Below are positions 1 to 64,000 of a stretch of DNA of 64,000 bases, piece by piece. A program made the translations under genes and the position numbers. Positions within the stretch are counted from its first letter, which is position 1. Every line of letters starts with the position of its first letter. The DNA comes from Blastopirellula marina DSM 3645. GTDB taxonomy: Bacteria > Planctomycetota > Planctomycetia > Pirellulales > Pirellulaceae. Under the pieces are notes generated by a model. It had not been told where the DNA came from. It was given only the letters and a program-made list of their open reading frames with translations, and searched no databases. The stretch spans positions 3,299,048 through 3,363,047 of the forward strand of contig NZ_CH672376.1 in assembly GCF_000153105.1 (NCBI RefSeq), given 5' to 3'.

Positions 1-884
1 TGGGGCGGAAAGGGACGCAGCGGTTCGCCGGACTTCGCGGGGAGTCGCACGGCGAGACACGCGTCGAACCAGGGCATCGCCAGGTAGCGCTGATTGCCGC
101 ATTCGTGACTCGTCCGCGGATCGATCGAGACGCCCAGCAGCGCGCCTTGGCCGCGCATCGCTGCGAAGAACGTCTTGTTGCTGTTCCAGGCGCCCGAGAA
201 GCGGCCGTCGGTGACGGTGACGCCTTCTTTGGTTCCCAGATTGCACATCAGCGGCACTTCGAGAGCGGCTTGGGGAAGTTCGTGCGGCTTGATGTTGCGG
301 CCGGCGATCGGTTCGAACAACGGCACGCCAGACCGCAGCCAAGCGGCCGCGATTCGTTCGGGATAAAGCATCACCATGCCGCCGCACCAATGACCGCCGC
401 CGCTATGTCCCCACAGCGCCCACGGCACGGTCGCGAGTTCGGGATGCTTGGTCATAGCGCCCAAGTCGGTCAACGACTTTTGAAACGCGGCGGCCGATCC
501 GTTGCGCGGATCGCACCACATCTGACAATCGGTTCCCTCCGGTTGCTCATACGACGCGGCCAACAGCGCGCAATCGTATTTGGCGGCGAGCGCTTGCCAG
601 TGCAGATCGAAGGCGCCGCTTTGACCTGACAGGCACGAACCTTCGCCGCAACCATGTTGATGCACGATCACGCCGCGGAGCGTTTCGACTTGCGACGGAA
701 TCCAAACGGTATAGGCGACCGGATAAATCAACTCGCCGGGCTTCGTCGACGCTTCGTAGCGAACGCGATAGTAGGGCGCTGCGACCGGCGGCGGGTTGTC
801 ATAGGGAGCATTTTGAGCATCCGCCGCGGCGACGCAGAGCAAGAGGAAGCCGAGCGAAGCGAGACGACAAATCAGTTGAGACAT
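1..884 (-). CDS. Secreted alpha/beta hydrolase, C-terminus beyond the window edge
   Basis: The reading frame opens with ATG at 884 and runs off the left edge, giving 294 visible codons. The N-terminus has a hydrophobic stretch ([17 protein letters not shown]) typical of a signal peptide, so the enzyme is probably periplasmic. A nucleophile elbow GHSGGGH lies near residue 160, preceded by a cysteine-rich loop ([10 protein letters not shown] and DCQMWCD), and a likely catalytic histidine sits in SHECGNQ near residue 260. These features support a serine hydrolase of the alpha/beta fold, probably an esterase or PHB-depolymerase-like enzyme. The substrate cannot be read from the sequence. No neighbour within the window points to a pathway. 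Confidence 0.75.
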
Positions 885-1540
885 AGTTGCACGTGAGGGC
901 TAAGGAGGGTGGAACGGTGTGGATATTAAGGGGCCAGGGCCGCATCGCGGACCCTACGTCTATTTAGCGCCATCGGCGGCGCGAAAACTAGTCGGTTGTA
1001 TTTGCAAAGAGTGACGCCGACGAGTTTGTGCGGTGGAACCGGATCGTTTTCGGCAAACCTCCGCAGCTCATCAGACTACCAACTTTTCGGGATAACGCCG
1101 TTACAACATGGACAATGTGGTAGATTGCGGCGAATCCGCTATATCTAACTACGTCATGGTAATTATTCACCGGCAAAGCGTTAGAAAACTTCTCAAAAAT
1201 TGGCCGCGCAGCCGAATAATTTGCTTTTCGAGCGTGCTGAATGGGTTTAGGTTTGACCCGAAAGACACAATCTTGATCAACCGTATAAAAAAGGGTTGGC
1301 ATCGACGAGAACGTCTTTTCTCCCCATCGCAGCCTACCCCGCTGACGTCCTAATCAGCAGACACGATCCCTCCTTTGCGAAACGCAAATCCTGTCTGACT
1401 ATGCGAGCACGGGTTCGCGACGATTATCGCAACCAGCAGCTTCGATCATGCCTGCTTGCCGGCCCCTTTATTTCCTCCCGAGGTGATTTCTTGCGCGTGT
1501 AAATATTCTCCCATCCTTCTTTCCTTCTGGGAACATTCCA
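885..1540. other. Intergenic region upstream of the DUF1559 gene
   Basis: About 650 bases with no convincing gene. Short frames on both strands lack a ribosome binding site, a recognisable motif and coding-like codon use. The stretch is more AT-rich than its flanks, particularly 1140-1300. It should hold the promoters of the leftward hydrolase and the rightward DUF1559 gene, but I cannot place either with confidence. Confidence 0.5.
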
Positions 1541-2506
1541 ATGACAAAGCGTCAAGCGTTTACGTTGGTTGAACTTTTGGTCGTCATCGCGATTATCGGC
1601 GTGTTGATTGCCTTGCTTCTCCCCGCAGTGATGATGGCCCGCGAATCGGTTCGCCGCGCCCACTGCACCAACAACATCAAGCAGATGCTGTTGGGAGTCC
1701 ATTCTTACATGGACATGACCGGCGGACGTATTCCGCGCGGCGTGACCGTCGATCATACGACGACTGCTTCGACGTGCGGAAAAGATGAGAGTAATCCGTA
1801 CGCCCATACCCTGCATACATTTTTACTTCCTTATCTTGAGCAGCAAAATCTGTATGATCAAATCGACTTTCTGTACGGCATGAAAGACGCGCACAACGCC
1901 GCGGTCCGAGCGACGCGGGTCTCGACTTATGAGTGTCCCAGTTCCGAGCTTGGTCCGTATCTGAGCACCGACGGACCGAACAATTATCCGTTGGCGATGT
2001 CGAGCCACGGCTTTGGTCAATGCGGCCGTTACAGTCCGCCCAACGGCGGCGTCTTCTCGATCTTTTGGGGCTTGAAGCATACCTATTCAGGCGCGACGCC
2101 GATCCCTTTAGAGCAAGCGACGTTGGTCGCGCCCGCGATGCGAATGCAGGCAATCGTCGACGGACTGAGCAATACGATGGTGATCGGCGAGTTTGCGCCG
2201 AATCGCGATTATGTGATCGAAGCGAACACGTCCCAGAATTTTGGGCGGAGTTGGTTTAACGGAGAATTTCAAGCAAGTATCGGCTATACGATCAACTCCA
2301 ACGGAACGCCCAATAGTCCGCTTGCGACCTGGGGAGTGGGGCAGTCGTGGGGGCGAAACAATTCGACGGTCGGCAGCTATCATCCCGGCGGAATTAACGG
2401 CGGCTTTATGGATGGCAGCGTTCACTTTGTCCCGGATGTGATCGACGGCAGCATGTGGTTCGCCCTCGGCACGCCCCAAGGGGGCGAAGTGGTCCAAATT
2501 CCTTAG
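1541..2506 (+). CDS. DUF1559 type II/IV pseudopilin-like protein
   Basis: A 321-residue protein beginning with a class III (prepilin) leader. Phe at the FTLVELLVVIAIIGVL junction is the expected methylated first residue after PilD cleavage, and the hydrophobic helix follows directly. The C-terminus carries the H-X9-DG motif (HPGGINGGFMDG) that defines planctomycete DUF1559 proteins. The family is hugely expanded in Planctomycetes and is thought to form surface or periplasmic pilus-like fibres; its exact role is unknown. A lipoprotein gene follows 24 bases downstream and a terminator ends the pair at about 2960, so the two are probably co-transcribed. Cys pairs at 131/176 and elsewhere may form disulphides, which is an inference. 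Confidence 0.9.
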   Translation: MTKRQAFTLVELLVVIAIIGVLIALLLPAVMMARESVRRAHCTNNIKQMLLGVHSYMDMTGGRIPRGVTVDHTTTASTCGKDESNPYAHTLHTFLLPYLEQQNLYDQIDFLYGMKDAHNAAVRATRVSTYECPSSELGPYLSTDGPNNYPLAMSSHGFGQCGRYSPPNGGVFSIFWGLKHTYSGATPIPLEQATLVAPAMRMQAIVDGLSNTMVIGEFAPNRDYVIEANTSQNFGRSWFNGEFQASIGYTINSNGTPNSPLATWGVGQSWGRNNSTVGSYHPGGINGGFMDGSVHFVPDVIDGSMWFALGTPQGGEVVQIP

Positions 2507-2530
2507 TCGCAAGTCCGTAGGAGAGTCGCC

Positions 2531-2905
2531 ATGAATAACCGCTGTATTGGCTTGACGGCCATCTTTCTGGCGTTGTTCGCCGGAGCATGTTCTCAGCAGA
2601 TCGATCCAGGGAACTTCCTGACGATTTCTGGCAAGATCACCATGAACGGAAAACCGTGCAAAGAGGCGGAGGTGACGTTTCATTCGCCCGATACCAAAAC
2701 GCTGGGGCGAGCGGTCACCGACTCGACGGGGCAGTTCACGATCAACGAAATATTGCCCGGCGAGTACACCGTCAGCGTGCTTCGCATGTCGATGGACGGC
2801 CTCGGAATCGCGCCAGAGTTCGAGAAATTTGCGAGTAGGGATAGCCCGTTGCATGCGGTCGTATCAGAGCAGCAAACGACGTTTGAGTTTGCGATCGACA
2901 TGTAG
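2531..2905 (+). CDS. Carboxypeptidase-regulatory-like (transthyretin-fold) lipoprotein
   Basis: A 124-residue protein with a short hydrophobic leader ending in FAGAC, a weak but plausible lipobox. It would be lipid-anchored after Cys20. The rest is one small beta-sandwich domain: the pattern ISGKITMNGKPCKEAEVTF, a central D-S-T-G-Q-F turn and PGEYTVSV match the carboxypeptidase regulatory / transthyretin-like fold. Such small lipoproteins habitually sit next to DUF1559 genes in planctomycetes, as here, and may dock or cap the pseudopilin. That partnership rests on gene pairing and has not been shown. The start codon ATG at 2531 has a GGAGAG ribosome binding site just upstream. Confidence 0.8.
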   Translation: MNNRCIGLTAIFLALFAGACSQQIDPGNFLTISGKITMNGKPCKEAEVTFHSPDTKTLGRAVTDSTGQFTINEILPGEYTVSVLRMSMDGLGIAPEFEKFASRDSPLHAVVSEQQTTFEFAIDM

Positions 2906-2913
2906 TGAACATC

Positions 2914-2958
2914 GGGCGGCGCGGTCATCACAGCGAGCTGGCCGCGCTGCCCATTTTT
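2914..2958 (+). terminator. Rho-independent terminator after the DUF1559/lipoprotein pair
   Basis: Arms GGGCGGCGCGG (2914-2924) and CCGCGCTGCCC (2942-2952) pair over 11 bp with a single G-U wobble on the rightward transcript. A run ATTTTTAT follows. It sits 9 bases after the lipoprotein stop codon. Confidence 0.85.
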
Positions 2959-2972
2959 ATTCGTCATTTTGC

Positions 2973-4883
2973 CTACTTCGCTGGGGCGATCGTCTCTCGC
3001 CACCGGGGATGTTGAGCCTTATAGTCCTGAAACGACGCATACTCTTGTTCTTCGATCTTGCCGCTATTGTCGGCGTCGATGAATGAGAAAAGCCAATCGA
3101 AGCTCGGCTTGCCGATGTTCCATTCCGCCGCGCAGACCAGATCGTCGGCGTCTTGGTCGCATTCTTCCAGCAACAGGGCGAAGTCCAGCTTTTTGGCAGC
3201 GCCGCCGGCGCTGCTTGGATCGACGGACGGATCCCAGTTCAACTTTTGACCAGCGGCGTGCAGCGCTGCGGCGTACGCTTGCTTGTCGATTTGCTGCACC
3301 GGCTGTTGTTCTTGGATTGCGTGGGCGGCGGCGATGCCGGCTGACTCGCCGGCGATCATGAAAACCGGCTCCATCCGGGCCGAAGCATAGCCCAAGTGAC
3401 TCGCCGAAAAGCAGACCGAAACGAGCAGGTTCGTGCATTGCTCTGGCTGCGGCGTGATCGCGCGATACGGAATGGCATAGGGAACGTTCGTCGGTCCGCG
3501 GCTACCGCCGACGAACATGTTTCCTTCGTTGGCGACCCACGTACGCTCTGCGTCTTGCACCTCAATGCGGCGCGACGGGTAAGTGTCGATACCGTACTGC
3601 GCCAAGCCGATCGGATCGTCGACTTGCGTCCGATTGTAGACGTCGTGCGCGGTGATCACATAACGCCCCTGCAGGCGCCGCGCGACGCGAATATAAAGTT
3701 GATGCGGCCAGCCGGCGGTCTCGGGATGAAAGCGATCGTCGAGCCCGAGTTGGCTGATCTCTTCGCGATACGATTGCGGTACGCGTGCGTCGGACTTCAT
3801 GAACGTATAAAGGCCGCGGAGGTAATCTTGATGTGCTTTCCAAACGCGGGCCTTGGCGGCATAATCGCCGGCGGCGTAGTCTTGACTAATTCCTAGCGGC
3901 GCCATCGAGATCAACGAAGCGCGTTGATAGTTCCACTCTTGCGAGTTCATCCAGCCGGGCCAAATGCCGACCAGGCGAGCACGCAAACGTTTCGGATCTT
4001 TTTCGGTTGCGGCGAGATAGGCGACGTAGCGTCCGACCAGTTCAAAATCTTCGACTTGGTAGTTGGTCGGCGGCGTGATTGTTACACGATGGTCCGGATC
4101 GGCGGTCGTGTAGTAGCGATAGTTATAAGCTTGGGTGTGATTGTCGGCGGCGCCGATCGGCAGACCGTGGTCTTTTTCGACCAGAGGAAGCAAACCGCTG
4201 CTGGGATCCCCGGCGACACGATAGGGATCGATGGGCGTTTTTTGCACGACGGGTCGAACCCCAGCCGCAGCTTCGTCAAACTCGGTCGTCGCTTCGCGAC
4301 CGACGCGATAGTCGCACCCGGCGGCGGCTAGCAGGTCTCCCTCGTAGCTCGCGTCGATGAAAACCTTGGCGCGCACTTGCAGATGATTGCGTACGGTCGG
4401 CTCGGCGATGGGGACCCCGAGTGCGTCAAACGGCGCTAAATCAAAGATCGCGGTTTCGATCTTGGCCCCCGATTTTTGACAGCTGGAAATACGATGCTCG
4501 TAGATGACCGGGACACCGTGCTTCTCGAGCAGCGCAAGAAAGTCGTCCCGAATCTGCAAGGGACTCAGCTTGCCGGTCGGCAATGGGGGACCAGCGGCCG
4601 GTTGCCCTAAGCTCTTCAGCAGCTTGTGCGTCATCCCGCCGGTAGCGGCGTAGTTGGGACAGTCTTGCATCGGCTTGAGTCCGGCGCCAAGCATGCCGCC
4701 TACCCAGCGACCAGGCTCAACGATCACCACTTTTTGTCCGGCCCGCTTCGCGGCGATCGCCGCCAAAATTCCGGAAGGAGTCGCCGTGTAAATGCAAACA
4801 TCGGTTTGGATGTCGCGAGGCGCGGCGAAGAGGCAACTAGAGAGTCCTAGCAGCAACAGTAGCGAACCGATGGTAAGTTTCAT
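2973..4883 (-). CDS. Secreted FAD-dependent oxidoreductase with C-terminal EF-hand
   Basis: A 636-residue protein. I start it at ATG 4883 because GGGAAAG lies just upstream and a clean signal peptide follows (MKLTIGSLLLLLGLSSCLFA); the frame stays open further upstream but without coding character. The FAD_oxidored domain (PF12831 type) begins at TDVCIYTATPSGILAAIAA, an ADP-binding fold whose usual glycine-rich motif is altered. It then shows VVIVEPGRWVGGMLGAGL and a late VSVCFSASHLGYASARMEP flavin-binding segment. The last 40 residues contain a canonical EF-hand loop, DADNSGKIEEQE, suggesting calcium binding outside the cytoplasm. The substrate is unknown; the family is common in planctomycete polysaccharide-related loci. 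Confidence 0.85.
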   Translation of the reverse strand: MKLTIGSLLLLLGLSSCLFAAPRDIQTDVCIYTATPSGILAAIAAKRAGQKVVIVEPGRWVGGMLGAGLKPMQDCPNYAATGGMTHKLLKSLGQPAAGPPLPTGKLSPLQIRDDFLALLEKHGVPVIYEHRISSCQKSGAKIETAIFDLAPFDALGVPIAEPTVRNHLQVRAKVFIDASYEGDLLAAAGCDYRVGREATTEFDEAAAGVRPVVQKTPIDPYRVAGDPSSGLLPLVEKDHGLPIGAADNHTQAYNYRYYTTADPDHRVTITPPTNYQVEDFELVGRYVAYLAATEKDPKRLRARLVGIWPGWMNSQEWNYQRASLISMAPLGISQDYAAGDYAAKARVWKAHQDYLRGLYTFMKSDARVPQSYREEISQLGLDDRFHPETAGWPHQLYIRVARRLQGRYVITAHDVYNRTQVDDPIGLAQYGIDTYPSRRIEVQDAERTWVANEGNMFVGGSRGPTNVPYAIPYRAITPQPEQCTNLLVSVCFSASHLGYASARMEPVFMIAGESAGIAAAHAIQEQQPVQQIDKQAYAAALHAAGQKLNWDPSVDPSSAGGAAKKLDFALLLEECDQDADDLVCAAEWNIGKPSFDWLFSFIDADNSGKIEEQEYASFQDYKAQHPRWRETIAPAK

Positions 4884-5029
4884 GTTTCTTTCCCGGGGCA
4901 TGCGAGGATCGCGCGGAAAACGCGAGGAAAGACCGGCAGGATTGGCATCCATTATCGTAATCGCTGCAAAAGCGAGATACGAGTCCCGACAGCGACTCTC
5001 AGTTAACTTGGATATTCGCCCGAGGAGTA

Positions 5030-5045
5030 GGTTTTGAAGTTGTGC
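5030..5045 (+). repeat. 16-mer dispersed repeat, copy A
   Basis: GGTTTTGAAGTTGTGC occurs here and identically at 7700-7715. Near-identical versions form the two outer ends of the inverted repeat at 10196-10439. Both single copies lie upstream of leftward genes. Confidence 0.6.
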
Positions 5046-5117
5046 GCGATTTGGCGATTCAAGAAGAATCGAACACGGTGAAGAACCGAAAACAGGTTCG
5101 GAATCAACCAAAAATCG

Positions 5118-5218
5118 TCACGCTAGCCCGCAGCGCAAGCAAGGGAATAGAGTTGGAGATCCCAACACGGATTGAAGTGGCGAGCCGTATTCCTTCGGCT
5201 CGCGCCTCGGGCTGGCGT
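5118..5218. repeat. Inverted pair of REP-like elements
   Basis: The rightward copy at 5118-5147 reads ACGCTAGCCCGCAGCGCAAG and onward to AAGGGA. The leftward copy at 5191-5218 reads, on the minus strand, ACGCCAGCCCGAGGCGCGAG and onward to CGAAGGA. Both match the planctomycete REP-like element whose spurious translation is TLARSASxG; this identification comes from memory of related genomes. The two copies face each other and could fold together in RNA. Confidence 0.7.
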
Positions 5219-5244
5219 TTCGCATCTCGACGTCAGAGGCGCCA

Positions 5245-5306
5245 ACAAAAATGCCGGGCTGCAAACGCTTCTAGGAGGCAGTCTAGAAAACGCTTACAGC
5301 CCGGGC
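5245..5306 (-). terminator. Leftward terminator-like hairpin
   Basis: An imperfect stem of about 22 bp joins 5253-5274 and 5283-5306 (GCCGGGCTG and CAGCCCGGGC at the base). On the minus strand it is followed by ATTTTTG. It lies about 30 bases beyond the stop codon of the leftward gene at 5339, which it probably terminates. Confidence 0.65.
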
Positions 5307-5338
5307 TACCCAAGGATCGCAGCGGTTATTGTGAAGGC

Positions 5339-6235
5339 CTACTTGGCGGCCTGCGGGTTGGTCGCTTTGCTGAACTCAAGCGTGCCGATGGTCGCTGATG
5401 GGGTGAAGGTGAACTTAGTCGCCGAGGTGATGGCGAGCTTGCCTTGTAAGCGGATTCCGTCGTCGCCGACCAGCGAGAGGGTTCCGGCTTGGAGCGAAAA
5501 TGTCCCTTTCGATTTGGTTTGCTTGCCCGATTTGACGTAGACCAACTGAAACTTGCTGTCGGCGTCAAAGCGGATCGCCAACGCTTCGGTCTTTGACTTC
5601 GCGGCGCTCCAGGCGCCGATCAGCGCCGCGGCGGAGATCGATGTCGCCGGAGTAGTCGCAGCGGCGTCGGTCGTTTGGGCTTCGGCGCTCGGCATTTTCC
5701 AGAGGTCGACGGTCCCTTTGGCCAGCACCGCTAGACGATTGATTTCGTCGCGCAGCTTTTGCCCGGTGATCGACTCGTTCGGCAAAATGCGGAACAGCTC
5801 GGTTCGTTTTCGCTGGGTGCTGAAGGTGAAAACTGACGGAGCATGCAGTTGATTCGCTTCCAGCAGCTTCAATAACTGGAGCGAGTTCAGCTTTGCTTCG
5901 TCTTTAAGCGTGCTGAGCGGCATCGTAAGTCCAATGCTCATCTCGTCTTCTGAGATCGTCACTAGAACGTTGAAAGCCCAGTCGTCCAATGCCTTTTTGA
6001 CCAGCACGACGCGAGAACCGGCGATTTTGCTCTCGAGACCGGCTGCGGTCAGCATTTGGTTCAGTTGGTCGGTCGAATTGATTCGCGCAACCGGCGAAAT
6101 CGTCCCTTTCGACGAGCTGTCGACAAAGACGGCGTCGGTGCGGACGCCGGAAAACAGGTCGTTTTCGTCGGCCAGACCGACAGAAGCGAGCGCTGCGATC
6201 AGGCCGCAAACCAGGGGGGCGATCGTTTTGAACAT
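5339..6235 (-). CDS. Secreted protein of unknown function with shared ECF-type promoter
   Basis: A 298-residue protein with a clear signal peptide (MFKTIAPLVCGLIAALASVGLA), so it is exported. Residues about 50-175 alternate strands and helices in a way that recalls the CesT/YbjN chaperone-like fold (LLKLLEANQLHAPSVFTFS, then GQKLRDEINRLAVLA). This is a weak resemblance. A Thr/Ala-rich linker (TTDAAATTPATSISAA) leads to a C-terminal beta-rich domain starting GAWSAAKSKTEAL, like a small lipocalin-type barrel. Its promoter-like element at 6299-6321 has the same sequence and geometry as those of the two Tyr-rich genes at 6535 and 10642, so the three are probably co-regulated. Confidence 0.75.
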   Translation of the reverse strand: MFKTIAPLVCGLIAALASVGLADENDLFSGVRTDAVFVDSSSKGTISPVARINSTDQLNQMLTAAGLESKIAGSRVVLVKKALDDWAFNVLVTISEDEMSIGLTMPLSTLKDEAKLNSLQLLKLLEANQLHAPSVFTFSTQRKRTELFRILPNESITGQKLRDEINRLAVLAKGTVDLWKMPSAEAQTTDAAATTPATSISAAALIGAWSAAKSKTEALAIRFDADSKFQLVYVKSGKQTKSKGTFSLQAGTLSLVGDDGIRLQGKLAITSATKFTFTPSATIGTLEFSKATNPQAAK

Positions 6236-6291
6236 GAGATTACCTGCGATTATGAATTTCGATTTTCTTGGGTAGCGAAGGGCTCTATCTA

Positions 6292-6321
6292 GCGAAGCGA
6301 GAACCGCGGCCGTTTGTTACA
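6292..6321 (-). promoter_or_regulatory. Candidate ECF promoter, leftward copy
   Basis: On the minus strand TGTAAC begins at 6321 and runs as TGTAACAAACG. A 16-nt spacer after TGTAAC leads to CGCTTCGC at 6299-6292. The element lies about 60-85 bases upstream of the start codon at 6235. It repeats the elements at 6417 and 10527 with identical spacing. Confidence 0.6.
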
Positions 6322-6416
6322 GATTTTGCTGCCGGGGGTGCGCCACCCTTTTTGACGCCCCCTTTAATAAGGCCGAGAGCGAGCAGCCCCGCGAATGAAC
6401 GTTTTTTGAGAAAGGG

Positions 6417-6451
6417 TGTAACAAACGTCGCGGGTTGTCGCTTTGCAGAGT
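6417..6451 (+). promoter_or_regulatory. Candidate ECF promoter, rightward copy 1
   Basis: TGTAACAAACG at 6417-6427, then 11 bases, then CGCTTTGCAGAGTA from 6439. Read as an ECF promoter this gives a -35 of TGTAAC with the usual AAC core, a 16-nt spacer and a -10 of CGCT. The start codon is about 85-115 bases downstream. Confidence 0.6.
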
Positions 6452-6466
6452 ATCAACGCAACTTCG

Positions 6467-6497
6467 GTCAACTGAAACGAACGGCAATTCAGTTGAC
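6467..6497 (+). promoter_or_regulatory. 5' leader stem-loop, copy 1
   Basis: Arms GTCAACTGAA (6467-6476) and TTCAGTTGAC (6488-6497) form a perfect 10-bp stem with an 11-nt loop, 37 bases before the start codon. The same stem occurs in the leader of the paralogue at 10642, with a different loop. This suggests conservation of structure. Confidence 0.65.
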
Positions 6498-6534
6498 TTC
6501 CAGCCAACCCAACGCCGATTGAGGAATCAAAGTC

Positions 6535-6921
6535 ATGTTGAAGAAAATCGTGTTCGCCATCGTTCCCGTCTGCTTGTTCTCGGTCGCTCTGCGAGCCGAT
6601 GACTCGCTTAACTTTGACCTGAGCGACATCAAAGATGCGGACGTGTCGATCGTCGAAGAAGGTTTTGATCTGGACTTCGATCTGTTAGCGGCCGACGCCG
6701 GCAGCGAAAGCGACGATCAGGCGATTGAAGCTTCGTTCCGTCGATTCGGCTATCACAGTCGCGGCTACCGTAACTATGGACATCGCAACTACGGCTATCG
6801 CAGCTACGGTTATGGTTACGGCTACAGCTGCTACCGTCCGTACTACAGCTGCTATCGCCCTGTTTACCGCGCTCCGGTTTGTTACACCCCGTGCTACACC
6901 AGCTACTGGGGTTGCTACTAA
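6535..6921 (+). CDS. Secreted Tyr/Gly/Cys-rich small protein, paralogue 1
   Basis: A 128-residue protein with a signal peptide (MLKKIVFAIVPVCLFSVALRA). An acidic middle part follows (NFDLSDIKDADVSIVEEG, residues 25-60). The tail of about 55 residues is made of short repeats rich in Tyr, Arg, Gly and Cys (RGYRNYGHRNYGYRSYGYG, then CYRPYYSCYRPVYRAP, ending CYTSYWGCY). Even Cys spacing suggests disulphide or Tyr cross-linking at the cell surface. The gene has a near copy at 10642, and the pair flanks an ECF sigma factor and a membrane kinase. It has its own candidate ECF promoter, leader hairpin and terminator. I know of no characterised family; a structural or envelope role is an inference. Confidence 0.85.
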   Translation: MLKKIVFAIVPVCLFSVALRADDSLNFDLSDIKDADVSIVEEGFDLDFDLLAADAGSESDDQAIEASFRRFGYHSRGYRNYGHRNYGYRSYGYGYGYSCYRPYYSCYRPVYRAPVCYTPCYTSYWGCY

Positions 6922-6951
6922 GCACCACCGCGTCGACGCGTAAACTTACAG

Positions 6952-6987
6952 AGCCCGACGGGTCCCTCGCGACCGTCGGGCTTTTTT
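6952..6987 (+). terminator. Terminator after Tyr-rich paralogue 1
   Basis: Arms AGCCCGACGG (6952-6961) and CCGTCGGGCT (6973-6982) make a perfect 10-bp stem followed by TTTTTT. The stem base is shared with the terminator of the paralogue at 11059. Confidence 0.9.
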
Positions 6988-7064
6988 GATGCGCTGTGGA
7001 TCGTCGTAGCGGACCACGAACCACGTGCGGCGCGGATAGTCCGCCCAGCCGGCCCTACGGCTGA

Positions 7065-7676
7065 CTAGCGCAACTCTTGCTCGGCCAGCACGGCTTGCAG
7101 TTGTTTCAGCGTACGAGTGAGCAACACGCGGACGGCGGCGTCTGATTTGCCCAGTTCATTGGCGATATCTTTCGAGGGCCAGCCTTCGACGTATTTCAGA
7201 CGGATCACTTCGCGTTGATCTTCCCGCAGCTCGGCCAAAGCGGCTTGCAGGCGTGATTCGCGCGCGTTTCGCGAAAAGGCCTTGCTGGGAGTGGTCATGC
7301 TTTTGACCAGCAAGTTGACCAGGCCGACCTCTCCAGCTCCCCCTGCAGGACGCCCGTCTAGCGAACGTTCGCGCCCGGCGTCTCGCTTTTGTGCGCCAAA
7401 GTGGTGGCGATGCGCATCGACGATCTTCCGTTCGGCGATCTGACAGAGCCACGAGAACGGGTCTTTGTCGCCGGGAAACTCAGGAGTTATGGCGCGGACC
7501 GCTTCGACGCTCGAATCCTGGAAGATATCTTCCGCTTCGACCTTCGACTTGAGCGCCGGCCCCAAGCGGCGATGAATGTAGGCCATCAGATGATGTTTTC
7601 GCGCATCGATAAACATCGCCAACGCATCCACGTCACCGGTGCTGATTTGTTCGACAAGCGCCGCTTCATCGCTCAC
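7065..7676 (-). CDS. ECF-family RNA polymerase sigma factor
   Basis: A 203-residue sigma factor starting at GTG 7676, with GGAG about 10 bases upstream. Region 2 is recognisable as IHRRLGPALKSKVEAEDIFQDSSVEA followed by FSWLCQIAERKIVDAHRHHFGAQKR. Region 4 is LAELREDQREVIRLKYVEGW plus the helix-turn-helix PSKDIANELGKSDAAVRVLLTRTLKQLQ. The linker is Gly/Pro-rich. It is transcribed divergently from a transmembrane Ser/Thr kinase 239 bases away, an arrangement known for several planctomycete ECF groups in which phosphorylation is thought to replace an anti-sigma factor. The candidate ECF promoters at 6321, 6417 and 10527 surround it, making it the obvious candidate reader. That link is inferred from position. 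Confidence 0.9.
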   Translation of the reverse strand: MSDEAALVEQISTGDVDALAMFIDARKHHLMAYIHRRLGPALKSKVEAEDIFQDSSVEAVRAITPEFPGDKDPFSWLCQIAERKIVDAHRHHFGAQKRDAGRERSLDGRPAGGAGEVGLVNLLVKSMTTPSKAFSRNARESRLQAALAELREDQREVIRLKYVEGWPSKDIANELGKSDAAVRVLLTRTLKQLQAVLAEQELR

Positions 7677-7699
7677 AAGAATGTCGCTCCGTAATGATC

Positions 7700-7715
7700 G
7701 GTTTTGAAGTTGTGC
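7700..7715 (+). repeat. 16-mer dispersed repeat, copy B
   Basis: Identical to 5030-5045 (GGTTTTGAAGTTGTGC). It lies only 24 bases upstream of the sigma factor start codon, inside its leader or promoter. Confidence 0.6.
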
Positions 7716-7914
7716 AGGAAGAAATTTGGCTGGCGCTTCGGGCTACGAAGAGAGATGCGAGCCAAAATCATAAACTGGGTAAATTCGGTGCGGTTGATAT
7801 TACCACAATTGGAAATAAAACGGTCTCACTTTTTTCTCTTCACTTGTCATCCGGTTCGTAGCGGGCGAAAATCGGTGGCCCCGTCGTGGCGCACTTTTGG
7901 CGCAGGCATGAAGT

Positions 7915-10194
7915 ATGGGACTGCAAGGTAGACCGAAAATCAATATTGACGATCAGCCGACGATTCCGCTGAAGCTGGAAGATGCTGGCGCAAGCTGGGA
8001 TGCGCTGGCTGGGTTTATGGAGCGGTTTCTCGAGCAATGGGAAGCCGATTCATTGCCGCCGCGTTTGGTGGACTATTTGCCCCCCGAGCACGGCGTCTTT
8101 CGCCGGATGGTCTTGATTGAATTGATCAAGATCGACATGGAATATCGGCGGCAACGCAACTGCGATTTTCTTCGCTTGGAAGATTATCATGAGCGATTTC
8201 CGGAACTAAGTCGCCCTGACGGGATGCCGACGGACCTGATCTTCGAGGAATACCACGTCCGCAAAACGTCAGGCGAACAGGTCGATCTCCACGAATACGG
8301 GAACCGATTTCCTGGCCAAGCCGACGCGATCGTTCGCTTGTTCAAGCTGGACAGCGAGACGATGACCACATCCCTGTCCGATGGCCGCGCGCACGCCAAG
8401 TTTGTGACCGGCGACCGAGTGGGGGACTTTTATTTGATGTCGGCTTTGGGCGCCGGCGCGTTTGGCAGCGTCTTTCTGGCGCGACAAGAGACGATGCAGC
8501 GGCTGGTGGCGCTGAAGATTTCGATGGACCGGGGGACCGAGGCGCAGACGCTCGCCCAGCTGGATCACCCGAACATCGTCCGCGTCTATGATCAATGCCG
8601 CTTGCCAGGCGAAAACCTCCGTCTGCTTTATATGCAGTTTGTCGCCGGCGGAACGTTACACGGCGTCATTCGGGACGGCAATCAAAAACAACGCCGCGAC
8701 GCGAGCCTGTTGGCGGAGACGATCGCCGAGACGCTTGACAAAACAGGGGTCGTCACGGCCCAAAATGTTCCGCTAAAGTCGGAACTGGCCGAGCGCCCTT
8801 GGTCTGAGATTACCTGTCGAATCGGTATGGAATTGGCCAGCGCCCTGCATTACGCCCATCTGCAGGGAATTTTGCATCGCGATGTGAAGCCGGCCAATGT
8901 TTTGTTAGAAGCGAACGGCACGGCGAAACTAGCCGACTTCAACATTAGCTTTAGCTCGCAGTTGGAAGGGACGAGCCCTGCCGCTTACTTTGGCGGAAGT
9001 CTTGCCTATATGTCGCCTGAGCAGTTGGAAGCGTGCCATCCCGAGCATCATCGCCAGGCGAGCGACCTGGACGGGCGAAGCGATGTTTTTTCGCTCGGCG
9101 TCTTGCTGTGGGAGCTGATGTTCGGCGAGCGCCCCTTTGGCGACGAAGCGATCGTCGGCAGTTGGTACACGTCGCTGCTGGGGATGGCCGATATTCGTCG
9201 CGATCAAACTCCGCAACCGAAACAGATGCCGACTGACGACGTCGGCCGGCGGTTGTTAGCGATCTTGCGCCGCTGTTTGCAGCCCGAGTTGCGAGATCGC
9301 TATCAAACGGCCGATCATCTCGCGCGAGATTTGGGGCTTTGTCTCGAACCGCGCGTCGCGCGACTGCAAGATCGCTCGAAACGGGGCCTGTTGGCGCTCG
9401 CGTCGCGACATCCGTTGCTGGCGACAACGATCGCCGGCATTGGACCGAACGCCATCGCCGGGTTCTTCAACTTCGTATACAACGATCAGGCCATCATTCG
9501 CAAGCTGGAAGGGACCCATTCGTATGACGTGTTCTGGAATGTCCAGTTCGTCATCAACTCGATCGCATTTCCTTTGGCGATCATCTTGGGGGGATTTTAT
9601 ATCTGGCCCTTTGTCAAAGGGCTGCGTCATGTACTGAATCAAGAACCGCCGACCGATCTGCAATTGGCGCGGCGGCGCGCTTTTCGGATTGGTCGATTTA
9701 TCAGCTATCTGGGGATCGCCGAATGGACGATCGCCGGCATCGCCTATCCGGTTGCGTTGCACCTGATCTTGGGAGGACTCGAGCGGCAATGGTACGCTCA
9801 TTTTCTTGGCTCTCTGTTGATCTGCGGCATGATCGCCGCGGCCTATCCCTTCTTCTTTTTGTCGACGCTCGCGATTCGCGCATTTATACCGCCGCTGTTA
9901 GAAGCGGAGCCGCTAAGCGGATCGGACGTTCGAGAGCTGCGCTGGATGGCGAAACATATGGACTGGTTTCTCTATTTAGCCGGCGGAGTCCCCGCCGCCG
10001 GCGTGATGCTGCTGCTCTCGGCCGGGCATGTGGACGATCCGCACAGTAGCTTAGCGCTCAAAGTGCTTAGCGCCGCCGGCGCCATCGGCTTTGGATTTGC
10101 GCTCAGTTTGTCCCGCTCGGTGCATGCCGATATCGAAGCGCTGCTGAAAACGGCCGATCTATTCGCCGATACGCGCGATTCTAGCCGCTCGTAA
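7915..10194 (+). CDS. Transmembrane Ser/Thr protein kinase with polytopic C-terminus
   Basis: A 759-residue kinase. Residues 1-165 are an N-terminal extension with conserved acidic and aromatic patches (LVDYLPPEHG, RLEDYHERFPE) seen in planctomycete kinases. The kinase domain spans about 167-480: P-loop GAGAFGSVFLAR, the ATP lysine in VALKIS, catalytic loop HRDVKPANV near 320, and APE-like MSPEQLEA. The metal-binding DFG is DFN (ADFNIS near 341), so catalysis may be altered. After the kinase domain come about six hydrophobic segments (for example NSIAFPLAIILGGFYIWPFV and GSLLICGMIAAAYPFFFL), anchoring it in the membrane. There is no extracellular sensor domain of note. Divergent ECF sigma factor at 7676; likely functional partner. 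Confidence 0.9.
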   Translation: MGLQGRPKINIDDQPTIPLKLEDAGASWDALAGFMERFLEQWEADSLPPRLVDYLPPEHGVFRRMVLIELIKIDMEYRRQRNCDFLRLEDYHERFPELSRPDGMPTDLIFEEYHVRKTSGEQVDLHEYGNRFPGQADAIVRLFKLDSETMTTSLSDGRAHAKFVTGDRVGDFYLMSALGAGAFGSVFLARQETMQRLVALKISMDRGTEAQTLAQLDHPNIVRVYDQCRLPGENLRLLYMQFVAGGTLHGVIRDGNQKQRRDASLLAETIAETLDKTGVVTAQNVPLKSELAERPWSEITCRIGMELASALHYAHLQGILHRDVKPANVLLEANGTAKLADFNISFSSQLEGTSPAAYFGGSLAYMSPEQLEACHPEHHRQASDLDGRSDVFSLGVLLWELMFGERPFGDEAIVGSWYTSLLGMADIRRDQTPQPKQMPTDDVGRRLLAILRRCLQPELRDRYQTADHLARDLGLCLEPRVARLQDRSKRGLLALASRHPLLATTIAGIGPNAIAGFFNFVYNDQAIIRKLEGTHSYDVFWNVQFVINSIAFPLAIILGGFYIWPFVKGLRHVLNQEPPTDLQLARRRAFRIGRFISYLGIAEWTIAGIAYPVALHLILGGLERQWYAHFLGSLLICGMIAAAYPFFFLSTLAIRAFIPPLLEAEPLSGSDVRELRWMAKHMDWFLYLAGGVPAAGVMLLLSAGHVDDPHSSLALKVLSAAGAIGFGFALSLSRSVHADIEALLKTADLFADTRDSSRS

Positions 10195-10195
10195 G

Positions 10196-10439
10196 CGTTT
10201 TGAAGTTGCGCTATTTCATCGGTTGGCCGCGATAGCTTCGCTATCGGGGCCGACAAAGTCGGTAAGAGGCATCGAGCCGTGGTCGGACCTAGAGCGGCGG
10301 TTGCCGCACCGTTTGAAATGGCGAAATGGCCCCGAACTGCATACCGGGAACCAATGCCTCTAACGGCTGCGCCGCCCCGATAGCGGAGCTATCCGGGCCA
10401 ACCGGACGTGGTTTGGCAAAATACCGCAACTTCAAACCG
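10196..10439. repeat. Long imperfect inverted repeat element
   Basis: Arm 1 (10196-10272) and the reverse complement of arm 2 (10354-10439) match along roughly 80 bases. Both run through TTTGAAGTTGCG, CGGTTGGCC, GATAGCT-CGCTATCGGGGC and AGAGGCAT, with one gap of about 10 bases. Each arm contains its own small hairpin (GATAGC...GCTATC). The element starts one base after the kinase stop codon and holds no coding frame. It looks like a miniature inverted-repeat or composite REP element; the outer ends match the 16-mer at 5030 and 7700. Confidence 0.7.
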
Positions 10440-10526
10440 CAAGAGCATGACGCCTAGCGCTGGCGGGAAGTTATTCGTGGTCTTTTCTCGGCATTTCTCG
10501 CCGCCTGAAATATTTCTGGGAATGGG

Positions 10527-10561
10527 TGTAACAAACGGTTCGGCTTACCGCTGTGCAGAGT
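10527..10561 (+). promoter_or_regulatory. Candidate ECF promoter, rightward copy 2
   Basis: TGTAACAAACG at 10527-10537, 11 variable bases, then CGCTGTGCAGAGTA from 10549. Spacing is identical to the copies at 6417 (rightward) and 6321 (leftward). The start codon at 10642 lies about 80-115 bases downstream. Confidence 0.6.
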
Positions 10562-10575
10562 AACAAGTTAACCAA

Positions 10576-10605
10576 GTCAACTGAAAACACGGCGAATCAG
10601 TTGAC
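10576..10605 (+). promoter_or_regulatory. 5' leader stem-loop, copy 2
   Basis: Arms GTCAACTGA (10576-10584) and TCAGTTGAC (10597-10605) form a perfect 9-bp stem with a 12-nt loop, 36 bases before the start codon, as in the leader of the paralogue at 6535. Confidence 0.65.
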
Positions 10606-10641
10606 CTTCAACCAAACCACGCCGTACCAGGAAACCAAGCC

Positions 10642-11028
10642 ATGTTGAAGAAAGTTTTGTTTGCGATCGTTCCGGTCTTTTTGTTCACTGTCGCTTTGCG
10701 TGCGGATGACACCCTCGGGCTGAATCTGAGCAACATTCAAGACGCTGACGTATCGATCGTCGACGAAAGTTTTGACATCGACGTCGACCAGTTGGCCAGC
10801 AATGCCGGCGCCGAAAGCGAAGATGAAGCGGTCGAGGCCTGCTTCCGCAGCTTTGGATATCGCAGTTACGGCTACCGCAACTATGGTGGCTACGGCGGCG
10901 GATACGGCGGCCATGGATATGGTTACGGCTACAACTGCTACCGTCCTTACTACAGCTGCTATCGTCCGGTTTACTACGCTCCGGTCTGCTACACGCCTTG
11001 CTACACCAGCTACTGGGGTTGCTACTAA
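10642..11028 (+). CDS. Secreted Tyr/Gly/Cys-rich small protein, paralogue 2
   Basis: A 128-residue protein of exactly the same length and plan as the gene at 6535: signal peptide MLKKVLFAIVPVFLFTVALRA, acidic middle (NLSNIQDADVSIVDESFDID), then a Tyr/Gly repeat tail (YRSYGYRNYGGYGGGYGG, then CYRPYYSCYRPVYYAPVC and CYTSYWGCY). The last 30 residues are almost identical between the two, while the repeat centre differs (more Gly here). The frame has its own candidate ECF promoter, leader hairpin and terminator. It probably arose by duplication around the sigma/kinase pair. A cross-linked envelope or matrix role is an inference from composition. Confidence 0.85.
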   Translation: MLKKVLFAIVPVFLFTVALRADDTLGLNLSNIQDADVSIVDESFDIDVDQLASNAGAESEDEAVEACFRSFGYRSYGYRNYGGYGGGYGGHGYGYGYNCYRPYYSCYRPVYYAPVCYTPCYTSYWGCY

Positions 11029-11058
11029 GCCGAGCCGTGAAGAAACCCAAACCTTTGC

Positions 11059-11096
11059 AGCCCGACGTGCCGTTGACGGCCGTCGGGCTCTTTTTG
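11059..11096 (+). terminator. Terminator after Tyr-rich paralogue 2
   Basis: Arms AGCCCGACG (11059-11067) and CGTCGGGCT (11081-11089), with an inner GCCGT/ACGGC stem, followed by CTTTTTG. The next gene starts only 50 bases later, so some read-through may supply it. Confidence 0.85.
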
Positions 11097-11146
11097 AATC
11101 CAAACCCAACAACGCCAATCAATCCAATCATACCGGAGTAGGAATC

Positions 11147-11959
11147 ATGTCTCGTTGGAAGTACGTTTTGTTAACGCTGAGCTTTGTCTCGGGCATAGCA
11201 ATCACCAACTGTTTCGCCGAGCCCGGCGTGGCGCCGATCAACGCCGAGAGTATTCGGACCGATCAAGTGTTGGGCATTCGGACGCATAGCTGCGGCCATG
11301 TCATTCACTTGCTGATGCAGACGCGAATACTGCGTCAGTCGGGCCAGGTCGGATTCGGCGGAGCGATGTACAATCCCCACTTGGGCGCGATGTCCAAGCC
11401 AGGCGATCTGCAACTGCTGAGCGTCAGCCTGATTTCCGACGCTGGGGAAGGCGCCGGGCCGATCTATCAGATTCAATTGCAGAACTGCAGCGAAATTCCG
11501 GTTGGCGACTTCCGCGTGTCGGTCGTCGGCGCTTGCGGCCAAATCCAACCCTTTTCGCCCACGGCAATCGTGACGGTTCCGCGTATCGAAGCCGGCGCGG
11601 TGCTCGAGCTGCAGATTCAGTTGCCGCTCACTTGCCTGGCGATCCCCAATCCTGCAGGCGTCGCTGTCGAGTTTAACACGCTGATCGTCGCAATTGACAG
11701 CTTTGACGAGCTGATTGAATGCAACGAAGTGAACAACGTTTTGATTCTCAATCGTGGCGAAATCGCACCGCTGGCCGGCGAAGAAACGACCGTGGTCGAT
11801 GAATCGATCGAAACGACGACGCCTCCGGCGGTCGATACGGTGCCGGTTGTTGAAGGTGGGATCACCGCGCCGGCGGCTCCGACCTCGCCGATGGATTCGA
11901 TCGACCTGGACGATCTTGAGCTAGGAGAAGCGGAACAGACCGCCGTTCGCATTCGCTAG
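11147..11959 (+). CDS. Secreted CARDB-like protein
   Basis: A 270-residue protein. I start it at ATG 11147, which has GGAG 10 bases upstream and gives a good signal peptide (WKYVLLTLSFVSGIAITNCFA). The frame is open further upstream, but there it overlaps the previous gene in another frame. Residues 90-210 read as one immunoglobulin-like CARDB domain (ISDAGEGAGPIYQIQLQNCS, then VPRIEAGAVLELQIQLPLTC and DSFDELIECNEVNNVLIL). The tail is Thr/Pro/Val-rich and acidic, ending in a charged segment. It follows a Tyr-rich protein gene and may be expressed with it by read-through. A surface adhesion or scaffold role is plausible but unproven. Confidence 0.8.
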   Translation: MSRWKYVLLTLSFVSGIAITNCFAEPGVAPINAESIRTDQVLGIRTHSCGHVIHLLMQTRILRQSGQVGFGGAMYNPHLGAMSKPGDLQLLSVSLISDAGEGAGPIYQIQLQNCSEIPVGDFRVSVVGACGQIQPFSPTAIVTVPRIEAGAVLELQIQLPLTCLAIPNPAGVAVEFNTLIVAIDSFDELIECNEVNNVLILNRGEIAPLAGEETTVVDESIETTTPPAVDTVPVVEGGITAPAAPTSPMDSIDLDDLELGEAEQTAVRIR

Positions 11960-11984
11960 TTGAATGGAGTGAAGTTGCAGCTTT

Positions 11985-12020
11985 ACCGCTCATCACGCGA
12001 TCGTGATGAGCGGTTTTATT
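11985..12020 (+). terminator. Terminator after the CARDB-like gene
   Basis: Arms ACCGCTCATCACG (11985-11997) and CGTGATGAGCGGT (12002-12014) form a perfect 13-bp stem with a CGAT loop, followed by TTTATTTC. Confidence 0.9.
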
Positions 12021-12035
12021 TCTTGTCCGCGGCGA

Positions 12036-12593
12036 TTAGCCGGGGAATTTTAGAATCGGCGGTTCCTCTTCTTCGGTCTCCACTTCGACTTCTGGAGCGA
12101 AATCGTCCAGGTCGTCGATAATGTCATCGACCAGGTCATCTTCGACATAGATATTGGGGGATTCGGCGTTGGAGCCCTCGACGCCGGAGATCATCGTCAC
12201 CAGTTCGTCCAGCGCCTCGATTTGGGCGAGCAGATTATCGTCACATTTACCAGCGACGATAAAGCCGATCGGGCCTTCGTCATGATCGTGCGAAAACTCC
12301 CAGTTGACGCCGTGCTCGCGCGAAAGTTCGCACAGCACTTCCAACGCATCGTGCATGGTGCCGTCGGGCAGTTCTTGTTGGTTGAAAGAGGCGACCTCTT
12401 TCGGATGAGGGGAGAAGTTCGGTTTGCTTCCCCCTTTTAAGTGCCCGTCGGTCGTATTGGAGAAACGAACCGGCTCGCAGCTCAGCCAATCGCGCTCACG
12501 ACAAATCGCGCTCGCGCCGTCGGTAATTCGAACAGAATTCGCATCCGAAACAGGTTCAGTCGAACGGTAATAAACGGTAAATCCCAAGTTCAT
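12036..12593 (-). CDS. Cytosolic acidic protein of unknown function
   Basis: A 185-residue protein with no signal peptide or membrane segment. ATG 12593 is preferred, because GGGAGAA lies directly upstream; an alternative start 12 codons earlier has no ribosome binding site. The body is globular (MNLGFTVYYRSTEPVSDANS, then HDALEVLCELSREHGVNWEFSHDHD). The last 40 residues are strongly acidic (DDLVDDIIDDLDDFAPEVEVE). I do not recognise a family. It is transcribed toward the CARDB-like gene and separated from it by the shared terminator region. The distance to the ceramidase-like gene upstream is about 100 bases, so it may be the last gene of that leftward series. Confidence 0.65.
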   Translation of the reverse strand: MNLGFTVYYRSTEPVSDANSVRITDGASAICRERDWLSCEPVRFSNTTDGHLKGGSKPNFSPHPKEVASFNQQELPDGTMHDALEVLCELSREHGVNWEFSHDHDEGPIGFIVAGKCDDNLLAQIEALDELVTMISGVEGSNAESPNIYVEDDLVDDIIDDLDDFAPEVEVETEEEEPPILKFPG

Positions 12594-12690
12594 TTCTCCC
12601 AGCGGCACTAATTCGCGTTGTGTTACCAAGTACTATCTTACGCGATTGGGCCGCAAAAGTCGAAAAAATGGGGACTACGGCGCTGCTGCG

Positions 12691-14076
12691 CTATTTGGAA
12701 ATGTCGTCGGCTTGCAGCAAATCCGAGATCGTACTGAGCAAAACTTGCTCGACTCGCGGCGAGACGTACGACGCGGTAGGGCTCGTTTCGTAGCCTCCTT
12801 GGCTATACGAAACTTCGGTGCCGATGTAGCCGGTCCCGTACTCGCCGTAAGCCGCCATCGCGACAAACAGGTCAGGCCGCATCTTCTGCGCGGCCAGTTG
12901 GTATTCGACGAATAATTCGCCCGGCATGAACAAGATGCGTGCGTCGCCGATCGACAGACAAGAGACGGCGATCGGCTCTTTGCGATCGCAGCGGCGCCAC
13001 CATGACAGTCGCGAGGCGCTTTTCATGCGATCAAACGCCGACGCTTTTTCATCGTTGACCAGCGCGAGAAGATTTTCTTCGTTCAGATGCAGCGCACACG
13101 GCAACAGCACGTCGATCGATTTCAGCGATACGTCGTCGGCGGTCAGCGGAAATTTTTCGGTCGCTTCCCAGGCAATTTTCATCCCCTTGGTCACCTTATC
13201 CGCCAACACCTGGCGGTTCTCTTTTGCGCCGTCGTTCCACTTGCCTGCCGTCACGTTGCCGCCGGCTCCATTGAAATGGAGATGAAAGACGCCGGTCTCT
13301 TTTTGACGCGCGTTGCGAGCCATGCCGGGAAAATCGGGATTGGCCCAGCCGGTCCGATAGTAGCTTTGCGGATGCGTCGCGTAGTAGGTGAGCACGGCGA
13401 GCGGCTGATCGTTATTCCAAAAGCTGATCGATTTGCACATGGGATCAATCAGCCCGACCGGCATGGCGCGGACCTTGGCGTTCTTCGTCGCCGAGCTGCG
13501 AGTAAACTCGACTTTGCCGCTTTCACCCACAATCCGGCGATTAGACGCGACCTGCTCGATGATTCCCTCACCAAGTCCATAGTGGGTGATTGGCCGCATG
13601 TTTGCCGTCGCCGCTTGGGCTGCTTCCGCAGCGCCGCGGACGACCTGCTGGATCCACTTCTCATCAAAGTGCTGATTGGGCGCGTTCATTTCTTGCAGGA
13701 TATCGGCCGTTGTATGATCGGCGCGGGGAGCATCGTGCTGATGCAGCGCATGCAACAGGACCAGATCAGGCGTGGTCCCCACGGCCGTCGCGATCGCCTT
13801 CTTGAAATCATCTTGCGATTGATTGGCGACCCCTAACCAATCGATGGTGCAAAAGACCATCGTTTTTTTGCCTGCGAGAATGATCCCGCGACAACTGAGC
13901 GGCTCGGTCACGCCGAGCGTCGTCACATAAGCCAAGGGACTGCCGACCGGAGGCGACGCGTCCGCGGCGAACGTCGCCAGGCGAAGCTCTTGGGCCGGTG
14001 AAGCCGAGGCCATGATGGTAATTGCCAGCAGAGCGCCGGCCGCGATCCGTCGAAGTTGGGCGATTGCGTTTCGCAT
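12691..14076 (-). CDS. Neutral/alkaline ceramidase-like secreted hydrolase
   Basis: A 461-residue protein with a signal peptide ending ASASPAQ. The body follows the neutral/alkaline non-lysosomal ceramidase N-terminal domain (PF04734 type): RLATFAADASPPVGSPLAY at the start, metal-site histidines in LLHALHQHDAPRADH, and THPQSYYR plus FNGAGGNVTAG. The C-terminal GEYGTGYIGTEVSYSQGGYE is also typical. Planctomycetes encode many such proteins, and real ceramidase activity is not established for most of them. It ends a leftward series behind the PVC cytochrome (69-base gap), so the two may act on the same extracytoplasmic substrate. Confidence 0.8.
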   Translation of the reverse strand: MRNAIAQLRRIAAGALLAITIMASASPAQELRLATFAADASPPVGSPLAYVTTLGVTEPLSCRGIILAGKKTMVFCTIDWLGVANQSQDDFKKAIATAVGTTPDLVLLHALHQHDAPRADHTTADILQEMNAPNQHFDEKWIQQVVRGAAEAAQAATANMRPITHYGLGEGIIEQVASNRRIVGESGKVEFTRSSATKNAKVRAMPVGLIDPMCKSISFWNNDQPLAVLTYYATHPQSYYRTGWANPDFPGMARNARQKETGVFHLHFNGAGGNVTAGKWNDGAKENRQVLADKVTKGMKIAWEATEKFPLTADDVSLKSIDVLLPCALHLNEENLLALVNDEKASAFDRMKSASRLSWWRRCDRKEPIAVSCLSIGDARILFMPGELFVEYQLAAQKMRPDLFVAMAAYGEYGTGYIGTEVSYSQGGYETSPTASYVSPRVEQVLLSTISDLLQADDISK

Positions 14077-14145
14077 AGGATGAGCGATCTTTCGGAAGGA
14101 GGGAATTGGATGGAAGGGACGCAGTCCGCTTCGGCGACAAGTCGA

Positions 14146-17112
14146 CTAGTTTTGATCGAGCAAATAACGAAGCAAGTCGGCCATCGCATGTGGGTCGATT
14201 TGCTTTTCTAGATCTTGCGGCATCAGCGACGCGCCGGTGCTGCGAAGTTGATCGATGTCGATCCGGAGAATCGTTTCTGACTTGTTCTCACCTTGCAGCA
14301 GCGTGATGCTGGTTGCGGTCTCGTTGGCGATGATGCCGGTCAGCGCGCGGCCGTCGTTGGTCAGGCAGACATAACTGAGATACTGCGGATTGACTTCCAA
14401 ATTAGGATTCAGCACGTTGACGAGGATCGCCTCGGCGCCGCGGTTTTTCATCGCGGCTAGATTCGGACCAATCGGATGACCTTTTCCATTCATTTGGTGA
14501 CAGCTAGCGCAATTTTTCAAAAAGACCGCTTCTCCCCGAGTCGCGTCACCAGAGATTTGCAGCGCCCCGCGATAGGCCTGAACGATCGCGTCGCGATCGG
14601 ATTTGGTCTCGGATTTCAGCAGTGCGTCGATCCGTAGCGCCAACTTGTCACTGACCAGCGACTTCATCGTCTGCAGCATCGTCAGATCAAGATCGGCGGT
14701 CCGAATCTGCTCGGCTTGCACCGCATTGAGAAGTTGCGTGATGCCTGTGGGATTCGCCGCGAGGACTTGAAACGCCGACTGCCGCAGCGCCGGGCTCATC
14801 GCGGACCAACGTGCGATTACCAAATCGGCCACTTCGGCCGATTTGAAATAGGCCAACGTCTGCAGCGCCGCTTGTTGCAGCAAGAGCGGCTGCGACGGTT
14901 CTAACAAGTCAGCGAACAGGTCGGCGTCGAACGGACGAAAGCGGAGCGTCGGCATCGCAGCGACTCGCTTGTCGATTGGCGCTTTGTTATCGACGACGAC
15001 GGCCAACGCCTGATCGTACATTCGGGATAACATCGATGCGCCGTTGCCGTCAAGCGAAGCGGCCAACTGCGTCGCCAAGGTCGAATCGCCGCCGGCGGCC
15101 ATTTGCTGAATCAATTGCGACGTGAGGGGAGCGTTGGTTTGGTTCAACTGCGGCAGCGCGGCCAAGATCGCGGCGACATCTTCCTTGCGCTGCTGTTTGC
15201 CGACCTGTTTGGCCAGCGCGAGGATCAACTTCGTTTCGCCGCTCGACAAGGGATCCGATTTAGTCATCAGCTCCGCCAGCAGCGATCCGGCGCCTGCGGC
15301 GACACTGCTTTGAATCGCGGCCGCGAAATAGGGATTGGCGCCGTCGGTCTGAACAAGTTCCGCCAGCGGCGTTTGCTTCTCTGATACCGGCAATTCGCCC
15401 AGCGTAAAGGCCAACTGATAACGAACATGCGGGTCGCTGTCGCTAACCAAAGCGGCGACCTTTTGCCGCAGCGCCGGCGAGTTGCGGAGCAACGGCTCGC
15501 TCAGACGAACGGCATGTTGCCGCACCCGCGGATGGGGATCGCCGAGCGCCGACGATACTGTCGCCGCATCGAGCGAATCCAAGCCGGCGAGCGCATAAAG
15601 GGCCAGGACGCGGCCTTGCGGCGTCGCTCCCTTGGTCACCTGCGAAATCAATGCCGACACGGCCGAGCGGTCGCTCTGTTCGTACAACAGGCGCGCCGCT
15701 GTTTCTCGTCGCCAACTGATCGGGTCGTCCAAGAGCTCGACCAACTCAGCGGCTGACATTTCAGAGAGTTTCAGCGTCGGCGGGCGCTCGTACGTGTCGC
15801 CGACGATGCGATAGATCCGGCCGCGATCGCGACCGCTGGTCAGATCAAGATGCTGTTTAATCATCGGCGGCAGCGATTTCGGGTGTTCGATCACTTCGCG
15901 GTACATGTCGGCGATGTAGAGCGATCCATCGGGAGCGTTGGCGAACTGAACCGGCCGAAACCAGATATCGCTCGACGAGAGGAATTCGCTTTTTTCATCA
16001 ATACGCGTACCGCTGTAGGCGATCCCCTGCGAATTCAGCTGTTTGCGATGGATCAGGTTGCTGCCGACGTCGCCGACAATGGCGTTGCCTTGGAACTGGG
16101 CCGGCCAACCGTTGCCGCGAAAGATCGTGACGCCGGTTGCGCCGGTGAAATAACCGGCCGGCCGCCCTCCCCCTTCGACCACGCCGGGCACGATTTTCTC
16201 GGCACGCAGTTTGGTCCGAATCACGCGCCAGTCTTCGACGGGACTCGTGCGATAAACATCGGCTTGGGGCCCATCGGCGGCGATGCTTTGTCGGGACGCC
16301 GGAGGAGCGACATACGGGTTGCGGGAATAATACGAATCTTCGTACATCACCTGCTGCAAGTGGTCGCTATTCGAGCAGACGAACTTGTCTCCCCAGTCGT
16401 TGAAGCTCATCCCATGTTGCGCTCCGCCGCTGGTCGGCGTCATCGTCATCGCGCCGGTATCGATGGCGAAATCGCGTCCGCGGAGATTGATTCCATCTCC
16501 TTGCGGCTCTCCATCCACGACCGGTTTAACGACTCCGCCGCTGCTGCTGGTCGCGCCATGGATGCGGTTATCGAGTCCCCATTTGAAGGTGTTCAGCAGC
16601 CCTTGCACGTTGGTTTTGCCAAAACCGGTAAAGACGACGCGCCGCTGGTCGGCGACTCCATCGCCGTTGTCATCTTTCAAAAAGAAGATGTCAGGCGCCG
16701 CGCCGACGATGACTCCGCCGCGTGCGCAGGTGATCGCGGTCGGCCACGAGAGATGATCGGCGAAGACGGTGCTCTTTTCGTAAACCCCGTCATCGTTGAG
16801 ATCTTCTAACAATCGGACGCGGCCCAGAATCTGACCGTCATCCTCTGAGTAACCGCGCATTTCGATGACAAACAGACGGCCATCTTCGTCAAACGCCATC
16901 GCGACGGGATCCACCACGTTCGGCTCGCACGCCGCTTGTTCGACCCGAAAGCCGGGAGCGACTTGCATCGTCTGCAGCGCTTCGGCAGGCTCGCGCGGCG
17001 CGATGCGGGGGAGTTGGTCGGAGAAGTCAAATTCTTCGGCGAAACCGCAGGCCGCGAACAACGGAAATATGACGATAGCAATTCGCCCGCAGGCGAACAG
17101 AGAAAAAGACAT
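14146..17112 (-). CDS. PVC-type propeller/HEAT/cytochrome c protein
   Basis: A 988-residue exported protein. The start ATG 17112 has TTGGAG upstream and begins a signal peptide (SLFACGRIAIVIFPLFAACGFA). Residues 40-440 form a sugar-dehydrogenase-like propeller (VAMAFDEDGRLFVIEMRGY, then SDIWFRPVQFANAPDGSLYIADMYRE). Residues about 470-820 are HEAT repeats. The C-terminal domain is a class I-like cytochrome c with haem site CASCH and GPNLAAMKNRG. This combination defines the PVC-type haem-binding proteins, thought to oxidise sugars or related compounds in the periplasm and pass electrons to the chain. The haem axial Met is probably in ASLMPQDL. It lies between the DUF1559/lipoprotein genes and the ceramidase-like gene. 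Confidence 0.9.
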   Translation of the reverse strand: MSFSLFACGRIAIVIFPLFAACGFAEEFDFSDQLPRIAPREPAEALQTMQVAPGFRVEQAACEPNVVDPVAMAFDEDGRLFVIEMRGYSEDDGQILGRVRLLEDLNDDGVYEKSTVFADHLSWPTAITCARGGVIVGAAPDIFFLKDDNGDGVADQRRVVFTGFGKTNVQGLLNTFKWGLDNRIHGATSSSGGVVKPVVDGEPQGDGINLRGRDFAIDTGAMTMTPTSGGAQHGMSFNDWGDKFVCSNSDHLQQVMYEDSYYSRNPYVAPPASRQSIAADGPQADVYRTSPVEDWRVIRTKLRAEKIVPGVVEGGGRPAGYFTGATGVTIFRGNGWPAQFQGNAIVGDVGSNLIHRKQLNSQGIAYSGTRIDEKSEFLSSSDIWFRPVQFANAPDGSLYIADMYREVIEHPKSLPPMIKQHLDLTSGRDRGRIYRIVGDTYERPPTLKLSEMSAAELVELLDDPISWRRETAARLLYEQSDRSAVSALISQVTKGATPQGRVLALYALAGLDSLDAATVSSALGDPHPRVRQHAVRLSEPLLRNSPALRQKVAALVSDSDPHVRYQLAFTLGELPVSEKQTPLAELVQTDGANPYFAAAIQSSVAAGAGSLLAELMTKSDPLSSGETKLILALAKQVGKQQRKEDVAAILAALPQLNQTNAPLTSQLIQQMAAGGDSTLATQLAASLDGNGASMLSRMYDQALAVVVDNKAPIDKRVAAMPTLRFRPFDADLFADLLEPSQPLLLQQAALQTLAYFKSAEVADLVIARWSAMSPALRQSAFQVLAANPTGITQLLNAVQAEQIRTADLDLTMLQTMKSLVSDKLALRIDALLKSETKSDRDAIVQAYRGALQISGDATRGEAVFLKNCASCHQMNGKGHPIGPNLAAMKNRGAEAILVNVLNPNLEVNPQYLSYVCLTNDGRALTGIIANETATSITLLQGENKSETILRIDIDQLRSTGASLMPQDLEKQIDPHAMADLLRYLLDQN

Positions 17113-17233
17113 GCAAAAAGGCTCCAAATGGCGGGCTCCGCGTACGACAACGATTTGTCGCATTACGCGAGTTGAATTAGGCAGGAAACGACGTCCAAGC
17201 GAACGCCGCTGAGCGAGGCGGTTTTCGGAAATA

Positions 17234-17653
17234 CTACTTTTCGGACGAAATGTGAAAGTCGATTTGGTTGTCGCCAGCAGTGACACTGACTCGTTGTTGC
17301 GTATCGGTGTTGTAGTTTTTGGGAACGCGTTCCTTCACCGCGGCGTTGGTCACATTCCCAAAGTCGTCATAGTTCGCATCTTGGGCGGTGGTGATCGAAA
17401 CCGTGTGATCCCCTACGGTCGCCCCCTTTCGCGTACCGGAAAAAGTCAGCGCGTATTTGCCGTCGCTATTGGTAACGGCCATTGAGGGGCGACCCGGCGT
17501 TATCGGCGAGTACAACACCATCGCGTTCTCCAGCGGTTCGCCGTCGAGCGTAATCTCGCCGGCGACATAACCAATCGCCGGCCCGTTATCGGCACAGCCG
17601 CCAAGCGCGCAAACGGCGCCTAACAGGACCATTTGAAGTTTCCAACGCAACAT
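17234..17653 (-). CDS. Carboxypeptidase-regulatory-like lipoprotein
   Basis: A 139-residue lipoprotein with a good lipobox, ALGGC, at Cys20. The mature part is one beta-sandwich domain: VAGEITLDGEPLENAMVLYS, then SDGKYALTFSG and VGDHTVSITT. It follows the DUF1559 gene by about 120 bases on the same strand, the same pairing seen at 2531 and 57125. It is the fourth gene behind the ECF sigma factor at 20748, and probably assists or anchors the pseudopilin. That role is inferred from the recurring pairing. Confidence 0.85.
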   Translation of the reverse strand: MLRWKLQMVLLGAVCALGGCADNGPAIGYVAGEITLDGEPLENAMVLYSPITPGRPSMAVTNSDGKYALTFSGTRKGATVGDHTVSITTAQDANYDDFGNVTNAAVKERVPKNYNTDTQQRVSVTAGDNQIDFHISSEK

Positions 17654-17773
17654 GTTCGCTTTCCTTGACTAAATGCACAGGACGACCAGACGACAACGCT
17701 GTCATATCGACAAATTGCGTCTTTCGCCGCACGATCGCCGGAATGTTAGATTCGGGAAGAATCACGATGGACG

Positions 17774-18742
17774 TTAGTACTCGCCGATTACCAGGCCGTC
17801 GTTAATGGAAAGTAACAGTTCGTAGGTTGATTCGACCGAGCCGCCAGGCGTATGCGAAATCGTCTCCGAAAGCAATTTGACGGATCCGTCGACAAACACA
17901 AACTGCGCGCCGCCGGGATGCAGACTGGAAAAGCCTTCGCGTCCGTCGACATCGTTGCAAGTGCTGCCGCAGGTCAAGGTCCAGTTGATCGGCGGTTTAC
18001 CGGCGCCGACCACCGAGATAAAGCCGTGGTTATAATCGCCGACTAACTGCACGTCCGAATTGCCGCTCATGCCGTAGATGAGACCGGCCCCTAGTTCGAC
18101 GCCGTTGATTTTCCAAGCGCGTTCGCCCATTGCAATAGAATTGCTCGTGCCGTCGATGACATCGCGCATTTGACGTCGCTTTTCTGAATCATCCCCTTGA
18201 ACGCGGCTGCCGGCGACAAAAAGACCGCGCGGCTTGCCGCGCCAAACTTCCTGCGGCGAATTGCAGCCGATGTAGTTGGAGAGCGCGATCTCCTCTCCCA
18301 CGCACAAATATTTGGAGTTCAAATCAGGACCAACGTCCGAGGGACAGCGGAACGCTTTGATCGGAGTCTGCAGAATCGCAAACCGGCTCGCGTCAGCAAT
18401 CGCGTCATGCATATAGTCATTGGGCGCCGACAAAATGTCGTACGTGTTGGACTGCTCAATGAACGGCATGATCTGCGTTCCCCAGGTCCAATGAGCATGG
18501 GTTCCTTCTGTTCCGACGGACGCGTTGGCGCATTTATGCGACACGCCGGGAAACGCCAGGAAAGTGTCGTGATAGTTGTGCAGCGCGAGTCCAAATTGCT
18601 TCAGATTATTGGTGCACGTGATTCGCCGAGCCGCTTCTCGCGCCTGTTGCACAGCCGGCAACAGCAGCGCGATCAGTACGCCGATGATCGCGATGACGAC
18701 CAGCAATTCGACCAGCGTGAAACCATGTCTTGTGGCGCGCAT
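17774..18742 (-). CDS. DUF1559 type II/IV pseudopilin-like protein
   Basis: A 322-residue protein with a prepilin leader (RHGFTLVELLVVIAIIGVL), the typical LLPAVQQAREAARR helix and the C-terminal H-X9-DG motif (HPGGAQFVFVDG). A Cys pair in TCGSTCNDVDG lies just before that motif. The gene sits 57 bases behind the FecR-like gene and is part of a sigma factor / FecR-like / pseudopilin / lipoprotein series. This suggests that production of this surface protein is switched by an extracytoplasmic cue rather than constitutive. The function of the family is still unknown. Confidence 0.9.
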   Translation of the reverse strand: MRATRHGFTLVELLVVIAIIGVLIALLLPAVQQAREAARRITCTNNLKQFGLALHNYHDTFLAFPGVSHKCANASVGTEGTHAHWTWGTQIMPFIEQSNTYDILSAPNDYMHDAIADASRFAILQTPIKAFRCPSDVGPDLNSKYLCVGEEIALSNYIGCNSPQEVWRGKPRGLFVAGSRVQGDDSEKRRQMRDVIDGTSNSIAMGERAWKINGVELGAGLIYGMSGNSDVQLVGDYNHGFISVVGAGKPPINWTLTCGSTCNDVDGREGFSSLHPGGAQFVFVDGSVKLLSETISHTPGGSVESTYELLLSINDGLVIGEY

Positions 18743-18799
18743 ATGCGTCGACCTCCCGGGTAGAGTAGCGGAATTATGAATCGATGAAATGAATCCTGA

Positions 18800-20209
18800 T
18801 TATTTTTTGAGCGGCGTCACGACGATGCCGTACATGTTGGTTCCGTTGTGAGCGCCAAACTCAGGCTTCGGCAGATCGTATTCGCGGATATCGACCCCTC
18901 CCAGCGTGATCACGCCGGGCGCTTCTACTTTCCGCGCCCAGACGCGAAAGTTGCTGTCGACGCTACGATTGGGACCGACGGCCAGACTGTATTCTTGGTG
19001 AACGAATCCCCCATCCATCAGATAGGGCCCTTCATCCATTCCAACTTTGTAACCGGTATCGACGAAGTCGCGTGAGAGCCAATCGGGGACGTACATGCAC
19101 TCGGTGTACAGCACATAGACCATCGCCGGTTTGCGCACTTTCAAATCAATTCGCAGCGCCGCTTCGTGAAAGCGATCGTCGTTCATCGTCATGACATATT
19201 CGGCGTTTCGCAAAAATGGAGGGATGCCGTTTGGGCCAAGGCTATTCCATTCATGGTGGCGATCGACATAGGCGACGGCGTCTTCGCCAAAGCCGCTGGG
19301 CGCCACATGATAGAACGCGTAGACCGATTCGTCGTTCACGTTGTCGGTGACCGATTCGATGACGTTATCGGCGAGCGTCGTATGGTTGATGTCGCGGTCA
19401 TTCGGAAATAATCCGGCCAAGACCGTCGGCAATCGTGAGATTGCTCCCTCGGCGTCAATTCGGACGGCGTCTCCCGTCCGCAGCACATGCGTCTTGCTGC
19501 GTCGCGACAGATTCAACTGGCCTTGAAAGACGGCGATGTTGTCGGCTTCGCCCACCAACGAGACGAGTCCAAACCGGCCTCCGTGATCGTTGATACGGCA
19601 ATGAGGCGTTTCGATCGTGATCGACTCCGATTTCTCTTGGGCGTTCGCGATCAAGCGTCCTGAGATCAAACGGACGTAGTCGCGCGAAACAATTTCCATT
19701 TCGGCGGGACCATCGACAACCAGGTCAACGCCGGAAAGCAACGAAAAGCCGACCGTGCCGTCGCTGAAGGTAATGCGTTGGCCCGGCATAATTTGCGTTT
19801 CATATTCCGGATTGCCGGTGATCTTCAAGTCGCTGGCGGTCGAGAAGATTCGTCGCGCTACATGCGAAGGCTCGGCCTGATCCGATGGAAACGCCCAGAG
19901 CAAGGTGAGCGATACTCCAATCAAGAGACTGCAAGCAAGCGCCGCGGTCGCCGCGATCCGCCAATCCGAGAAACGACGTTGTGCGGGACCTGCGACTCGA
20001 TCGGCGTCCCAGTCAACCAACGCGCCCAAAGTCGCGTTCAGTCCACTGTGCGCCACGTAATACTGCAAGACGTCGTCATCGGTCTCCAGCAGATGATTCA
20101 GCGTGCGCCAATCTTCTGCGGTCCCTAACTCGCCCAGGCAACGACCGACCAATTGAGCGATTTCGTGGGAAATTGGAGAGCGCGAATTGTCCGAGCGAGC
20201 GTCGCTCAT
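18800..20209 (-). CDS. FecR-like membrane regulator (putative anti-sigma factor)
   Basis: A 469-residue protein. Residues 1-95 are cytoplasmic and rich in acidic and Leu residues (EIAQLVGRCLGELGTAEDWR), like the anti-sigma segment of planctomycete FecR proteins. A single membrane helix follows (AATAALACSLLIGVSLTLLWAF). Residues 130-270 hold the FecR domain (ITFSDGTVGFSLLSGVDLVVDGPAEMEI, then ISGRLIANAQE and IETPHCRINDHGGRFGL). The C-terminal 190 residues form a beta-rich extracytoplasmic domain that I cannot name. Its start codon overlaps the sigma factor stop by four bases (ATGA), so translation is coupled. It is probably the sensor and anti-sigma factor for that sigma factor. Confidence 0.85.
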   Translation of the reverse strand: MSDARSDNSRSPISHEIAQLVGRCLGELGTAEDWRTLNHLLETDDDVLQYYVAHSGLNATLGALVDWDADRVAGPAQRRFSDWRIAATAALACSLLIGVSLTLLWAFPSDQAEPSHVARRIFSTASDLKITGNPEYETQIMPGQRITFSDGTVGFSLLSGVDLVVDGPAEMEIVSRDYVRLISGRLIANAQEKSESITIETPHCRINDHGGRFGLVSLVGEADNIAVFQGQLNLSRRSKTHVLRTGDAVRIDAEGAISRLPTVLAGLFPNDRDINHTTLADNVIESVTDNVNDESVYAFYHVAPSGFGEDAVAYVDRHHEWNSLGPNGIPPFLRNAEYVMTMNDDRFHEAALRIDLKVRKPAMVYVLYTECMYVPDWLSRDFVDTGYKVGMDEGPYLMDGGFVHQEYSLAVGPNRSVDSNFRVWARKVEAPGVITLGGVDIREYDLPKPEFGAHNGTNMYGIVVTPLKK

Positions 20210-20748
20210 ACGAGAATACCTATCGAAGCGGATTGTTTTTGCACGCAGGACAACAGGCGTTCGCGGATGCGATGAATCTTGACGTACAGCGTGTTCGGTT
20301 GAATTTGCAGCTCTTTGGCGACCGCCAACACGTCGAGTCGGCCGTCGTAAAAGCGGCTGACCAGATCTCGCTGCGGCAGCGGCAACTTCTGCAGACAGCT
20401 GCGCAGCAAGGTCAGCTGATCGTCAACCATATGCTGCTGAGCGTCGATCGAAGCGACGACCCGCTGCAGCGCTTCGTCTGACAATTGCGTTGGCGCTCGC
20501 GATTGTTTGCGGTAGTGCGTTAGCACCTGGATTCGCGCGAAGGCTCGCATCCAGGTCAGAAAGTTGAGGTCGGGATTGTATTGCGACCGCTTCTCCCACA
20601 GCGCCAGCGAAACCTCTTGCATCACGTCTTCGGCTTGGGCCCGATTGGGGACGAGTGAGACGACGTAATGCAAAATCCGCCCGTGATAGGTGGTTAAGAG
20701 ACGAATGAAATCTTCGTCGGTCAACGTTGGGTCAGTATGCGACATCAA
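20206..20748 (-). CDS. ECF-family RNA polymerase sigma factor
   Basis: A 180-residue sigma-70 family protein of the planctomycete/verrucomicrobial ECF type. Region 2 is VVSLVPNRAQAEDVMQEVSL then NFLTWMRAFARIQVLTHYRK. Region 4 is LQKLPLPQRDLVSRFYDGR plus the helix-turn-helix DVLAVAKELQIQPNTLYVKIHRIRERL. It is the first gene of a leftward operon and overlaps the FecR-like gene by four bases. The likely targets include the operon itself and the DUF1559 gene, although I could not find a shared promoter motif near them. Confidence 0.9.
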   Translation of the reverse strand: MMSHTDPTLTDEDFIRLLTTYHGRILHYVVSLVPNRAQAEDVMQEVSLALWEKRSQYNPDLNFLTWMRAFARIQVLTHYRKQSRAPTQLSDEALQRVVASIDAQQHMVDDQLTLLRSCLQKLPLPQRDLVSRFYDGRLDVLAVAKELQIQPNTLYVKIHRIRERLLSCVQKQSASIGILV

Positions 20749-20866
20749 TGCCAGGTCCGGCTTGCGGGTGACGTGGGGGCGTCGGTCTCGCTTTACTATC
20801 TACAGAAAGAGGCCGCACCTTACAAAGAATTTTCTAACTCGGCCGAAATTCTGGTTTACGGCGCAA

Positions 20867-20900
20867 GAAAAACGCGGCCACCAGGAACATGGCGACCGCG
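20867..20900 (-). terminator. Terminator of the Gfo/Idh/MocA gene
   Basis: On the leftward transcript CGCGGUCGCC pairs with GGUGGCCGCG (20900-20891 and 20882-20873), with two G-U pairs, and is followed by UUUUUC. The pairing is better on this strand than on the other, which fixes the direction. Confidence 0.85.
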
Positions 20901-20968
20901 CTGGTTGGTTCGGAAGGTTTGACGAGCTAAGGGGTTAGCGTGATATCACGCGGTATTTCGGTCCCGAA

Positions 20969-22327
20969 TCATGAGAGGCCCCAGCCGTTGCGATATTCTT
21001 TGGTAAGCAGCGCGTTCGCTGAGGGCGAGTTGGTCGCTCGCAGCTGAGCGGCGTCCCACTCCAGCTTTTCACCGGCGCGATGAGCGACGTTACCCAGCAG
21101 GTTGTGCTCGATCAGCGCGCCGGAATAGGCGAAGTTGCAAAGCGTCTCGCCGCCGGTTTTCGCCGCTTGGATCCACTCTTGATAGTGACCGAGACTCGGC
21201 GCGATCGTTGGCGCCGGCGGTTGGAAATCTTGGAACTTATCGGCAGGCGCGAGCACCACTTTGCCATAGTCGGCGACCAACACTCCTTGCGGGCCGATAA
21301 ATGCGACGCCGATCGACCAATCGTTGATCTTGGTCGCATCCCCGACCAATGGCTGCAGGTAATCGCTGCGACGCTGCATCCCTTCGGGACCGTGATACCA
21401 GACGACTTTGGTGGGCGCGGCCCAGTTCGGGTTTCCTGCGCGAGCCGGATGTTCCCAGGCGACCTGCTGCCACGGCGGACAGGCGATCTCATCGGCGGCG
21501 GGGCCTTCCGACACGACGCTCGTGGGACGATGCAGGCCAAGCGCCCAATAGGGCAAGTCAATCAAATGGCTGCCCATGTCGCCCAGCACGCCGTTGCCAA
21601 ACTCCCAGCGGCGATTCCAGTTGAGATTGCCCCCCTTCCAATATTGCGTATTGTATGGACGCATCGCGGCGGGGCCCAACCAGACGTCCCAGTCAAACCC
21701 GGCCGGCGTCGTTTCTTGCGCCAGTACGGCGGTTTCGACGGGATTGATCGTGCGACTGCACCAGACGTGCGCTTCGGTCACTGGGCCGATCGCGCCTGAC
21801 TGAATTAGCTCGACGGCGCGACGATAGTTGTTGGTCGCGTGAATCTGCGTCCCCATCTGCGTGGCGATCTTGTCCTTGTTGGCCAGATAGACCTCCTGCA
21901 TCAGCCGAGCTTCTTGCACGGTATGAGCGAGCGGCTTTTCGCAGTAAACATGCTTGCCGGCACGCATCGCCGCCAGGGCCGCCGGCGTGTGATGATGATC
22001 TGCCGTGCTGATCACCACGGCGTCGATCGCGCTCTCTTGCAGCAGGTCGCGCCAGTCGGTGAAGATCTTGGTCCCCGGGATAAAGTCACGTGCTTTTTCA
22101 ATTGCGTCGGGATTGGTGTCGCAAAACGCATAGATGTTTTCGCCGGCGACTCCACTTAGATTGGCCCCGCCGCGTCCGCCGGCGCCGATGATGCCGATGT
22201 TCAACTTTTCTTTACTGGGCGTCTCAGCCGCCGAGACATACAGACTGGGCCCCAGCGCGGCAGCGGCGGCGGTAATGGTCGCCGTCGATTGAAGAAAGAC
22301 GCGCCGCGAAGTAGTGTTTTTCGCCAT
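20969..22327 (-). CDS. Gfo/Idh/MocA-family NAD(P)-dependent oxidoreductase, Tat-exported
   Basis: A 452-residue protein with a twin-arginine signal (SRRVFLQSTATITAAAAALG), so it is exported folded, with its cofactor. The Rossmann motif is IGIIGAGGRGGAN near residue 45, followed by CDTNP. The catalytic-lysine motif EKPLAHT is present near residue 133. A C-terminal beta-sheet domain completes the family pattern. Enzymes of this type oxidise sugars, inositols or amino sugars with NAD(P). In planctomycetes dozens occur with ThuA, DUF1080 and cytochrome proteins. It stands alone here, with its own terminator at 20867. Confidence 0.9.
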   Translation of the reverse strand: MAKNTTSRRVFLQSTATITAAAAALGPSLYVSAAETPSKEKLNIGIIGAGGRGGANLSGVAGENIYAFCDTNPDAIEKARDFIPGTKIFTDWRDLLQESAIDAVVISTADHHHTPAALAAMRAGKHVYCEKPLAHTVQEARLMQEVYLANKDKIATQMGTQIHATNNYRRAVELIQSGAIGPVTEAHVWCSRTINPVETAVLAQETTPAGFDWDVWLGPAAMRPYNTQYWKGGNLNWNRRWEFGNGVLGDMGSHLIDLPYWALGLHRPTSVVSEGPAADEIACPPWQQVAWEHPARAGNPNWAAPTKVVWYHGPEGMQRRSDYLQPLVGDATKINDWSIGVAFIGPQGVLVADYGKVVLAPADKFQDFQPPAPTIAPSLGHYQEWIQAAKTGGETLCNFAYSGALIEHNLLGNVAHRAGEKLEWDAAQLRATNSPSANALLTKEYRNGWGLS

Positions 22328-22596
22328 GAGAGTTCCCTAGAGATAGGTAGTAGCCACGTCGCTGTCGGCCGACATTCATTCGCGACGCTTTGCTGCGTGA
22401 GGTGGAAGGGGCAAGGAGGCAGGAAGTTGGGAAATCGCCGCCAAGCGCGAGAGGTCAATTTCCAGCGGCCATCCTAAACCACGAGGAAGAATTAGACTTT
22501 GCAATAGCTTGCAGCATCTAATGAGATGTTCGCATGCCGACCGGCGAGATGCTAGACTGGGGGCTTCTCTACAATATCCCGCCGGAGTTTCTTTCT

Positions 22597-23571
22597 ATGC
22601 TTGCGTCTCTGTCGAATGGCCTGCTCTGGGTGGCCGCAATTGCGCTGTTTTTTCCGATCCCAAACGTCGCCCAAGGCGCCGAGCCAGCAGCCGACGTGCG
22701 AACGGTTCGTCTGCTGACGATCGGCAATAGTTTCGCCGACAACGCTTGCACCTATCTGCCAGAGATCTTTCAGGCCGATCCGACCGCCGAGCTTTTCTTG
22801 AAGAAAGCGAATCTTGGCGGCTGCACCCTTCAGCGCCACTGGAACAACGCGGCGGCGGCGGTGACCGGCCAAGGGGGAAAAGAATATCGACTGGTCCGCG
22901 ACGGCAAAAGAGAGTCGGCGTCGTTGCAACAAATGCTGGCCGCCGAGCCGTGGGACGTGATCACCCTGCAGCAAGCGAGCAGCGATAGTTGGCGGCCTGA
23001 CACCTACCATCCCTCTGTCGACAACCTGGTCGCGATGATCGGCAAAGCGGCGCCGCAAGCGAAGATCGCGTTTCATCAAACTTGGGCCTACCGCACGGAC
23101 GCTCCCTTGTTGGCGCAGTGGAAGATCTCGCAAGCGGAAATGTACCAGCAGCTTACCGACGCCTACGGGCAAGTCGCCGAAAAATTTCAAACGCCGGTCA
23201 TCCCGTCTGGCGCCGCCATCCAGGCCTACCGTCAGCGCCCCGATCGGCAGTACGCAGTGGACAACGACTTCAACTTCCAATCGCCTCCGGCTCAGGGATT
23301 GCCGCGACAGGAGAATTCACTGGTGGTCGGCTGGTATCGAGACCAAGGTAAAGGGAAGCTCAAGCTGGATCCCAAGCACATGAATGAGCGCGGAAAATAT
23401 CTCCTCGGCGCCGTCTGGTACGAAGCATTGATCGGTCATGACATTCGGAAGAACGACTTTGCACCGCAAGGGATACCGGCCGACGAATTGAAAGTGCTGC
23501 AGGCAATCGCGCATGACACGGTTGCTAGTTTCCAGCAGCCAGCCGTCCCGCTGACTGCTTTGCAGAAATAG
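22597..23571 (+). CDS. DUF4886-type SGNH hydrolase
   Basis: A 324-residue protein. ATG 22597 has GGAG 9 bases upstream and starts a signal peptide (LLWVAAIALFFPIPNVAQG). An in-frame ATG 21 codons earlier lacks both. The SGNH serine motif is LLTIGNSFADNACTYL, and the catalytic Asp/His pair is DPKHMNERGKYLLGAVWYEA near the C-terminus. A Gly-containing second block reads GGCTLQRHWNNA. DUF4886 enzymes are predicted esterases of plant- or algal-type polysaccharides, but no substrate can be assigned. Divergent from the Gfo/Idh/MocA gene with about 270 bases between start codons. Confidence 0.8.
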   Translation: MLASLSNGLLWVAAIALFFPIPNVAQGAEPAADVRTVRLLTIGNSFADNACTYLPEIFQADPTAELFLKKANLGGCTLQRHWNNAAAAVTGQGGKEYRLVRDGKRESASLQQMLAAEPWDVITLQQASSDSWRPDTYHPSVDNLVAMIGKAAPQAKIAFHQTWAYRTDAPLLAQWKISQAEMYQQLTDAYGQVAEKFQTPVIPSGAAIQAYRQRPDRQYAVDNDFNFQSPPAQGLPRQENSLVVGWYRDQGKGKLKLDPKHMNERGKYLLGAVWYEALIGHDIRKNDFAPQGIPADELKVLQAIAHDTVASFQQPAVPLTALQK

Positions 23572-24124
23572 GTGGACGGCTCACGCCGGTTGACCGTTGG
23601 TCTGCTGCAAATTCAAATCGCCCCCCCTTCTAGCGGTTGCAGGCTCCGATGTGACTTGACGACGCCGAGTCCGTCAATGCTAATCCCTTGGCAGGTCTCC
23701 TTGACGCTGGTCCGCCTGACCTTGGGATTCCGGTACTTCTGGACGGATACCTATTACGCCTTGCGAGCTAAGCCACGACTGTGGATTGCATCTCGACAGG
23801 CAAGGACTTGCGTATTTTGCGTAAATTGTCGTTCCGTTTTGGCCAACGGTAATTACCATAGCTATCGAGGCATTGATTGCCGCGACGGTGAACGTCGAAA
23901 TGTCGGATACGGTCTTGACGATGTATCCGAAGAGACGATTAGCCGAAGTTTGTTTACACGATTTGATCAGAGCGCATGGGCAAATGTGTTCCGGCATTGG
24001 ATCGGGTGAAGTTTCTGAAGAGTCTTTTGCGCGGGGACTCCGATCTACTTCGTTTTTTCGCTGCTGCGATTGCGAAAACGAATCGATCGGATTCCGAATT
24101 TATCCGTAGCACAAGGTAGAGCTC
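23572..24124. other. Intergenic region
   Basis: About 550 bases without a convincing gene. Several short frames exist on both strands, with no ribosome binding site, motif or steady codon use. I see no repeat or strong hairpin. The final 60 bases are the leader of the formyltransferase-like gene. Confidence 0.5.
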
Positions 24125-24961
24125 TTGAACGTCGTCGCGATCAGTACCCTTACGCCGCAGCACCGCTATGTGTTGGCGAAGTTGCACGAAGCAAGTCCAT
24201 TGCGGCATCTGATTCAGCCTGTCTGGACCTCGCAGCCAACGACCTGGCGGCAATATGCGAAGGTTTTGCGATCGCCGCTGGGGGTCATCGGCCGACGATT
24301 ACAGTCGCGCTACGATTCCTGGCGCGGCGTTCGACATTTTCAAACGGTGGCCAAACTGCTCGGCCCGACTGCCGACTCCAAGTTTTCAGACCTGGAGCCA
24401 TCGATCGTTTCGATCCGCGAATTCAATTGCGCAGCCAACGTTGCGCTGTTGCGAGAACTGCAACCCGACGTGATCATTACGTCAGGATGTCCCATCTTGA
24501 AGCCGGAGATCTTTGGGCTAGCGCGTCTGGCGACGATTAACATCCACTGGGGCATCGCGCCCGCGTATCGCGGCGAGAACACGCTCTTCTGGCCGCTTTA
24601 CCACGGCGACTCGAACAATGTCGGCGTGACGATTCACCGCATCGACGCCGGTATCGACACCGGTCCGGTTCTGGCGCATGGATTTATCGAAGTCACCTCA
24701 GACGATAACGAGGATACGCTGACGGTCAAAGCGGCGCAAGTCGCGGCGCGCTTGCTGCCGGGAGTTCTGGCTCGCATCGAAGAGACGCAAACGGTCGAGG
24801 GTTTCGTCGCCCCAGAAAAGGGAACGCTCTATCTGGGACGAAAACGGACCTGGCGACACGATCTGGCCTATTGGTGGCGCCGCCGATCGCAACAGCGCAA
24901 CCAGCAAATCGCAACGGCTCGCGACGCGATCTATATCGGAAAGCCGGCTTCGGACTTTTAA
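24125..24961 (+). CDS. Formyltransferase-like protein (methionyl-tRNA formyltransferase fold)
   Basis: A 278-residue protein that appears to start at TTG 24125, with AAGG about 10 bases upstream; no in-frame ATG fits the fold. The core matches the N-terminal formyltransferase domain: PDVIITSGCPILKPEIF, then TINIHWGIAPAYRGENTLFWPL with the catalytic Asn/His, then IHRIDAGIDTGPVL with the catalytic Asp. It lacks the C-terminal tRNA-binding domain of Fmt and is shorter. It is therefore more likely a sugar N-formyltransferase or GART-like enzyme than the housekeeping Fmt. The Arg-rich end (RRRSQQRNQQIA) may bind nucleotide or surface polymer. Confidence 0.75.
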   Translation: MNVVAISTLTPQHRYVLAKLHEASPLRHLIQPVWTSQPTTWRQYAKVLRSPLGVIGRRLQSRYDSWRGVRHFQTVAKLLGPTADSKFSDLEPSIVSIREFNCAANVALLRELQPDVIITSGCPILKPEIFGLARLATINIHWGIAPAYRGENTLFWPLYHGDSNNVGVTIHRIDAGIDTGPVLAHGFIEVTSDDNEDTLTVKAAQVAARLLPGVLARIEETQTVEGFVAPEKGTLYLGRKRTWRHDLAYWWRRRSQQRNQQIATARDAIYIGKPASDF

Positions 24962-24979
24962 AGTCCGCACGCGGCGTCG

Positions 24980-26284
24980 TTAGATGTTCTTCAATCGCTC
25001 GGTCGAATCGCCGAACTTATCGAGCGTCACCCCAAATTTGTCCATTAGCGACAGATACAGACTGCACATCTTGCGGTTGGGCTGGTCGCGATAGTTAAGG
25101 ACGCGCCCCGTCTCCAACTTGCCGCCGGCTCCGCCCAATAGCAGGACTGGCAATTGCGTCGCATCATGCGTCCGGCCGGTCAGCATGCTGGAGCAAAAGA
25201 GAATCATCGAATTGTCGAGCGCCGTGCGCTCTCCCTCTTGAATTGCGTCCAACTTGCGTGCGACGTAGGCCAACTGCTCCACGAAAAATTGATTTACTTT
25301 CAACCAGTCGTCGGAGTCCTGGTGCGAGAGTAGATGATGAATCATGTAGTCAATGCCGAGATTTGCGAAGCGGAGCGACGAATGGTCGTTGTTTAGCTTG
25401 AGCGTACAGATCCGCGTCGCGTCGGTTTGAAAACCCAGCACCAGCAGGTCGCACATCAGGCGCATATGCTCGCCGATATCTTGCGGCGCGCCGTTAGCCG
25501 GACGAGCGATGTTCGGCTGCTGCAGCGTCGGCTTCCAACCTTGCAGTTCGCCGCGCTCCGCCGCCAATTCGATTCGTCGTTCCACTTCGCGAACCGAGTC
25601 GAGATACTCGTCCAGTTTGCGACGATCGGCGGTGCTGATATTGCGGCGCAAATCGGATGCGTCGCTGAGGACCGCGTCAAGCACGCTTTCGTCCGAACGA
25701 TGCGAGCCTTCTTTAAACAGACGATCAAACGCCAGCGCCGGGTAAAGTTCGAGCGGAGTCGGCGTGGTCGGCGAGCTCCAAGAGATATGCGAGCTATAGA
25801 GCATCGAATAGTTCTTGTGGACCGAAGGATTCGACTTTTCACACGCCAACACCAAGCTGGGGACTTTGGTCCCTCGGCCGTATCGCTGAGCCAACACCTG
25901 ATCGATGCTGGCGCCCGAGCGGATCTCGCCGCCTGAGGCGAGCGGAGCACCGGACAGCAAGTTGCCGGTCTGCGAGCTATGGATGTTTCCTTTCAGCGCT
26001 TCTTCGTTGTAGAGCCCTTCCAGAAAAAGCATCCGCTCGCGGTAGTCGGTCAACGGAGTGAGAACTCCGCCCAACTCCATCGCTGCGCCGGCGCCTTTGG
26101 CCCACCACTCTTGGCCATGAAATCCGTTTCCGGCGAACAGCACGGCGAACCGCAGCGGCGCCTCCGCTCCGGTATTCTGTTGGTTACGTTGTTCGCCCCA
26201 GACCGCGGTCGACTCCATCCACGGCAGCGCCATACTCACTCCAAGACCTCGCAACATCGTGCGGCGGGAAAGTCGACGTTTCAT
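24980..26284 (-). CDS. DUF1552 protein, Tat-exported
   Basis: A 434-residue protein with a twin-arginine leader (RRLSRRTMLRGLGVSMALPW). The body matches DUF1552: LRFAVLFAGNGFHGQEWWAKG near the start, then PSLVLACEKS, DVLR-type RRNISTADRRKLDEYLDSV and a C-terminal LLGGAGGKLETGRVLNYRD. The family has an alkaline-phosphatase-like core shared with DUF1501 proteins; the reaction is not known. It lies 30 bases behind the DUF1592 gene on the same strand, the invariant two-gene pairing of planctomycetes, so the two products probably work together. Confidence 0.9.
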   Translation of the reverse strand: MKRRLSRRTMLRGLGVSMALPWMESTAVWGEQRNQQNTGAEAPLRFAVLFAGNGFHGQEWWAKGAGAAMELGGVLTPLTDYRERMLFLEGLYNEEALKGNIHSSQTGNLLSGAPLASGGEIRSGASIDQVLAQRYGRGTKVPSLVLACEKSNPSVHKNYSMLYSSHISWSSPTTPTPLELYPALAFDRLFKEGSHRSDESVLDAVLSDASDLRRNISTADRRKLDEYLDSVREVERRIELAAERGELQGWKPTLQQPNIARPANGAPQDIGEHMRLMCDLLVLGFQTDATRICTLKLNNDHSSLRFANLGIDYMIHHLLSHQDSDDWLKVNQFFVEQLAYVARKLDAIQEGERTALDNSMILFCSSMLTGRTHDATQLPVLLLGGAGGKLETGRVLNYRDQPNRKMCSLYLSLMDKFGVTLDKFGDSTERLKNI

Positions 26285-26314
26285 GGTTCGATTCCTAAGT
26301 GGGGTAGGGGCAAA

Positions 26315-29300
26315 TCAATCGATGCCGACGAACTCTTGGCCGCGTATCTCGCGAAACTGGCGGCTCAACACGACCGCTTCGATCGCGGCGCCGATGCGAT
26401 AGTCGTTTTCGGCCAGCTCCGCTTCCATCTTCGTTAGCAGCGGCTGGTCCGACAAGCGAATCGATCGACCTAGCGCATAGCCGAGCAACTTGCGGCAAAA
26501 CTGTCGCACAAATGCGCTGCGCCGAGCGCCGGACAGATAGTCGCGCAAATCACGATAACCGGCGAGCGGAGTCCCATCGAGCAAGACAGAGTCGGTGACG
26601 ATCGGCGAACCTTGCACATCTTGTCGGCGGAAACGGCCGATCGCGTCGAAGTTTTCCAGCGCGAAACCATACGGGTCAATTCGCGCATGGCATTTGGCGC
26701 ACGCAGCGACCGATGTGTGTTGTTCCGTCAGTTGCCGTTCGGTCAAACCGGCCGGCGCCGCTTCCGGCAAAATCGGCACATCTTTCGGCGGTCGCGGCAG
26801 TCGTTCGCCCAGCAGCGTTTCTGAGACCCACGCGCCGCGCAAAATGGGGCTCGTCCGCGATGCGCCAGCTTGCATCGAAAGGACCGACGCTTGGCCAAGG
26901 ATTCCGCCGCGCGCATATTGCCGAACCCCATCCACGCGCCGCCAGTGCGAGCCGACCACGTTGGGGATCCCGTAATGTTTGGCCAACGTTTCATGGAGAA
27001 ACGTGTGGTCGGCGTCGATGATCTCTAAAACTGAACCGTCGCGCTGAATCAGGTCGGCGAAGAACTGCACCGATTCTTCGTACATGGAACCGCGCAGGTC
27101 GGCGAAATTTGGAAAGTGCTGTTCGCTCTTTTCGTCAAATTGATCGAAGTCACGGATGTGCATCCATTGGCAAGCGAATTCGATCGCCAGACGCCGGCTT
27201 CGCGGATCGACCCGCATTCGTTCGACTTCTGCTCGTAAGGTCGCTTCGTCTTGTAGTTGGTCCGCCGCGGCGAGATGTTCCAACTTTGCATCCGGCGGCG
27301 ATGACCAGAGAAAGTAGCTCAACCGGATCGCTAACTCTCGGCTGGAGACAGGCGACGAGCCGCGTCCTGGGCGAGCAGTTTCCAATCGATAGAGAAACGC
27401 TGGGGAAGCGAATAGTCGGCCCAATGACAAGCGAAACGCTTGATCGTGGTTAAATTCCTGCTCGCGCAGTTTGTCGTAAAGGGTGCGAATGCCGGTCTCT
27501 TCTTTGGTTGTCAACGGACGGCGATAGAGTTTCGCGGCGAACTCCACCAACGCGTCCAGCTGCACCGGTTCGGCCTCCGCCAGTTGCCGCTGGTAAGCAT
27601 CCGCATTGTCTTGGATCGGCTGGCGAACCGGATCAAAGTCGCTCGGACGACCATCTTGCGTCGCGTATTCCAACAGCTGTTCAAGAGCGCCGACGATCGT
27701 CAGCGCGTCTCCACTGACAAATCGGAGCTCCGACCAGAGACGATTCAAGCGAGCGGTTTCGGTCTCGGTTAGCAGCAAGCGTCGCAGCGGCTCATCTTCG
27801 CGATGATACAGCACCAGCGTCACTACTTCGTCAACCGGCACAATTTGCGGATAGCAGAACGCAATCGGAAAGAGCTCGCGGAATTGGCTCATCGAACTCG
27901 CAAACCGCTCGGCGGCTGCGCTGCCGGGGGCGGCGATGATCGACGCGCCCGTGATCAGGCGATCGGCCGCCGCTCGTGTGCGACCGACCTCGGCCTGGAC
28001 GCTTCCCTCATTCTGCGCTGCGTCGGCAAGCGTCGCGGTGACGACAAACTCGTAGCCTGACAGCATGTTGGCCGGCAGTGCGACTTCCAGGATCTCCGGC
28101 GCGCGCGAAATCAAGTCGTTGGCGGAATCGGTGACGAAACGATCCGGCGCGACGCCGTGATTCATCGGTGTCGTAATCTTCACTTGGCCGAGATCTTCAT
28201 TGGTCAACGAGGCGAGCAACGGACCGTCGATCGAAGTCAACTCGCGAAATAGGTTCGGGTTGGGATCCTCCCGACCGGCGATCGAGCCCAACTGCACGCG
28301 CAGTTCCATCTCGGCGGCGATTTCGCGGGCTCGCATCTCATCCCCGGCGCGGCTCCACTGCGCGACGAGCGAGTCTTGAACTCTCCGGTCGTTTTCCAAG
28401 AGGTTGAACGTCTGCGCAAAGAAATGCCAAACGTCGGCGTTACCCTGCTTGTCGGCATGCGGATTGCCGTCCGCAATCGAATCGGCGCAATCTCGCGATA
28501 GGGACCAGGTTCGGCCCTTGTCCGTCGTCGACTGAATCTCTAATTCGATCCCCGTCAAGTCACAGGTATGTTCCTGAGTGCGGGGGCCGATCAGCAGCGC
28601 CAGCATGTCTCCTGTTTTCATCGCTAGTTCGGGAAGCGCGGGAAACTCGGCGGTCAGACCGGAACCGACATCGGCCGCTCCCAGAATCCGCTGTTCTCCT
28701 GGGCGACGATGTTCAAGTCGCCATTGAAATCCATTGCCGCACGCATTGTGCGCATCAAACGCTTGCGGTTGGACGCGATAGGTCCCATCCGCCGGGCATC
28801 GCCAAGCGACGGCGACCCACCGCTCGGGACGAGGATGGACGGCGATCGAGTGGGGGCGAACGTCGCCGGGGATGCGGATCGTTTCGTCGGTCGAGTTGGC
28901 GACCAGCGAAAGATCGTTCAGCCCTGCCCTGCCCCAGCCGCGGATCGCCGCGCTGTTATCCAGCGGTTGATCGAGATACTCGGCGAGCGTCACCGGCTCG
29001 ATCGCGGAAATCCCCAAATAGCGGACCCATGCCGATAACAGCACCGGATCAATCTGATGCGAATGAGCTGTGGCAGCGAAATCGGGCGCTTGGTCGGTCG
29101 ATTTGATCTCCCATGCGGCGCTCAGATAACGCGTGAGATGCTGCAGCACCGCTTGGCGATTTTGTTCATAGGCGCTGGCCACGCCGCGCAGCTCGCGAAG
29201 CGGAATGATCCGTCCCCCGGTTCGGACAAATCGCGGATTGCGCCAGAGGGCGACATCGTTTTGATTCGCATCGCCGGAGGAGCCAGTCGTCAGCAATAGG

Positions 29301-30463
29301 AGGTCTGGTTCTCCAGCTTCCAGATTGACGGGGATCCGGAAGTCTTGCGACGCGACGACGGCGTCTTGGCTTTGTTGCCAGGGGCGAATACCGCCGAAAT
29401 GGCCCACCCGATTGAATTTCCAAAGTCGCTCTTGCCAGGCGCGAATATCGCTGGCGATCTGCAGCGCCTCTTTTTCGTTCGCTCCGGCGATGCGCCGTCG
29501 CAAGTCATCCAGCAGCGGCGACTGAGACGCGCTGCCCAGCAGCAACTCGGCCATCCTTGCAAAATACGAAGGATTGATTTTCTCGGCGACGGCGATCTCC
29601 ACTGCCGCAGTTGGCTCCCTTTGCAGACGCTCACGATGGCGAACCAGCGCCGGCAGATACAGATCAAGATCAACGCGTCCATCCAGTTTGGTGCCGACCT
29701 GAGGGTCAGCGATGGTCCAGAGGTCGAGGACGCTCGGGTCGCTGCCGTCCAACGTATGTCGCGTGTAGATCTCACGGATCTGGGCGATAATCTCGTTGGT
29801 CGCGTCGCGGCGGGTCGTTCCTTCGATAAAGCGAAACCCATCCGGCAGCAGCACCGCATGTTGGGCGATCGCCTGACCGGCGTCCAAGTATTTGCGAAAC
29901 AGCGCTGGTGACATCACCAGCGAAGCGCCGGTGTTGGTGAACCCTTCGCCGGCGGCGCCGTCCACCGGAAACTCGCGCGTCGGGTCGAAATCGATTCCGG
30001 TCAGATCGTGCAGCGTGTAGGCGTACTCCGCATTGTTCAAGCGACGAAGCAGCACCGGGCCAGGATCGCCGGCGTCGGCTTTCGCTTCGGCGTCGAGATA
30101 GCTGGTGGTCCAGGCCAACAAATGCCGGCGCTCGGCGGCCGTCGGCTGCGCGTTCTCCTCGGGCGGCATCTCACCACCGGCGATCATCTCGGCGACGCGC
30201 TGCCAAATCTCCGGGTCATGTCGGATCGCGGCGAAATCGGCGAACCGTTCGAGATCGAGTTCTCCTTCCTTCGCGTCGGTCGAATGGCAATCGAGACAAT
30301 AGGTCTTGAGGAGCGGTTGAACCTGCTCGTAATACTGTTGACCAAGGGGCGCAAACGGTTCGGCCAGCAGCACCGCCGGAGCCATCGTCGTCAAAGCGCA
30401 AACCGCGAGCATTCGCCAGCAGGGTCGGTGTTGAAAGCGTGCCGCAAGACCAGGAGGCCGCAT
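26315..30463 (-). CDS. DUF1592/DUF1588/DUF1585 cytochrome-type protein
   Basis: A 1382-residue exported protein. I chose ATG 30463; the signal helix is MLAVCALTTMAPAVLLA. An N-terminal cytochrome-like domain has one haem motif (CLDCH, near residue 55) and the EGELDLERFAD pattern of the planctomycete cytochrome C domain. DUF1587 follows (LLRRLNNAEYAYTLHDLTGID). A long middle region (residues 250-850) contains beta-rich modules. The C-terminal half has DUF1592 (LAIRLSYFLWSSPPDAKL), DUF1588 (GGILGQASVLSMQAGASRTSP, with CAKCH in DUF1588) and DUF1585 at the end. Co-transcribed with DUF1552. Proposed role: periplasmic oxidation of a complex polymer, unproven. Confidence 0.9.
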   Translation of the reverse strand: MRPPGLAARFQHRPCWRMLAVCALTTMAPAVLLAEPFAPLGQQYYEQVQPLLKTYCLDCHSTDAKEGELDLERFADFAAIRHDPEIWQRVAEMIAGGEMPPEENAQPTAAERRHLLAWTTSYLDAEAKADAGDPGPVLLRRLNNAEYAYTLHDLTGIDFDPTREFPVDGAAGEGFTNTGASLVMSPALFRKYLDAGQAIAQHAVLLPDGFRFIEGTTRRDATNEIIAQIREIYTRHTLDGSDPSVLDLWTIADPQVGTKLDGRVDLDLYLPALVRHRERLQREPTAAVEIAVAEKINPSYFARMAELLLGSASQSPLLDDLRRRIAGANEKEALQIASDIRAWQERLWKFNRVGHFGGIRPWQQSQDAVVASQDFRIPVNLEAGEPDLLLLTTGSSGDANQNDVALWRNPRFVRTGGRIIPLRELRGVASAYEQNRQAVLQHLTRYLSAAWEIKSTDQAPDFAATAHSHQIDPVLLSAWVRYLGISAIEPVTLAEYLDQPLDNSAAIRGWGRAGLNDLSLVANSTDETIRIPGDVRPHSIAVHPRPERWVAVAWRCPADGTYRVQPQAFDAHNACGNGFQWRLEHRRPGEQRILGAADVGSGLTAEFPALPELAMKTGDMLALLIGPRTQEHTCDLTGIELEIQSTTDKGRTWSLSRDCADSIADGNPHADKQGNADVWHFFAQTFNLLENDRRVQDSLVAQWSRAGDEMRAREIAAEMELRVQLGSIAGREDPNPNLFRELTSIDGPLLASLTNEDLGQVKITTPMNHGVAPDRFVTDSANDLISRAPEILEVALPANMLSGYEFVVTATLADAAQNEGSVQAEVGRTRAAADRLITGASIIAAPGSAAAERFASSMSQFRELFPIAFCYPQIVPVDEVVTLVLYHREDEPLRRLLLTETETARLNRLWSELRFVSGDALTIVGALEQLLEYATQDGRPSDFDPVRQPIQDNADAYQRQLAEAEPVQLDALVEFAAKLYRRPLTTKEETGIRTLYDKLREQEFNHDQAFRLSLGRLFASPAFLYRLETARPGRGSSPVSSRELAIRLSYFLWSSPPDAKLEHLAAADQLQDEATLRAEVERMRVDPRSRRLAIEFACQWMHIRDFDQFDEKSEQHFPNFADLRGSMYEESVQFFADLIQRDGSVLEIIDADHTFLHETLAKHYGIPNVVGSHWRRVDGVRQYARGGILGQASVLSMQAGASRTSPILRGAWVSETLLGERLPRPPKDVPILPEAAPAGLTERQLTEQHTSVAACAKCHARIDPYGFALENFDAIGRFRRQDVQGSPIVTDSVLLDGTPLAGYRDLRDYLSGARRSAFVRQFCRKLLGYALGRSIRLSDQPLLTKMEAELAENDYRIGAAIEAVVLSRQFREIRGQEFVGID

Positions 30464-30856
30464 GTGCGGGTCCAATGTGCTGAAGGAAGCGGGGGCGGGG
30501 AACAAGCAGCGGAACGAAAAACGGGAGGAGTTTTAGGTGAACTCTGAATCTACTTGATACGGCGGATATTGTCACATTTTTCCCTCGACAAAATGTAGCA
30601 TGCTATTTTCGGCAATAAGAAGCTTAGCGATCCCTGTTTTCTTCTCTGGCGAACAGGTCGTTCTAGCAGGTTCTGCCGGAAAATCCGGCCGATATTTGCC
30701 GCCGCCGGACGGCTAAATCTCGAACGACGAAAAATGCGTCGCCGGCTGCGCGGCGAATCTCTGGCGGAAAAAAGCGAACCGCCCAGCGAGTTCGCCGTCT
30801 AACTTTCAGACAATGCGACGCAAGCACCTTCGTGAACCAAGCAAAGCCAGTTTGTT

Positions 30857-30876
30857 AAAAGTCGCATGCGACTTTT
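30857..30876. promoter_or_regulatory. Perfect 20-bp palindrome with T run
   Basis: The bases AAAAGTCGCA are followed immediately by their exact complement, giving a hairpin ending TTTT. It lies just before the tRNA-like sequences. It could be a bidirectional terminator insulating them from the DUF1592 promoter, or an operator. Confidence 0.45.
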
Positions 30877-30882
30877 CTCTTC

Positions 30883-30970
30883 GCGGCGGGGCTTACGAAG
30901 AAGATTCGTCTCGAGGCGAAGACTCTGCATTCGTAATGCGGCGACGTCGGTTCGACTCCGACCCGGTGCT
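30883..30970 (+). other. tRNA-Thr(CGT)-like sequence with disrupted 5' part
   Basis: The 3' three quarters fold perfectly. The D stem is GTCT/AGAC (30908-30923), the anticodon arm CTGCA/TGCGG carries CGT at 30932-30934, the T arm is GTCGG/CCGAC with TTCGACT, and the acceptor 3' strand is CCGGTGC. The expected 5' acceptor strand is absent directly before the D arm. The best partner, GCGGCGG at 30883-30889, pairs six of seven but sits 16 bases too far upstream. It is either a pseudogene or a tRNA interrupted by a short insertion. Confidence 0.4.
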
Positions 30971-30992
30971 TTTCCATTTTCCCTCCAACCAT

Positions 30993-31063
30993 GCGCCCAT
31001 GATGTAGCGGCAGCCTACTGCCTTGCCATGGCGGAAGTGTGGGTTCGACTCCCACTGGGCGCT
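30993..31063 (+). tRNA. tRNA-Gly (anticodon GCC)
   Basis: 71 bases. The acceptor stem GCGCCCA/TGGGCGC pairs 7/7. The anticodon arm CTGCC/GGCGG has loop TTGCCAT with GCC at 31025-31027. The T arm GTGGG/CCCAC has loop TTCGACT. U8, A14, G15, G18-G19 and A21 are in place. The D stem is weak (one mismatch and one G-U pair) and the variable loop has four bases. No CCA is encoded. It is the only complete tRNA in a cluster of decayed copies, so it may be a non-essential or diverged copy. Confidence 0.7.
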
Positions 31064-31086
31064 CTGTCCGTTTGATGACAATTTTT

Positions 31087-31292
31087 GCGGTGGGTCCTGT
31101 GTTGGTACGGGAAGGCGACTGTTAATCGCTTTGTCGCAGCTTGGGAAGTAATAATCGGAACAAAAAAGCCAATGCTCACAAAATCAGAACACAAGCCTGC
31201 GGCGCAAGCCAAAGGAATGCGTTCGCCATTCCGAATCTAGAAAAGCGGTGCGCCTCTCCCAGAGCCATCGGTGTTCGACTCCCATTTCTTCC
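31087..31292 (+). other. Decayed tRNA-like fragments
   Basis: 31087-31130 resembles the 5' part of tRNA-Asn: a D arm with GTTGGTA in the loop and an anticodon arm GGCGA/TCGCT with GTT at 31121-31123. No T arm follows. Around 31250-31292 a T-loop sequence TTCGACT and a possible CCC anticodon loop remain, but the T stem no longer pairs. Both look like remnants. Confidence 0.3.
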
Positions 31293-31639
31293 GTCTCGGA
31301 TCCGCTGCTCGGTTTTTCAACCGCCGCGCATTGGTCGGTGGGCCCAAGCCAGGTCGAGTACGAGAGTACTTGCTTATTCCTTCACCTCGAGCACGCCTAT
31401 CTCGTTGCTTGACGACTCAATTTGAGGTGAAATTGACTCAGGCAGGCGTTTCGGCCCGCGCAAGTCGGCGAAGCGGGAAAACTCTGACGTAAACGTGTCG
31501 ATGTCAAAAGTTTTTGAAAATCTCTGCCCAGTTGGTCGGCATTCGCTCGCATTAGATAGTAGCGGGAGAGTGTTTCGAAAGGGCGCCGACAAGTGACAGG
31601 TCAAATTCGATCCGATAGGCCTCCGCAAGGGATAGCGCA

Positions 31640-32251
31640 TTGGTGGAATTGATATCGGGGACAAATTCCCAAATTGACGAGATTCTAGCGACCGCGCACC
31701 AACGCCCGGCCGTCGCCTATGATTTGATCCTGGCTCGTTCGTTAAACCATTTGCAGCGCTTGACGAAGTCGATGATGCAAGCTTATCCGCGATTGGCGCG
31801 TTGGGAGCAAACTGACGACGTGTTTCAAGAGGCGTCGATTCGTCTCTACCGCAGTTTAAAGGAAGTGAAGCCGACATCCGCGCGACACTACTTTAATCTG
31901 GCGAATCTGCAAATTCGCAGAACGTTGATTGATCTGGCCCGCAAGCACTTGGGGCCTATGTCGGCGGCGGCGAATCATGAGTCGAACTTCGCCCTGGACG
32001 ACGCGCCTGATCGAAATGAGTTGGACGCTCCGGTGACACTGGCGCAGTGGGCCGAGTTTCACGAAGCGGTCGACCAGTTGCCAGAAGATCTGCGAGAAAC
32101 GTTTTCGCTGTTGTGGTACTCCGACGCGTCGCATGCTGACGCGGCCAGACTGCTGGGCGTTTCGACAAAAACAATTCAACGACGCTACTTGCACGCACGT
32201 TTGTTATTGGCCGATTTGGCTCCTGATTTACTGAAACCTTCGGAGTCGTAA
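31640..32251 (+). CDS. ECF-family RNA polymerase sigma factor
   Basis: A 203-residue protein starting at TTG 31640 (AAGG 9 bases upstream) or GTG one codon later. Region 2 is QAYPRLARWEQTDDVFQEASIRL, then TSARHYFNLANLQIRRTLIDLARKH. Region 4 is VDQLPEDLRETFSLLWYSD plus the helix-turn-helix SHADAARLLGVSTKTIQRRYLHARLLL. This matches the planctomycete ECF groups that travel with Ser/Thr kinases. The kinase gene begins five bases after its stop codon, so both are one transcription unit. The kinase is the likely regulator of its activity. Confidence 0.9.
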   Translation: MVELISGTNSQIDEILATAHQRPAVAYDLILARSLNHLQRLTKSMMQAYPRLARWEQTDDVFQEASIRLYRSLKEVKPTSARHYFNLANLQIRRTLIDLARKHLGPMSAAANHESNFALDDAPDRNELDAPVTLAQWAEFHEAVDQLPEDLRETFSLLWYSDASHADAARLLGVSTKTIQRRYLHARLLLADLAPDLLKPSES

Positions 32252-32256
32252 TCGCA

Positions 32257-34677
32257 ATGAAAGTCGACGACCAGATCTTGGACTTGCTGGAGAAATGGGA
32301 AGAGACCGTCGCGAAGGGGACTCCGGTGGACCCCACTTCGCTGGCCGGGAACGATCCGAAATTAGCTGCAAAGCTGCGCGGCTATGTCGGCTCACTCCAA
32401 CGTTTCGACAGTTTAAAACGCGCTAACCAGGTCGAATGCGAGCTGCATCTTCCCACGCCGCAAGAGTTGGGAAGTTCCCTCTTGCTGCCTGAAGGGTTGG
32501 AATTGGCGACGCTGCAGGCGCACCTGACCAAGGCCGACGTCATCGACGCCGAAGAACTAAAACAGACGCTCAGCGCCCAACCGACGAAAAACGTCTATCA
32601 GTTTTGCAATCTGCTGCTCACATCCAAACTACTGACGCGGTTTCAACTACGCGCGATCGCTCGAGGTCAGACTCGCGGACTGAAACTGGGACGTTACATC
32701 GTTCAAGACCGCATCGGCGCCGGCGGCATGGGGCAAGTCTTCAAAGCTTGGCACAGCAAGATGGGCCGCGAAGTGGCGTTAAAGGTGATCCACGGTCAGG
32801 TCAAAAACAAAAGCAAAGCCCTGGCTCGCTTTTATCAAGAGGTTCAGGCCTCGGCCCAACTTCGCCACGTCAATATCGTGACCGCTTTTGACGCCGACGA
32901 AGCCGAAGGTGTTCATTTCCTGGTCATGGAATATGTTCCGGGGAGCGACCTCCATAAGATTGTCCGCAAGACGGGGCCGCTCTCCGTAACCCAAGCGGTC
33001 GATTATTTCATCCAAGCGGCCCGCGGTTTGGAATACGCCCATCGCGTCGGCCTGTTGCATCGCGATATCAAGCCGGCCAATCTGCTCATCGACGAGGAGG
33101 GCGTTTTGAAAATCCTCGATATGGGCATCGCCCGCTTGACGTCCGAAGACGATCCCGCGGGACTGACGCAAGAGGGCTCGGTGATGGGGACGGTCGATTT
33201 CATGTCGCCAGAACAGGCCGTCAGCTCCAAGACGGTGAAGCCGCAGGCCGATCTCTACAGCTTAGGTTGCTCGTTCTACTACTTCCTAACCGGTCGACCC
33301 CCGTTTGAAGGCGAAGAACTGATGGTCAAGTTGCTGGCGCATCGCGAACAGACTCCACCGTCATTGTCGCAGTTTCGCAGCGACGTACCGCTAGAGCTTG
33401 ACGCGATCTACCAAAAATGTCTAGAGAAGCTGCCGGCAGACCGCTATCAATCAGCGACAGAATTGATCGCGGAATTGGAGAGGATTCGTCCGCGGCTGCA
33501 CGATAAAGGGAAGGTTGCAATCCGTCAGATCGTTCCAGAAGCGGAGGCGGAAGCGGACACGTCGCCAACGTCCTTCTTGGAAACGCAGCAGCATGTCGGC
33601 GGTGCGCCGCTTGTCGCTCCTCAGCTACAGGTTTCGCCGGCTCCCCCAGGTCGTCGCAAACGCACCGTCCAAGCAGGCGGCGGTTCGCCCGGTTTTTATG
33701 GCGGCGCGGTCGCTGTCGCGTTGTTGCTAACGATCATCGGATACTTTGGTTTTGGCGCGTTGTTCAAGGTATCCACTCCCCATGGCAATTTGATCGTATC
33801 GATAAAGGGAGACGCCTTTGTCGCGCACCTGCGCGATCAAGAGATCCATGTCGTCAATACGAAGACCAACGAAACGGTGGACATCAAACTAGACCGGACC
33901 GAACTGACCGCGCCGCTCCCAGCGGGGCCCTACAAATTTGCGATAGAAACAAGCAGCGGTTTGAAGACTGATGTCTCGCAGTTCACCATTACCAGCGGCG
34001 AAAACTCGCAGGTCGAGATCTCCTGGGAAAAGCCCGCCGCTGCTTCTCTACCTGCAGCGGCCTCTAGCAACGTGCCGCCGACGACAGACGTCGCACAAGA
34101 CTGGGTCTCGGTCTTTAACGGTCGTGATATGCGAGGCTGGTCCATCCAAGGACCTACGCTGTGGAGAGTAGCCAGTGGATCACTCATTGGAGTGGGAACG
34201 TCGCCTCAGGAGGCCGGCTGGATTATGCTCGAAAAAAAATATGACGCCTATGAACTAGAATTTGAATACAAACTAGAAGAAGGTGGAAATAGCGGCGTCT
34301 TTCTGAATAGTCGCCCCGGAGAGCCATTAGTGGGAAGTAAGTTTCTTGAGATTCAGATTATTGATGACGCCGCGCCCAAATTTAGAAACATTCCTGATAT
34401 TCAGCGGACAGGCAGTTTGCACAATCTTGCGGCGGCAAAGCAACGCGTCGAGACGCGAATGCCAGGTTGGCACAAAATGCGAATTCGCTATCAGCCCCCT
34501 ATGGTCCAAGTCGCGATCGACAATAACGATGTCCTGAGTCACTCGTTAAATCTCCCTCATCAAACGGGGAGCCTCGCATTTCAGCGACTTGCGAACCTCG
34601 TCGAATTCCGCAACATCCGAGTGCGTGATCTTACCGTGCCGCCGACGAATCCGTCAGGCGGACAACTCGCTCCCTGA
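32257..34677 (+). CDS. Receptor-like Ser/Thr kinase with extracellular DUF1080 domain
   Basis: An 806-residue, single-pass membrane kinase. Residues 1-140 are an N-terminal module typical of planctomycete kinases (RFQLRAIARGQTRGLKLGRY leads in). The kinase domain spans about 145-410: GAGGMGQVFKAW, the lysine in VALKVI, HRDIKPANLLI near 267, DMG in place of DFG near 288, and GTVDFMSPEQA. One helix (AVALLLTIIGYFGFGALF, about 483-500) crosses the membrane. Residues 505-590 are a beta-rich PEGA-like stretch (GPYKFAIET). Residues 615-800 are a DUF1080 (3-keto-disaccharide hydrolase / concanavalin-like) domain starting DWVSVFNGRDMRGW. It probably senses saccharides and controls the sigma factor five bases upstream. 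Confidence 0.9.
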   Translation: MKVDDQILDLLEKWEETVAKGTPVDPTSLAGNDPKLAAKLRGYVGSLQRFDSLKRANQVECELHLPTPQELGSSLLLPEGLELATLQAHLTKADVIDAEELKQTLSAQPTKNVYQFCNLLLTSKLLTRFQLRAIARGQTRGLKLGRYIVQDRIGAGGMGQVFKAWHSKMGREVALKVIHGQVKNKSKALARFYQEVQASAQLRHVNIVTAFDADEAEGVHFLVMEYVPGSDLHKIVRKTGPLSVTQAVDYFIQAARGLEYAHRVGLLHRDIKPANLLIDEEGVLKILDMGIARLTSEDDPAGLTQEGSVMGTVDFMSPEQAVSSKTVKPQADLYSLGCSFYYFLTGRPPFEGEELMVKLLAHREQTPPSLSQFRSDVPLELDAIYQKCLEKLPADRYQSATELIAELERIRPRLHDKGKVAIRQIVPEAEAEADTSPTSFLETQQHVGGAPLVAPQLQVSPAPPGRRKRTVQAGGGSPGFYGGAVAVALLLTIIGYFGFGALFKVSTPHGNLIVSIKGDAFVAHLRDQEIHVVNTKTNETVDIKLDRTELTAPLPAGPYKFAIETSSGLKTDVSQFTITSGENSQVEISWEKPAAASLPAAASSNVPPTTDVAQDWVSVFNGRDMRGWSIQGPTLWRVASGSLIGVGTSPQEAGWIMLEKKYDAYELEFEYKLEEGGNSGVFLNSRPGEPLVGSKFLEIQIIDDAAPKFRNIPDIQRTGSLHNLAAAKQRVETRMPGWHKMRIRYQPPMVQVAIDNNDVLSHSLNLPHQTGSLAFQRLANLVEFRNIRVRDLTVPPTNPSGGQLAP

Positions 34678-34799
34678 TGCGATGAACCGATGCGCAGGCA
34701 GCGCGGCCAATTTTCTCCGGCGTCGCCGCGGCGGCCAAAGCTTGCTTACCGATTAAGGACTGTCGGGCCCTTCAATTGATAGCACAGTCTTGTCGCGTC

Positions 34800-36137
34800 T
34801 TACTTCAACTCCTTCACCCGAATCCGCCGGTACTCCATCTGCCCGCGATCTCCTTCTAGGCCGATGCCGCCGGTTGCTGGGACCTTCAGCGCCGCTTCCA
34901 GCAGTTCGCCGTTGCAGGTGCAGTGGGCCGTGTTGTCTTTGACCGTGACGACCAGCTCATTCCAAGCTTGCGGTTTGTAGTTCTTCAGCGCGGTATACGG
35001 ACCGGCCAAACCATAGTCGCGGCATTGCAGTTGCGGTTGGCGGATGAAGACGCCGCTGTCCGCGTTGGGGGTGGCGCGAAACTCAAGCTTCAAGATGAAG
35101 TCGTGAGGGAATTCTTGCGTGGTCCAAAGCTGCTGAATGCGGCGTCCTTCGGCCGGAGTCGTGACGACCAGACGTCCGTTGACGGCGACGTAGCGACCAT
35201 CATCGCTCGCGGTCTGGCCGTCGAACGCGATGGCCTGCGGAACCTCGGGACGAGAAATGCCGCCGGGTTTTCCTTTGCGCGGCGGCGTCGCATGAAATTG
35301 CCAGCCGGTCAGATCTTTGCCGTTGAATAGGCTGACGAAGCCTGGCTCGTTTTCAAAATCGTCCTGTTCGGTCTCAAGATAGCCCAGCGTGGCGAAGATC
35401 GGTCGCAATGCGGCGGCCCACATCGCATAACCGGTTTGGTTCGGGTGCAGCAGATCGGGGAACTCCTCCGCTTTAGCGTCGCCATCTTTGTTGGCGAATA
35501 GCTTCCAGGTATCGAGAACCGTGACTTGCGGATCGCCATGCACGGTTTGTTCGTAAAGCTGGTTCACCTGTTGGATTTTATCGGCCGGGCGACTCTTCTT
35601 CGCCGAGCTCGGGAAGACCTTGCAGACGATGATCGGCATTTCGGCATTGTGCTGTTTTAGCGCCGCAATGATCTGTTTGAAATTGGCGGCGATCGTCTCC
35701 GGCTCGGCGTTTTCCTCCAGATCGTTGGTCCCCATCAACATCACAACGGCGCGCGGGTGGAGCGACAGCACATCTTCCTGCAGGCGAACCAACATCCCCC
35801 GGGTCGTATCGCCGCTGATCCCACGATTGGCGACCTTCAAATCGCCAAAACTACCGCCGAGATTGTCGCCCCAGCCTTGGGTGATCGAGTCGCCCAGAAA
35901 GACGACGGCGCCTTGGTCGGCGGCGACTTGCTGGGACCAACCGCTCCGCTTCGCTTGCCACAGGTTACGGAACCAGTCATAGCGACGAATCGGGCCCGTG
36001 CCTGGCAATCCTTCGTCCGTCGCCGGAATCGCGAACTTCGCGTCGGCGTCCGCAGTTTTTTGCGCCGCCGTAGGCAGAGTGATCAACAAGACAAGCGAAG
36101 CGGCGATCAACGCGCGGCACGAGTTTCTGAAGGTCAT
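34800..36137 (-). CDS. Secreted SGNH/GDSL esterase fused to a DUF1080 domain
   Basis: A 445-residue protein with a signal peptide ending PTAAQ. Residues about 75-260 form an SGNH hydrolase: GDSITQGWG with the nucleophile, GISGDTTRG, GTNDLEEN and a final DLLHPNQTGY with the Asp/His pair. Residues 270-445 are a DUF1080 domain (FVSLFNGKDLTGWQFHATPP, then GVFIRQPQLQCRDYGL and WNELVVTVKDNTAHCTCNGE). The fusion suggests that an acyl group is removed from the sugar that the DUF1080 domain binds or hydrolyses. It converges on the kinase gene, which also carries DUF1080. Confidence 0.9.
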   Translation of the reverse strand: MTFRNSCRALIAASLVLLITLPTAAQKTADADAKFAIPATDEGLPGTGPIRRYDWFRNLWQAKRSGWSQQVAADQGAVVFLGDSITQGWGDNLGGSFGDLKVANRGISGDTTRGMLVRLQEDVLSLHPRAVVMLMGTNDLEENAEPETIAANFKQIIAALKQHNAEMPIIVCKVFPSSAKKSRPADKIQQVNQLYEQTVHGDPQVTVLDTWKLFANKDGDAKAEEFPDLLHPNQTGYAMWAAALRPIFATLGYLETEQDDFENEPGFVSLFNGKDLTGWQFHATPPRKGKPGGISRPEVPQAIAFDGQTASDDGRYVAVNGRLVVTTPAEGRRIQQLWTTQEFPHDFILKLEFRATPNADSGVFIRQPQLQCRDYGLAGPYTALKNYKPQAWNELVVTVKDNTAHCTCNGELLEAALKVPATGGIGLEGDRGQMEYRRIRVKELK

Positions 36138-36261
36138 CGAGGAGTTCCGTCACAATCCGAGGCAAGCAATGGGTAAGGGATTAGAAGCCCCATTGTAGTC
36201 GGCGGAAAAGGGGGATGCACCACTACCGGGAGTAATCGACGGGGGCTGAACTTTTTTCGCA

Positions 36262-36603
36262 GTGGGTCGTCTACTTCTGTACCCAACTGACTGCCGGGAT
36301 TGCATCACCTCACCTGTGTTGCGCCGCAAGGCGCACGTATCTTGGCGATTCTTCGTTGGGCTTGATCGAAACACAGAATCGTCCGACCGCCTGTGGGGAG
36401 ACCATGACGGTCTTCAAGTAGCGACGTCGCCCAAGTTGGTCTGCATCGACATCCAGCCGGACCGCGCCGACATTTTGACCCTCGGCGGCTTCCGTGACGC
36501 CGTGTTCCCGATGGTCGCCACTTTTTTGAGCGACGATGCCGCGCAGTTTGCGGCCTCGGTAAATTCGGCCGCGTTGTCAATCGACAGTCCCAAACTTGCC
36601 TAG
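36262..36603 (+). pseudogene. Possible gene remnant or small gene of unknown function
   Basis: A 113-codon frame. Its last 60 codons ([20 protein letters not shown], then [18 protein letters not shown]) have a high proportion of G or C at third positions, as real genes here do. The first half does not, and no ribosome binding site precedes the start. This suggests a C-terminal remnant of a lost gene, or a frame-shifted gene. I do not recognise the product. Confidence 0.25.
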
Positions 36604-36889
36604 GGGAGGCCGGGGCTCATTTTGGGAAAGGTCTCGGTTGACAAAGCGCACGGATCGATGGTTGATTGCCCAGTGGCGAAGATTCGAGTTGCTCGCCGGC
36701 ATGTTGGGCTCCGGCGCTCTTTGGTAATTCGCGATTCTCGCCGCTGTGACGCTGGCGGTCTGGTCCGATTTACAGATCCGTTAGAGCGAACGGCTCGATA
36801 TCAGCGATTGGTTATGTGTGCCGGAATGGGAGACCAAATTCTCTCAACTTGCGCACTCGGGCTCGCGTCGCCGCAGACCTGCGCGCCTG

Positions 36890-37161
36890 AAAAAAAAACG
36901 CGCTGCGGTCCAGTCCACATTGTGAAGCGAATCACAAGGATCGTTAGCCGCAAGTTCGAGGAAACCACCTTCACCATAAAACGCTTGTCATGACGAATAG
37001 AGGCTACTTAATTGCCGCTCACACAGCGGGCGAAAAAAAACGTCGCGGTCCAGTCCACTCAATCGCAAAAAAAAATGATGCGGTCCGGTCCGGTGGTCCG
37101 CCCCGATTAATGCTCGGGTCGTTTGTGTGCACGGAAAAAAAGTTGCTACGGTCCGGTCCGC
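36890..37161 (+). repeat. Four degenerate A-tract/GGTCC units
   Basis: Each unit is a run of 7-9 A, then 4-7 bases, then GCGGTCCAGTCCAC or a GCGGTCCGGTCC variant. A-tracts are at 36890-36898, 37033-37040, 37067-37075 and 37135-37141. Matching GGTCC boxes are at 36905-36918, 37045-37058, 37080-37091 and 37149-37161. Spacing between units is irregular (142, 35 and 68 bases). Confidence 0.6.
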
Positions 37162-37340
37162 TGATTCCAGCTCCGATATTGCGAGTTGGCTAAGGGGAGT
37201 CTGGGCAGTGGGACAATCGTCGTTTGCCGAACCACCCAGGCGCGTTTCGGGTCTCAGCCTGTTACAAATGGAATCGCCATCGTCGCGGCGAGTTATTCAG
37301 AACCCTTTCTCATCGACGTAGAGAACCTGACGACAATGTT

Positions 37341-38732
37341 ATGAACGGACGACAGCTGCAAAAATTAGGCGTGCCGGAAGAGTGCGTCCGGGAAGCGATC
37401 ACGGCGATTCAGTTCGCTATCTCTTCGCGGACGACCGACAGCAAGCAGGTCAAAGCAAAAATCAAGGAAGTCTTGGACGCTCCGGAAGCGTTTTTAGATG
37501 ACGACTACTTCGCCAAGTTCGCGCAGGCGATTATTGACGATCGCAACTTTGTGCGGGCCGAACCGGTCGCGTACGAAACTTGGGGGAAGTCGGGGATCGA
37601 CCAAGAATCGCACTTCCAAATGCGGCAGGCCTGCAGCGTGCCGGTTGCGGTCGCTGGCGCGCTGATGCCGGATGCGCATGTCGGCTATGGTCTGCCGATC
37701 GGCGGCGTATTGGCGTGTGACAACGCGGTCATTCCGTACGCGGTGGGCGTCGACATCGCGTGCCGGATGAAGCTGTCGGTCTTGGATATCGCCGCGGACG
37801 CGATCGATTCTCAGTTCAACCGGTTTAAAGAGGCGCTGGAAGGGGGAACGCGGTTTGGCGTCGGAAAGGAGTATCAAAAGCCGCAAGCGCACGCGGTGAT
37901 GGACGCCGACTGGTCGATCACGCGGATCACTCGCGAAAAGAAGGACCGCGCGTGGAAGCAGCTGGGAACTTCGGGATCGGGCAATCACTTTGTCGAGTTC
38001 GGGCTGCTGACGCTGACCGAGCGGGATGAAGAATTGAATCTGGACGCGGGTCAGTACGTGGCGCTGCTCAGCCATAGCGGAAGTCGCGGCGCAGGCGCCG
38101 CGGTTTGTTCGACGTACAGCGCGATTGCGCAGGCGGCGCTGCCGAAGAAGTACGAAGATCTCGGCCGGCTGGCCTGGTTGGATCTCGAGAGCGAAGCGGG
38201 CCAGGAATACTGGGCCGCGATGAACTTGATGGGAGATTACGCCGCGGCCAACCACGACGTGATCCATCGTCAGGTATCGAAGCTCTTGGGTTCGCAAATC
38301 ATCGCCGGAGTCGAGAATCACCACAACTTTGCCTGGAAAGAAACGCACGGCGGCAAGGAAGTGATCGTGCATCGCAAAGGAGCGACTCCGGCCGCCGCCG
38401 GCGAGCTGGGCGTGATTCCGGGTTCGATGGCCGATCCGGCGTTTGTCGTCCGCGGCAAAGGTAATGCGGCGTCGCTTGGTTCGGCCTCGCACGGCGCCGG
38501 TCGGCAAATGTCGCGCACCAAGGCGCGGGATAAGTTCAGCTGGAAAGCGGTGAAGAACGACCTCGAGAAGAAAGGCGTGCGCGTGTTGTCGGCAGGCGCG
38601 GACGAAGTGCCTGGCGCGTACAAAGATATCCGCCAGGTGATGAACGAGCAGGCCGACCTGGTCGACATCGTCGCACGCTTCGATCCACGGATCGTCAAGA
38701 TGTGCGACGACGGCAGCAAGGCCGAAGATTGA
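37341..38732 (+). CDS. rtcB: RtcB-family RNA ligase
   Basis: A 463-residue protein; the chosen ATG 37341 begins the family N-terminus. RtcB joins RNA 2',3'-cyclic phosphate or 3'-phosphate ends to 5'-hydroxyl ends using GTP and Mn2+, in tRNA splicing or RNA repair. The metal and GMP sites are visible: PDAHVGYGLPIGGVLA, VDIACRM with Asp and Cys, GSGNHFVE, LLSHSGSRGAG, the guanylylated-His motif HRKGATPA, and SASHGAGRQMSR at the 3' pocket. The family's GVDIGCGM is altered to GVDIACRM, keeping the metal ligands. No rtcA or rtcR is nearby. The unusual A-tract/GGTCC repeats lie directly upstream. A terminator follows. Confidence 0.9.
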   Translation: MNGRQLQKLGVPEECVREAITAIQFAISSRTTDSKQVKAKIKEVLDAPEAFLDDDYFAKFAQAIIDDRNFVRAEPVAYETWGKSGIDQESHFQMRQACSVPVAVAGALMPDAHVGYGLPIGGVLACDNAVIPYAVGVDIACRMKLSVLDIAADAIDSQFNRFKEALEGGTRFGVGKEYQKPQAHAVMDADWSITRITREKKDRAWKQLGTSGSGNHFVEFGLLTLTERDEELNLDAGQYVALLSHSGSRGAGAAVCSTYSAIAQAALPKKYEDLGRLAWLDLESEAGQEYWAAMNLMGDYAAANHDVIHRQVSKLLGSQIIAGVENHHNFAWKETHGGKEVIVHRKGATPAAAGELGVIPGSMADPAFVVRGKGNAASLGSASHGAGRQMSRTKARDKFSWKAVKNDLEKKGVRVLSAGADEVPGAYKDIRQVMNEQADLVDIVARFDPRIVKMCDDGSKAED

Positions 38733-38742
38733 ATAACCGCAG

Positions 38743-38783
38743 ACGAGAGCGTCGGTCTCTAGGACGCGCTCTCGTTTATTTTT
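38743..38783 (+). terminator. Terminator after rtcB
   Basis: Arms ACGAGAGCG (38743-38751) and CGCTCTCGT (38767-38775), followed by TTATTTTTG. It ends at the stop codon of the convergent ThuA gene, which it may also help to terminate. Confidence 0.85.
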
Positions 38784-39801
38784 GTTTTGGCGAGTGATCG
38801 GGCAGAATTGGCGCGTCCCAGCCTGACAGCTCGGCCGGTTTCACCCCTTGGCGGTGGCCGCCAAAGCGAAACGTGACCGGTTGGTACGGCCCGACAAAAT
38901 CGATGTCGAGATCCGACGTGATCTTGTCTTCCAGGCCGATCGTCCAGAAGCACCCGTTGATCATCATCCGACGGAAGTCGTCATCCAGGATATCCTCGGA
39001 AGCGCCGTTGGTCGTGGTGAAGACGCGTCCGGTGGCGCCATCCTTCCCTGCATAACTGCGAACCCAAACGCCGGGACAAGGTTTTTTGCCGGGGGCTGGA
39101 TCGGAGTCAGGCGACATCGTGCTAAGGGGTTGGGCCATCGCCAACACTTGGCTATCGGACATCGGCTCGGTCCAGTAGCCGCCGGATTGCGCCCAAGGTT
39201 TTTCGACGCCGCGGAGGACCGGATGGTCCTTTTCGGCCGGGACGATATCGAGCCGCGTACACATTTTATGGTTCGTGCCGTAGTGCCCTGCCCAGGTTTC
39301 GCCCAAGACCTGACGACCGAATCCCTTTTTGTATTCTTCGCCACCATAGCTGGTGTCGAAGCGAGCGAAAGGAGAATTGCCGGGAATCTTGAACGAATGG
39401 GTCGCAGTTCGCATACCGACGACCGGACCGCCGCGCTCCAAGTAATCGACGATCGGCTGCATCTGCTCGGGCGGAAAGTTTTGGAAGCGGAGGAAGATGA
39501 CCATCAGATCGGCCGTTTCCAACGCTGCGGTCCCCGGCATGTAACTCGAGCCCGGCGAGATGTCGCCGGTCTTGGGATCGACCGAAAACAGGACGGTGCA
39601 CTTGAAGCCGTGGCGCTTGGCCAAGATGCGGGCCAGCGCCGGCAACGCTTCTTCCGAGCGGTACTCATGGTCGCCGGCGAGAAACACGATGTGCTTCCCT
39701 TTGCCGACGCCGGAATCACCTTCGTAGACCAGCGGCTCGGCCGCAGCGAGTGCAGGAGCGGCCAACAGTCCGAAGAGCAAGCTCATAGCGATGCGACGCA
39801 T
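38776..39801 (-). CDS. Secreted ThuA-domain protein
   Basis: A 341-residue protein. Start ATG 39801 gives the signal peptide MSLLFGLLAAPALAAAEP; the frame stays open upstream only because it overlaps the end of the preceding gene. The ThuA fold (class I glutamine amidotransferase-like) is visible as KHIVFLAGDHEYRSEEALP, ADLMVIFLRFQNFPPEQM, VDYLERGGPVVGMRTATHSF and the ending FGRQVLGETWAGHYGTNH. ThuA proteins act in periplasmic or cytosolic trehalose and sugar catabolism, and planctomycetes have many. It lies 58 bases downstream of the large fusion gene on the same strand and is probably co-transcribed with it. Confidence 0.85.
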   Translation of the reverse strand: MRRIAMSLLFGLLAAPALAAAEPLVYEGDSGVGKGKHIVFLAGDHEYRSEEALPALARILAKRHGFKCTVLFSVDPKTGDISPGSSYMPGTAALETADLMVIFLRFQNFPPEQMQPIVDYLERGGPVVGMRTATHSFKIPGNSPFARFDTSYGGEEYKKGFGRQVLGETWAGHYGTNHKMCTRLDIVPAEKDHPVLRGVEKPWAQSGGYWTEPMSDSQVLAMAQPLSTMSPDSDPAPGKKPCPGVWVRSYAGKDGATGRVFTTTNGASEDILDDDFRRMMINGCFWTIGLEDKITSDLDIDFVGPYQPVTFRFGGHRQGVKPAELSGWDAPILPDHSPKQK

Positions 39802-39859
39802 GGGAGTATAACCGAGGTATCGAGGTGAAGTGATGGAGGTCGACGCAATCAGAACTCGA

Positions 39860-42800
39860 CTATTTGTTGTCATAGATCTTGTGCTGCTCATCGCCGCCGG
39901 CGAGTACAAACGCGGCCAGATCATAGATCTCTGCTTCCGTCAGCCAATTCATCAGGCCGTTGGGCATGATCGTCGTTTTGGTCTTGGCCTGATCGTCGAT
40001 GTCATCCTTCTTGATGATCGTCGGTTTGTCAGGACTCAGCGGATCGGTCAACAAGTGAAGTTCATCCGGCTTATCCAGGATCACCATGCCGGAGATCGCT
40101 TTGCCGTCGAGCGTCAGGATCGACTGCATGCGATACTTTTCATCGATTTGCTTCGACGGATCCAAGATCGATTCGAGCACATGTTTGGCCGTCTGGCGTT
40201 TGACATCCAGCTTCGACAAATCGGGACCAAAGTTTCCCCCTTTGCCGTTCAACTGGTGACATTGAGCACAGCCCAGCCGACCAAAGTAGATCTGGCCGGT
40301 CTCAAACGAACGTTTGCCGGACGTGACCTGATCGGTCTTCAGCTGATCGAACGTCCAGTTTTTGACAAACTTGGGGGTCCATTGGTCGCCGGCAGGATTC
40401 GCCGCGATCGCTGCGCTCCCATCTTCGAGCGGATATTTGGCCAACAAGTCGTTGGCGAACCAGAAGGTCTCGTCTCCCCGATCCACGGCGCGCAGCTTGG
40501 CGACTTGCTTCGCTTCGATCGGCTTCGCGCGGTTGGACCACGAGTTACGGACGAAGGTAAGGACCGCCGCGATTTCCTCGTCATTCAGCAACTGGCGGAA
40601 ACCGGTCATCGGCGGCAAGGGAGGAGAGCTATAACGCTTCCCTTTCACTTCGATCGTACCGTGCATCCCGTCCAGGGCCATGCTGATCAAGCGATCTTCG
40701 GAACCGGTCGCCCAAATGCTGCCATCCAGCGGCGGATACAGGTTCGGCATCCCTTGGCCATGCGTTTGGTGGCAAGTGGCGCAGTGACTTTCGCGGGTAT
40801 AGACTTCTTTGCCCAGGGCCAAAAGCTGCGGATCGACTTTGACCGGAATGCTGTTGCGCAGCTCGCGAAGCGTCGCGGCATACTTCTCTTGATCGGACGA
40901 CAAGCTGCGTGCGAGCACTTCGCCCAACGCCAATTGACGGGCGTATCGGTCCGTTTGGCGCTCGACCGGAGTCGCCGAACTCGCGAGATCAATCAACGTC
41001 GTCAGCACCTGACCGCGGTCTTGCAGCGACAAACGATCGATGACCGGTCGCGAAGGCAAGCTGGCCAGCGCTTCCAGGCCGGCGGCGGCGATCGACTCGA
41101 TCGCAATCAGCTTGGTGAAGTCATCAATCTTCTCCGCTTGATGGTCGGGCCAGGCCGAAATCGTTTCGATCGCGGCCCGACGCAAGTCGGTTTGACCGGC
41201 AGGACGAAGCATCGACGCGGGGATCGGCTGCTTTTTGATTCCGGGCCCCTTCCAGGAGATCTGCAGGCCGTCACCACCGCCGTTGTCAAAGTAGGTGACG
41301 ACGATCTCGTGCAATCCAGCCGTCAGATTCAGCGCCCCGCCTTTTTCATTCATGCCGTGCAGGCCGTCATGATTGACCAGCTGCACGCCGTCGATGTAGA
41401 TTCGCGAACCATCGTCCGATGCGGTGAAGAACGTGTATTCGCCGGCCGACGGAATATCGATCGCCGCGGTCTGACGCGTCGCGAACGCATCCTTCCGCCC
41501 TTTCGGAACGTACTTCTGGAAATTGTCGATCCGGCCTACCAACGTTGGCTTGACCGCATCCAGCGTTTCGTTGGCGACGTTCTGCGCCGGGTTCGGCTCG
41601 TAGTATTCAAACGCGACGGCGGGGGCGTCCGCCGAGGTTTGCGGAGAACTCGACTGCAAGTGAGCCGGCAACTCGAACATCAGCGGCTGGATGTGTGCGT
41701 ACAAAGGGGACGCGGCGGCCGATTTGCTGATTCGCTTGGCGGCGATCAGGAGATCCGCGAGCTTGTCTCGCGATTGCGACGCTGCTTGCCAGGCCGCTTC
41801 GGCCCCGCCGGCTTGAATCCAACCTTGATAGGCGGACGTGCGCACCGGCGCGGTCAACGCCGTCGCGGCGAGTTGGGCCAGCGCTGCTTGCGATGCGGCC
41901 AAGTTCTCTGGCGACGACTTGGCCAACAACTTGGTCAGGTCGTTCAGACTCGCCAGCTTTTCCTGTTCGGCCTTGGTGATCCAAGAGATCAACTCGGCCG
42001 TTGGGCTGCGGCCCGCTTTTTGGGCGAGGGCCGCCAACGCTTCTTGGCGGTCGGCGCTCGGAACGCCTGCGCGGCTCAAAAACGCCGCGTAGACTTCCGG
42101 CGTGCGAGTGAGCTTCAACAGCAGATTGGTGCTCGCCTTTTGCAATGCGTAGGAGGTTGCGGCCGGCGAAAGCTTGCGCCCCGACGCGAGCGCGTCGGTG
42201 ATCATCGCATCGACGTCGATCTGGCTGCGAGCATAGGCCAATACGGCGTCCAGTTCCGGATCGGTCGGTTGCGACGCGGCGACAAAAATCACTTCCGCGG
42301 CGTCCGCGCCGGCAAAGTTGACAGCCGACTTGATCGCTTCGGCGCGAACCAGTGGAGAGCCGTCATGCGCGGCTTGCAACAGCAGCGGCTCCCAGTCCTC
42401 GATCGCCCCGGCCCAATGACCGAGCGAACGAATCGCGGCGGCTCGGACGCGCGGCTCTGCGGCCGCCAGCACGGCGGCGACCAGATCGCGATTGGGGAGC
42501 CGGTGTTCTTCGTGAACCCAGATGCACTCGAGCATCGCCTGGGCGTCATCCGGTTGGCTGGCGTCCTTGGTCGCTACCCAAGCGGCGATCGCTTGGGCGA
42601 CTTCGTCCGAATCGCGGCCGCTGAGTTCGATGCGAGCGCGATAACGCGTCGAGTTTTCTTGGGCGTAGAACGCGTCCAGCACTTCGGCCAGCGGTTTGTC
42701 TTTCAATCTTACCGGCGTTACGAGCGGGCGATCTTTCGCGGTGACGCGCACAATTCTTCCATGCTGATGGTCGCGATTGGGGTCACGCATATTGTGCTGC

Positions 42801-44785
42801 ATGTGGCCGATGAGCGCGTTCGCCCAGTCGGCGACATACAACGCGCCGTCCGAGCCGATTTCGACATCCGAAGGGCGGAAGTTGGGATCGGACGAGACCA
42901 GGATCGGTTCGATCTCTTCCGCCGTAATGTCAGCGCCGTCGTACTTCACTTCGTGCTGCAAGACGCCGAGGAAGCCGATGCAATTGCAGATCAAAAAGTT
43001 GTCTTGAAACTTCTCGGGGAAATGGCTGCTCGAAATGATCCCGGTCGCAGCCACCGGACGAACCCGTTTTTTGAACCATTGTTTGTTGCCGCGGCCTTTG
43101 CCGATGTTCACGTACGAACCGGTGCCGCTGGTGCCGTCATTGGCGAACTGATAGCCCCATTTGTCGAAAACATCGCCGTGCGGATTCGGACCGATGGGGT
43201 AGTGGAACTCCATCTCAAACGTGCGGGGATTGAAGCGATGCACGCCGGTCTGCGTCGAGCGATAGGTGTGCGTCGGCGTTTCCATGGTGGCGACATTAAA
43301 GATGCCGCGCGACCAGTATATCCAACCATCGGGGCCCAATACCATCGCGTTGGCCGAGTGGTGCGAGTCGGCGCTAGAAAGCCCCTGCAACATGCGAATC
43401 TTCACGTCCGCTTTGTCGTCCCCGTCGGTATCTTTCAAAAACCACAGCTCCGGCAGCGCGGCGACGATCATTCCGCCGCCCCAGAATTCAAAACCGGTTA
43501 CGCTATTCAACCCGTCAGCGAAGATGACGCAACGATCGGCCACGCCGTCGCCGTTATCGTCCGGCAGGCAAACGATGCGGTCATGCCGCGGCTCCACCGG
43601 GTTCCAGTGGGGATAGCTGGGCCAGACCGACGCGAACAGGCGGCCATTGGGATCGACCGCCATTTGGACGGGGTTGATCAACTCAGGAAACATCTCCTCC
43701 GACGCGAAGATGTTGGCTTGCAACCCTGCGGCCAGGGTCAGCTTTTCCAAACCGGCTTCGGGAGCAAGGTACGAGAAGCGGCCGTCGGCCAGATCGCCGT
43801 CGCGGTTCGGTTTGACCGTCAGCTCTTTCGGCAGATTATCATCTTTGACTTCCAACGCTTCGCCGCAGGCAGCCGCCCAGACCACCTTGTCGCGGTTGGC
43901 GGTCATGACGTCAAAGATCTCCATTTCGCGCAACATGACGTCGGCGTTGGATTGCCCAAACCAAGCGAGCTTCGAGCGGCCGCCGAACACGTTGTAACCA
44001 TCCACCACGCGATAGCGACTGAACCAGAAGTAGTTCTTTTCCAGAACTGCGTCGCGCAGGTTTTGCACCAGCGTCGAATCGGCGCTGGGCGCCGGCTTGC
44101 CGAACAGCTGTGGGATGATGACTTCGGCGATCGCCTTGTCGCCGTGCTCAAGCAAGTGAATGCCGTTCATGGTCAGCGGCTTCTCGGCGGCGGCGTACAT
44201 CTCCAGCGAAGGCGTAAAGAGATCGACGAACAAGACGTCTTTCACCGCACACGTTTCGCGCATCGCGTCGGTATAGAGCTTCAGGTTGACGTTGTTCTGC
44301 GATCCGTCGGGGAGATGACGGCTGTAAAGATTTTCGTGGGCGAGCGGCGAAAAGAGGACGATCTGCGGAGCGCTGGTCCCGTTGTATTTTTGACGGCGCA
44401 TGCCGTCGATCGTGTCGACCAGATCCTGTTGAAAGGAGGCCAGCTTCGTAGGACCCTGCAGCGCCTCGTTGTAGCCGAAGAAGCCGAAGACGACGTCGGT
44501 CTCGTTCTTGGTCAACCATTGGTCCGGGCTGCCGAAGTTATCTTCGCGCGGTCGCAGTTTTAGCTCGTCGCCGGGGACGGCCAAGTTGCGGAACGTGAGA
44601 TTCAGGTCGGGATGGAGCGCGTGGATATACGTCTCTAGCCAACCGTGATGCTGCATCCGATCGGCGGTCGTGTTGCCGATGATCGAGATGTGATCTCCCT
44701 GCTTCAGATCAAGCGTCTGGGCGTTCGTCACTACCGCGGGAAGAAGGAACAGACATGCCGAGAGAGAAAGCAGAGCGCTTCGCAT
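39860..44785 (-). CDS. Giant SGNH / propeller / HEAT / PA14 / dihaem cytochrome fusion
   Basis: A 1641-residue exported protein (start ATG 44785, signal peptide ending VVTNAQ). Domains in order: an SGNH hydrolase-like domain to about 270 (HISIIGNTTADRMQHHGW, GFFGYNEA, NGIHLLEHGD); a PVC-type propeller, about 330-730 (ANIFASEEMFPELINPVQMA, DGALYVADWANALIG); HEAT repeats, about 760-1060; a PA14 domain near 1130-1250 (YTFFTASDDGSRIYIDGVQL); and two c-type cytochrome domains with CATCH near 1355 and CAQCH near 1515. It would combine ester cleavage, sugar binding and oxidation in one periplasmic protein. The opposite strand is almost fully open over the same span, a coding shadow. Followed by ThuA. 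Confidence 0.9.
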   Translation of the reverse strand: MRSALLSLSACLFLLPAVVTNAQTLDLKQGDHISIIGNTTADRMQHHGWLETYIHALHPDLNLTFRNLAVPGDELKLRPREDNFGSPDQWLTKNETDVVFGFFGYNEALQGPTKLASFQQDLVDTIDGMRRQKYNGTSAPQIVLFSPLAHENLYSRHLPDGSQNNVNLKLYTDAMRETCAVKDVLFVDLFTPSLEMYAAAEKPLTMNGIHLLEHGDKAIAEVIIPQLFGKPAPSADSTLVQNLRDAVLEKNYFWFSRYRVVDGYNVFGGRSKLAWFGQSNADVMLREMEIFDVMTANRDKVVWAAACGEALEVKDDNLPKELTVKPNRDGDLADGRFSYLAPEAGLEKLTLAAGLQANIFASEEMFPELINPVQMAVDPNGRLFASVWPSYPHWNPVEPRHDRIVCLPDDNGDGVADRCVIFADGLNSVTGFEFWGGGMIVAALPELWFLKDTDGDDKADVKIRMLQGLSSADSHHSANAMVLGPDGWIYWSRGIFNVATMETPTHTYRSTQTGVHRFNPRTFEMEFHYPIGPNPHGDVFDKWGYQFANDGTSGTGSYVNIGKGRGNKQWFKKRVRPVAATGIISSSHFPEKFQDNFLICNCIGFLGVLQHEVKYDGADITAEEIEPILVSSDPNFRPSDVEIGSDGALYVADWANALIGHMQHNMRDPNRDHQHGRIVRVTAKDRPLVTPVRLKDKPLAEVLDAFYAQENSTRYRARIELSGRDSDEVAQAIAAWVATKDASQPDDAQAMLECIWVHEEHRLPNRDLVAAVLAAAEPRVRAAAIRSLGHWAGAIEDWEPLLLQAAHDGSPLVRAEAIKSAVNFAGADAAEVIFVAASQPTDPELDAVLAYARSQIDVDAMITDALASGRKLSPAATSYALQKASTNLLLKLTRTPEVYAAFLSRAGVPSADRQEALAALAQKAGRSPTAELISWITKAEQEKLASLNDLTKLLAKSSPENLAASQAALAQLAATALTAPVRTSAYQGWIQAGGAEAAWQAASQSRDKLADLLIAAKRISKSAAASPLYAHIQPLMFELPAHLQSSSPQTSADAPAVAFEYYEPNPAQNVANETLDAVKPTLVGRIDNFQKYVPKGRKDAFATRQTAAIDIPSAGEYTFFTASDDGSRIYIDGVQLVNHDGLHGMNEKGGALNLTAGLHEIVVTYFDNGGGDGLQISWKGPGIKKQPIPASMLRPAGQTDLRRAAIETISAWPDHQAEKIDDFTKLIAIESIAAAGLEALASLPSRPVIDRLSLQDRGQVLTTLIDLASSATPVERQTDRYARQLALGEVLARSLSSDQEKYAATLRELRNSIPVKVDPQLLALGKEVYTRESHCATCHQTHGQGMPNLYPPLDGSIWATGSEDRLISMALDGMHGTIEVKGKRYSSPPLPPMTGFRQLLNDEEIAAVLTFVRNSWSNRAKPIEAKQVAKLRAVDRGDETFWFANDLLAKYPLEDGSAAIAANPAGDQWTPKFVKNWTFDQLKTDQVTSGKRSFETGQIYFGRLGCAQCHQLNGKGGNFGPDLSKLDVKRQTAKHVLESILDPSKQIDEKYRMQSILTLDGKAISGMVILDKPDELHLLTDPLSPDKPTIIKKDDIDDQAKTKTTIMPNGLMNWLTEAEIYDLAAFVLAGGDEQHKIYDNK

Positions 44786-45001
44786 AGAATCAGTTCTCAA
44801 GGAGGCAGGATCGAAGGCAGGTCGCAGCACTGACTGCGCGGCGCACGAGGATTGCCCCCGATCTTAACCTTCCCGACGGACAGTTTCCAGACGCGGATAA
44901 GGTTTCTAGGGGCGTTGTGATCGATTACAGCGGCGAATTCGGCCGTACATCGCAACTTCCGATGGCTTGTGCTTCTCGCCGCGATCATTCGTGCATCCCA
45001 C

Positions 45002-45037
45002 AGAAAAAGCCGCCAACCCAATGCGGGCTGGCGGCTT
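45002..45037 (-). terminator. Terminator of the HEAT-repeat gene
   Basis: On the minus strand AAGCCGCCA (45037-45029) pairs with TGGCGGCTT (45015-45007), and TTTTTCTG follows. It lies about 40 bases after the stop codon at 45078. Confidence 0.85.
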
Positions 45038-45077
45038 GCAGAAATTTCAACCGACGGTAGTCGCAACAAGGTTTTGA

Positions 45078-46739
45078 CTACTTGTCTTGCCCGATCGCTT
45101 CCAGCGCTTGGGCAGCCGAGTCACGCACGGCTTGGTCTTGATCCTTCAACAGCGACTGCAGCGCGGGCGTCGCCGATTTGGCGGCCGGACCGAGTTGACC
45201 TAACAGCTCGGCGGCGCCTTTACGCGACACGGGATGCTCGGCTTTGCAGGCGGCCGTCAGTTCCGGCAGTACTTTCGCAGCGGTCTCGTCCGACTTGCCG
45301 CTGATCTTCATCTCTGACCAGGCGCACAGGACGCGAAGCGAAATGTCATCGCTGCTCGACATCACTTTCAGCAACGCAGGCTCCGCTTCGGCGGCGGCTG
45401 GCCCCATTTTGCCAAGGGAAAGAGCCGCATCATGCGGCGTGGCGCCTTCGCCCTCTTGCAAGGCCTGGATCAATCGCTGCACGCTGCCTTTGGCGGCGGC
45501 GGGACCGATTCCACCCAGCGCCAAAATCGCGACGTTCGCGGTCCGCGGATTCTCGTTGTCAATCAGCGCGACCAAGTCCGGAACCGCCGGCGCGGCGCCT
45601 TCGCCCATGTCGCCGAGGATCGCGGCAACCGGCTGCTGCAGTTGCTCGTTTTTCAGGGCCGCGGTTAAATGCGGGATGGCCGGAGGGCCAAGGCTAGCGA
45701 GCACTTCGATCGCTTCACCCAGGATCGAAGCGTCGGCGCCTGGCAACGATTTGTGCAATTCAGCAATGACCAACTCGGGCTGGGCCTGCAATGCGATCAA
45801 CGCTTTCGCGGCGGTCGAGCGAACCCAGGGATCTTCGTTAGCCAGCGCAACGGCAAGTCGCGTCACGACCTGCTTCTGCATCTCTTGGTTGTCAGGATTG
45901 GCTCGCGCCAACGCCCATTCGCTAACCAGGCTCAAGACCTGATCTTTGCCGCCGACGTTGGCCAGGATCTTCGCCTGATCGTCCGCCGGAATTTTGGCGA
46001 TTCGCCCCAACGCGAACGTCGCTGCGAGCTGCAGATAATCTTCGTCTAAGCATTTGGCGATTGCGGGAATCGACGGCTCCGCCGCTTCCGGCATGCCGGC
46101 CAGCGCGAGAATCGCTTCGCGACGCGTTTCGATCGGTGCGTCGGCCAACAACGCGGTCAGCGCCGGAGCGGCGTCAGCGGCTTCCGGCCCCATGTCACGC
46201 AAAATCAGACAGGCCCAGAAGGCCGCTTTCTCATTCTTCAACGCTTCCGTCAAACCGGGCACCGCCTGTTTGCCGGCGATGGTGATCGTTTGCATCGCTC
46301 GCAGGCGAACGGCGTCATCCGAACCACCCAAAAGTTTAACGAACAGGCCGATCACTTTTTGGCGATCGGGGTGCGTCGCCGGTATCGCGCTGATCGCCTG
46401 GCGACGGACCAACGGATCGGGATCGCCGACCAGTTTCACCAAGCTGTCGACGGCAGGCGCTGCGGCGGAACCAATTTGTCCGAGCGCGTGAGCGGCGTGC
46501 GCTCGAACTGCGGCCGAAGGTGATTTCAATTTCTCGATCAGCGGCTCAACCGCGGCGGCGCCGCCGTCGCGTAGCGCGCCCAGTTGATCGATCGCTTTCA
46601 TCAGCACCAGCTCGTCGGTAGACGAGAGGGCGGCGATCGATTGTTCGGTGGTCGGAGCGTCGGCCAAAGCCGAACCAGAAAAAGCAAGCGCTGCAGCAAA
46701 AGCCGTCGACGCCAGAAATCGCGGAATATTGAAGTTCAT
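45078..46739 (-). CDS. Secreted HEAT-repeat protein
   Basis: A 553-residue protein with a signal peptide (FLASTAFAAALAFSGSALA). The entire mature part consists of about 13 HEAT repeats of 35-40 residues (for example AVEPLIEKLKSPSAAVRAHAAHALGQIG and AVPDLVALIDNENPRTANVAILALGGIG), with no haem or catalytic motif. Such proteins serve as periplasmic scaffolds. The gene is followed by its own terminator. The neighbouring leftward gene at 46773 begins 33 bases before it, so these two and possibly the Gly-rich gene may form one unit. Confidence 0.85.
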   Translation of the reverse strand: MNFNIPRFLASTAFAAALAFSGSALADAPTTEQSIAALSSTDELVLMKAIDQLGALRDGGAAAVEPLIEKLKSPSAAVRAHAAHALGQIGSAAAPAVDSLVKLVGDPDPLVRRQAISAIPATHPDRQKVIGLFVKLLGGSDDAVRLRAMQTITIAGKQAVPGLTEALKNEKAAFWACLILRDMGPEAADAAPALTALLADAPIETRREAILALAGMPEAAEPSIPAIAKCLDEDYLQLAATFALGRIAKIPADDQAKILANVGGKDQVLSLVSEWALARANPDNQEMQKQVVTRLAVALANEDPWVRSTAAKALIALQAQPELVIAELHKSLPGADASILGEAIEVLASLGPPAIPHLTAALKNEQLQQPVAAILGDMGEGAAPAVPDLVALIDNENPRTANVAILALGGIGPAAAKGSVQRLIQALQEGEGATPHDAALSLGKMGPAAAEAEPALLKVMSSSDDISLRVLCAWSEMKISGKSDETAAKVLPELTAACKAEHPVSRKGAAELLGQLGPAAKSATPALQSLLKDQDQAVRDSAAQALEAIGQDK

Positions 46740-46772
46740 GATTTGTCTATCTCAGGTGTGGGCGTCAAGGAA

Positions 46773-47420
46773 TTACTGCAAGTCGACCTGGCAAGTCGCG
46801 TAAAGCAAGCTCTTCAAGAAAGTGCTCGCTTGCACGTACTGCTGCGGCGGGACTTTTTTGATGCCGCTCTTCAGCTTGGCGTTCATTTCGTCCGCCGTTT
46901 GGATGAACGTGTTCACATCCTGATAGCCTAGTCCGCCGTGGGTCGCTTTCTTCTCGAGCAGAGTGCTCAGCGCGTCTCGCTCTGATTCGAAGGAAGGATA
47001 CTGCAACAAGGTCGGCCATTGGACTTCGCCGCTCACCGCATTCATTTGATCGGTCGAAAGCGGTTTGGGAGCACTGGACCGAGCGAGGTAAACCAACTGC
47101 TCTTCGGTCGGTCGCGGGTTCTTCTTGGCGACATAGGCGTCGCGCGTTTCACGCATCTGGAAGTAGGTGTCCGCGTATTGCTGATGGTTCGCAATCTCGT
47201 TGCTTTGCGCTTGGGTCGCATAGACGGCGGCCTGCGAGGTTTGCAAATTGTACGAACCGCGAGCGCTGGTCAAATTGGCCATGCCATTGAGTGCGCCTTG
47301 TTCGGCCGTTGCGGTATTGGTATAGCTGCCGTAATACGGCGGGCCGCCAGGATACCCGGGTTGTGCCGACGCGGTTCCGGCGAGCAACAGGAAGGGAATG
47401 GAAAACAAAATCAGTTTCAT
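46773..47420 (-). CDS. Secreted protein of unknown function
   Basis: A 215-residue protein with a signal peptide (MKLILFSIPFLLLAGTASA). The first mature segment is Gly/Pro/Tyr-rich (QPGYPGGPPYYGSYTNTA). A helical, Gln/Ala-rich middle follows (TARGS-type NLQTSQAAVYATQAQSNEI). The C-terminal part includes WPTLLQYPSFESERDALSTL and TADEMNAKLKSGI. I do not recognise a family. It sits between a Gly-rich secreted protein and the HEAT protein on the same strand, so a shared cell-envelope role is possible. Confidence 0.7.
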   Translation of the reverse strand: MKLILFSIPFLLLAGTASAQPGYPGGPPYYGSYTNTATAEQGALNGMANLTSARGSYNLQTSQAAVYATQAQSNEIANHQQYADTYFQMRETRDAYVAKKNPRPTEEQLVYLARSSAPKPLSTDQMNAVSGEVQWPTLLQYPSFESERDALSTLLEKKATHGGLGYQDVNTFIQTADEMNAKLKSGIKKVPPQQYVQASTFLKSLLYATCQVDLQ

Positions 47421-47523
47421 CGTGTGAACTCTCAGAGATTGAGAAAGTTAAGTGTGCTAGTAACGCGAAACGGCGTTCTCCACCGAGATCGCCGAAACGC
47501 TATCCAATTGCAGCGAAAAGTCG

Positions 47524-49137
47524 CTACTCGCTCAAGGGGTCCGAATTGGAGTTGGAATCCGCGTCGGCGCCAGAGTCATCTGGGTTTTTCAGCCGCACGA
47601 GCAACCATTGTTCGGTCTTCTCGGTTCCAAAATGGATCAGTGCGGGAGCTTCGTCTTTGGTCAAGTTGTAAAGCCCCGTTTCCACCACGTTGGTCGTATT
47701 GTCGCCCACCGTAAAAGCGACGCGTTGCGTCTTCTTATCGGCCGAGCCTTGAATCACCTGCGTCTTGTCGGTCTTCGTATCGGTGTAATTTCCCCGAATG
47801 ATTCCCTGCTTGTTGATCGCCAGCTGGATCGTCACGTCCGAGGTCGTTTCGCCGGTCTTGGTCAAAGCGAAGACGCCGAGCGGCAGCCAGTCGCCTTCTT
47901 TCGACGCCGACGCATCGGCCCCGTCGGTCGCCAGCGTACTCGCCTGATCGTAGTACTGCTGCGGAGTTCCGGCGTTTTGGCCGTTCACATAGACGCCGTC
48001 GTCTTGATAGACGACCGTGTTGCCATAGTCATAGTAAACGGGCGCGACCGGATAGTAACCCATCCAACTGTCAAGCGAGTTCCAGGTCGCGGCTCGCCAG
48101 CAATAGCCGGCCGTCCAACCGGCGGCGAACCAAGCGCCAGGATGATTCGTGTACCAACCGTGACCATAGACGCCCCAGTGATTGAAATTGCCGCGCACCG
48201 CGACGGCGCAGTTGTATCGTCCAGAAGGAGAAACCCGGGCGAATCCCGCAGCAGCGCCCCCATGGGGGCCAACCACCGCTCCGCGAGCGGCCGCGCCTCC
48301 GTTGGGACCGCGGATCGCTCCGCCTGCGGCGACACCGCCGTTGGGGCCGCGACCAATGGCTTGTCCGCCAGCGGCTCCGCCGGCGCCTTCAAATCCGCGA
48401 CCAGCCACGGCGCCGCCGTTGGGGCCAACCGCCGCTCCGCGTCCGACGGTGTTATCCCGCGGTCCAGTGACGGTTGTTCCGGCCGCAGCGCCGCCGCGAG
48501 GTCCGTCAACCGAGCCGTGGTTCACATCGAAATTGTTGCCGTCCCAGCTGTTGTGGTTGACGTTCGTGCCCAGGTTGTGCAGGCCTTCATCCGAAGGGAG
48601 CCCCAAAAAGTTGTTCAGTTGTCCCCGGCTGGGAGCTTTGCCGTTTAGACCAGCACCGCCGAGCCCGCCAAAATTGCCAGCGCCACGATCCAAACCACCG
48701 GCCCCGCCGGCACCTAATCCACCGAAGTTGCCGGCCCCGCGATCAAGTCCGCCGCCGCCGAGTCCGCCAAAGTTTCCGGCGCCGCCGCCGAGACCACCAA
48801 CCCCGCGATCGAGTCCGCCGCCGCCGCCGAGTCCGCCAAAGTTTCCAGCACCACCGCCGAGACCACCGGCCCCGCGATTGATTCCGCCTGCGCCGCCGAG
48901 TCCGCCGAAGTTACCACCTCCGCCGAGGCCGCCGGCGCCGCGGTTGAACCCGCCGCCCCCGCTGAATCCGCCGCCCCCCATGCCGCCGCGAGCGCCTCCA
49001 CTGAAACCTCCGCCTCCGCCGCCAAATCCGCCTCGGCCGCCTCCGCCGCCAAAGCCGCCGCGAGCCCAGCACTGCGAGTAGGAAATTGCTAGGATCAAAC
49101 CGAACGTTACGGTCCAAGTAAGTCGTTGACGAATCAT
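47524..49137 (-). CDS. Secreted Gly-rich protein with conserved C-terminal domain
   Basis: A 537-residue protein (ATG 49137, or 49146 three codons earlier) with a signal peptide (TVTFGLILAISYSQCWA). Residues about 25-150 are tandem GGGG, GAGG and GGLDRGAGNFGGL repeats, an extended low-complexity region. Residues 150-320 hold repeats of GPNGGAAA type with RG. A conserved aromatic domain follows (NFNHWGVYGHGWYTNHPGAW, GYCWRAATWNSLDSWMGYY), then a beta-rich C-terminus resembling a small lipocalin (LPLGVFALTKTGETTSDVTI). The pattern is common in planctomycete secreted proteins but has no known function. The repeats should be unstable and may vary between strains. Confidence 0.8.
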   Translation of the reverse strand: MIRQRLTWTVTFGLILAISYSQCWARGGFGGGGGRGGFGGGGGGFSGGARGGMGGGGFSGGGGFNRGAGGLGGGGNFGGLGGAGGINRGAGGLGGGAGNFGGLGGGGGLDRGVGGLGGGAGNFGGLGGGGLDRGAGNFGGLGAGGAGGLDRGAGNFGGLGGAGLNGKAPSRGQLNNFLGLPSDEGLHNLGTNVNHNSWDGNNFDVNHGSVDGPRGGAAAGTTVTGPRDNTVGRGAAVGPNGGAVAGRGFEGAGGAAGGQAIGRGPNGGVAAGGAIRGPNGGAAARGAVVGPHGGAAAGFARVSPSGRYNCAVAVRGNFNHWGVYGHGWYTNHPGAWFAAGWTAGYCWRAATWNSLDSWMGYYPVAPVYYDYGNTVVYQDDGVYVNGQNAGTPQQYYDQASTLATDGADASASKEGDWLPLGVFALTKTGETTSDVTIQLAINKQGIIRGNYTDTKTDKTQVIQGSADKKTQRVAFTVGDNTTNVVETGLYNLTKDEAPALIHFGTEKTEQWLLVRLKNPDDSGADADSNSNSDPLSE

Positions 49138-49171
49138 GGCATCCATCCGATAGGCGAGCGTGGAAGAAGAA

Positions 49172-50104
49172 TTAGGGATTGGACGACTGGCGTTTGATCA
49201 CGACTTCGTCCGTATCAGGCAGCGCCGCGCCGCCGATCGAGCGTTGCTTTGACTGCCAGGTGTAGGCGTTGTCATCCAGTTTGGTCACCGTATTAACCGA
49301 CATCGTGGGAATCCCGCTGCCGGTCACTCCATGCATCTCGGCCACAAAGCCATTTTCTTGCGGCGACCAGATCCCGATGGCATGTCCGCCGTCGGCGCTG
49401 AAGTTCCACGATTGAACGTGCCCTTGCAACGGATTCCAACCAATCAACTGAACGCCGGTCGTTTTCATTCCGCCTGGGGCGGTGGTCGTGTACATTCGTT
49501 CGACAAAGGTCTTGTTGGCGACCCAGCGGCATTCTGATTCAATGCGGACGCCATATTCTTCGGCGGTCCATTTTCCGATCAGCCACTCCAGATCGGCGAC
49601 GTTCTGATTCGCCGAAGGCGTGTCAACCCAGCGATCGCGGACCGAGGCCATCAACCATTTACCATCCACTTTCACATGGACTGCGGTATAGGTGCTGTAG
49701 CCTGCCGCGCCGGCTAGTTTGGGACCGACCAATGCGCGTCCTTCCTCCAGCGCCGCGTCGTCGCTCAGCAGACGAAGCGAATCGATCGTGATTTGAATCT
49801 TGGCGTCGGGGTGTTTGGCGAAGAGGTCGGCATAGCCGGCGCCGATTTCTTTACGGCCAGTGAAGCTGCGTCCCGAGTCGTCGACAAACTGGCCGTCCGC
49901 GGTCCAAAGCGCCGCGAGCGCCGCCGAATCGGCTTGATTAAAGGCCGTTTCAAACGCCTTCGACTGCTCACGAATGGCCGCTAGTTCTTCGCTTTGATCG
50001 CTCGCAACGACCTGTTTTGCGGCGTCTTCAGCTCCAAATACGGAGATCGGCGAAAGCAGGCAGACGAGCAATGCGGCTCGAGCCGTCGCGTGCAAAATAG
50101 TCAC
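49172..50104 (-). CDS. Secreted SnoaL/SgcJ-like protein
   Basis: About 310 residues if GTG 50104 is the start; no ATG fits, and the frame is open for another 53 codons upstream without coding character. The signal peptide is ATARAALLVCLLSPISVFGA. Residues about 40-155 match a SgcJ/EcaC-type SnoaL-like domain (AIREQSKAFETAFNQADSA, LAALWTADGQFVDDSGRSFT). Residues 160-300 form a second beta-rich domain (WLIGKWTAEEYGVRIESEC, then QLIGWNPLQGHVQSWNFSA) that resembles DUF1579-type heme-/lipid-binding barrels. The function is unknown. Confidence 0.75.
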   Translation of the reverse strand: MTILHATARAALLVCLLSPISVFGAEDAAKQVVASDQSEELAAIREQSKAFETAFNQADSAALAALWTADGQFVDDSGRSFTGRKEIGAGYADLFAKHPDAKIQITIDSLRLLSDDAALEEGRALVGPKLAGAAGYSTYTAVHVKVDGKWLMASVRDRWVDTPSANQNVADLEWLIGKWTAEEYGVRIESECRWVANKTFVERMYTTTAPGGMKTTGVQLIGWNPLQGHVQSWNFSADGGHAIGIWSPQENGFVAEMHGVTGSGIPTMSVNTVTKLDDNAYTWQSKQRSIGGAALPDTDEVVIKRQSSNP

Positions 50105-50601
50105 CAGAATGCAATCCAATGAAAAGAGGGCGACGCGGCCGTGCGATGGGGTAGCCGGTTTCCTACCGGTAATTATGACGACGAGTTTAGTAAAGCATAG
50201 TTTGGCATCGCCGACAATTTTGCATATTACCAGCAAATTTGCCGGAAATTTGTTGAAACGCAATTTCTCCGAAGCAACTTGATTCGACTACAAATTGTCG
50301 TTATCGGCCTCTGAGAAATCGGTGTCAGTCCGAAATTCGTCATAATCTTCATCGAAACTACGCCATCAAGCCGCTGGCGTCTCCTCCGATACCGATGGTG
50401 CTCTCTTTCGACTAGTTAGAGTACGTTCGCTCAGCCTGGGATGGATCTCCGGTCTATCTCCCTAACCAAGAGTTTGGCGGAAACCAAGCCGCTGCGTCTC
50501 GAATTGGATGTCCCGAATCGGTACGATTCTGGTAAACACTGTCACTGAACATCCAAGTGATGCGGCAGACCTTATTATTTCTGAGAAAACAGATCGTCAA
50601 A
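50105..50601. other. Divergent intergenic region
   Basis: About 500 bases between the SnoaL-like gene and the VOC gene, with the promoters of both. The part at 50180-50300 is AT-rich. I see no gene or clear hairpin. Confidence 0.5.
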
Positions 50602-51078
50602 ATGCCGAATTCGCCTGCAGCGCCTCTGCCAGAAGATAACGCGTCGCACAGCGCGCCGTCGCTCTCACCATTTCATCTGGCGATTCAAGTTCATGATTTG
50701 GCCGCTGCCCGAAAATTCTATGGCGAACGGTTAGGGTGTCCGGAAGGTCGCAGCGCCGAGACGTGGGTCGATTTTGATTTCTTCGGTCATCAATTCGTCT
50801 GTCACTTGAACAAGCAGAAAACGAACGAGTCGCTTGCCTACAACGAAGTCGACGGCCACGGCGTGCCGGTTCCTCACTTCGGGGTCGTGCTCGACCTTGC
50901 CGCTTGGTCCGAACTAGCGGAGCGTCTCACAGCGCTCGAGATCAACTTCGTGATCGCTCCCTACATCCGCTTTGCCGGCGAGCCGGGTGAACAAGGGACC
51001 ATGTTCTTTTTTGATCCTTCCGGCAACGCGATCGAGATCAAAGGGTTCCGTGACTTGCGATCGCTGTTCGCCAAGTAG
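50602..51078 (+). CDS. VOC-family (glyoxalase/dioxygenase-like) protein
   Basis: A 158-residue protein; ATG 50602 is chosen although its ribosome binding site is weak, and an upstream GTG/ATG pair at 50557/50560 is possible. The vicinal oxygen chelate fold is visible: FHLAIQVHDLAAARKFYGERLGC, with a metal His, then WVDFDFFGHQFVCHL, VPHFGVVLDLAAW with a second His, and the closing MFFFDPSGNAIEIKGF with a Glu. It is a single-module, cytosolic metalloenzyme or dioxygenase-like protein of unknown substrate. It converges on the GGCT-like gene. Confidence 0.85.
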   Translation: MPNSPAAPLPEDNASHSAPSLSPFHLAIQVHDLAAARKFYGERLGCPEGRSAETWVDFDFFGHQFVCHLNKQKTNESLAYNEVDGHGVPVPHFGVVLDLAAWSELAERLTALEINFVIAPYIRFAGEPGEQGTMFFFDPSGNAIEIKGFRDLRSLFAK

Positions 51079-51121
51079 TTGCGAGCGAGGAGCACATGGA
51101 AAGAGAGTCGTCGCGGCGCGA

Positions 51122-51820
51122 TCAAACCGTTACCAGGGAACGATCCGCACTATCAATCAGCCGCGATTGCCGAACCCAAGTGGTCGTGCGGAACGCATGT
51201 AAGAATTCGTGAGAAATCGCCAGACAGCCCGATTCGCAGATCTCATGATAGCGCGGATGCGGCAAGATCTGCGAATCGATGGTTTGGCGACCGGCGAACG
51301 TCTTTTGTCGACACGAGAAGAAATAAGCGATCTGTGGACGAGGAGTATCATCTTCCCACGCCAGTGTCCAAGCGGGCAACAGATCGTAGGCCGATTCGCG
51401 TGAAAGCAACGCGGGTATGTCGTCCGCGCCGATCTGAAACATCATCCCGTTAAACCAATCGGCGCGATCTCCGGTTGCCTGCGCATTAAGAACGCCGAAT
51501 CGTTGTTCCCCTTCGACCTCGCCATAAACGCGGCGGCCCGTGGGGCTCATGACGTATTCATAAACGCGGCGTGCGCCGAATACGACCACCGGTTGCGCCG
51601 ACGCCAGGCATTCCGCGTTTAACGATCGTCGCGCGGAGGCGAGATTCATCAAGCTGCCATAGCCGATCAACGACAATCGATCGGATGGGGAAGCGAACAA
51701 CTCGTCAACGCGCCACGGATATCGGTACTCGACCGCGTCCCACGCCGTACACAACGAAGATAAGTTGGACAATGCCTTGCCGGCCAAAGCAGGAAGCTGG
51801 GCGTGGCTTGAAAATCGCAA
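51122..51820 (-). CDS. Gamma-glutamylcyclotransferase-like protein
   Basis: A 232-residue protein as drawn from TTG 51820; the true start is uncertain, because no ATG precedes the fold. The defining glycine loop is LIGYGSLMN near residue 55, followed by a basic stretch (VFGARRVYEYVM). The candidate catalytic glutamate is in LLSRESAYDLLP near residue 145. The GGCT fold cleaves gamma-glutamyl amides to 5-oxoproline, but many members act on other gamma-glutamyl substrates. It lies upstream of, and on the same strand as, no obvious partner; the BPL_N gene is transcribed toward it. Confidence 0.7.
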   Translation of the reverse strand: MRFSSHAQLPALAGKALSNLSSLCTAWDAVEYRYPWRVDELFASPSDRLSLIGYGSLMNLASARRSLNAECLASAQPVVVFGARRVYEYVMSPTGRRVYGEVEGEQRFGVLNAQATGDRADWFNGMMFQIGADDIPALLSRESAYDLLPAWTLAWEDDTPRPQIAYFFSCRQKTFAGRQTIDSQILPHPRYHEICESGCLAISHEFLHAFRTTTWVRQSRLIDSADRSLVTV

Positions 51821-51873
51821 GACGACGTGACCTCGGCTCGGAGAACGCGGAAGAGTAGGAATGAAAAGGGCGA

Positions 51874-52689
51874 TTAGGGACGCGAACCGGCCCAGCGAAT
51901 ACCTTCCATCATGATGGAATTAGGACCGCCCGACTTTTCCGGATGCGGACTAAAACAGATCACCCGACCCTCATCATACATCGTACGAATGATCGCGTGC
52001 GTTCCCACCATGGCGCCCACCGGAGCTCCCTTTTTGGCGATTTCGGTTCGATAGGTCGCCAACACTTCGTAGCCCGGCAGTTGAGGGTCGTTATGAGGAA
52101 CGAGCAACGGCCCTTGGCCATAGTAGACGTCGAGATGCTCTTTGTCGCTCTTCAGAAGATCGCAGCCGGTTGACGTGAGTCCCAGCGATACGGCGCCGGT
52201 GCCGCGAGCCCAATGCGAGCGATCCCAGACTTTGGCGTTGACGATCCCTAGCGACCAAGAATATTGAGCAGAGGCGAGATAAGATCCAGCGCAGATGCCG
52301 ACATATCCGCCTCCGTCACGGACGTAGTTTTTGACCATTTCGCAACCGGCGTCTTCCAGCTTTTTGGCTTGCAAGCTGGCCGAGCCGCCTGGCATGACCA
52401 GCACGTCAAAATTGTTCAGCACGCCGCTACGAATCTCGTTCGGCGAGACGACGACGCTCTCGAAACCGTTCTCGGCCACCAAAAATCGTTGCAGATTGGT
52501 CGGTCCGCTGCCTTCGCCGTTTTCGGCCGAATGGCTATAGATCGCAACCCGAATCAGGTCGCGCTCCGTCGCGGCTTTCGGCGTTTCCGCGATCGCAATC
52601 GCGGGAAGCAAAAGCGCGATGATCGCCGCCGTGAGCGGCAGAATGCGCGATGCGAGTTTGCAGGAAACGCGGGTCATCTTTCGGTCCAT
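51874..52689 (-). CDS. Secreted BPL_N / class I amidotransferase-like protein
   Basis: A 271-residue protein with a signal peptide (LTAAIIALLLPAIAIAETP) from ATG 52689. The body matches the biotin-protein-ligase N-terminal domain with the amidotransferase fold: IRVAIYSHSAENGEGSGP, FDVLVMPGGSASLQAKKL, then GGGYVGICAGSYLASAQ with the potential nucleophile Cys, and GRVICFSPHPEKSG. Stand-alone BPL_N proteins are of unknown function, and biotin ligase activity is not expected outside the cytoplasm. It is separated by only 48 bases from the Ntn-hydrolase gene on the same strand, so the two are likely co-expressed. Confidence 0.8.
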   Translation of the reverse strand: MDRKMTRVSCKLASRILPLTAAIIALLLPAIAIAETPKAATERDLIRVAIYSHSAENGEGSGPTNLQRFLVAENGFESVVVSPNEIRSGVLNNFDVLVMPGGSASLQAKKLEDAGCEMVKNYVRDGGGYVGICAGSYLASAQYSWSLGIVNAKVWDRSHWARGTGAVSLGLTSTGCDLLKSDKEHLDVYYGQGPLLVPHNDPQLPGYEVLATYRTEIAKKGAPVGAMVGTHAIIRTMYDEGRVICFSPHPEKSGGPNSIMMEGIRWAGSRP

Positions 52690-52737
52690 TTCGGTTTGGA
52701 TTGAGCGAGGATTCAAGAATCGAACAACGACTATTTC

Positions 52738-54042
52738 TTAGCGAGACGCGGATGTTGATGTCGGCTCGAACGCTGGCGTCGCCGGTTGCGGCGTCGCCAA
52801 CGCGGCGGCCTTGGTTTCGCGGAACTCTTGCTCCATCGCTTTCATCGCTCGCTTGGCCGCTTGCGAATGAAATTTTGCGATCGTCGTCGCGATGACTTTT
52901 CGTTTTGACCAAGACGCTTTGGCGTTTTGCGTATCGACCAACAGCGCGTCTTCCACTCTCCAAAGGTCGCTCCAGATGCCAGGCAAGCTCTGCGTATAAA
53001 CGCCCTCTTTGTCAGGCGTCAGATTCCAGTCTCGAAGTGAAATCGCGATCTCGCCCAACTCACCTCCCCGCTCATCCGTTAGTTCGTCAGCGACACCGCC
53101 GGCGACCCAGCAAGGGACGGCGATTGAAAACTTGGGATCTCCCAAGATCGTCCACATCGTGGTTAAAGCAGGATCTTCGCCTGGCGCAACTCCTTGAAAC
53201 ACGGCCGCCGAAACCGTGGTGGTGCGACTGATCGTGTTGGTCGTGTTGATGATCTCGGGCAACGTTCCCTCCGGCGCGTTGACGCTGCCAGGATGCGGAA
53301 GATTCTTATCCGCCATGTCGCGGGTACAACGTCGTACGACATGTTCCAACGAGATCTTCTGCTGTTCGCCGATCGACATCAGCGAACAGGCCCGCATGTA
53401 GCGCTCGGCCGAGTAGATCTCGTCCAGATCTTCCGACTTGGGATTGGCGTTTAGTTTGCGCGCCGTGGTCGAAAAGTTGGAGCGGACGATGTAGCCCTGC
53501 GGCGCGACTTGCGGATCGTTGGCGTCAAACATGACATACGATTTGGGGCCGGTCTCAAACAACGCAGCGCCCCCCGCAGCGTCAATCACCCCAAAATTGG
53601 CGACCGTGCTACGTCCTGATATGTTGGTTTTGTCGAGCAGTTTGACAACGTCGGCGACGGTCGCACAGGTCTGAAGAGCCTTCTTCATCAAACCGCCGTT
53701 GCCGGGACCACTGGCGGACCCTTCGATTTTCAGGTCCCGACTTACGGAATTCTCAATGCAAAGTCCGGCTTCGTTGACTCCCATCCAGATCGCGGCGCGG
53801 TTGCCGGCGTTGACCACGCCGATCGCTTGGTATTTTCCGTCGTCGAACAAAGCGACTTCGTTATGAATGGAAGAGGTTGTGTCTCGGTTTTTCCAAAGAA
53901 TCGGCCGACCGTCGACGGTCGCTTTGCCGCTGATGACGGCCGTGGTACAAGCATCGCTTTCGGCAGCGCCGAGGAAGGAAATCAGCCCGACCAACAAGCC
54001 AACGAGCAGCGTTCGGCGATCAGGGATGTTAAGTCGATTCAT
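52738..54042 (-). CDS. Secreted Ntn-hydrolase (C45/choloylglycine hydrolase-like)
   Basis: A 434-residue protein; ATG 54042 has GGGA 7 bases upstream. The signal peptide (LLVGLLVGLISFLGAAESDA) is followed directly by CTTAVISGKATVDGRPILWKNRD. Signal cleavage before Cys would expose the N-terminal nucleophile, as expected for an autoprocessed Ntn-hydrolase of the C45 / linear amide hydrolase type. The conserved GVVNAGNRAAIWMGVNEAGLCI follows. A C-terminal helical tail of about 60 residues (KRAMKAMEQEFRETKAAAL) is Ala/Pro-rich. It would cleave linear amides such as acyl-amino acids or peptides outside the cytoplasm. Confidence 0.8.
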   Translation of the reverse strand: MNRLNIPDRRTLLVGLLVGLISFLGAAESDACTTAVISGKATVDGRPILWKNRDTTSSIHNEVALFDDGKYQAIGVVNAGNRAAIWMGVNEAGLCIENSVSRDLKIEGSASGPGNGGLMKKALQTCATVADVVKLLDKTNISGRSTVANFGVIDAAGGAALFETGPKSYVMFDANDPQVAPQGYIVRSNFSTTARKLNANPKSEDLDEIYSAERYMRACSLMSIGEQQKISLEHVVRRCTRDMADKNLPHPGSVNAPEGTLPEIINTTNTISRTTTVSAAVFQGVAPGEDPALTTMWTILGDPKFSIAVPCWVAGGVADELTDERGGELGEIAISLRDWNLTPDKEGVYTQSLPGIWSDLWRVEDALLVDTQNAKASWSKRKVIATTIAKFHSQAAKRAMKAMEQEFRETKAAALATPQPATPAFEPTSTSASR

Positions 54043-54426
54043 GAATCGTCCCAGGGGTTCGTTTGGGGTAAGCATTCAGCGGCTTAAGAGGGATAGGCGA
54101 CAAATCGATTGCTCTTATTCTGGGCAGGGTCGCCTGATTTTTATGAAGTATCGCGATCTTCAAACTCCCCCACAATGATTTTATGCGCAGAAAAATGTTC
54201 GTTTTTTCCCCTGCCGATTTTTTCCAAGTCAGTCCTACGGCGATTGGATCACTGTGCGCATCCTTGATGAAATGCTCCTTTCTGTTATTTTCGGCCCCCG
54301 AATTGCAGGAACAAGTTTTCCAACCATATTCGGGGGCGGCGTTGTGATCGGTTGGATCGCTGTTCTGCAAAAGGATTAAGAGTTCGCCGACTGCTTACCT
54401 AACTTAGTAGATTGAAACATCATCGA
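54043..54426. other. Divergent intergenic region upstream of the XylR-like gene
   Basis: About 380 bases, with the promoters of the Ntn-hydrolase gene and the XylR-like gene. T-rich runs at 54190-54240 are visible but no strong hairpin. No gene. Confidence 0.5.
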
Positions 54427-55629
54427 ATGATTCGACGACTGTCCGTGTATCCAGATCGTTTGCGTATCGCTTTGTTGGTCTTGAACGAAAGCCAATGGAG
54501 CCGCTCGATTCTTGAGGGGGTATCGCGCTTCGCCGCCGAGCATGGCGGTTGGGACTTTTGGCTTCACCCCCGGGCGATGAAAACGCAGGCGCTGATGCCT
54601 GCCGACTGGAAAGGGGAAGGGATTATCGCGCGGATTGCGGACGAACATGTCCGAGCGTCCCTGGAACGTCATGACATGCCGACCATCAATGTTTCTTGGC
54701 ACAGCGAACAATCGCGTCGGTTTCCCAAAGTGATCGCCGATCCCCAGGGAAGCGGCGAGTTGGCTGGCAATTTCTTTGTCCAACGCGGGTTCCAACATTT
54801 TGGGTATATCGGCCCCCCGCTGTGTTACAACTACCGCGACCCGGTTCAACCGGCTGCGGAGCGCGTGATTGAAGAGGCCGGGTATTCGCTGCGGAGCTTT
54901 TCGCCGGACCCCGCTTCTCCCTCGTCCGACTATGACTATCAACGGTCGCGATTGGTCCAATGGGTCCGTTCGCTTCCCAAACCGATCGGCGTCATCGCCT
55001 TTTCGACCGTCGTGGCTCGAGAAATCATGCTCACTTGCTCAGCGGAAGGCATTAATGTTCCGAACGATGTCGCCGTGCTGGCGGTCGAACACGATCCGCT
55101 GATTTCGCAGCTTTCGCCGATGCCGATCTCTTACATCCAGCAACGGCCCGAGTTAGTCGGCTACGAAGCTGCTCGAGAACTGCGACGTCTGATCTCGGGA
55201 GGAACTCCGCGTGACGAGCCGATCGCGATCGCACCGGAAGGGATTATTGAAAAGCCGTCGACCGATACGATTTTTGCGGCCGATTCGATGGTTCAAAACG
55301 CCGTCGCTTACATCAAACAAAACGCCGACTCCGCGATCAACGTTTCGGACCTGACCCGATTTCTCGATGTTTCTCGGCGGTCGCTCGAAGACCGATTTCG
55401 CAAAGCGTTGAACCGGACGCCGGCCGAGGAGATTCGATTTGCGCGGCTCTTGGTATTGAAAGATTTTTTGCGGCAAACGAACCTTTCCCTCGCCGAAATT
55501 AGCGCCAAATCAGGCTTCAGTTGTGAGAACTCAACGCTCCGTTTCTTTAAGCGCATGACCGGGATGACGCCGGGCGAATATCGTCGCAACTATGATCCCA
55601 TCGCGGCGTCTTCGAGACAGTCGCTCTGA
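54427..55629 (+). CDS. XylR-like AraC-family transcription regulator
   Basis: A 400-residue regulator (ATG 54427; a TTG 5 codons earlier is possible). Residues 1-270 form a periplasmic-binding-protein-like ligand domain of the LacI/XylR type (RIALLVLNESQWSRSILEGV, then FGYIGPPLCYN and VPNDVAVLAVEHDPLISQLS). Residues 290-390 hold two helix-turn-helix segments of AraC type (INVSDLTRFLDVSRRSLEDRF, then LAEISAKSGFSCENSTLRFFK). The family responds to xylose or related sugars. The downstream DUF1559/lipoprotein pair lies after a large hairpin at 55806 and is the nearest possible target. Confidence 0.9.
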   Translation: MIRRLSVYPDRLRIALLVLNESQWSRSILEGVSRFAAEHGGWDFWLHPRAMKTQALMPADWKGEGIIARIADEHVRASLERHDMPTINVSWHSEQSRRFPKVIADPQGSGELAGNFFVQRGFQHFGYIGPPLCYNYRDPVQPAAERVIEEAGYSLRSFSPDPASPSSDYDYQRSRLVQWVRSLPKPIGVIAFSTVVAREIMLTCSAEGINVPNDVAVLAVEHDPLISQLSPMPISYIQQRPELVGYEAARELRRLISGGTPRDEPIAIAPEGIIEKPSTDTIFAADSMVQNAVAYIKQNADSAINVSDLTRFLDVSRRSLEDRFRKALNRTPAEEIRFARLLVLKDFLRQTNLSLAEISAKSGFSCENSTLRFFKRMTGMTPGEYRRNYDPIAASSRQSL

Positions 55630-55978
55630 TTCTGCGCCATCTTGTTCGCGCGATTGAATGGGGGACGTGCTTGATTACTAGGCATTCTCAAACGGGGCGA
55701 ATTCCGAAAACCTGGAACAAAATTCGACGCCGTCGCCGACGCCAAACCGCTCCGATGGCAAGGATGCACAAAAAAGATGCGCATCGCAGCGATGAAATGA
55801 AAAATTGGTCGTTCATTGCAAAATCGGTTAATCATTTTGCGTGAACGACCATAGGAACCGCCCAGCAGCCGGCGTAGGTTAGTTTCCGTCCAGACCATCG
55901 TAAAGCAGTGCTGGTGCTGGTCGCAGTTATTTAATTTTCATTGATCCCAACTCCATTGCTGAACCAAAAGGGGAACTG
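55630..55978. other. Intergenic region with a large stem-loop
   Basis: About 350 bases without a gene. Its main feature is the stem-loop at 55806-55851. The final 60 bases include the DUF1559 leader with AGGGGAAC just before the start codon. Confidence 0.6.
55806..55851. promoter_or_regulatory. Large stem-loop, operator or terminator
   Basis: TGGTCGTTCA (55806-55815) and TGAACGACCA (55842-55851) pair perfectly. An inner GCAAAAT/ATTTTGC extends the stem to about 17 bp around a 9-nt loop. No T run follows. It lies 177 bases after the XylR-like stop and 130 bases before the DUF1559 gene, so it could be an operator of that regulator or a structured RNA end. Confidence 0.55.
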
Positions 55979-56983
55979 ATGCCTTCGCCAAACCGATCGG
56001 CTGCTGCTCAAGTTCGACGCGGCTTTACTTTGGTCGAACTGCTGGTGGTGATCGCCATTATCGGCGTTTTGATCGCGCTGCTCTTGCCGGCGGTCCAACA
56101 AGCACGCGAAGCCGCTCGGCGTTTGCAGTGCACCAACAATCTGAAGCAGATGGGGCTGGCGTTGCACAACTATCACGATATCCATGGGTCGTTCCCCGCA
56201 GGATATTATCGCCACAACAACGACAACAGCGTCTCGGCATTTGACGGGCCAGGTTGGGGATGGGGAGCGATGATTTTGCCCCAAATCGAAGAGAACAATC
56301 GTTTTGAGGCGCTCCAGGTCAATTCACGACCCGCTTCTGACGACGCCGATATTGTCGCCAACTCGCAACCGCCCATCAGCGCCTATCGCTGTCCCAGCGC
56401 TCCAGGCGGCGACTTGAACGAGTCGCTTCCCAACTCCTCCAGCGCTCCGGCGCACGGCCTATCCACCTACAAAGGGGTCTTTGGCGATCGCAATACGCAA
56501 GCGCGCTACACCGATGCGCTGCCGAATTGCTCCTACTATGCAGGCAGTTGCGTGGACGGGGGCAACGGCGTGTTCTCTGCAAATAGCAAAGTCAAGTTCC
56601 GCGATATTACCGACGGAACTTCTAACACCGTGATGATCGGCGAGGTCCCCTACGGCCCCAATGGAACGACCGGTTCGTCAGGGCTAGTGGACTATCGCGG
56701 CGCTGTTTGGATTGGGATCACCGCTAACGGCAACTCGACTGCCGGCGTACGCAGCAACGTCGCCACCATCCAGACCCTTCGCGGGGTAACCGCCAGCGGA
56801 GCGGTCAGCACCTTGAACGCGATTAACGGAACGAGCAGCTATGCTTTTGGATCGCATCACAACGGCGGGGCTCAATTCGTCTTGGCGGATGCGAGCGCTC
56901 GATTTATTCCAGAGACGCTCGACTCGAAGATCATGAATCGAATCTCGGCCCGCAATGATGGGGAAGTAATCAGCGAGTTCTAA
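55979..56983 (+). CDS. DUF1559 type II/IV pseudopilin-like protein, variant tail
   Basis: A 334-residue protein with the prepilin leader RGFTLVELLVVIAIIGVL, the LLPAVQQAREAARR helix and a globular body with internal Cys pairs (LPNCSYYAGSCVDG). The tail motif reads HNGGAQFVLADA: the second residue of the H-X9-DG motif is Ala here instead of Gly. Otherwise it is a standard family member. The ATG 55979 has AGGGGAAC just upstream. A lipoprotein gene follows 141 bases later, and the pair is preceded by a XylR-like regulator, suggesting sugar-responsive expression, which is an inference. Confidence 0.85.
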   Translation: MPSPNRSAAAQVRRGFTLVELLVVIAIIGVLIALLLPAVQQAREAARRLQCTNNLKQMGLALHNYHDIHGSFPAGYYRHNNDNSVSAFDGPGWGWGAMILPQIEENNRFEALQVNSRPASDDADIVANSQPPISAYRCPSAPGGDLNESLPNSSSAPAHGLSTYKGVFGDRNTQARYTDALPNCSYYAGSCVDGGNGVFSANSKVKFRDITDGTSNTVMIGEVPYGPNGTTGSSGLVDYRGAVWIGITANGNSTAGVRSNVATIQTLRGVTASGAVSTLNAINGTSSYAFGSHHNGGAQFVLADASARFIPETLDSKIMNRISARNDGEVISEF

Positions 56984-57124
56984 ACGAGACCAGCAGAGAG
57001 ACCTAGGCACGCAAACGCTGCTTTCGACTTTCCATGGCGCTTAAGCCGAAAGCCAGACTGGAAGACGCCTGCGTTGGAGCAACGCCACCCACTGCCCCCT
57101 TCTCGCTCGCAGAAAGACTACGCG

Positions 57125-57565
57125 ATGAAATACTGCCTGTTAATTGCGACCGCTTGGTTCGCCTGCTGCGGTTGTAATCCCTATTCGAACAGAGTTAATA
57201 CGATTTCGGTGTCGGGGGTTGTGCAACTCGAAGGCAAGCCGGTCGAGAATGCGGAGGTCGCATTTATCTCCGAGGAATTTCCGATGGCGTTTGGCCTCAC
57301 GGATGTGGATGGCAAATATGAATTATCGACGCGACGCTATGGAAAAGGGGCATCGCCGGGCGCCTACACCGTAAAAATCCACATGACCATGGATACCGCC
57401 GAGGGCGGCACCCACAAAAAGCTGGTGATTCCCCAGGTCTACAGCGACAAGGGAGTCGCCGCTGTCACGGTGAACGCTGCGGAAGGAACCAAGTTTGACT
57501 TTCATCTCGTCAGCAAGCCGCCGAAAAAGTTTCCTGTGTTGGATGACCCAGAAAGCGAGCAATAG
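57125..57565 (+). CDS. Carboxypeptidase-regulatory-like lipoprotein
   Basis: A 146-residue protein from ATG 57125; the frame is open 17 codons further upstream but without a signal. The leader YCLLIATAWFACCGC ends in a cysteine cluster that can serve as a lipobox. The beta-sandwich domain reads VSGVVQLEGKPVENAEVAFI, then TDVDGKYELSTRRYGKGASP and GAYTVKIHMTMDT. It is the third DUF1559-linked lipoprotein in the window. The C-terminal tail is short and charged. Confidence 0.8.
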   Translation: MKYCLLIATAWFACCGCNPYSNRVNTISVSGVVQLEGKPVENAEVAFISEEFPMAFGLTDVDGKYELSTRRYGKGASPGAYTVKIHMTMDTAEGGTHKKLVIPQVYSDKGVAAVTVNAAEGTKFDFHLVSKPPKKFPVLDDPESEQ

Positions 57566-58247
57566 CGGCATCCGGATGACGCCGAAAAAATGAAGCGCAG
57601 GAGGATGGCGGCTAGCGTCTCTGTCTCAGCTTCGCCTGTCATCCATGCGTAATGCGCGACCTCTTCACGGCGATCCCAGCACGAGATCCACGACGCTCCG
57701 CTCCGCAGGAATCAATTACCTGCCGCTGGGAACCGAATCGATTTACCGCCGTATTCAGAGCGCCAGCGCGATCCTTCCTCTGACCGCCTTTCGCGAGGGG
57801 GAGTCGATCAAGACGAAGTGAATCAGGCCTTCGCCGAAATTACGCCTAGCCGACCGCTTGTTTCTGTTTTACCGTCCCCGCATCCGATCGGTTGCGCCAG
57901 AGGTGATCGGGATAGTCCCATCCCCATTCGCCGATCAAGCCTGTCGCATTGCCGTCGCGCATCATCCACGCGCCGCGAGCCGATGAGTAGGCAATCCGAC
58001 GTGACTCTATTGGTGAAATTGGTTCCAAACTGCGTTCCGTCGGGGGATCATTTTCTCCCGCTTTTTCGCTGTTGGGGAAACCGATTAATCGCTCTTTTCG
58101 CTACAACCGCAATTTGCAGAGCAGCTTCCGGATACAATCGGCGAGGCAATTTCCAGCGGACGCCTATGCGGGCCGTTTTCCCTGATTTTTACGGCTTATC
58201 ATGACGAGTAGACCTTAGAGTATTCCGCCTTTCTTGGAGTTAAATGC
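57566..58247. other. Intergenic region with unexplained coding-like fragments
   Basis: About 680 bases. A rightward frame at 57645-57821 (58 codons, ending PLTAFREGESIKTK) and a leftward frame spanning 57846-58190 have the composition of protein tails. The leftward one is open for over 110 codons and contains GLIGEWGWDYPDHLW, but has no ATG before 58028. Neither is recognised. Both could be remnants of lost genes. Confidence 0.4.
57846..58028 (-). pseudogene. Short frame, possible gene fragment
   Basis: A 60-codon frame from ATG 58028; the open frame extends to about 58190 without an ATG. Residues such as RRIAYSSARGAWMMRDG and GEWGWDYPDHLWRN read like protein, but no family is recognised and no ribosome binding site is visible. 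It may be the C-terminal remnant of a decayed gene. Confidence 0.25.
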
Positions 58248-59972
58248 GTGACCTCAACGCCGCAACGGCCTGTGAATCTGCTCGTCATGTGTCTTCTTTC
58301 GCTGGCGATCGGTACGATCGGCGGACTGGGCGCCTGGCTGTTTCGCCTGTTGATCGGCGTGCTGCACAATCTGTTCTTTCTGGGGGAGTGGAGTCTTTCG
58401 TACGACGCCAACGCTCACACCGCCGCCAACCCTTGGGGCGCCGGCATCATTCTCGTGCCGGTGATCGGCGCATTGATGGTCGCGTGGTTGGTGAAAACCT
58501 TTGCTCCGGAAGCCAAAGGACACGGCGTGCCCGAGGTGATCGACGCGATTCACTACAAGCGGGGGATCATCCGTCCGATTGTCGCCGTCATCAAGTCGCT
58601 CGCGTCGGCGATCTGCATCGGCAGCGGCGGATCGGTGGGCCGAGAAGGTCCGATCATTCAAATCGGCAGCGCCTTTGGCGCGACGCTCGGCGAAATCATC
58701 AACGTCCCGGCGCGGCAACAAGTGACGCTGGTCGCCGCCGGCGCGGCGGCCGGAATCGCCGCAACCTTCAACGCGCCATTGGGCGGAGTCGTCTTTGCGA
58801 TCGAACTATTGTTGATTTCGATCAACGTGCGGACGCTCTTGCCGGTAGCGCTGGCGACGATCACGGCCACCTATATTGGACGAGCCCTGCTGGGGGTTTA
58901 CCCGGCCTTTAATATCGAGCCGCTGCAGGTCAACCAATTTGAACTGAATTCCCCTGGGATGCTGCTGCTGTTGATCCCGTTTGGCGTTGTGATGGGCTTG
59001 GCTTCGGTCGCGTTCATCAAAGGGATCTACTGGACCGAAGATCAATTTGAAAAAATGCCCGGCGGCGATCTGGTTCGACATGCGTCAGGAATGCTGGTCG
59101 CAGGCATTTTGTTCTATATCATGTGGCGCTCGACCGGTCGCTACTATCTAGAAGGAATCGGGTATGCGTCGATCATGGACGTCTTGACCCGCGAACTGAC
59201 TAATCCGGCGTTTCTGCTGCTGCTGTGCGTACTAAAGCTGTTCGTCACCTTTTTAACGCTCGGCTCGGGCGGATCAGGCGGCGTGTTTTCGCCGGCGCTC
59301 TTCATGGGGGCGACGCTGGGATCGGCGTTCGCTCATTTTGCCAACCAAATGCTGCCAGGCGTCGAAATCGATCCCGTCACCTTCGCGCTGGCCGGCATGG
59401 CCGCTGGCGTAGGAGCTTCGACCGGGGCCATGATCACGGCCGCCGTCATGCTGCAAGAGATGACCGACGATAACAACGTCATGATGCCGATCATCGTCAC
59501 GACGATTGTCGCGTGCACCGTCCGCAAACTGCTTTGCCCGGCCAGCATCTACACGCTGAAATTGTTGCGTCGCGGGCGCATCGTGCCAGAAGGTTTGCAG
59601 GCGGCGCTTGATGACGCGCGGCATGTTGAAGACGTCATGGAGAAAAATTATCAAATCGTCGCTGAGCATGCCGCGATTGGTCCCTATGCCGGCGTAACGA
59701 TCCAGGCGCACGAAGGCCAAGTGGTCCGCGTGTTCCATCCTTTCGGAACCGGTGAGATCCAATCGTCAGCTTCGCCCGACAAAGGCGAAACGTTCGTTCG
59801 CCTAGGCCCCAAGACCCCCTTGGTCGAAGCGATGCGCGAGATGCAACAGGCCGAAGCGAGTTGCGCAGTGGTCTTCTCCCATGCCGACTCGGATCGGGTC
59901 GACGACATCGCCGGCGTGATCACCTGGCGCGAGTTGGGAGTTTATCTCACGCGTTGGTCCGAACTCCTCTGA
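58248..59972 (+). CDS. CLC-family chloride channel/transporter with CBS-like tail
   Basis: A 574-residue membrane protein starting at GTG 58248, with TTGGAG upstream. It moves chloride, or exchanges it for protons, as a dimer. About ten to twelve hydrophobic helices are visible. Signature motifs: GHGVPE at 91-96 (where E. coli ClcA has GSGIP, so the pore Ser is His here), GSGGSVGREGP at 125-135 with the gating glutamate E133, and GSGGSGGVFSP near 345. The last 110 residues are cytosolic and end in a CBS-like segment (AGVITWRELGVYLTRWSELL), which may bind nucleotides. The gene stands alone; a hairpin covers its stop codon. Confidence 0.9.
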   Translation: MTSTPQRPVNLLVMCLLSLAIGTIGGLGAWLFRLLIGVLHNLFFLGEWSLSYDANAHTAANPWGAGIILVPVIGALMVAWLVKTFAPEAKGHGVPEVIDAIHYKRGIIRPIVAVIKSLASAICIGSGGSVGREGPIIQIGSAFGATLGEIINVPARQQVTLVAAGAAAGIAATFNAPLGGVVFAIELLLISINVRTLLPVALATITATYIGRALLGVYPAFNIEPLQVNQFELNSPGMLLLLIPFGVVMGLASVAFIKGIYWTEDQFEKMPGGDLVRHASGMLVAGILFYIMWRSTGRYYLEGIGYASIMDVLTRELTNPAFLLLLCVLKLFVTFLTLGSGGSGGVFSPALFMGATLGSAFAHFANQMLPGVEIDPVTFALAGMAAGVGASTGAMITAAVMLQEMTDDNNVMMPIIVTTIVACTVRKLLCPASIYTLKLLRRGRIVPEGLQAALDDARHVEDVMEKNYQIVAEHAAIGPYAGVTIQAHEGQVVRVFHPFGTGEIQSSASPDKGETFVRLGPKTPLVEAMREMQQAEASCAVVFSHADSDRVDDIAGVITWRELGVYLTRWSELL

Positions 59973-59997
59973 TTGGGCGCAAGCTGCGCCCAATCAG
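59969..59997. terminator. Perfect 13-bp hairpin between convergent genes
   Basis: Arms CTGATTGGGCGCA (59969-59981) and TGCGCCCAATCAG (59985-59997) pair fully around AGC and include the CLC stop codon. There is no T run on either strand. It separates the convergent CLC and PVC cytochrome genes and may act in both directions. Confidence 0.55.
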
Positions 59998-60022
59998 AAA
60001 TTCGTAAATGATCGCCGCTCAA

Positions 60023-63000
60023 CTACGGGCTTTCGGCAATCTTCAGACTTTCCAAATAGGCGACGATGTCGGCGAAGTCTTGCAACTGCATCCCTTCTTG
60101 AATGCCGTTGGGCATCGAAGACAACGGGCTCCGTTTGAAGTCGTCGATATCCGCATCGGCGATCCGAACCGTTTTGCCTTCGGCGGTCACTAGTTCGACC
60201 GCTTCGGGACTTTCCAGTTTCAACACGCCGGTGAGCACGTTTCCGTCGACCGTCATGACCACGCCGGTATCGTAACCGTTGGCGATCCGCAGCGAAGGCT
60301 CCAAGATAGAACGAATCAGTTCTTCACGCGGATACTTGGTTCCGATGCCGACCAGATCGGGCCCGACTTTGCCGCCGATACCGCTAACCGAGTGACATTT
60401 AATGCAAGCGGCGCCTTGCGTGTTCTCGAAGAACTTCTTGCCCCGCGCGGCTTCGCCAGAATGAGAACCGGCGAAGCTACGGAACGCCGCGATGTCGAGC
60501 TTCTCCGGCACATCTTGATAAAGAAATGCGAGCTGCGGATCGCGCTGACTGGTCGCCAACGAAAAATCCCAAGGTCCGCCGTCATTGCCGCAGCGCAACC
60601 AAACATGATTGACGCCGGCGTTCAAGTCGACGCTGAACGAGTCGCGATCTTTTGACCAACCGCTATTGCGGTCGAACTCATAAACCTGCATGCCGTTGAC
60701 CCAAACGGTCAATTGATCGTCACTGCCAACTTGCAACGTCGCCGAACCTGCCGAATCGCGAACCACCGGCGTATAGGCGTAGCACCAAACGCTCTGCCGC
60801 GATCCCTGAAGAAAATTGGCCGGTGAAACGCGGCCATCTTTGTCGTCGGTCTTAATCGACTCCCATTGCAGGCTGCGACTGCCGACGTGGATCAATTGTT
60901 CCGCATTCGGCGCATCCCGAAAATCAAAGGCCGGCGGCTTGTTGTTATCGCCAACTTTCGGAAAGGGACCAATCAACTGCCACTGTTGCACGGGAACCGG
61001 CGTTTCGAAGACGCTTTGCAGCGGACCACGAGCACGATTGGATAACTCGCCGCTTTGATTCAAAGCGACAATATCGTCACGCACCAATTCACGCAGCGCC
61101 AATAGCGCGTTCATGGTCGCTTTGCGCAGCTCTTGATTAGCGCTGGTGACCGCACGCAGGTATTGCGGCAAAGCACGCCGATCCGGCACGGCAGCCAGCG
61201 CCATCTGAGCGTCAAATTGAGTCGCGACGTCATCGGCGGCCGCCAACATCGCTGGGATCGCTTCGCTTGAGTTAAGCAATGCGAGAGTCGCCAAAGCCGC
61301 TTTGCGAGCATCAACGTTCTCATCTTGCAGCGACTGGACCAAAGCAGAGACCGCTTCTTCTCCTTGGATTGCGCCCAACGCTTGAATCGCCGCCACGCGA
61401 ATCGCGGGATTGCCGTCTGACAAGAGCTTCCGGACCGGCTCGATCGACTTGTCGCTTTTAAGCGTGCTCAAAGTCTCGAGGGCGACGATCTTCAGCGCGG
61501 CCGTACTGTTAGCGGCCGCGGTAATCGCCAACAGCTGATCGATCGCTGAGTCTGAACCAAGCACCGCCAGGCCTTTGATCGCTTCTCGTCGCGTCGCATC
61601 CGCCAATTGATCGTTAGCGGCGATCGACGCGAACAACGTCGCCGATTCACGATCTTTCAGCTGGCCCAGCGCGGCGATCGCCGCGGTCGACTCTTCCGCT
61701 GACTTGCCCGCCGCCGCGATTTTACGCAGCAGCGCCTTGCAACGATCGTCCTGCACATCTTGCAGCGCCTGGATCGCCGCTAATCGCACTTCGCTGGGCG
61801 CGGCGGAGTTGAGCACGTCACGCAAGGTCGCCGCAACCGGTTCAGTCCCAGACCAGGCGATCGTTTTGCTGCGGGCCGGTTTTCCTCGGGCCGGTTGCGT
61901 TCCCCACCAACCTTTTTCGTAGGGAGGAGCCTGCATGTAAACTTCTTTGAGTGCGGCGACCGCTTGCGCCTGTTCGGCGGGCTTCGATCCCTGCAAAGCG
62001 TACTGTTGCAACGCGTTGATCGCCGCCAGGTCATAGACGCCGGTCAACGTCACCAGGGCGGCAGCGGCAGTCTTCTCGTCCTGCAAATACGCCGCGGCGT
62101 CTTGCCAATTGTTCACTTGACGTAGGGCCTGCATCACGCAGTGACGCACGGTCGGATCTGCATCGGCCAGCGCCGGCCACAGCACTTGGGCCAAATCGCG
62201 GTCCCCTTGCGACGGCAGTACATAGTGCTTGTCGTCTTCGCGGGCTCGCACGACGCCGGGCTCACCGCTATCGACGCTGCGCCACTTTTGCTCGGCCAGC
62301 ATGTCGCCGATGCGCCCCAGCGCGACGGCGCTGTGCAACCGAACCGTCGCGTCGTTGTCCGCTTGAAGTCGCTGAGCAAGCGAATCGATCGCGTGCTGGC
62401 TGCGATGCAATCCCAGCGCTTTGGCGGCTTGGGCGCGAACGTCGGCGTTGGCGTCGTTCAATGCCGAGATCCAAACACCGGTTGAATCGACTTTTTCACC
62501 CGCCGGAATCGCATCACTCTCGCGATGGACCGAGCCAGCCCAAATCGCATGAATCTTGGCCAGGGGAGCAGCGCCGGAGTCGCTCAGCAGTTGATTCGCC
62601 TTTTTCACCCCGTCGGTTGACTTGGCGATCGCGAACTCGGCCCGCATTCGCTCGGCGTGCGAAGGATGCGCCAGCGATGCGATCCATTGGTCAACGGTCG
62701 CCGCTTGAAACGGCGCTCGCGGCGGTTCATTTGCGACTGCCGGTTGATCACCGGTGTAGGTGACGCGGAACAGGCGGCCTTTCACCTGCTTGTTGACCCA
62801 GCCGTTGTAGTTCCAGTCGGCGACATACATGTGCTTGCCGTTGGGACTAAAGCAAATATCCTGCGGGCGAAAGGGTTCGCCGCTGTCGTCCGCGACCAGA
62901 AAATCCTCCATCTGCGACTTGAAGGTAGCGCCATCTTGGGTCAGACGGAAGAGCTGCACTTTTTGTTTACCCCATTCGCACATGAAAGGGACGTCGACCA

Positions 63001-63865
63001 GATCAGCCGGCCAGGCCGCTTCTCGATAGGCGTCGGCGCCCACCGGCGAACCGCCTCCATGCTCCGAAATGCGCGGCAAGTGACGTTCGGGATGGGGGTG
63101 ATAGTCGTACGGATAGCCAAAGTAGCCGGACGGCACATGATGCGTGAAGCGGGTCCACCAGCCGACTCCGTCGTCGGTATTGTCATAGGTGAACATATTG
63201 TCGAGCGAGTCCATCGCGACATCCAAATGGTTGCGCGTTCCCGACGAGACGATCTCCAGCTCGGTCCCATCGAGTTTCATTCGGGCGATGCCGCCCCCTT
63301 CAAGCGTAATGGTCGAGCCGTCGGCGCCGACCGCTTTCGGGATTCCTTTATCGCCGACGCTGATATAGACGCGACCATCCATCCCCAAGTGCGTGCCGGT
63401 CACGATGTGATCATTGAAGCCGTAGACGCCAGCCGGCGGACCAAAGCCATCGGCCAGTTCTTTGCGTTCGTCGGCGATCCCATCACCGTCAGTATCTCGA
63501 AAGACCGAATAATGCGGCGCGTGCAACACATAGAGCGCTCCGTCGTGCCAGACCATGCCAAACACGGCGGCCAAACCTTCGCAAAAGACCGTCTTACGCG
63601 TCGGCCGGCCAGCGGCGTCCATCTCGAACCGCACGATCCGATCGAACTCTTTGGTCGTCGGCCCCCGCATGTCCATCGGGTCGAGACCAACGAACAGATT
63701 TCCCTGGTCATCGCAGGTGACGACCGACGGATGTTCAATTTCTGGGACTTCGGCCAGCAGTTTTATTTCGAAGTTGGGAAGGAGGCATTTCTGAGCATTC
63801 ACAGGCGATGCGAGGACCATTCCGATCAGCGCAAAGGCGCTCAGTAGGTAGGTAAGTTTTTTCAT
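60023..63865 (-). CDS. PVC-type propeller/HEAT/cytochrome c protein with jelly-roll domain
   Basis: A 1280-residue exported protein (ATG 63865, signal peptide ending SPVNAQ). Residues 30-390 form a sugar-dehydrogenase-like propeller (VTCDDQGNLFVGLDPMDMRG, then DICFSPNGKHMYVADWNYNG). Residues about 420-960 are HEAT repeats. Residues about 970-1120 form a galactose-binding-like jelly roll (WQLIGPFPKVGDNNKPPAFD, then VGSDDQLTVWVNGMQVYEFD). The C-terminal cytochrome c has one haem motif CIKCH and GPDLVGIGTKYPREELI. It probably oxidises a sugar-type substrate in the periplasm. It lies alone, convergent with the CLC gene. Confidence 0.9.
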   Translation of the reverse strand: MKKLTYLLSAFALIGMVLASPVNAQKCLLPNFEIKLLAEVPEIEHPSVVTCDDQGNLFVGLDPMDMRGPTTKEFDRIVRFEMDAAGRPTRKTVFCEGLAAVFGMVWHDGALYVLHAPHYSVFRDTDGDGIADERKELADGFGPPAGVYGFNDHIVTGTHLGMDGRVYISVGDKGIPKAVGADGSTITLEGGGIARMKLDGTELEIVSSGTRNHLDVAMDSLDNMFTYDNTDDGVGWWTRFTHHVPSGYFGYPYDYHPHPERHLPRISEHGGGSPVGADAYREAAWPADLVDVPFMCEWGKQKVQLFRLTQDGATFKSQMEDFLVADDSGEPFRPQDICFSPNGKHMYVADWNYNGWVNKQVKGRLFRVTYTGDQPAVANEPPRAPFQAATVDQWIASLAHPSHAERMRAEFAIAKSTDGVKKANQLLSDSGAAPLAKIHAIWAGSVHRESDAIPAGEKVDSTGVWISALNDANADVRAQAAKALGLHRSQHAIDSLAQRLQADNDATVRLHSAVALGRIGDMLAEQKWRSVDSGEPGVVRAREDDKHYVLPSQGDRDLAQVLWPALADADPTVRHCVMQALRQVNNWQDAAAYLQDEKTAAAALVTLTGVYDLAAINALQQYALQGSKPAEQAQAVAALKEVYMQAPPYEKGWWGTQPARGKPARSKTIAWSGTEPVAATLRDVLNSAAPSEVRLAAIQALQDVQDDRCKALLRKIAAAGKSAEESTAAIAALGQLKDRESATLFASIAANDQLADATRREAIKGLAVLGSDSAIDQLLAITAAANSTAALKIVALETLSTLKSDKSIEPVRKLLSDGNPAIRVAAIQALGAIQGEEAVSALVQSLQDENVDARKAALATLALLNSSEAIPAMLAAADDVATQFDAQMALAAVPDRRALPQYLRAVTSANQELRKATMNALLALRELVRDDIVALNQSGELSNRARGPLQSVFETPVPVQQWQLIGPFPKVGDNNKPPAFDFRDAPNAEQLIHVGSRSLQWESIKTDDKDGRVSPANFLQGSRQSVWCYAYTPVVRDSAGSATLQVGSDDQLTVWVNGMQVYEFDRNSGWSKDRDSFSVDLNAGVNHVWLRCGNDGGPWDFSLATSQRDPQLAFLYQDVPEKLDIAAFRSFAGSHSGEAARGKKFFENTQGAACIKCHSVSGIGGKVGPDLVGIGTKYPREELIRSILEPSLRIANGYDTGVVMTVDGNVLTGVLKLESPEAVELVTAEGKTVRIADADIDDFKRSPLSSMPNGIQEGMQLQDFADIVAYLESLKIAESP

Positions 63866-64000
63866 TTCTGGCGGTACTTGGAAGGAATGTGAGGCGAAAA
63901 AAATCACAACTCGGGGCTCAAGCCGGTCTTACAGTAACTACCGGAAATCGCGAACACAAGTGCCGCAAACCCTGTAATTGCGGGCCTTTAGATCGTCCAG

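Follow-up and report, generated by a model that had tools for sequence, protein, structure and literature searches.

A divergent pair of genes encoding an ECF sigma factor and a membrane Ser/Thr kinase is found between two genes for Tyr-rich proteins in the 64,000-nucleotide stretch of Blastopirellula marina DSM 3645 analysed here (the window), and the locus raises the question of which genes this pair controls. The explanation that best accounts for the whole, given a probability of about 0.7, is that a kinase-switched ECF sigma factor reads (T/C)GTAACA-N15-CGCT promoters of genes for predicted exported proteins. Coordinates are in Table 1.

Table 1. Genes and promoter-like elements of the locus, with positions in the window.
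Feature	Position	Strand	Remarks
Predicted exported 298-aa protein, signal-peptide-like start; predicted CesT/YbjN-like fold, then lipocalin-like beta barrel	5339..6235	-	Weak TIGR03066 match
Promoter-like element TGTAACA-N15-CGCT, before 298-aa gene	6296..6321	-	Orthologous sites in G001, G002, G003
Promoter-like element, before Tyr-rich gene 1	6417..6442	+	Orthologous sites; CGTAACA form in G001 and G002
Tyr-rich predicted exported protein 1, 128 aa	6535..6921	+	88 homologues; no Pfam/NCBIfam match
ECF sigma factor, 203 aa, regions 2 and 4	7065..7676	-	Pfam/NCBIfam profile matches
Ser/Thr kinase, 759 aa, DFN for DFG, five C-terminal hydrophobic segments; divergent from ECF gene	7915..10194	+	
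Promoter-like element, before Tyr-rich gene 2	10527..10552	+	Orthologous sites in G001, G002, G003
Tyr-rich predicted exported protein 2, 128 aa	10642..11028	+	No Pfam/NCBIfam match
270-aa predicted exported protein, conserved neighbour, no own element	11147..11959	+	Same-place orthologues in G001, G002, G003

A shared element at the locus

The sequence TGTAACAAACG-N11-CGCT is present at all three element positions in Table 1, in each case with NNGC directly 3′ of CGCT, and the mean over 100 shuffled versions of the window was 0.00 matches. Three of the 5 occurrences of TGTAACAAACG in the 6.66-Mb genome are at these sites. The three identically spaced elements and the open reading frames around them, including the ECF and kinase genes between the Tyr-rich genes, are located where a preliminary description of this DNA had placed them. 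As Tyr-rich genes 1 and 2 are paralogues with similar leaders, the sites in front of them do not count as two independent cases. Neither the ECF gene nor the kinase gene has an upstream element in the window, and autoregulation was therefore rejected.

The same description had suggested a genome-wide scan for TGTAAC-N16-CGCT. This short form is unspecific, with 12 matches in the B. marina genome against 18 for the reversed pattern, and was rejected as a genome-wide marker. Specificity requires A as the seventh base, and (T/C)GTAACA-N15-CGCT describes the element better. The form TGTAACAA-N14-CG was also rejected, being too loose beyond the genus. A matrix scan was trained in part on the loci that it scanned and is used for display only.

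Genes preceded by the element in B. marina and congeners

TGTAACA-N15-CGCT has 8 matches in the B. marina genome, 6 of which fall in a segment of approximately 30 kb shared with the ECF and kinase genes, each upstream of a gene for a predicted exported protein. Besides those in Table 1, three such genes lie 17-19 kb before the start of the window and encode two His/Asn/Gln-rich proteins and a trypsin-like protease. The clustered sites are retained in three congeners, 6 of 6 in G003 and 5 of 6 in both G001 and G002, some as CGTAACA. An unlinked methyltransferase gene, the product of which has no obvious signal peptide, is also preceded by the element. Four further matches in the B. marina genome, at L006, L347, L351 and L010, were chance-like or ambiguous and were not retained.

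A small regulon dedicated to exported surface proteins had been proposed. The signal-peptide-like N-termini predict export, and a surface location is putative. The gene set is wider than that proposal, as it includes a protease, a chaperone-fold/beta-barrel protein and the methyltransferase. Membership of the gene for the 270-aa protein is uncertain.

Distribution of the element among relatives

The comparison covered 59 relatives, 24 that carry the ECF (ECF+) and 35 that do not (ECF-). The ECF+ genomes contain 115 matches to TGTAACA-N15-CGCT, of which 60 are just upstream of signal-peptide-like ORFs and 10 are in the opposite direction, whereas the 30 matches in ECF- genomes include 1 forward and 3 reverse before such ORFs. 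Random positions pass the exported-protein rule, a simple hydrophobicity threshold, at 5.3-7.4%. By genome, and with no correction for phylogeny, the element precedes a signal-peptide-like ORF in 20/24 ECF+ genomes versus 1/35 ECF- genomes. For the matches passing the rule, the median distance from CGCT to the start codon is 69 nt. The rule is failed by 55 of the 115 ECF+ matches; G034 has 16 matches with none passing, and there are none in G044, G056 and G057. Because the element precedes genes of this kind almost only in ECF+ genomes, it is probably the promoter that the ECF recognises.

Around 80 named ECF loci, 23 matches were found at N15, ten other spacers gave 0-1 matches each, and 40 permuted heptamers gave a mean of 0.475 and a maximum of 3. 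TGTAAC-N16-CGCT is nearby in only 17 of these 80 loci, and elements cluster beside the ECF gene in several genera. The fixed spacer, the three congeners, the clustering in multiple genera and the presence/absence pattern in 59 genomes all favour the earlier view of a shared ECF-type promoter tied to the linked ECF. Judged from sequence comparisons, that reading is well supported and reaches beyond the genus, and we infer that the element would drive transcription.

As a separate observation, loose matches that lack CGCT are seen 5′ of the ECF genes at L094 and L107.

The sigma factor and the kinase

The window ECF matches Sigma70_r2 (27.0 bits; cut-off 24) and Sigma70_r4_2 (56.4 bits; cut-off 25.7) and contains only sigma regions 2 and 4, as expected for an ECF. 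It scores 134.9 bits against TIGR02984 Sig-70_plancto1 and 62 bits against the sigma-BldN family TIGR02952, below the curated cut-offs of 183.75 and 206.45, respectively. The best-scoring solved relative is 6dxo_A, which we take to be the BldN structure. The sigma2.2 sequence is EAED, and among 17 sequences D50 and Q53 are invariant and E47 nearly so. The uncharged residues and phospho-Thr that replace the acidic DxxD in ECF43 are absent from the window ECF and, as its acidic sigma2.2 residues are intact, the ECF43 charge switch is inapplicable.

The kinase scores 131.9 bits against PF00069, over the gathering score, and has the Hanks-type GxGxxGxV, catalytic Lys and HRD features (GAGAFGSV, VALK and HRDVKPAN). 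It lacks DFG and has DFN instead, which is also found in 60 of 61 relatives, one not being readable. The two genes are 239 nt apart in the window. A kinase homologue is present at 61 of the 80 named ECF loci (divergent within 600 nt in 53), and the other 19 have none at E<=1e-20. In all 7 ECF+ genomes with no kinase beside the ECF, the kinase is present at an unlinked position. A homologue of nearly full length was recovered from each of 10 ECF+ genomes tested. Of 10 ECF- genomes tested, 8 yielded nothing at E<=1e-60 and the remaining 2 gave matches that are weaker and shorter. This co-occurrence, which extends to unlinked genes, supports the ECF-kinase coupling put forward in the preliminary description, and the kinase is the predicted switch of the ECF.

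Relation to known systems

ECF59, ECF61, ECF62 and ECF217 are groups with planctomycete exemplars in which a kinase gene is beside the sigma gene and the acidic sigma2.2 residues are kept (PMC8999054). The window ECF resembles these by description in that it adjoins a Ser/Thr kinase gene and keeps its acidic sigma2.2; section 3.4 and the table passage of that paper give no promoter or target list for the four groups. ECF43, represented by EcfP/PknT of Vibrio and EcfK/PknS of Xanthomonas, likewise pairs the sigma gene with an adjacent gene for a Hanks-type membrane kinase, and EcfK has phosphosites in the sigma2-sigma4 linker (PMC13147305). However, ECF43 members mostly lack the acidic sigma2.2 motif, which is intact in the window ECF, and their targets are T6SS or polymyxin resistance.

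A resembling promoter is found in Streptomyces, where the BldN promoter is CGTAAC-N16-CGTTGA (PMC2375139). (T/C)GTAAC-N16-CGCT has the same spacing and a near-identical -35, but a different third base in the -10. The BldN regulon consists of secreted coat proteins, the chaplins and rodlins, and BldN is controlled by the anti-sigma factor RsbN (PMC4255298), whereas a kinase is the likely partner here. None of the exported proteins tested matched chaplins or rodlins.

Alternative explanations

The element could be an ECF promoter read by another sigma factor of the same genomes, with the linked pair controlling something else. The B. marina genome has 35 TIGR02984 matches, many of them weak or partial, and most ECF loci have no nearby element, both of which speak for this. 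Nevertheless, the element comes and goes with the linked ECF (20/24 versus 1/35) and clusters beside it in several genera, and two ECF- genomes with ample sigma candidates, G010 with 59 and G040 with 65, have 0 matches and 1 match, making another sigma factor quite unlikely. That the element is a repressor or activator binding site and not a promoter is very improbable: though TGTAACA forms a long and very conserved block, the blocks do not repeat one another; around the 80 loci the spacer does not vary, single stray matches aside; the element keeps one orientation relative to its gene (of 115 matches, 60 are forward and 10 reverse); and the geometry equals that of the BldN promoter, a published ECF promoter (PMC2375139).

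If the linked ECF does read the element, the kinase might still not act on it, and control could be exerted by the level of the sigma factor or by an unlinked anti-sigma factor. The intact acidic sigma2.2 residues, which rule out the ECF43 charge switch, and the 19 of 80 named ECF loci (about a quarter) with no nearby kinase are compatible with this, yet the kinase is co-inherited even when unlinked (10/10 ECF+ genomes; none at E<=1e-60 in 8/10 ECF- genomes), and we consider kinase-independent control unlikely.

Proposed mechanism

In the preferred reading of a kinase-switched ECF, the membrane kinase would switch on the divergently encoded sigma factor, which would then direct RNA polymerase to (T/C)GTAACA-N15-CGCT promoters before genes for predicted exported proteins. 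The kinase would activate the sigma factor by phosphorylating it, perhaps within the linker between sigma2 and sigma4, which is rich in Ser/Thr; this location is proposed because the acidic sigma2.2 residues are intact. The products, namely Tyr-, His-, Asn- or Gly-rich proteins, the chaperone-fold/lipocalin-like protein and an HtrA-like trypsin-type protease, may form a protein layer or matrix outside the cytoplasm and keep its quality in check. Hairpins in the leaders of the Tyr-rich genes were not seen in the leaders inspected outside Blastopirellula and are therefore excluded from the general mechanism.

More tentatively, and as a possibility we hold with low confidence, the system could be an order-wide planctomycete counterpart of the Streptomyces BldN/chaplin programme. 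It would combine a BldN-like promoter code with a dedicated DFN-type membrane kinase that acts via a conserved linker Ser/Thr cluster, replacing both an anti-sigma factor and the charge switch of ECF43. Exported proteins rich in Tyr, His and Gly would make up a coat or glue, policed by a CesT-like chaperone and an HtrA-like protease that the system itself exports.

A literature search, mostly outside subscription journals, found no report of a (T/C)GTAACA-N15-CGCT promoter or regulon. According to section 3.4 of PMC8999054, the kinase-linked ECF groups, ECF43 aside, retain the acidic motif, may function in another way and await characterisation. One such sigma/kinase pair can now be matched with a defined promoter, a list of targets and, across many genera, a kinase inherited along with the sigma factor. 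A single reporter is then enough for testing sigma specificity, kinase dependence and the linker-phosphosite idea in turn. The element also offers a way into the regulation of those exported low-complexity planctomycete proteins for which Pfam/NCBIfam has no matching family.

Element in the genome and the window

The three copies of a promoter-like element placed in the window by the preliminary description were confirmed (mean of 0.00 matches in 100 shuffles), and TGTAACAAACG has 5 copies in the 6.66-Mb genome of this strain, 3 of them inside the window. The whole-genome scan suggested there, using TGTAAC-N16-CGCT, was unspecific in that short form (12 matches against 18 for the reversed pattern) but held for the longer TGTAACA-N15-CGCT, which has 8 matches, 6 of them inside approximately 30 kb containing the ECF sigma factor gene. 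Four further matches beyond this cluster and a methyltransferase site (see below) are unclear or due to chance. A logo of 31 sites close to ECF genes, of which 19 belong to the genus and 12 to five distant loci, is descriptive because the sites were chosen by eye. It consists of two blocks, TGTAACA and CGCT, with weak GNTT before CGCT and weak GC/GTAGAG after it. Streptomyces BldN recognizes CGTAACN16CGTTGA (PMC2375139). The portions available of that source and of PMC8999054, PMC8103513, PMC13147305, PMC4255298 and PMC2754498 do not describe this promoter.

Co-occurrence with the ECF sigma factor

A homologue of the sigma factor (E≤1e-30) was found in 25 of 60 genomes, including that of this strain, which was left out when the element was compared between 24 ECF-positive and 35 ECF-negative genomes. 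The former contain 115 matches to TGTAACA-N15-CGCT (reversed pattern, 78) and the latter 30 (reversed pattern, 89), with at least one match in 24/24 versus 17/35 genomes. All 145 matches were scored for an ORF that is 60 aa or longer, starts 15–130 nt downstream and has a signal-peptide-like N-terminus, called by a hydrophobicity threshold and not by a trained predictor. This rule was passed by 60 of 115 matches in ECF-positive versus 1 of 30 in ECF-negative genomes (Fisher p = 2.0e-7), and genomes with a passing match number 20/24 versus 1/35 (p = 7.2e-11), both p values ignoring phylogeny. Applied in the opposite direction, it was passed by 10/115 and 3/30. Of random positions, 5.3–7.4% passed. 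Genomes with a passing match are 11/12 versus 0/24 within family f1 alone and 9/12 versus 1/11 outside it. Three congeners supply 15 of the 115 matches, 13 of which pass. Counting against a link between element and sigma factor are G034, with 16 matches and none passing, and three further genomes (G044, G056 and G057) with no passing match.

An ECF-alignment scan of the genome collection found 106 relatives. Around the best 80 of these 106 loci (1,195,663 bases), several apparently from assemblies already among the genomes compared, TGTAACA-N15-CGCT occurs 23 times; spacers of 10–14 give 1, 1, 0, 0 and 0 occurrences, spacers of 16–20 give 0, 0, 0, 0 and 1, the reversed pattern gives 1, and 40 permuted heptamers give a mean of 0.475 (maximum 3). 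TGTAAC-N16-CGCT has 26 sites, 17 of which precede signal-peptide-like ORFs, in only 17 of these 80 loci. Most ECF loci therefore have no nearby element, and targets can be distant from the ECF gene; in G021, a trypsin-like protease gene and a neighbouring predicted exported protein gene carry elements approximately 0.58 Mb from it.

Sigma factor and kinase

The acidic residues of sigma2.2 are retained: among 17 sigma factor sequences, D50 and Q53 are invariant and E47 nearly so. In the sigma2-sigma4 linker, T128 is invariant and S131 and S135 nearly invariant. A paralogue (L233) also has 'TP' in its linker, so the motif is in part shared outside the group. Xanthomonas EcfK is phosphorylated at T51 and, in addition, within this linker (PMC13147305). 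We favour a switch in which the kinase would phosphorylate the linker.

A kinase homologue (E≤1e-20) is present at 61 of the best 80 of 106 ECF loci (in 53 it is divergent and no more than 600 nt away, in 5 it shares the strand of the ECF gene and in 3 it is placed otherwise) and absent from 19, in 16 of which inspection revealed no ORF with an HRD-type motif near the ECF gene. A genome-wide search covered 20 of the 60 genomes. All seven ECF-positive genomes lacking an adjacent kinase have a near-full-length homologue elsewhere, on another contig or megabases away, and three with an adjacent kinase also match. Of ten ECF-negative genomes, eight have no match at E≤1e-60; the matches in the other two are weaker and lack the first 158–164 residues. 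Five hydrophobic segments fall within residues 545–730 of the kinase. DFN replaces DFG in 60 of 61 relatives, the other being unread.

Predicted members of the regulon

The second half of the cluster lies 17–19 kb before the window start (L024), where elements precede three genes: two encode predicted exported proteins rich in His, Asn and Gln, and the third a trypsin-like protease (PF13365, 85.6 bits). All six clustered sites are kept in G003 and five in each of G001 and G002, where the site before the Asn/His-rich gene was not seen. The CGTAACA form precedes the ECF-proximal Tyr-rich gene in G001 and G002 and the protease gene in G001. An unlinked 358-aa winged-helix/methyltransferase gene (PF21320, PF13847) is a seventh candidate member, with (C/T)GTAACA-N15-CGCT 73–111 nt before the start codon in all four Blastopirellula genomes examined.

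Features of the window and of related loci in the genome of this strain
Feature	Location	Remarks
Element	6296-6321 (-), 6417-6442 (+), 10527-10552 (+)	
298-aa protein gene	5339-6235 (-)	
Kinase gene	7915-10194 (+)	
Inverted repeat GTCAACTGA...TCAGTTGAC	6467-6497, 10576-10605	leaders of both Tyr-rich genes
GC-rich inverted repeats then T runs	~6950-6990, 11060-11095	after both Tyr-rich genes; terminator-like by eye
270-aa protein gene	11147-11959 (+)	
Methyltransferase gene	L344:1637-2713	Rv2258c-like winged helix; CGTAACA form upstream
Cu/Zn superoxide dismutase-like ORF	L024:4459-5043	named by eye; adjoins distal cluster
DDE transposase gene (PF01609)	L024:12300-13472	separates the cluster halves

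The 270-aa gene may be a separate transcription unit, since terminator-like repeats follow the Tyr-rich genes. The leader repeat could fold into a hairpin in the mRNA or serve as an additional regulatory site; inspection of the leaders at L267, L317, L319 and L105 did not reveal it. It also occurs in the Blastopirellula relatives examined, with one arm imperfect in G001.

Among named homologues, those closest to the 298-aa protein are from Blastopirellula. Its model is of moderate confidence (pLDDT 74.2, pTM 0.47), and ExsC, a type III chaperone, accounts for both Foldseek matches at E≤0.001 (3kxy, lowest E 3.4e-4). Weaker matches are to further type III chaperones, to YbjN and to beta barrels, among them a lipocalin. 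The protein is predicted to be exported and to combine a fold resembling that of type III secretion chaperones (CesT/YbjN) with a lipocalin-like barrel. Matches to TIGR03066, all of them below cut-off, and to Lipocalin_4, which exceed the cut-off in the G007 protease alone, connect the 298-aa protein with two proteins of G016, with the His-rich protein and with the C-terminal portion of that protease. Because one element precedes genes for low-complexity proteins, a protease and a predicted exported protein of chaperone-like fold, the products may form an extracytoplasmic protein layer that has quality control of its own. One source labels a B. marina homologue of the 298-aa protein as CesT family.
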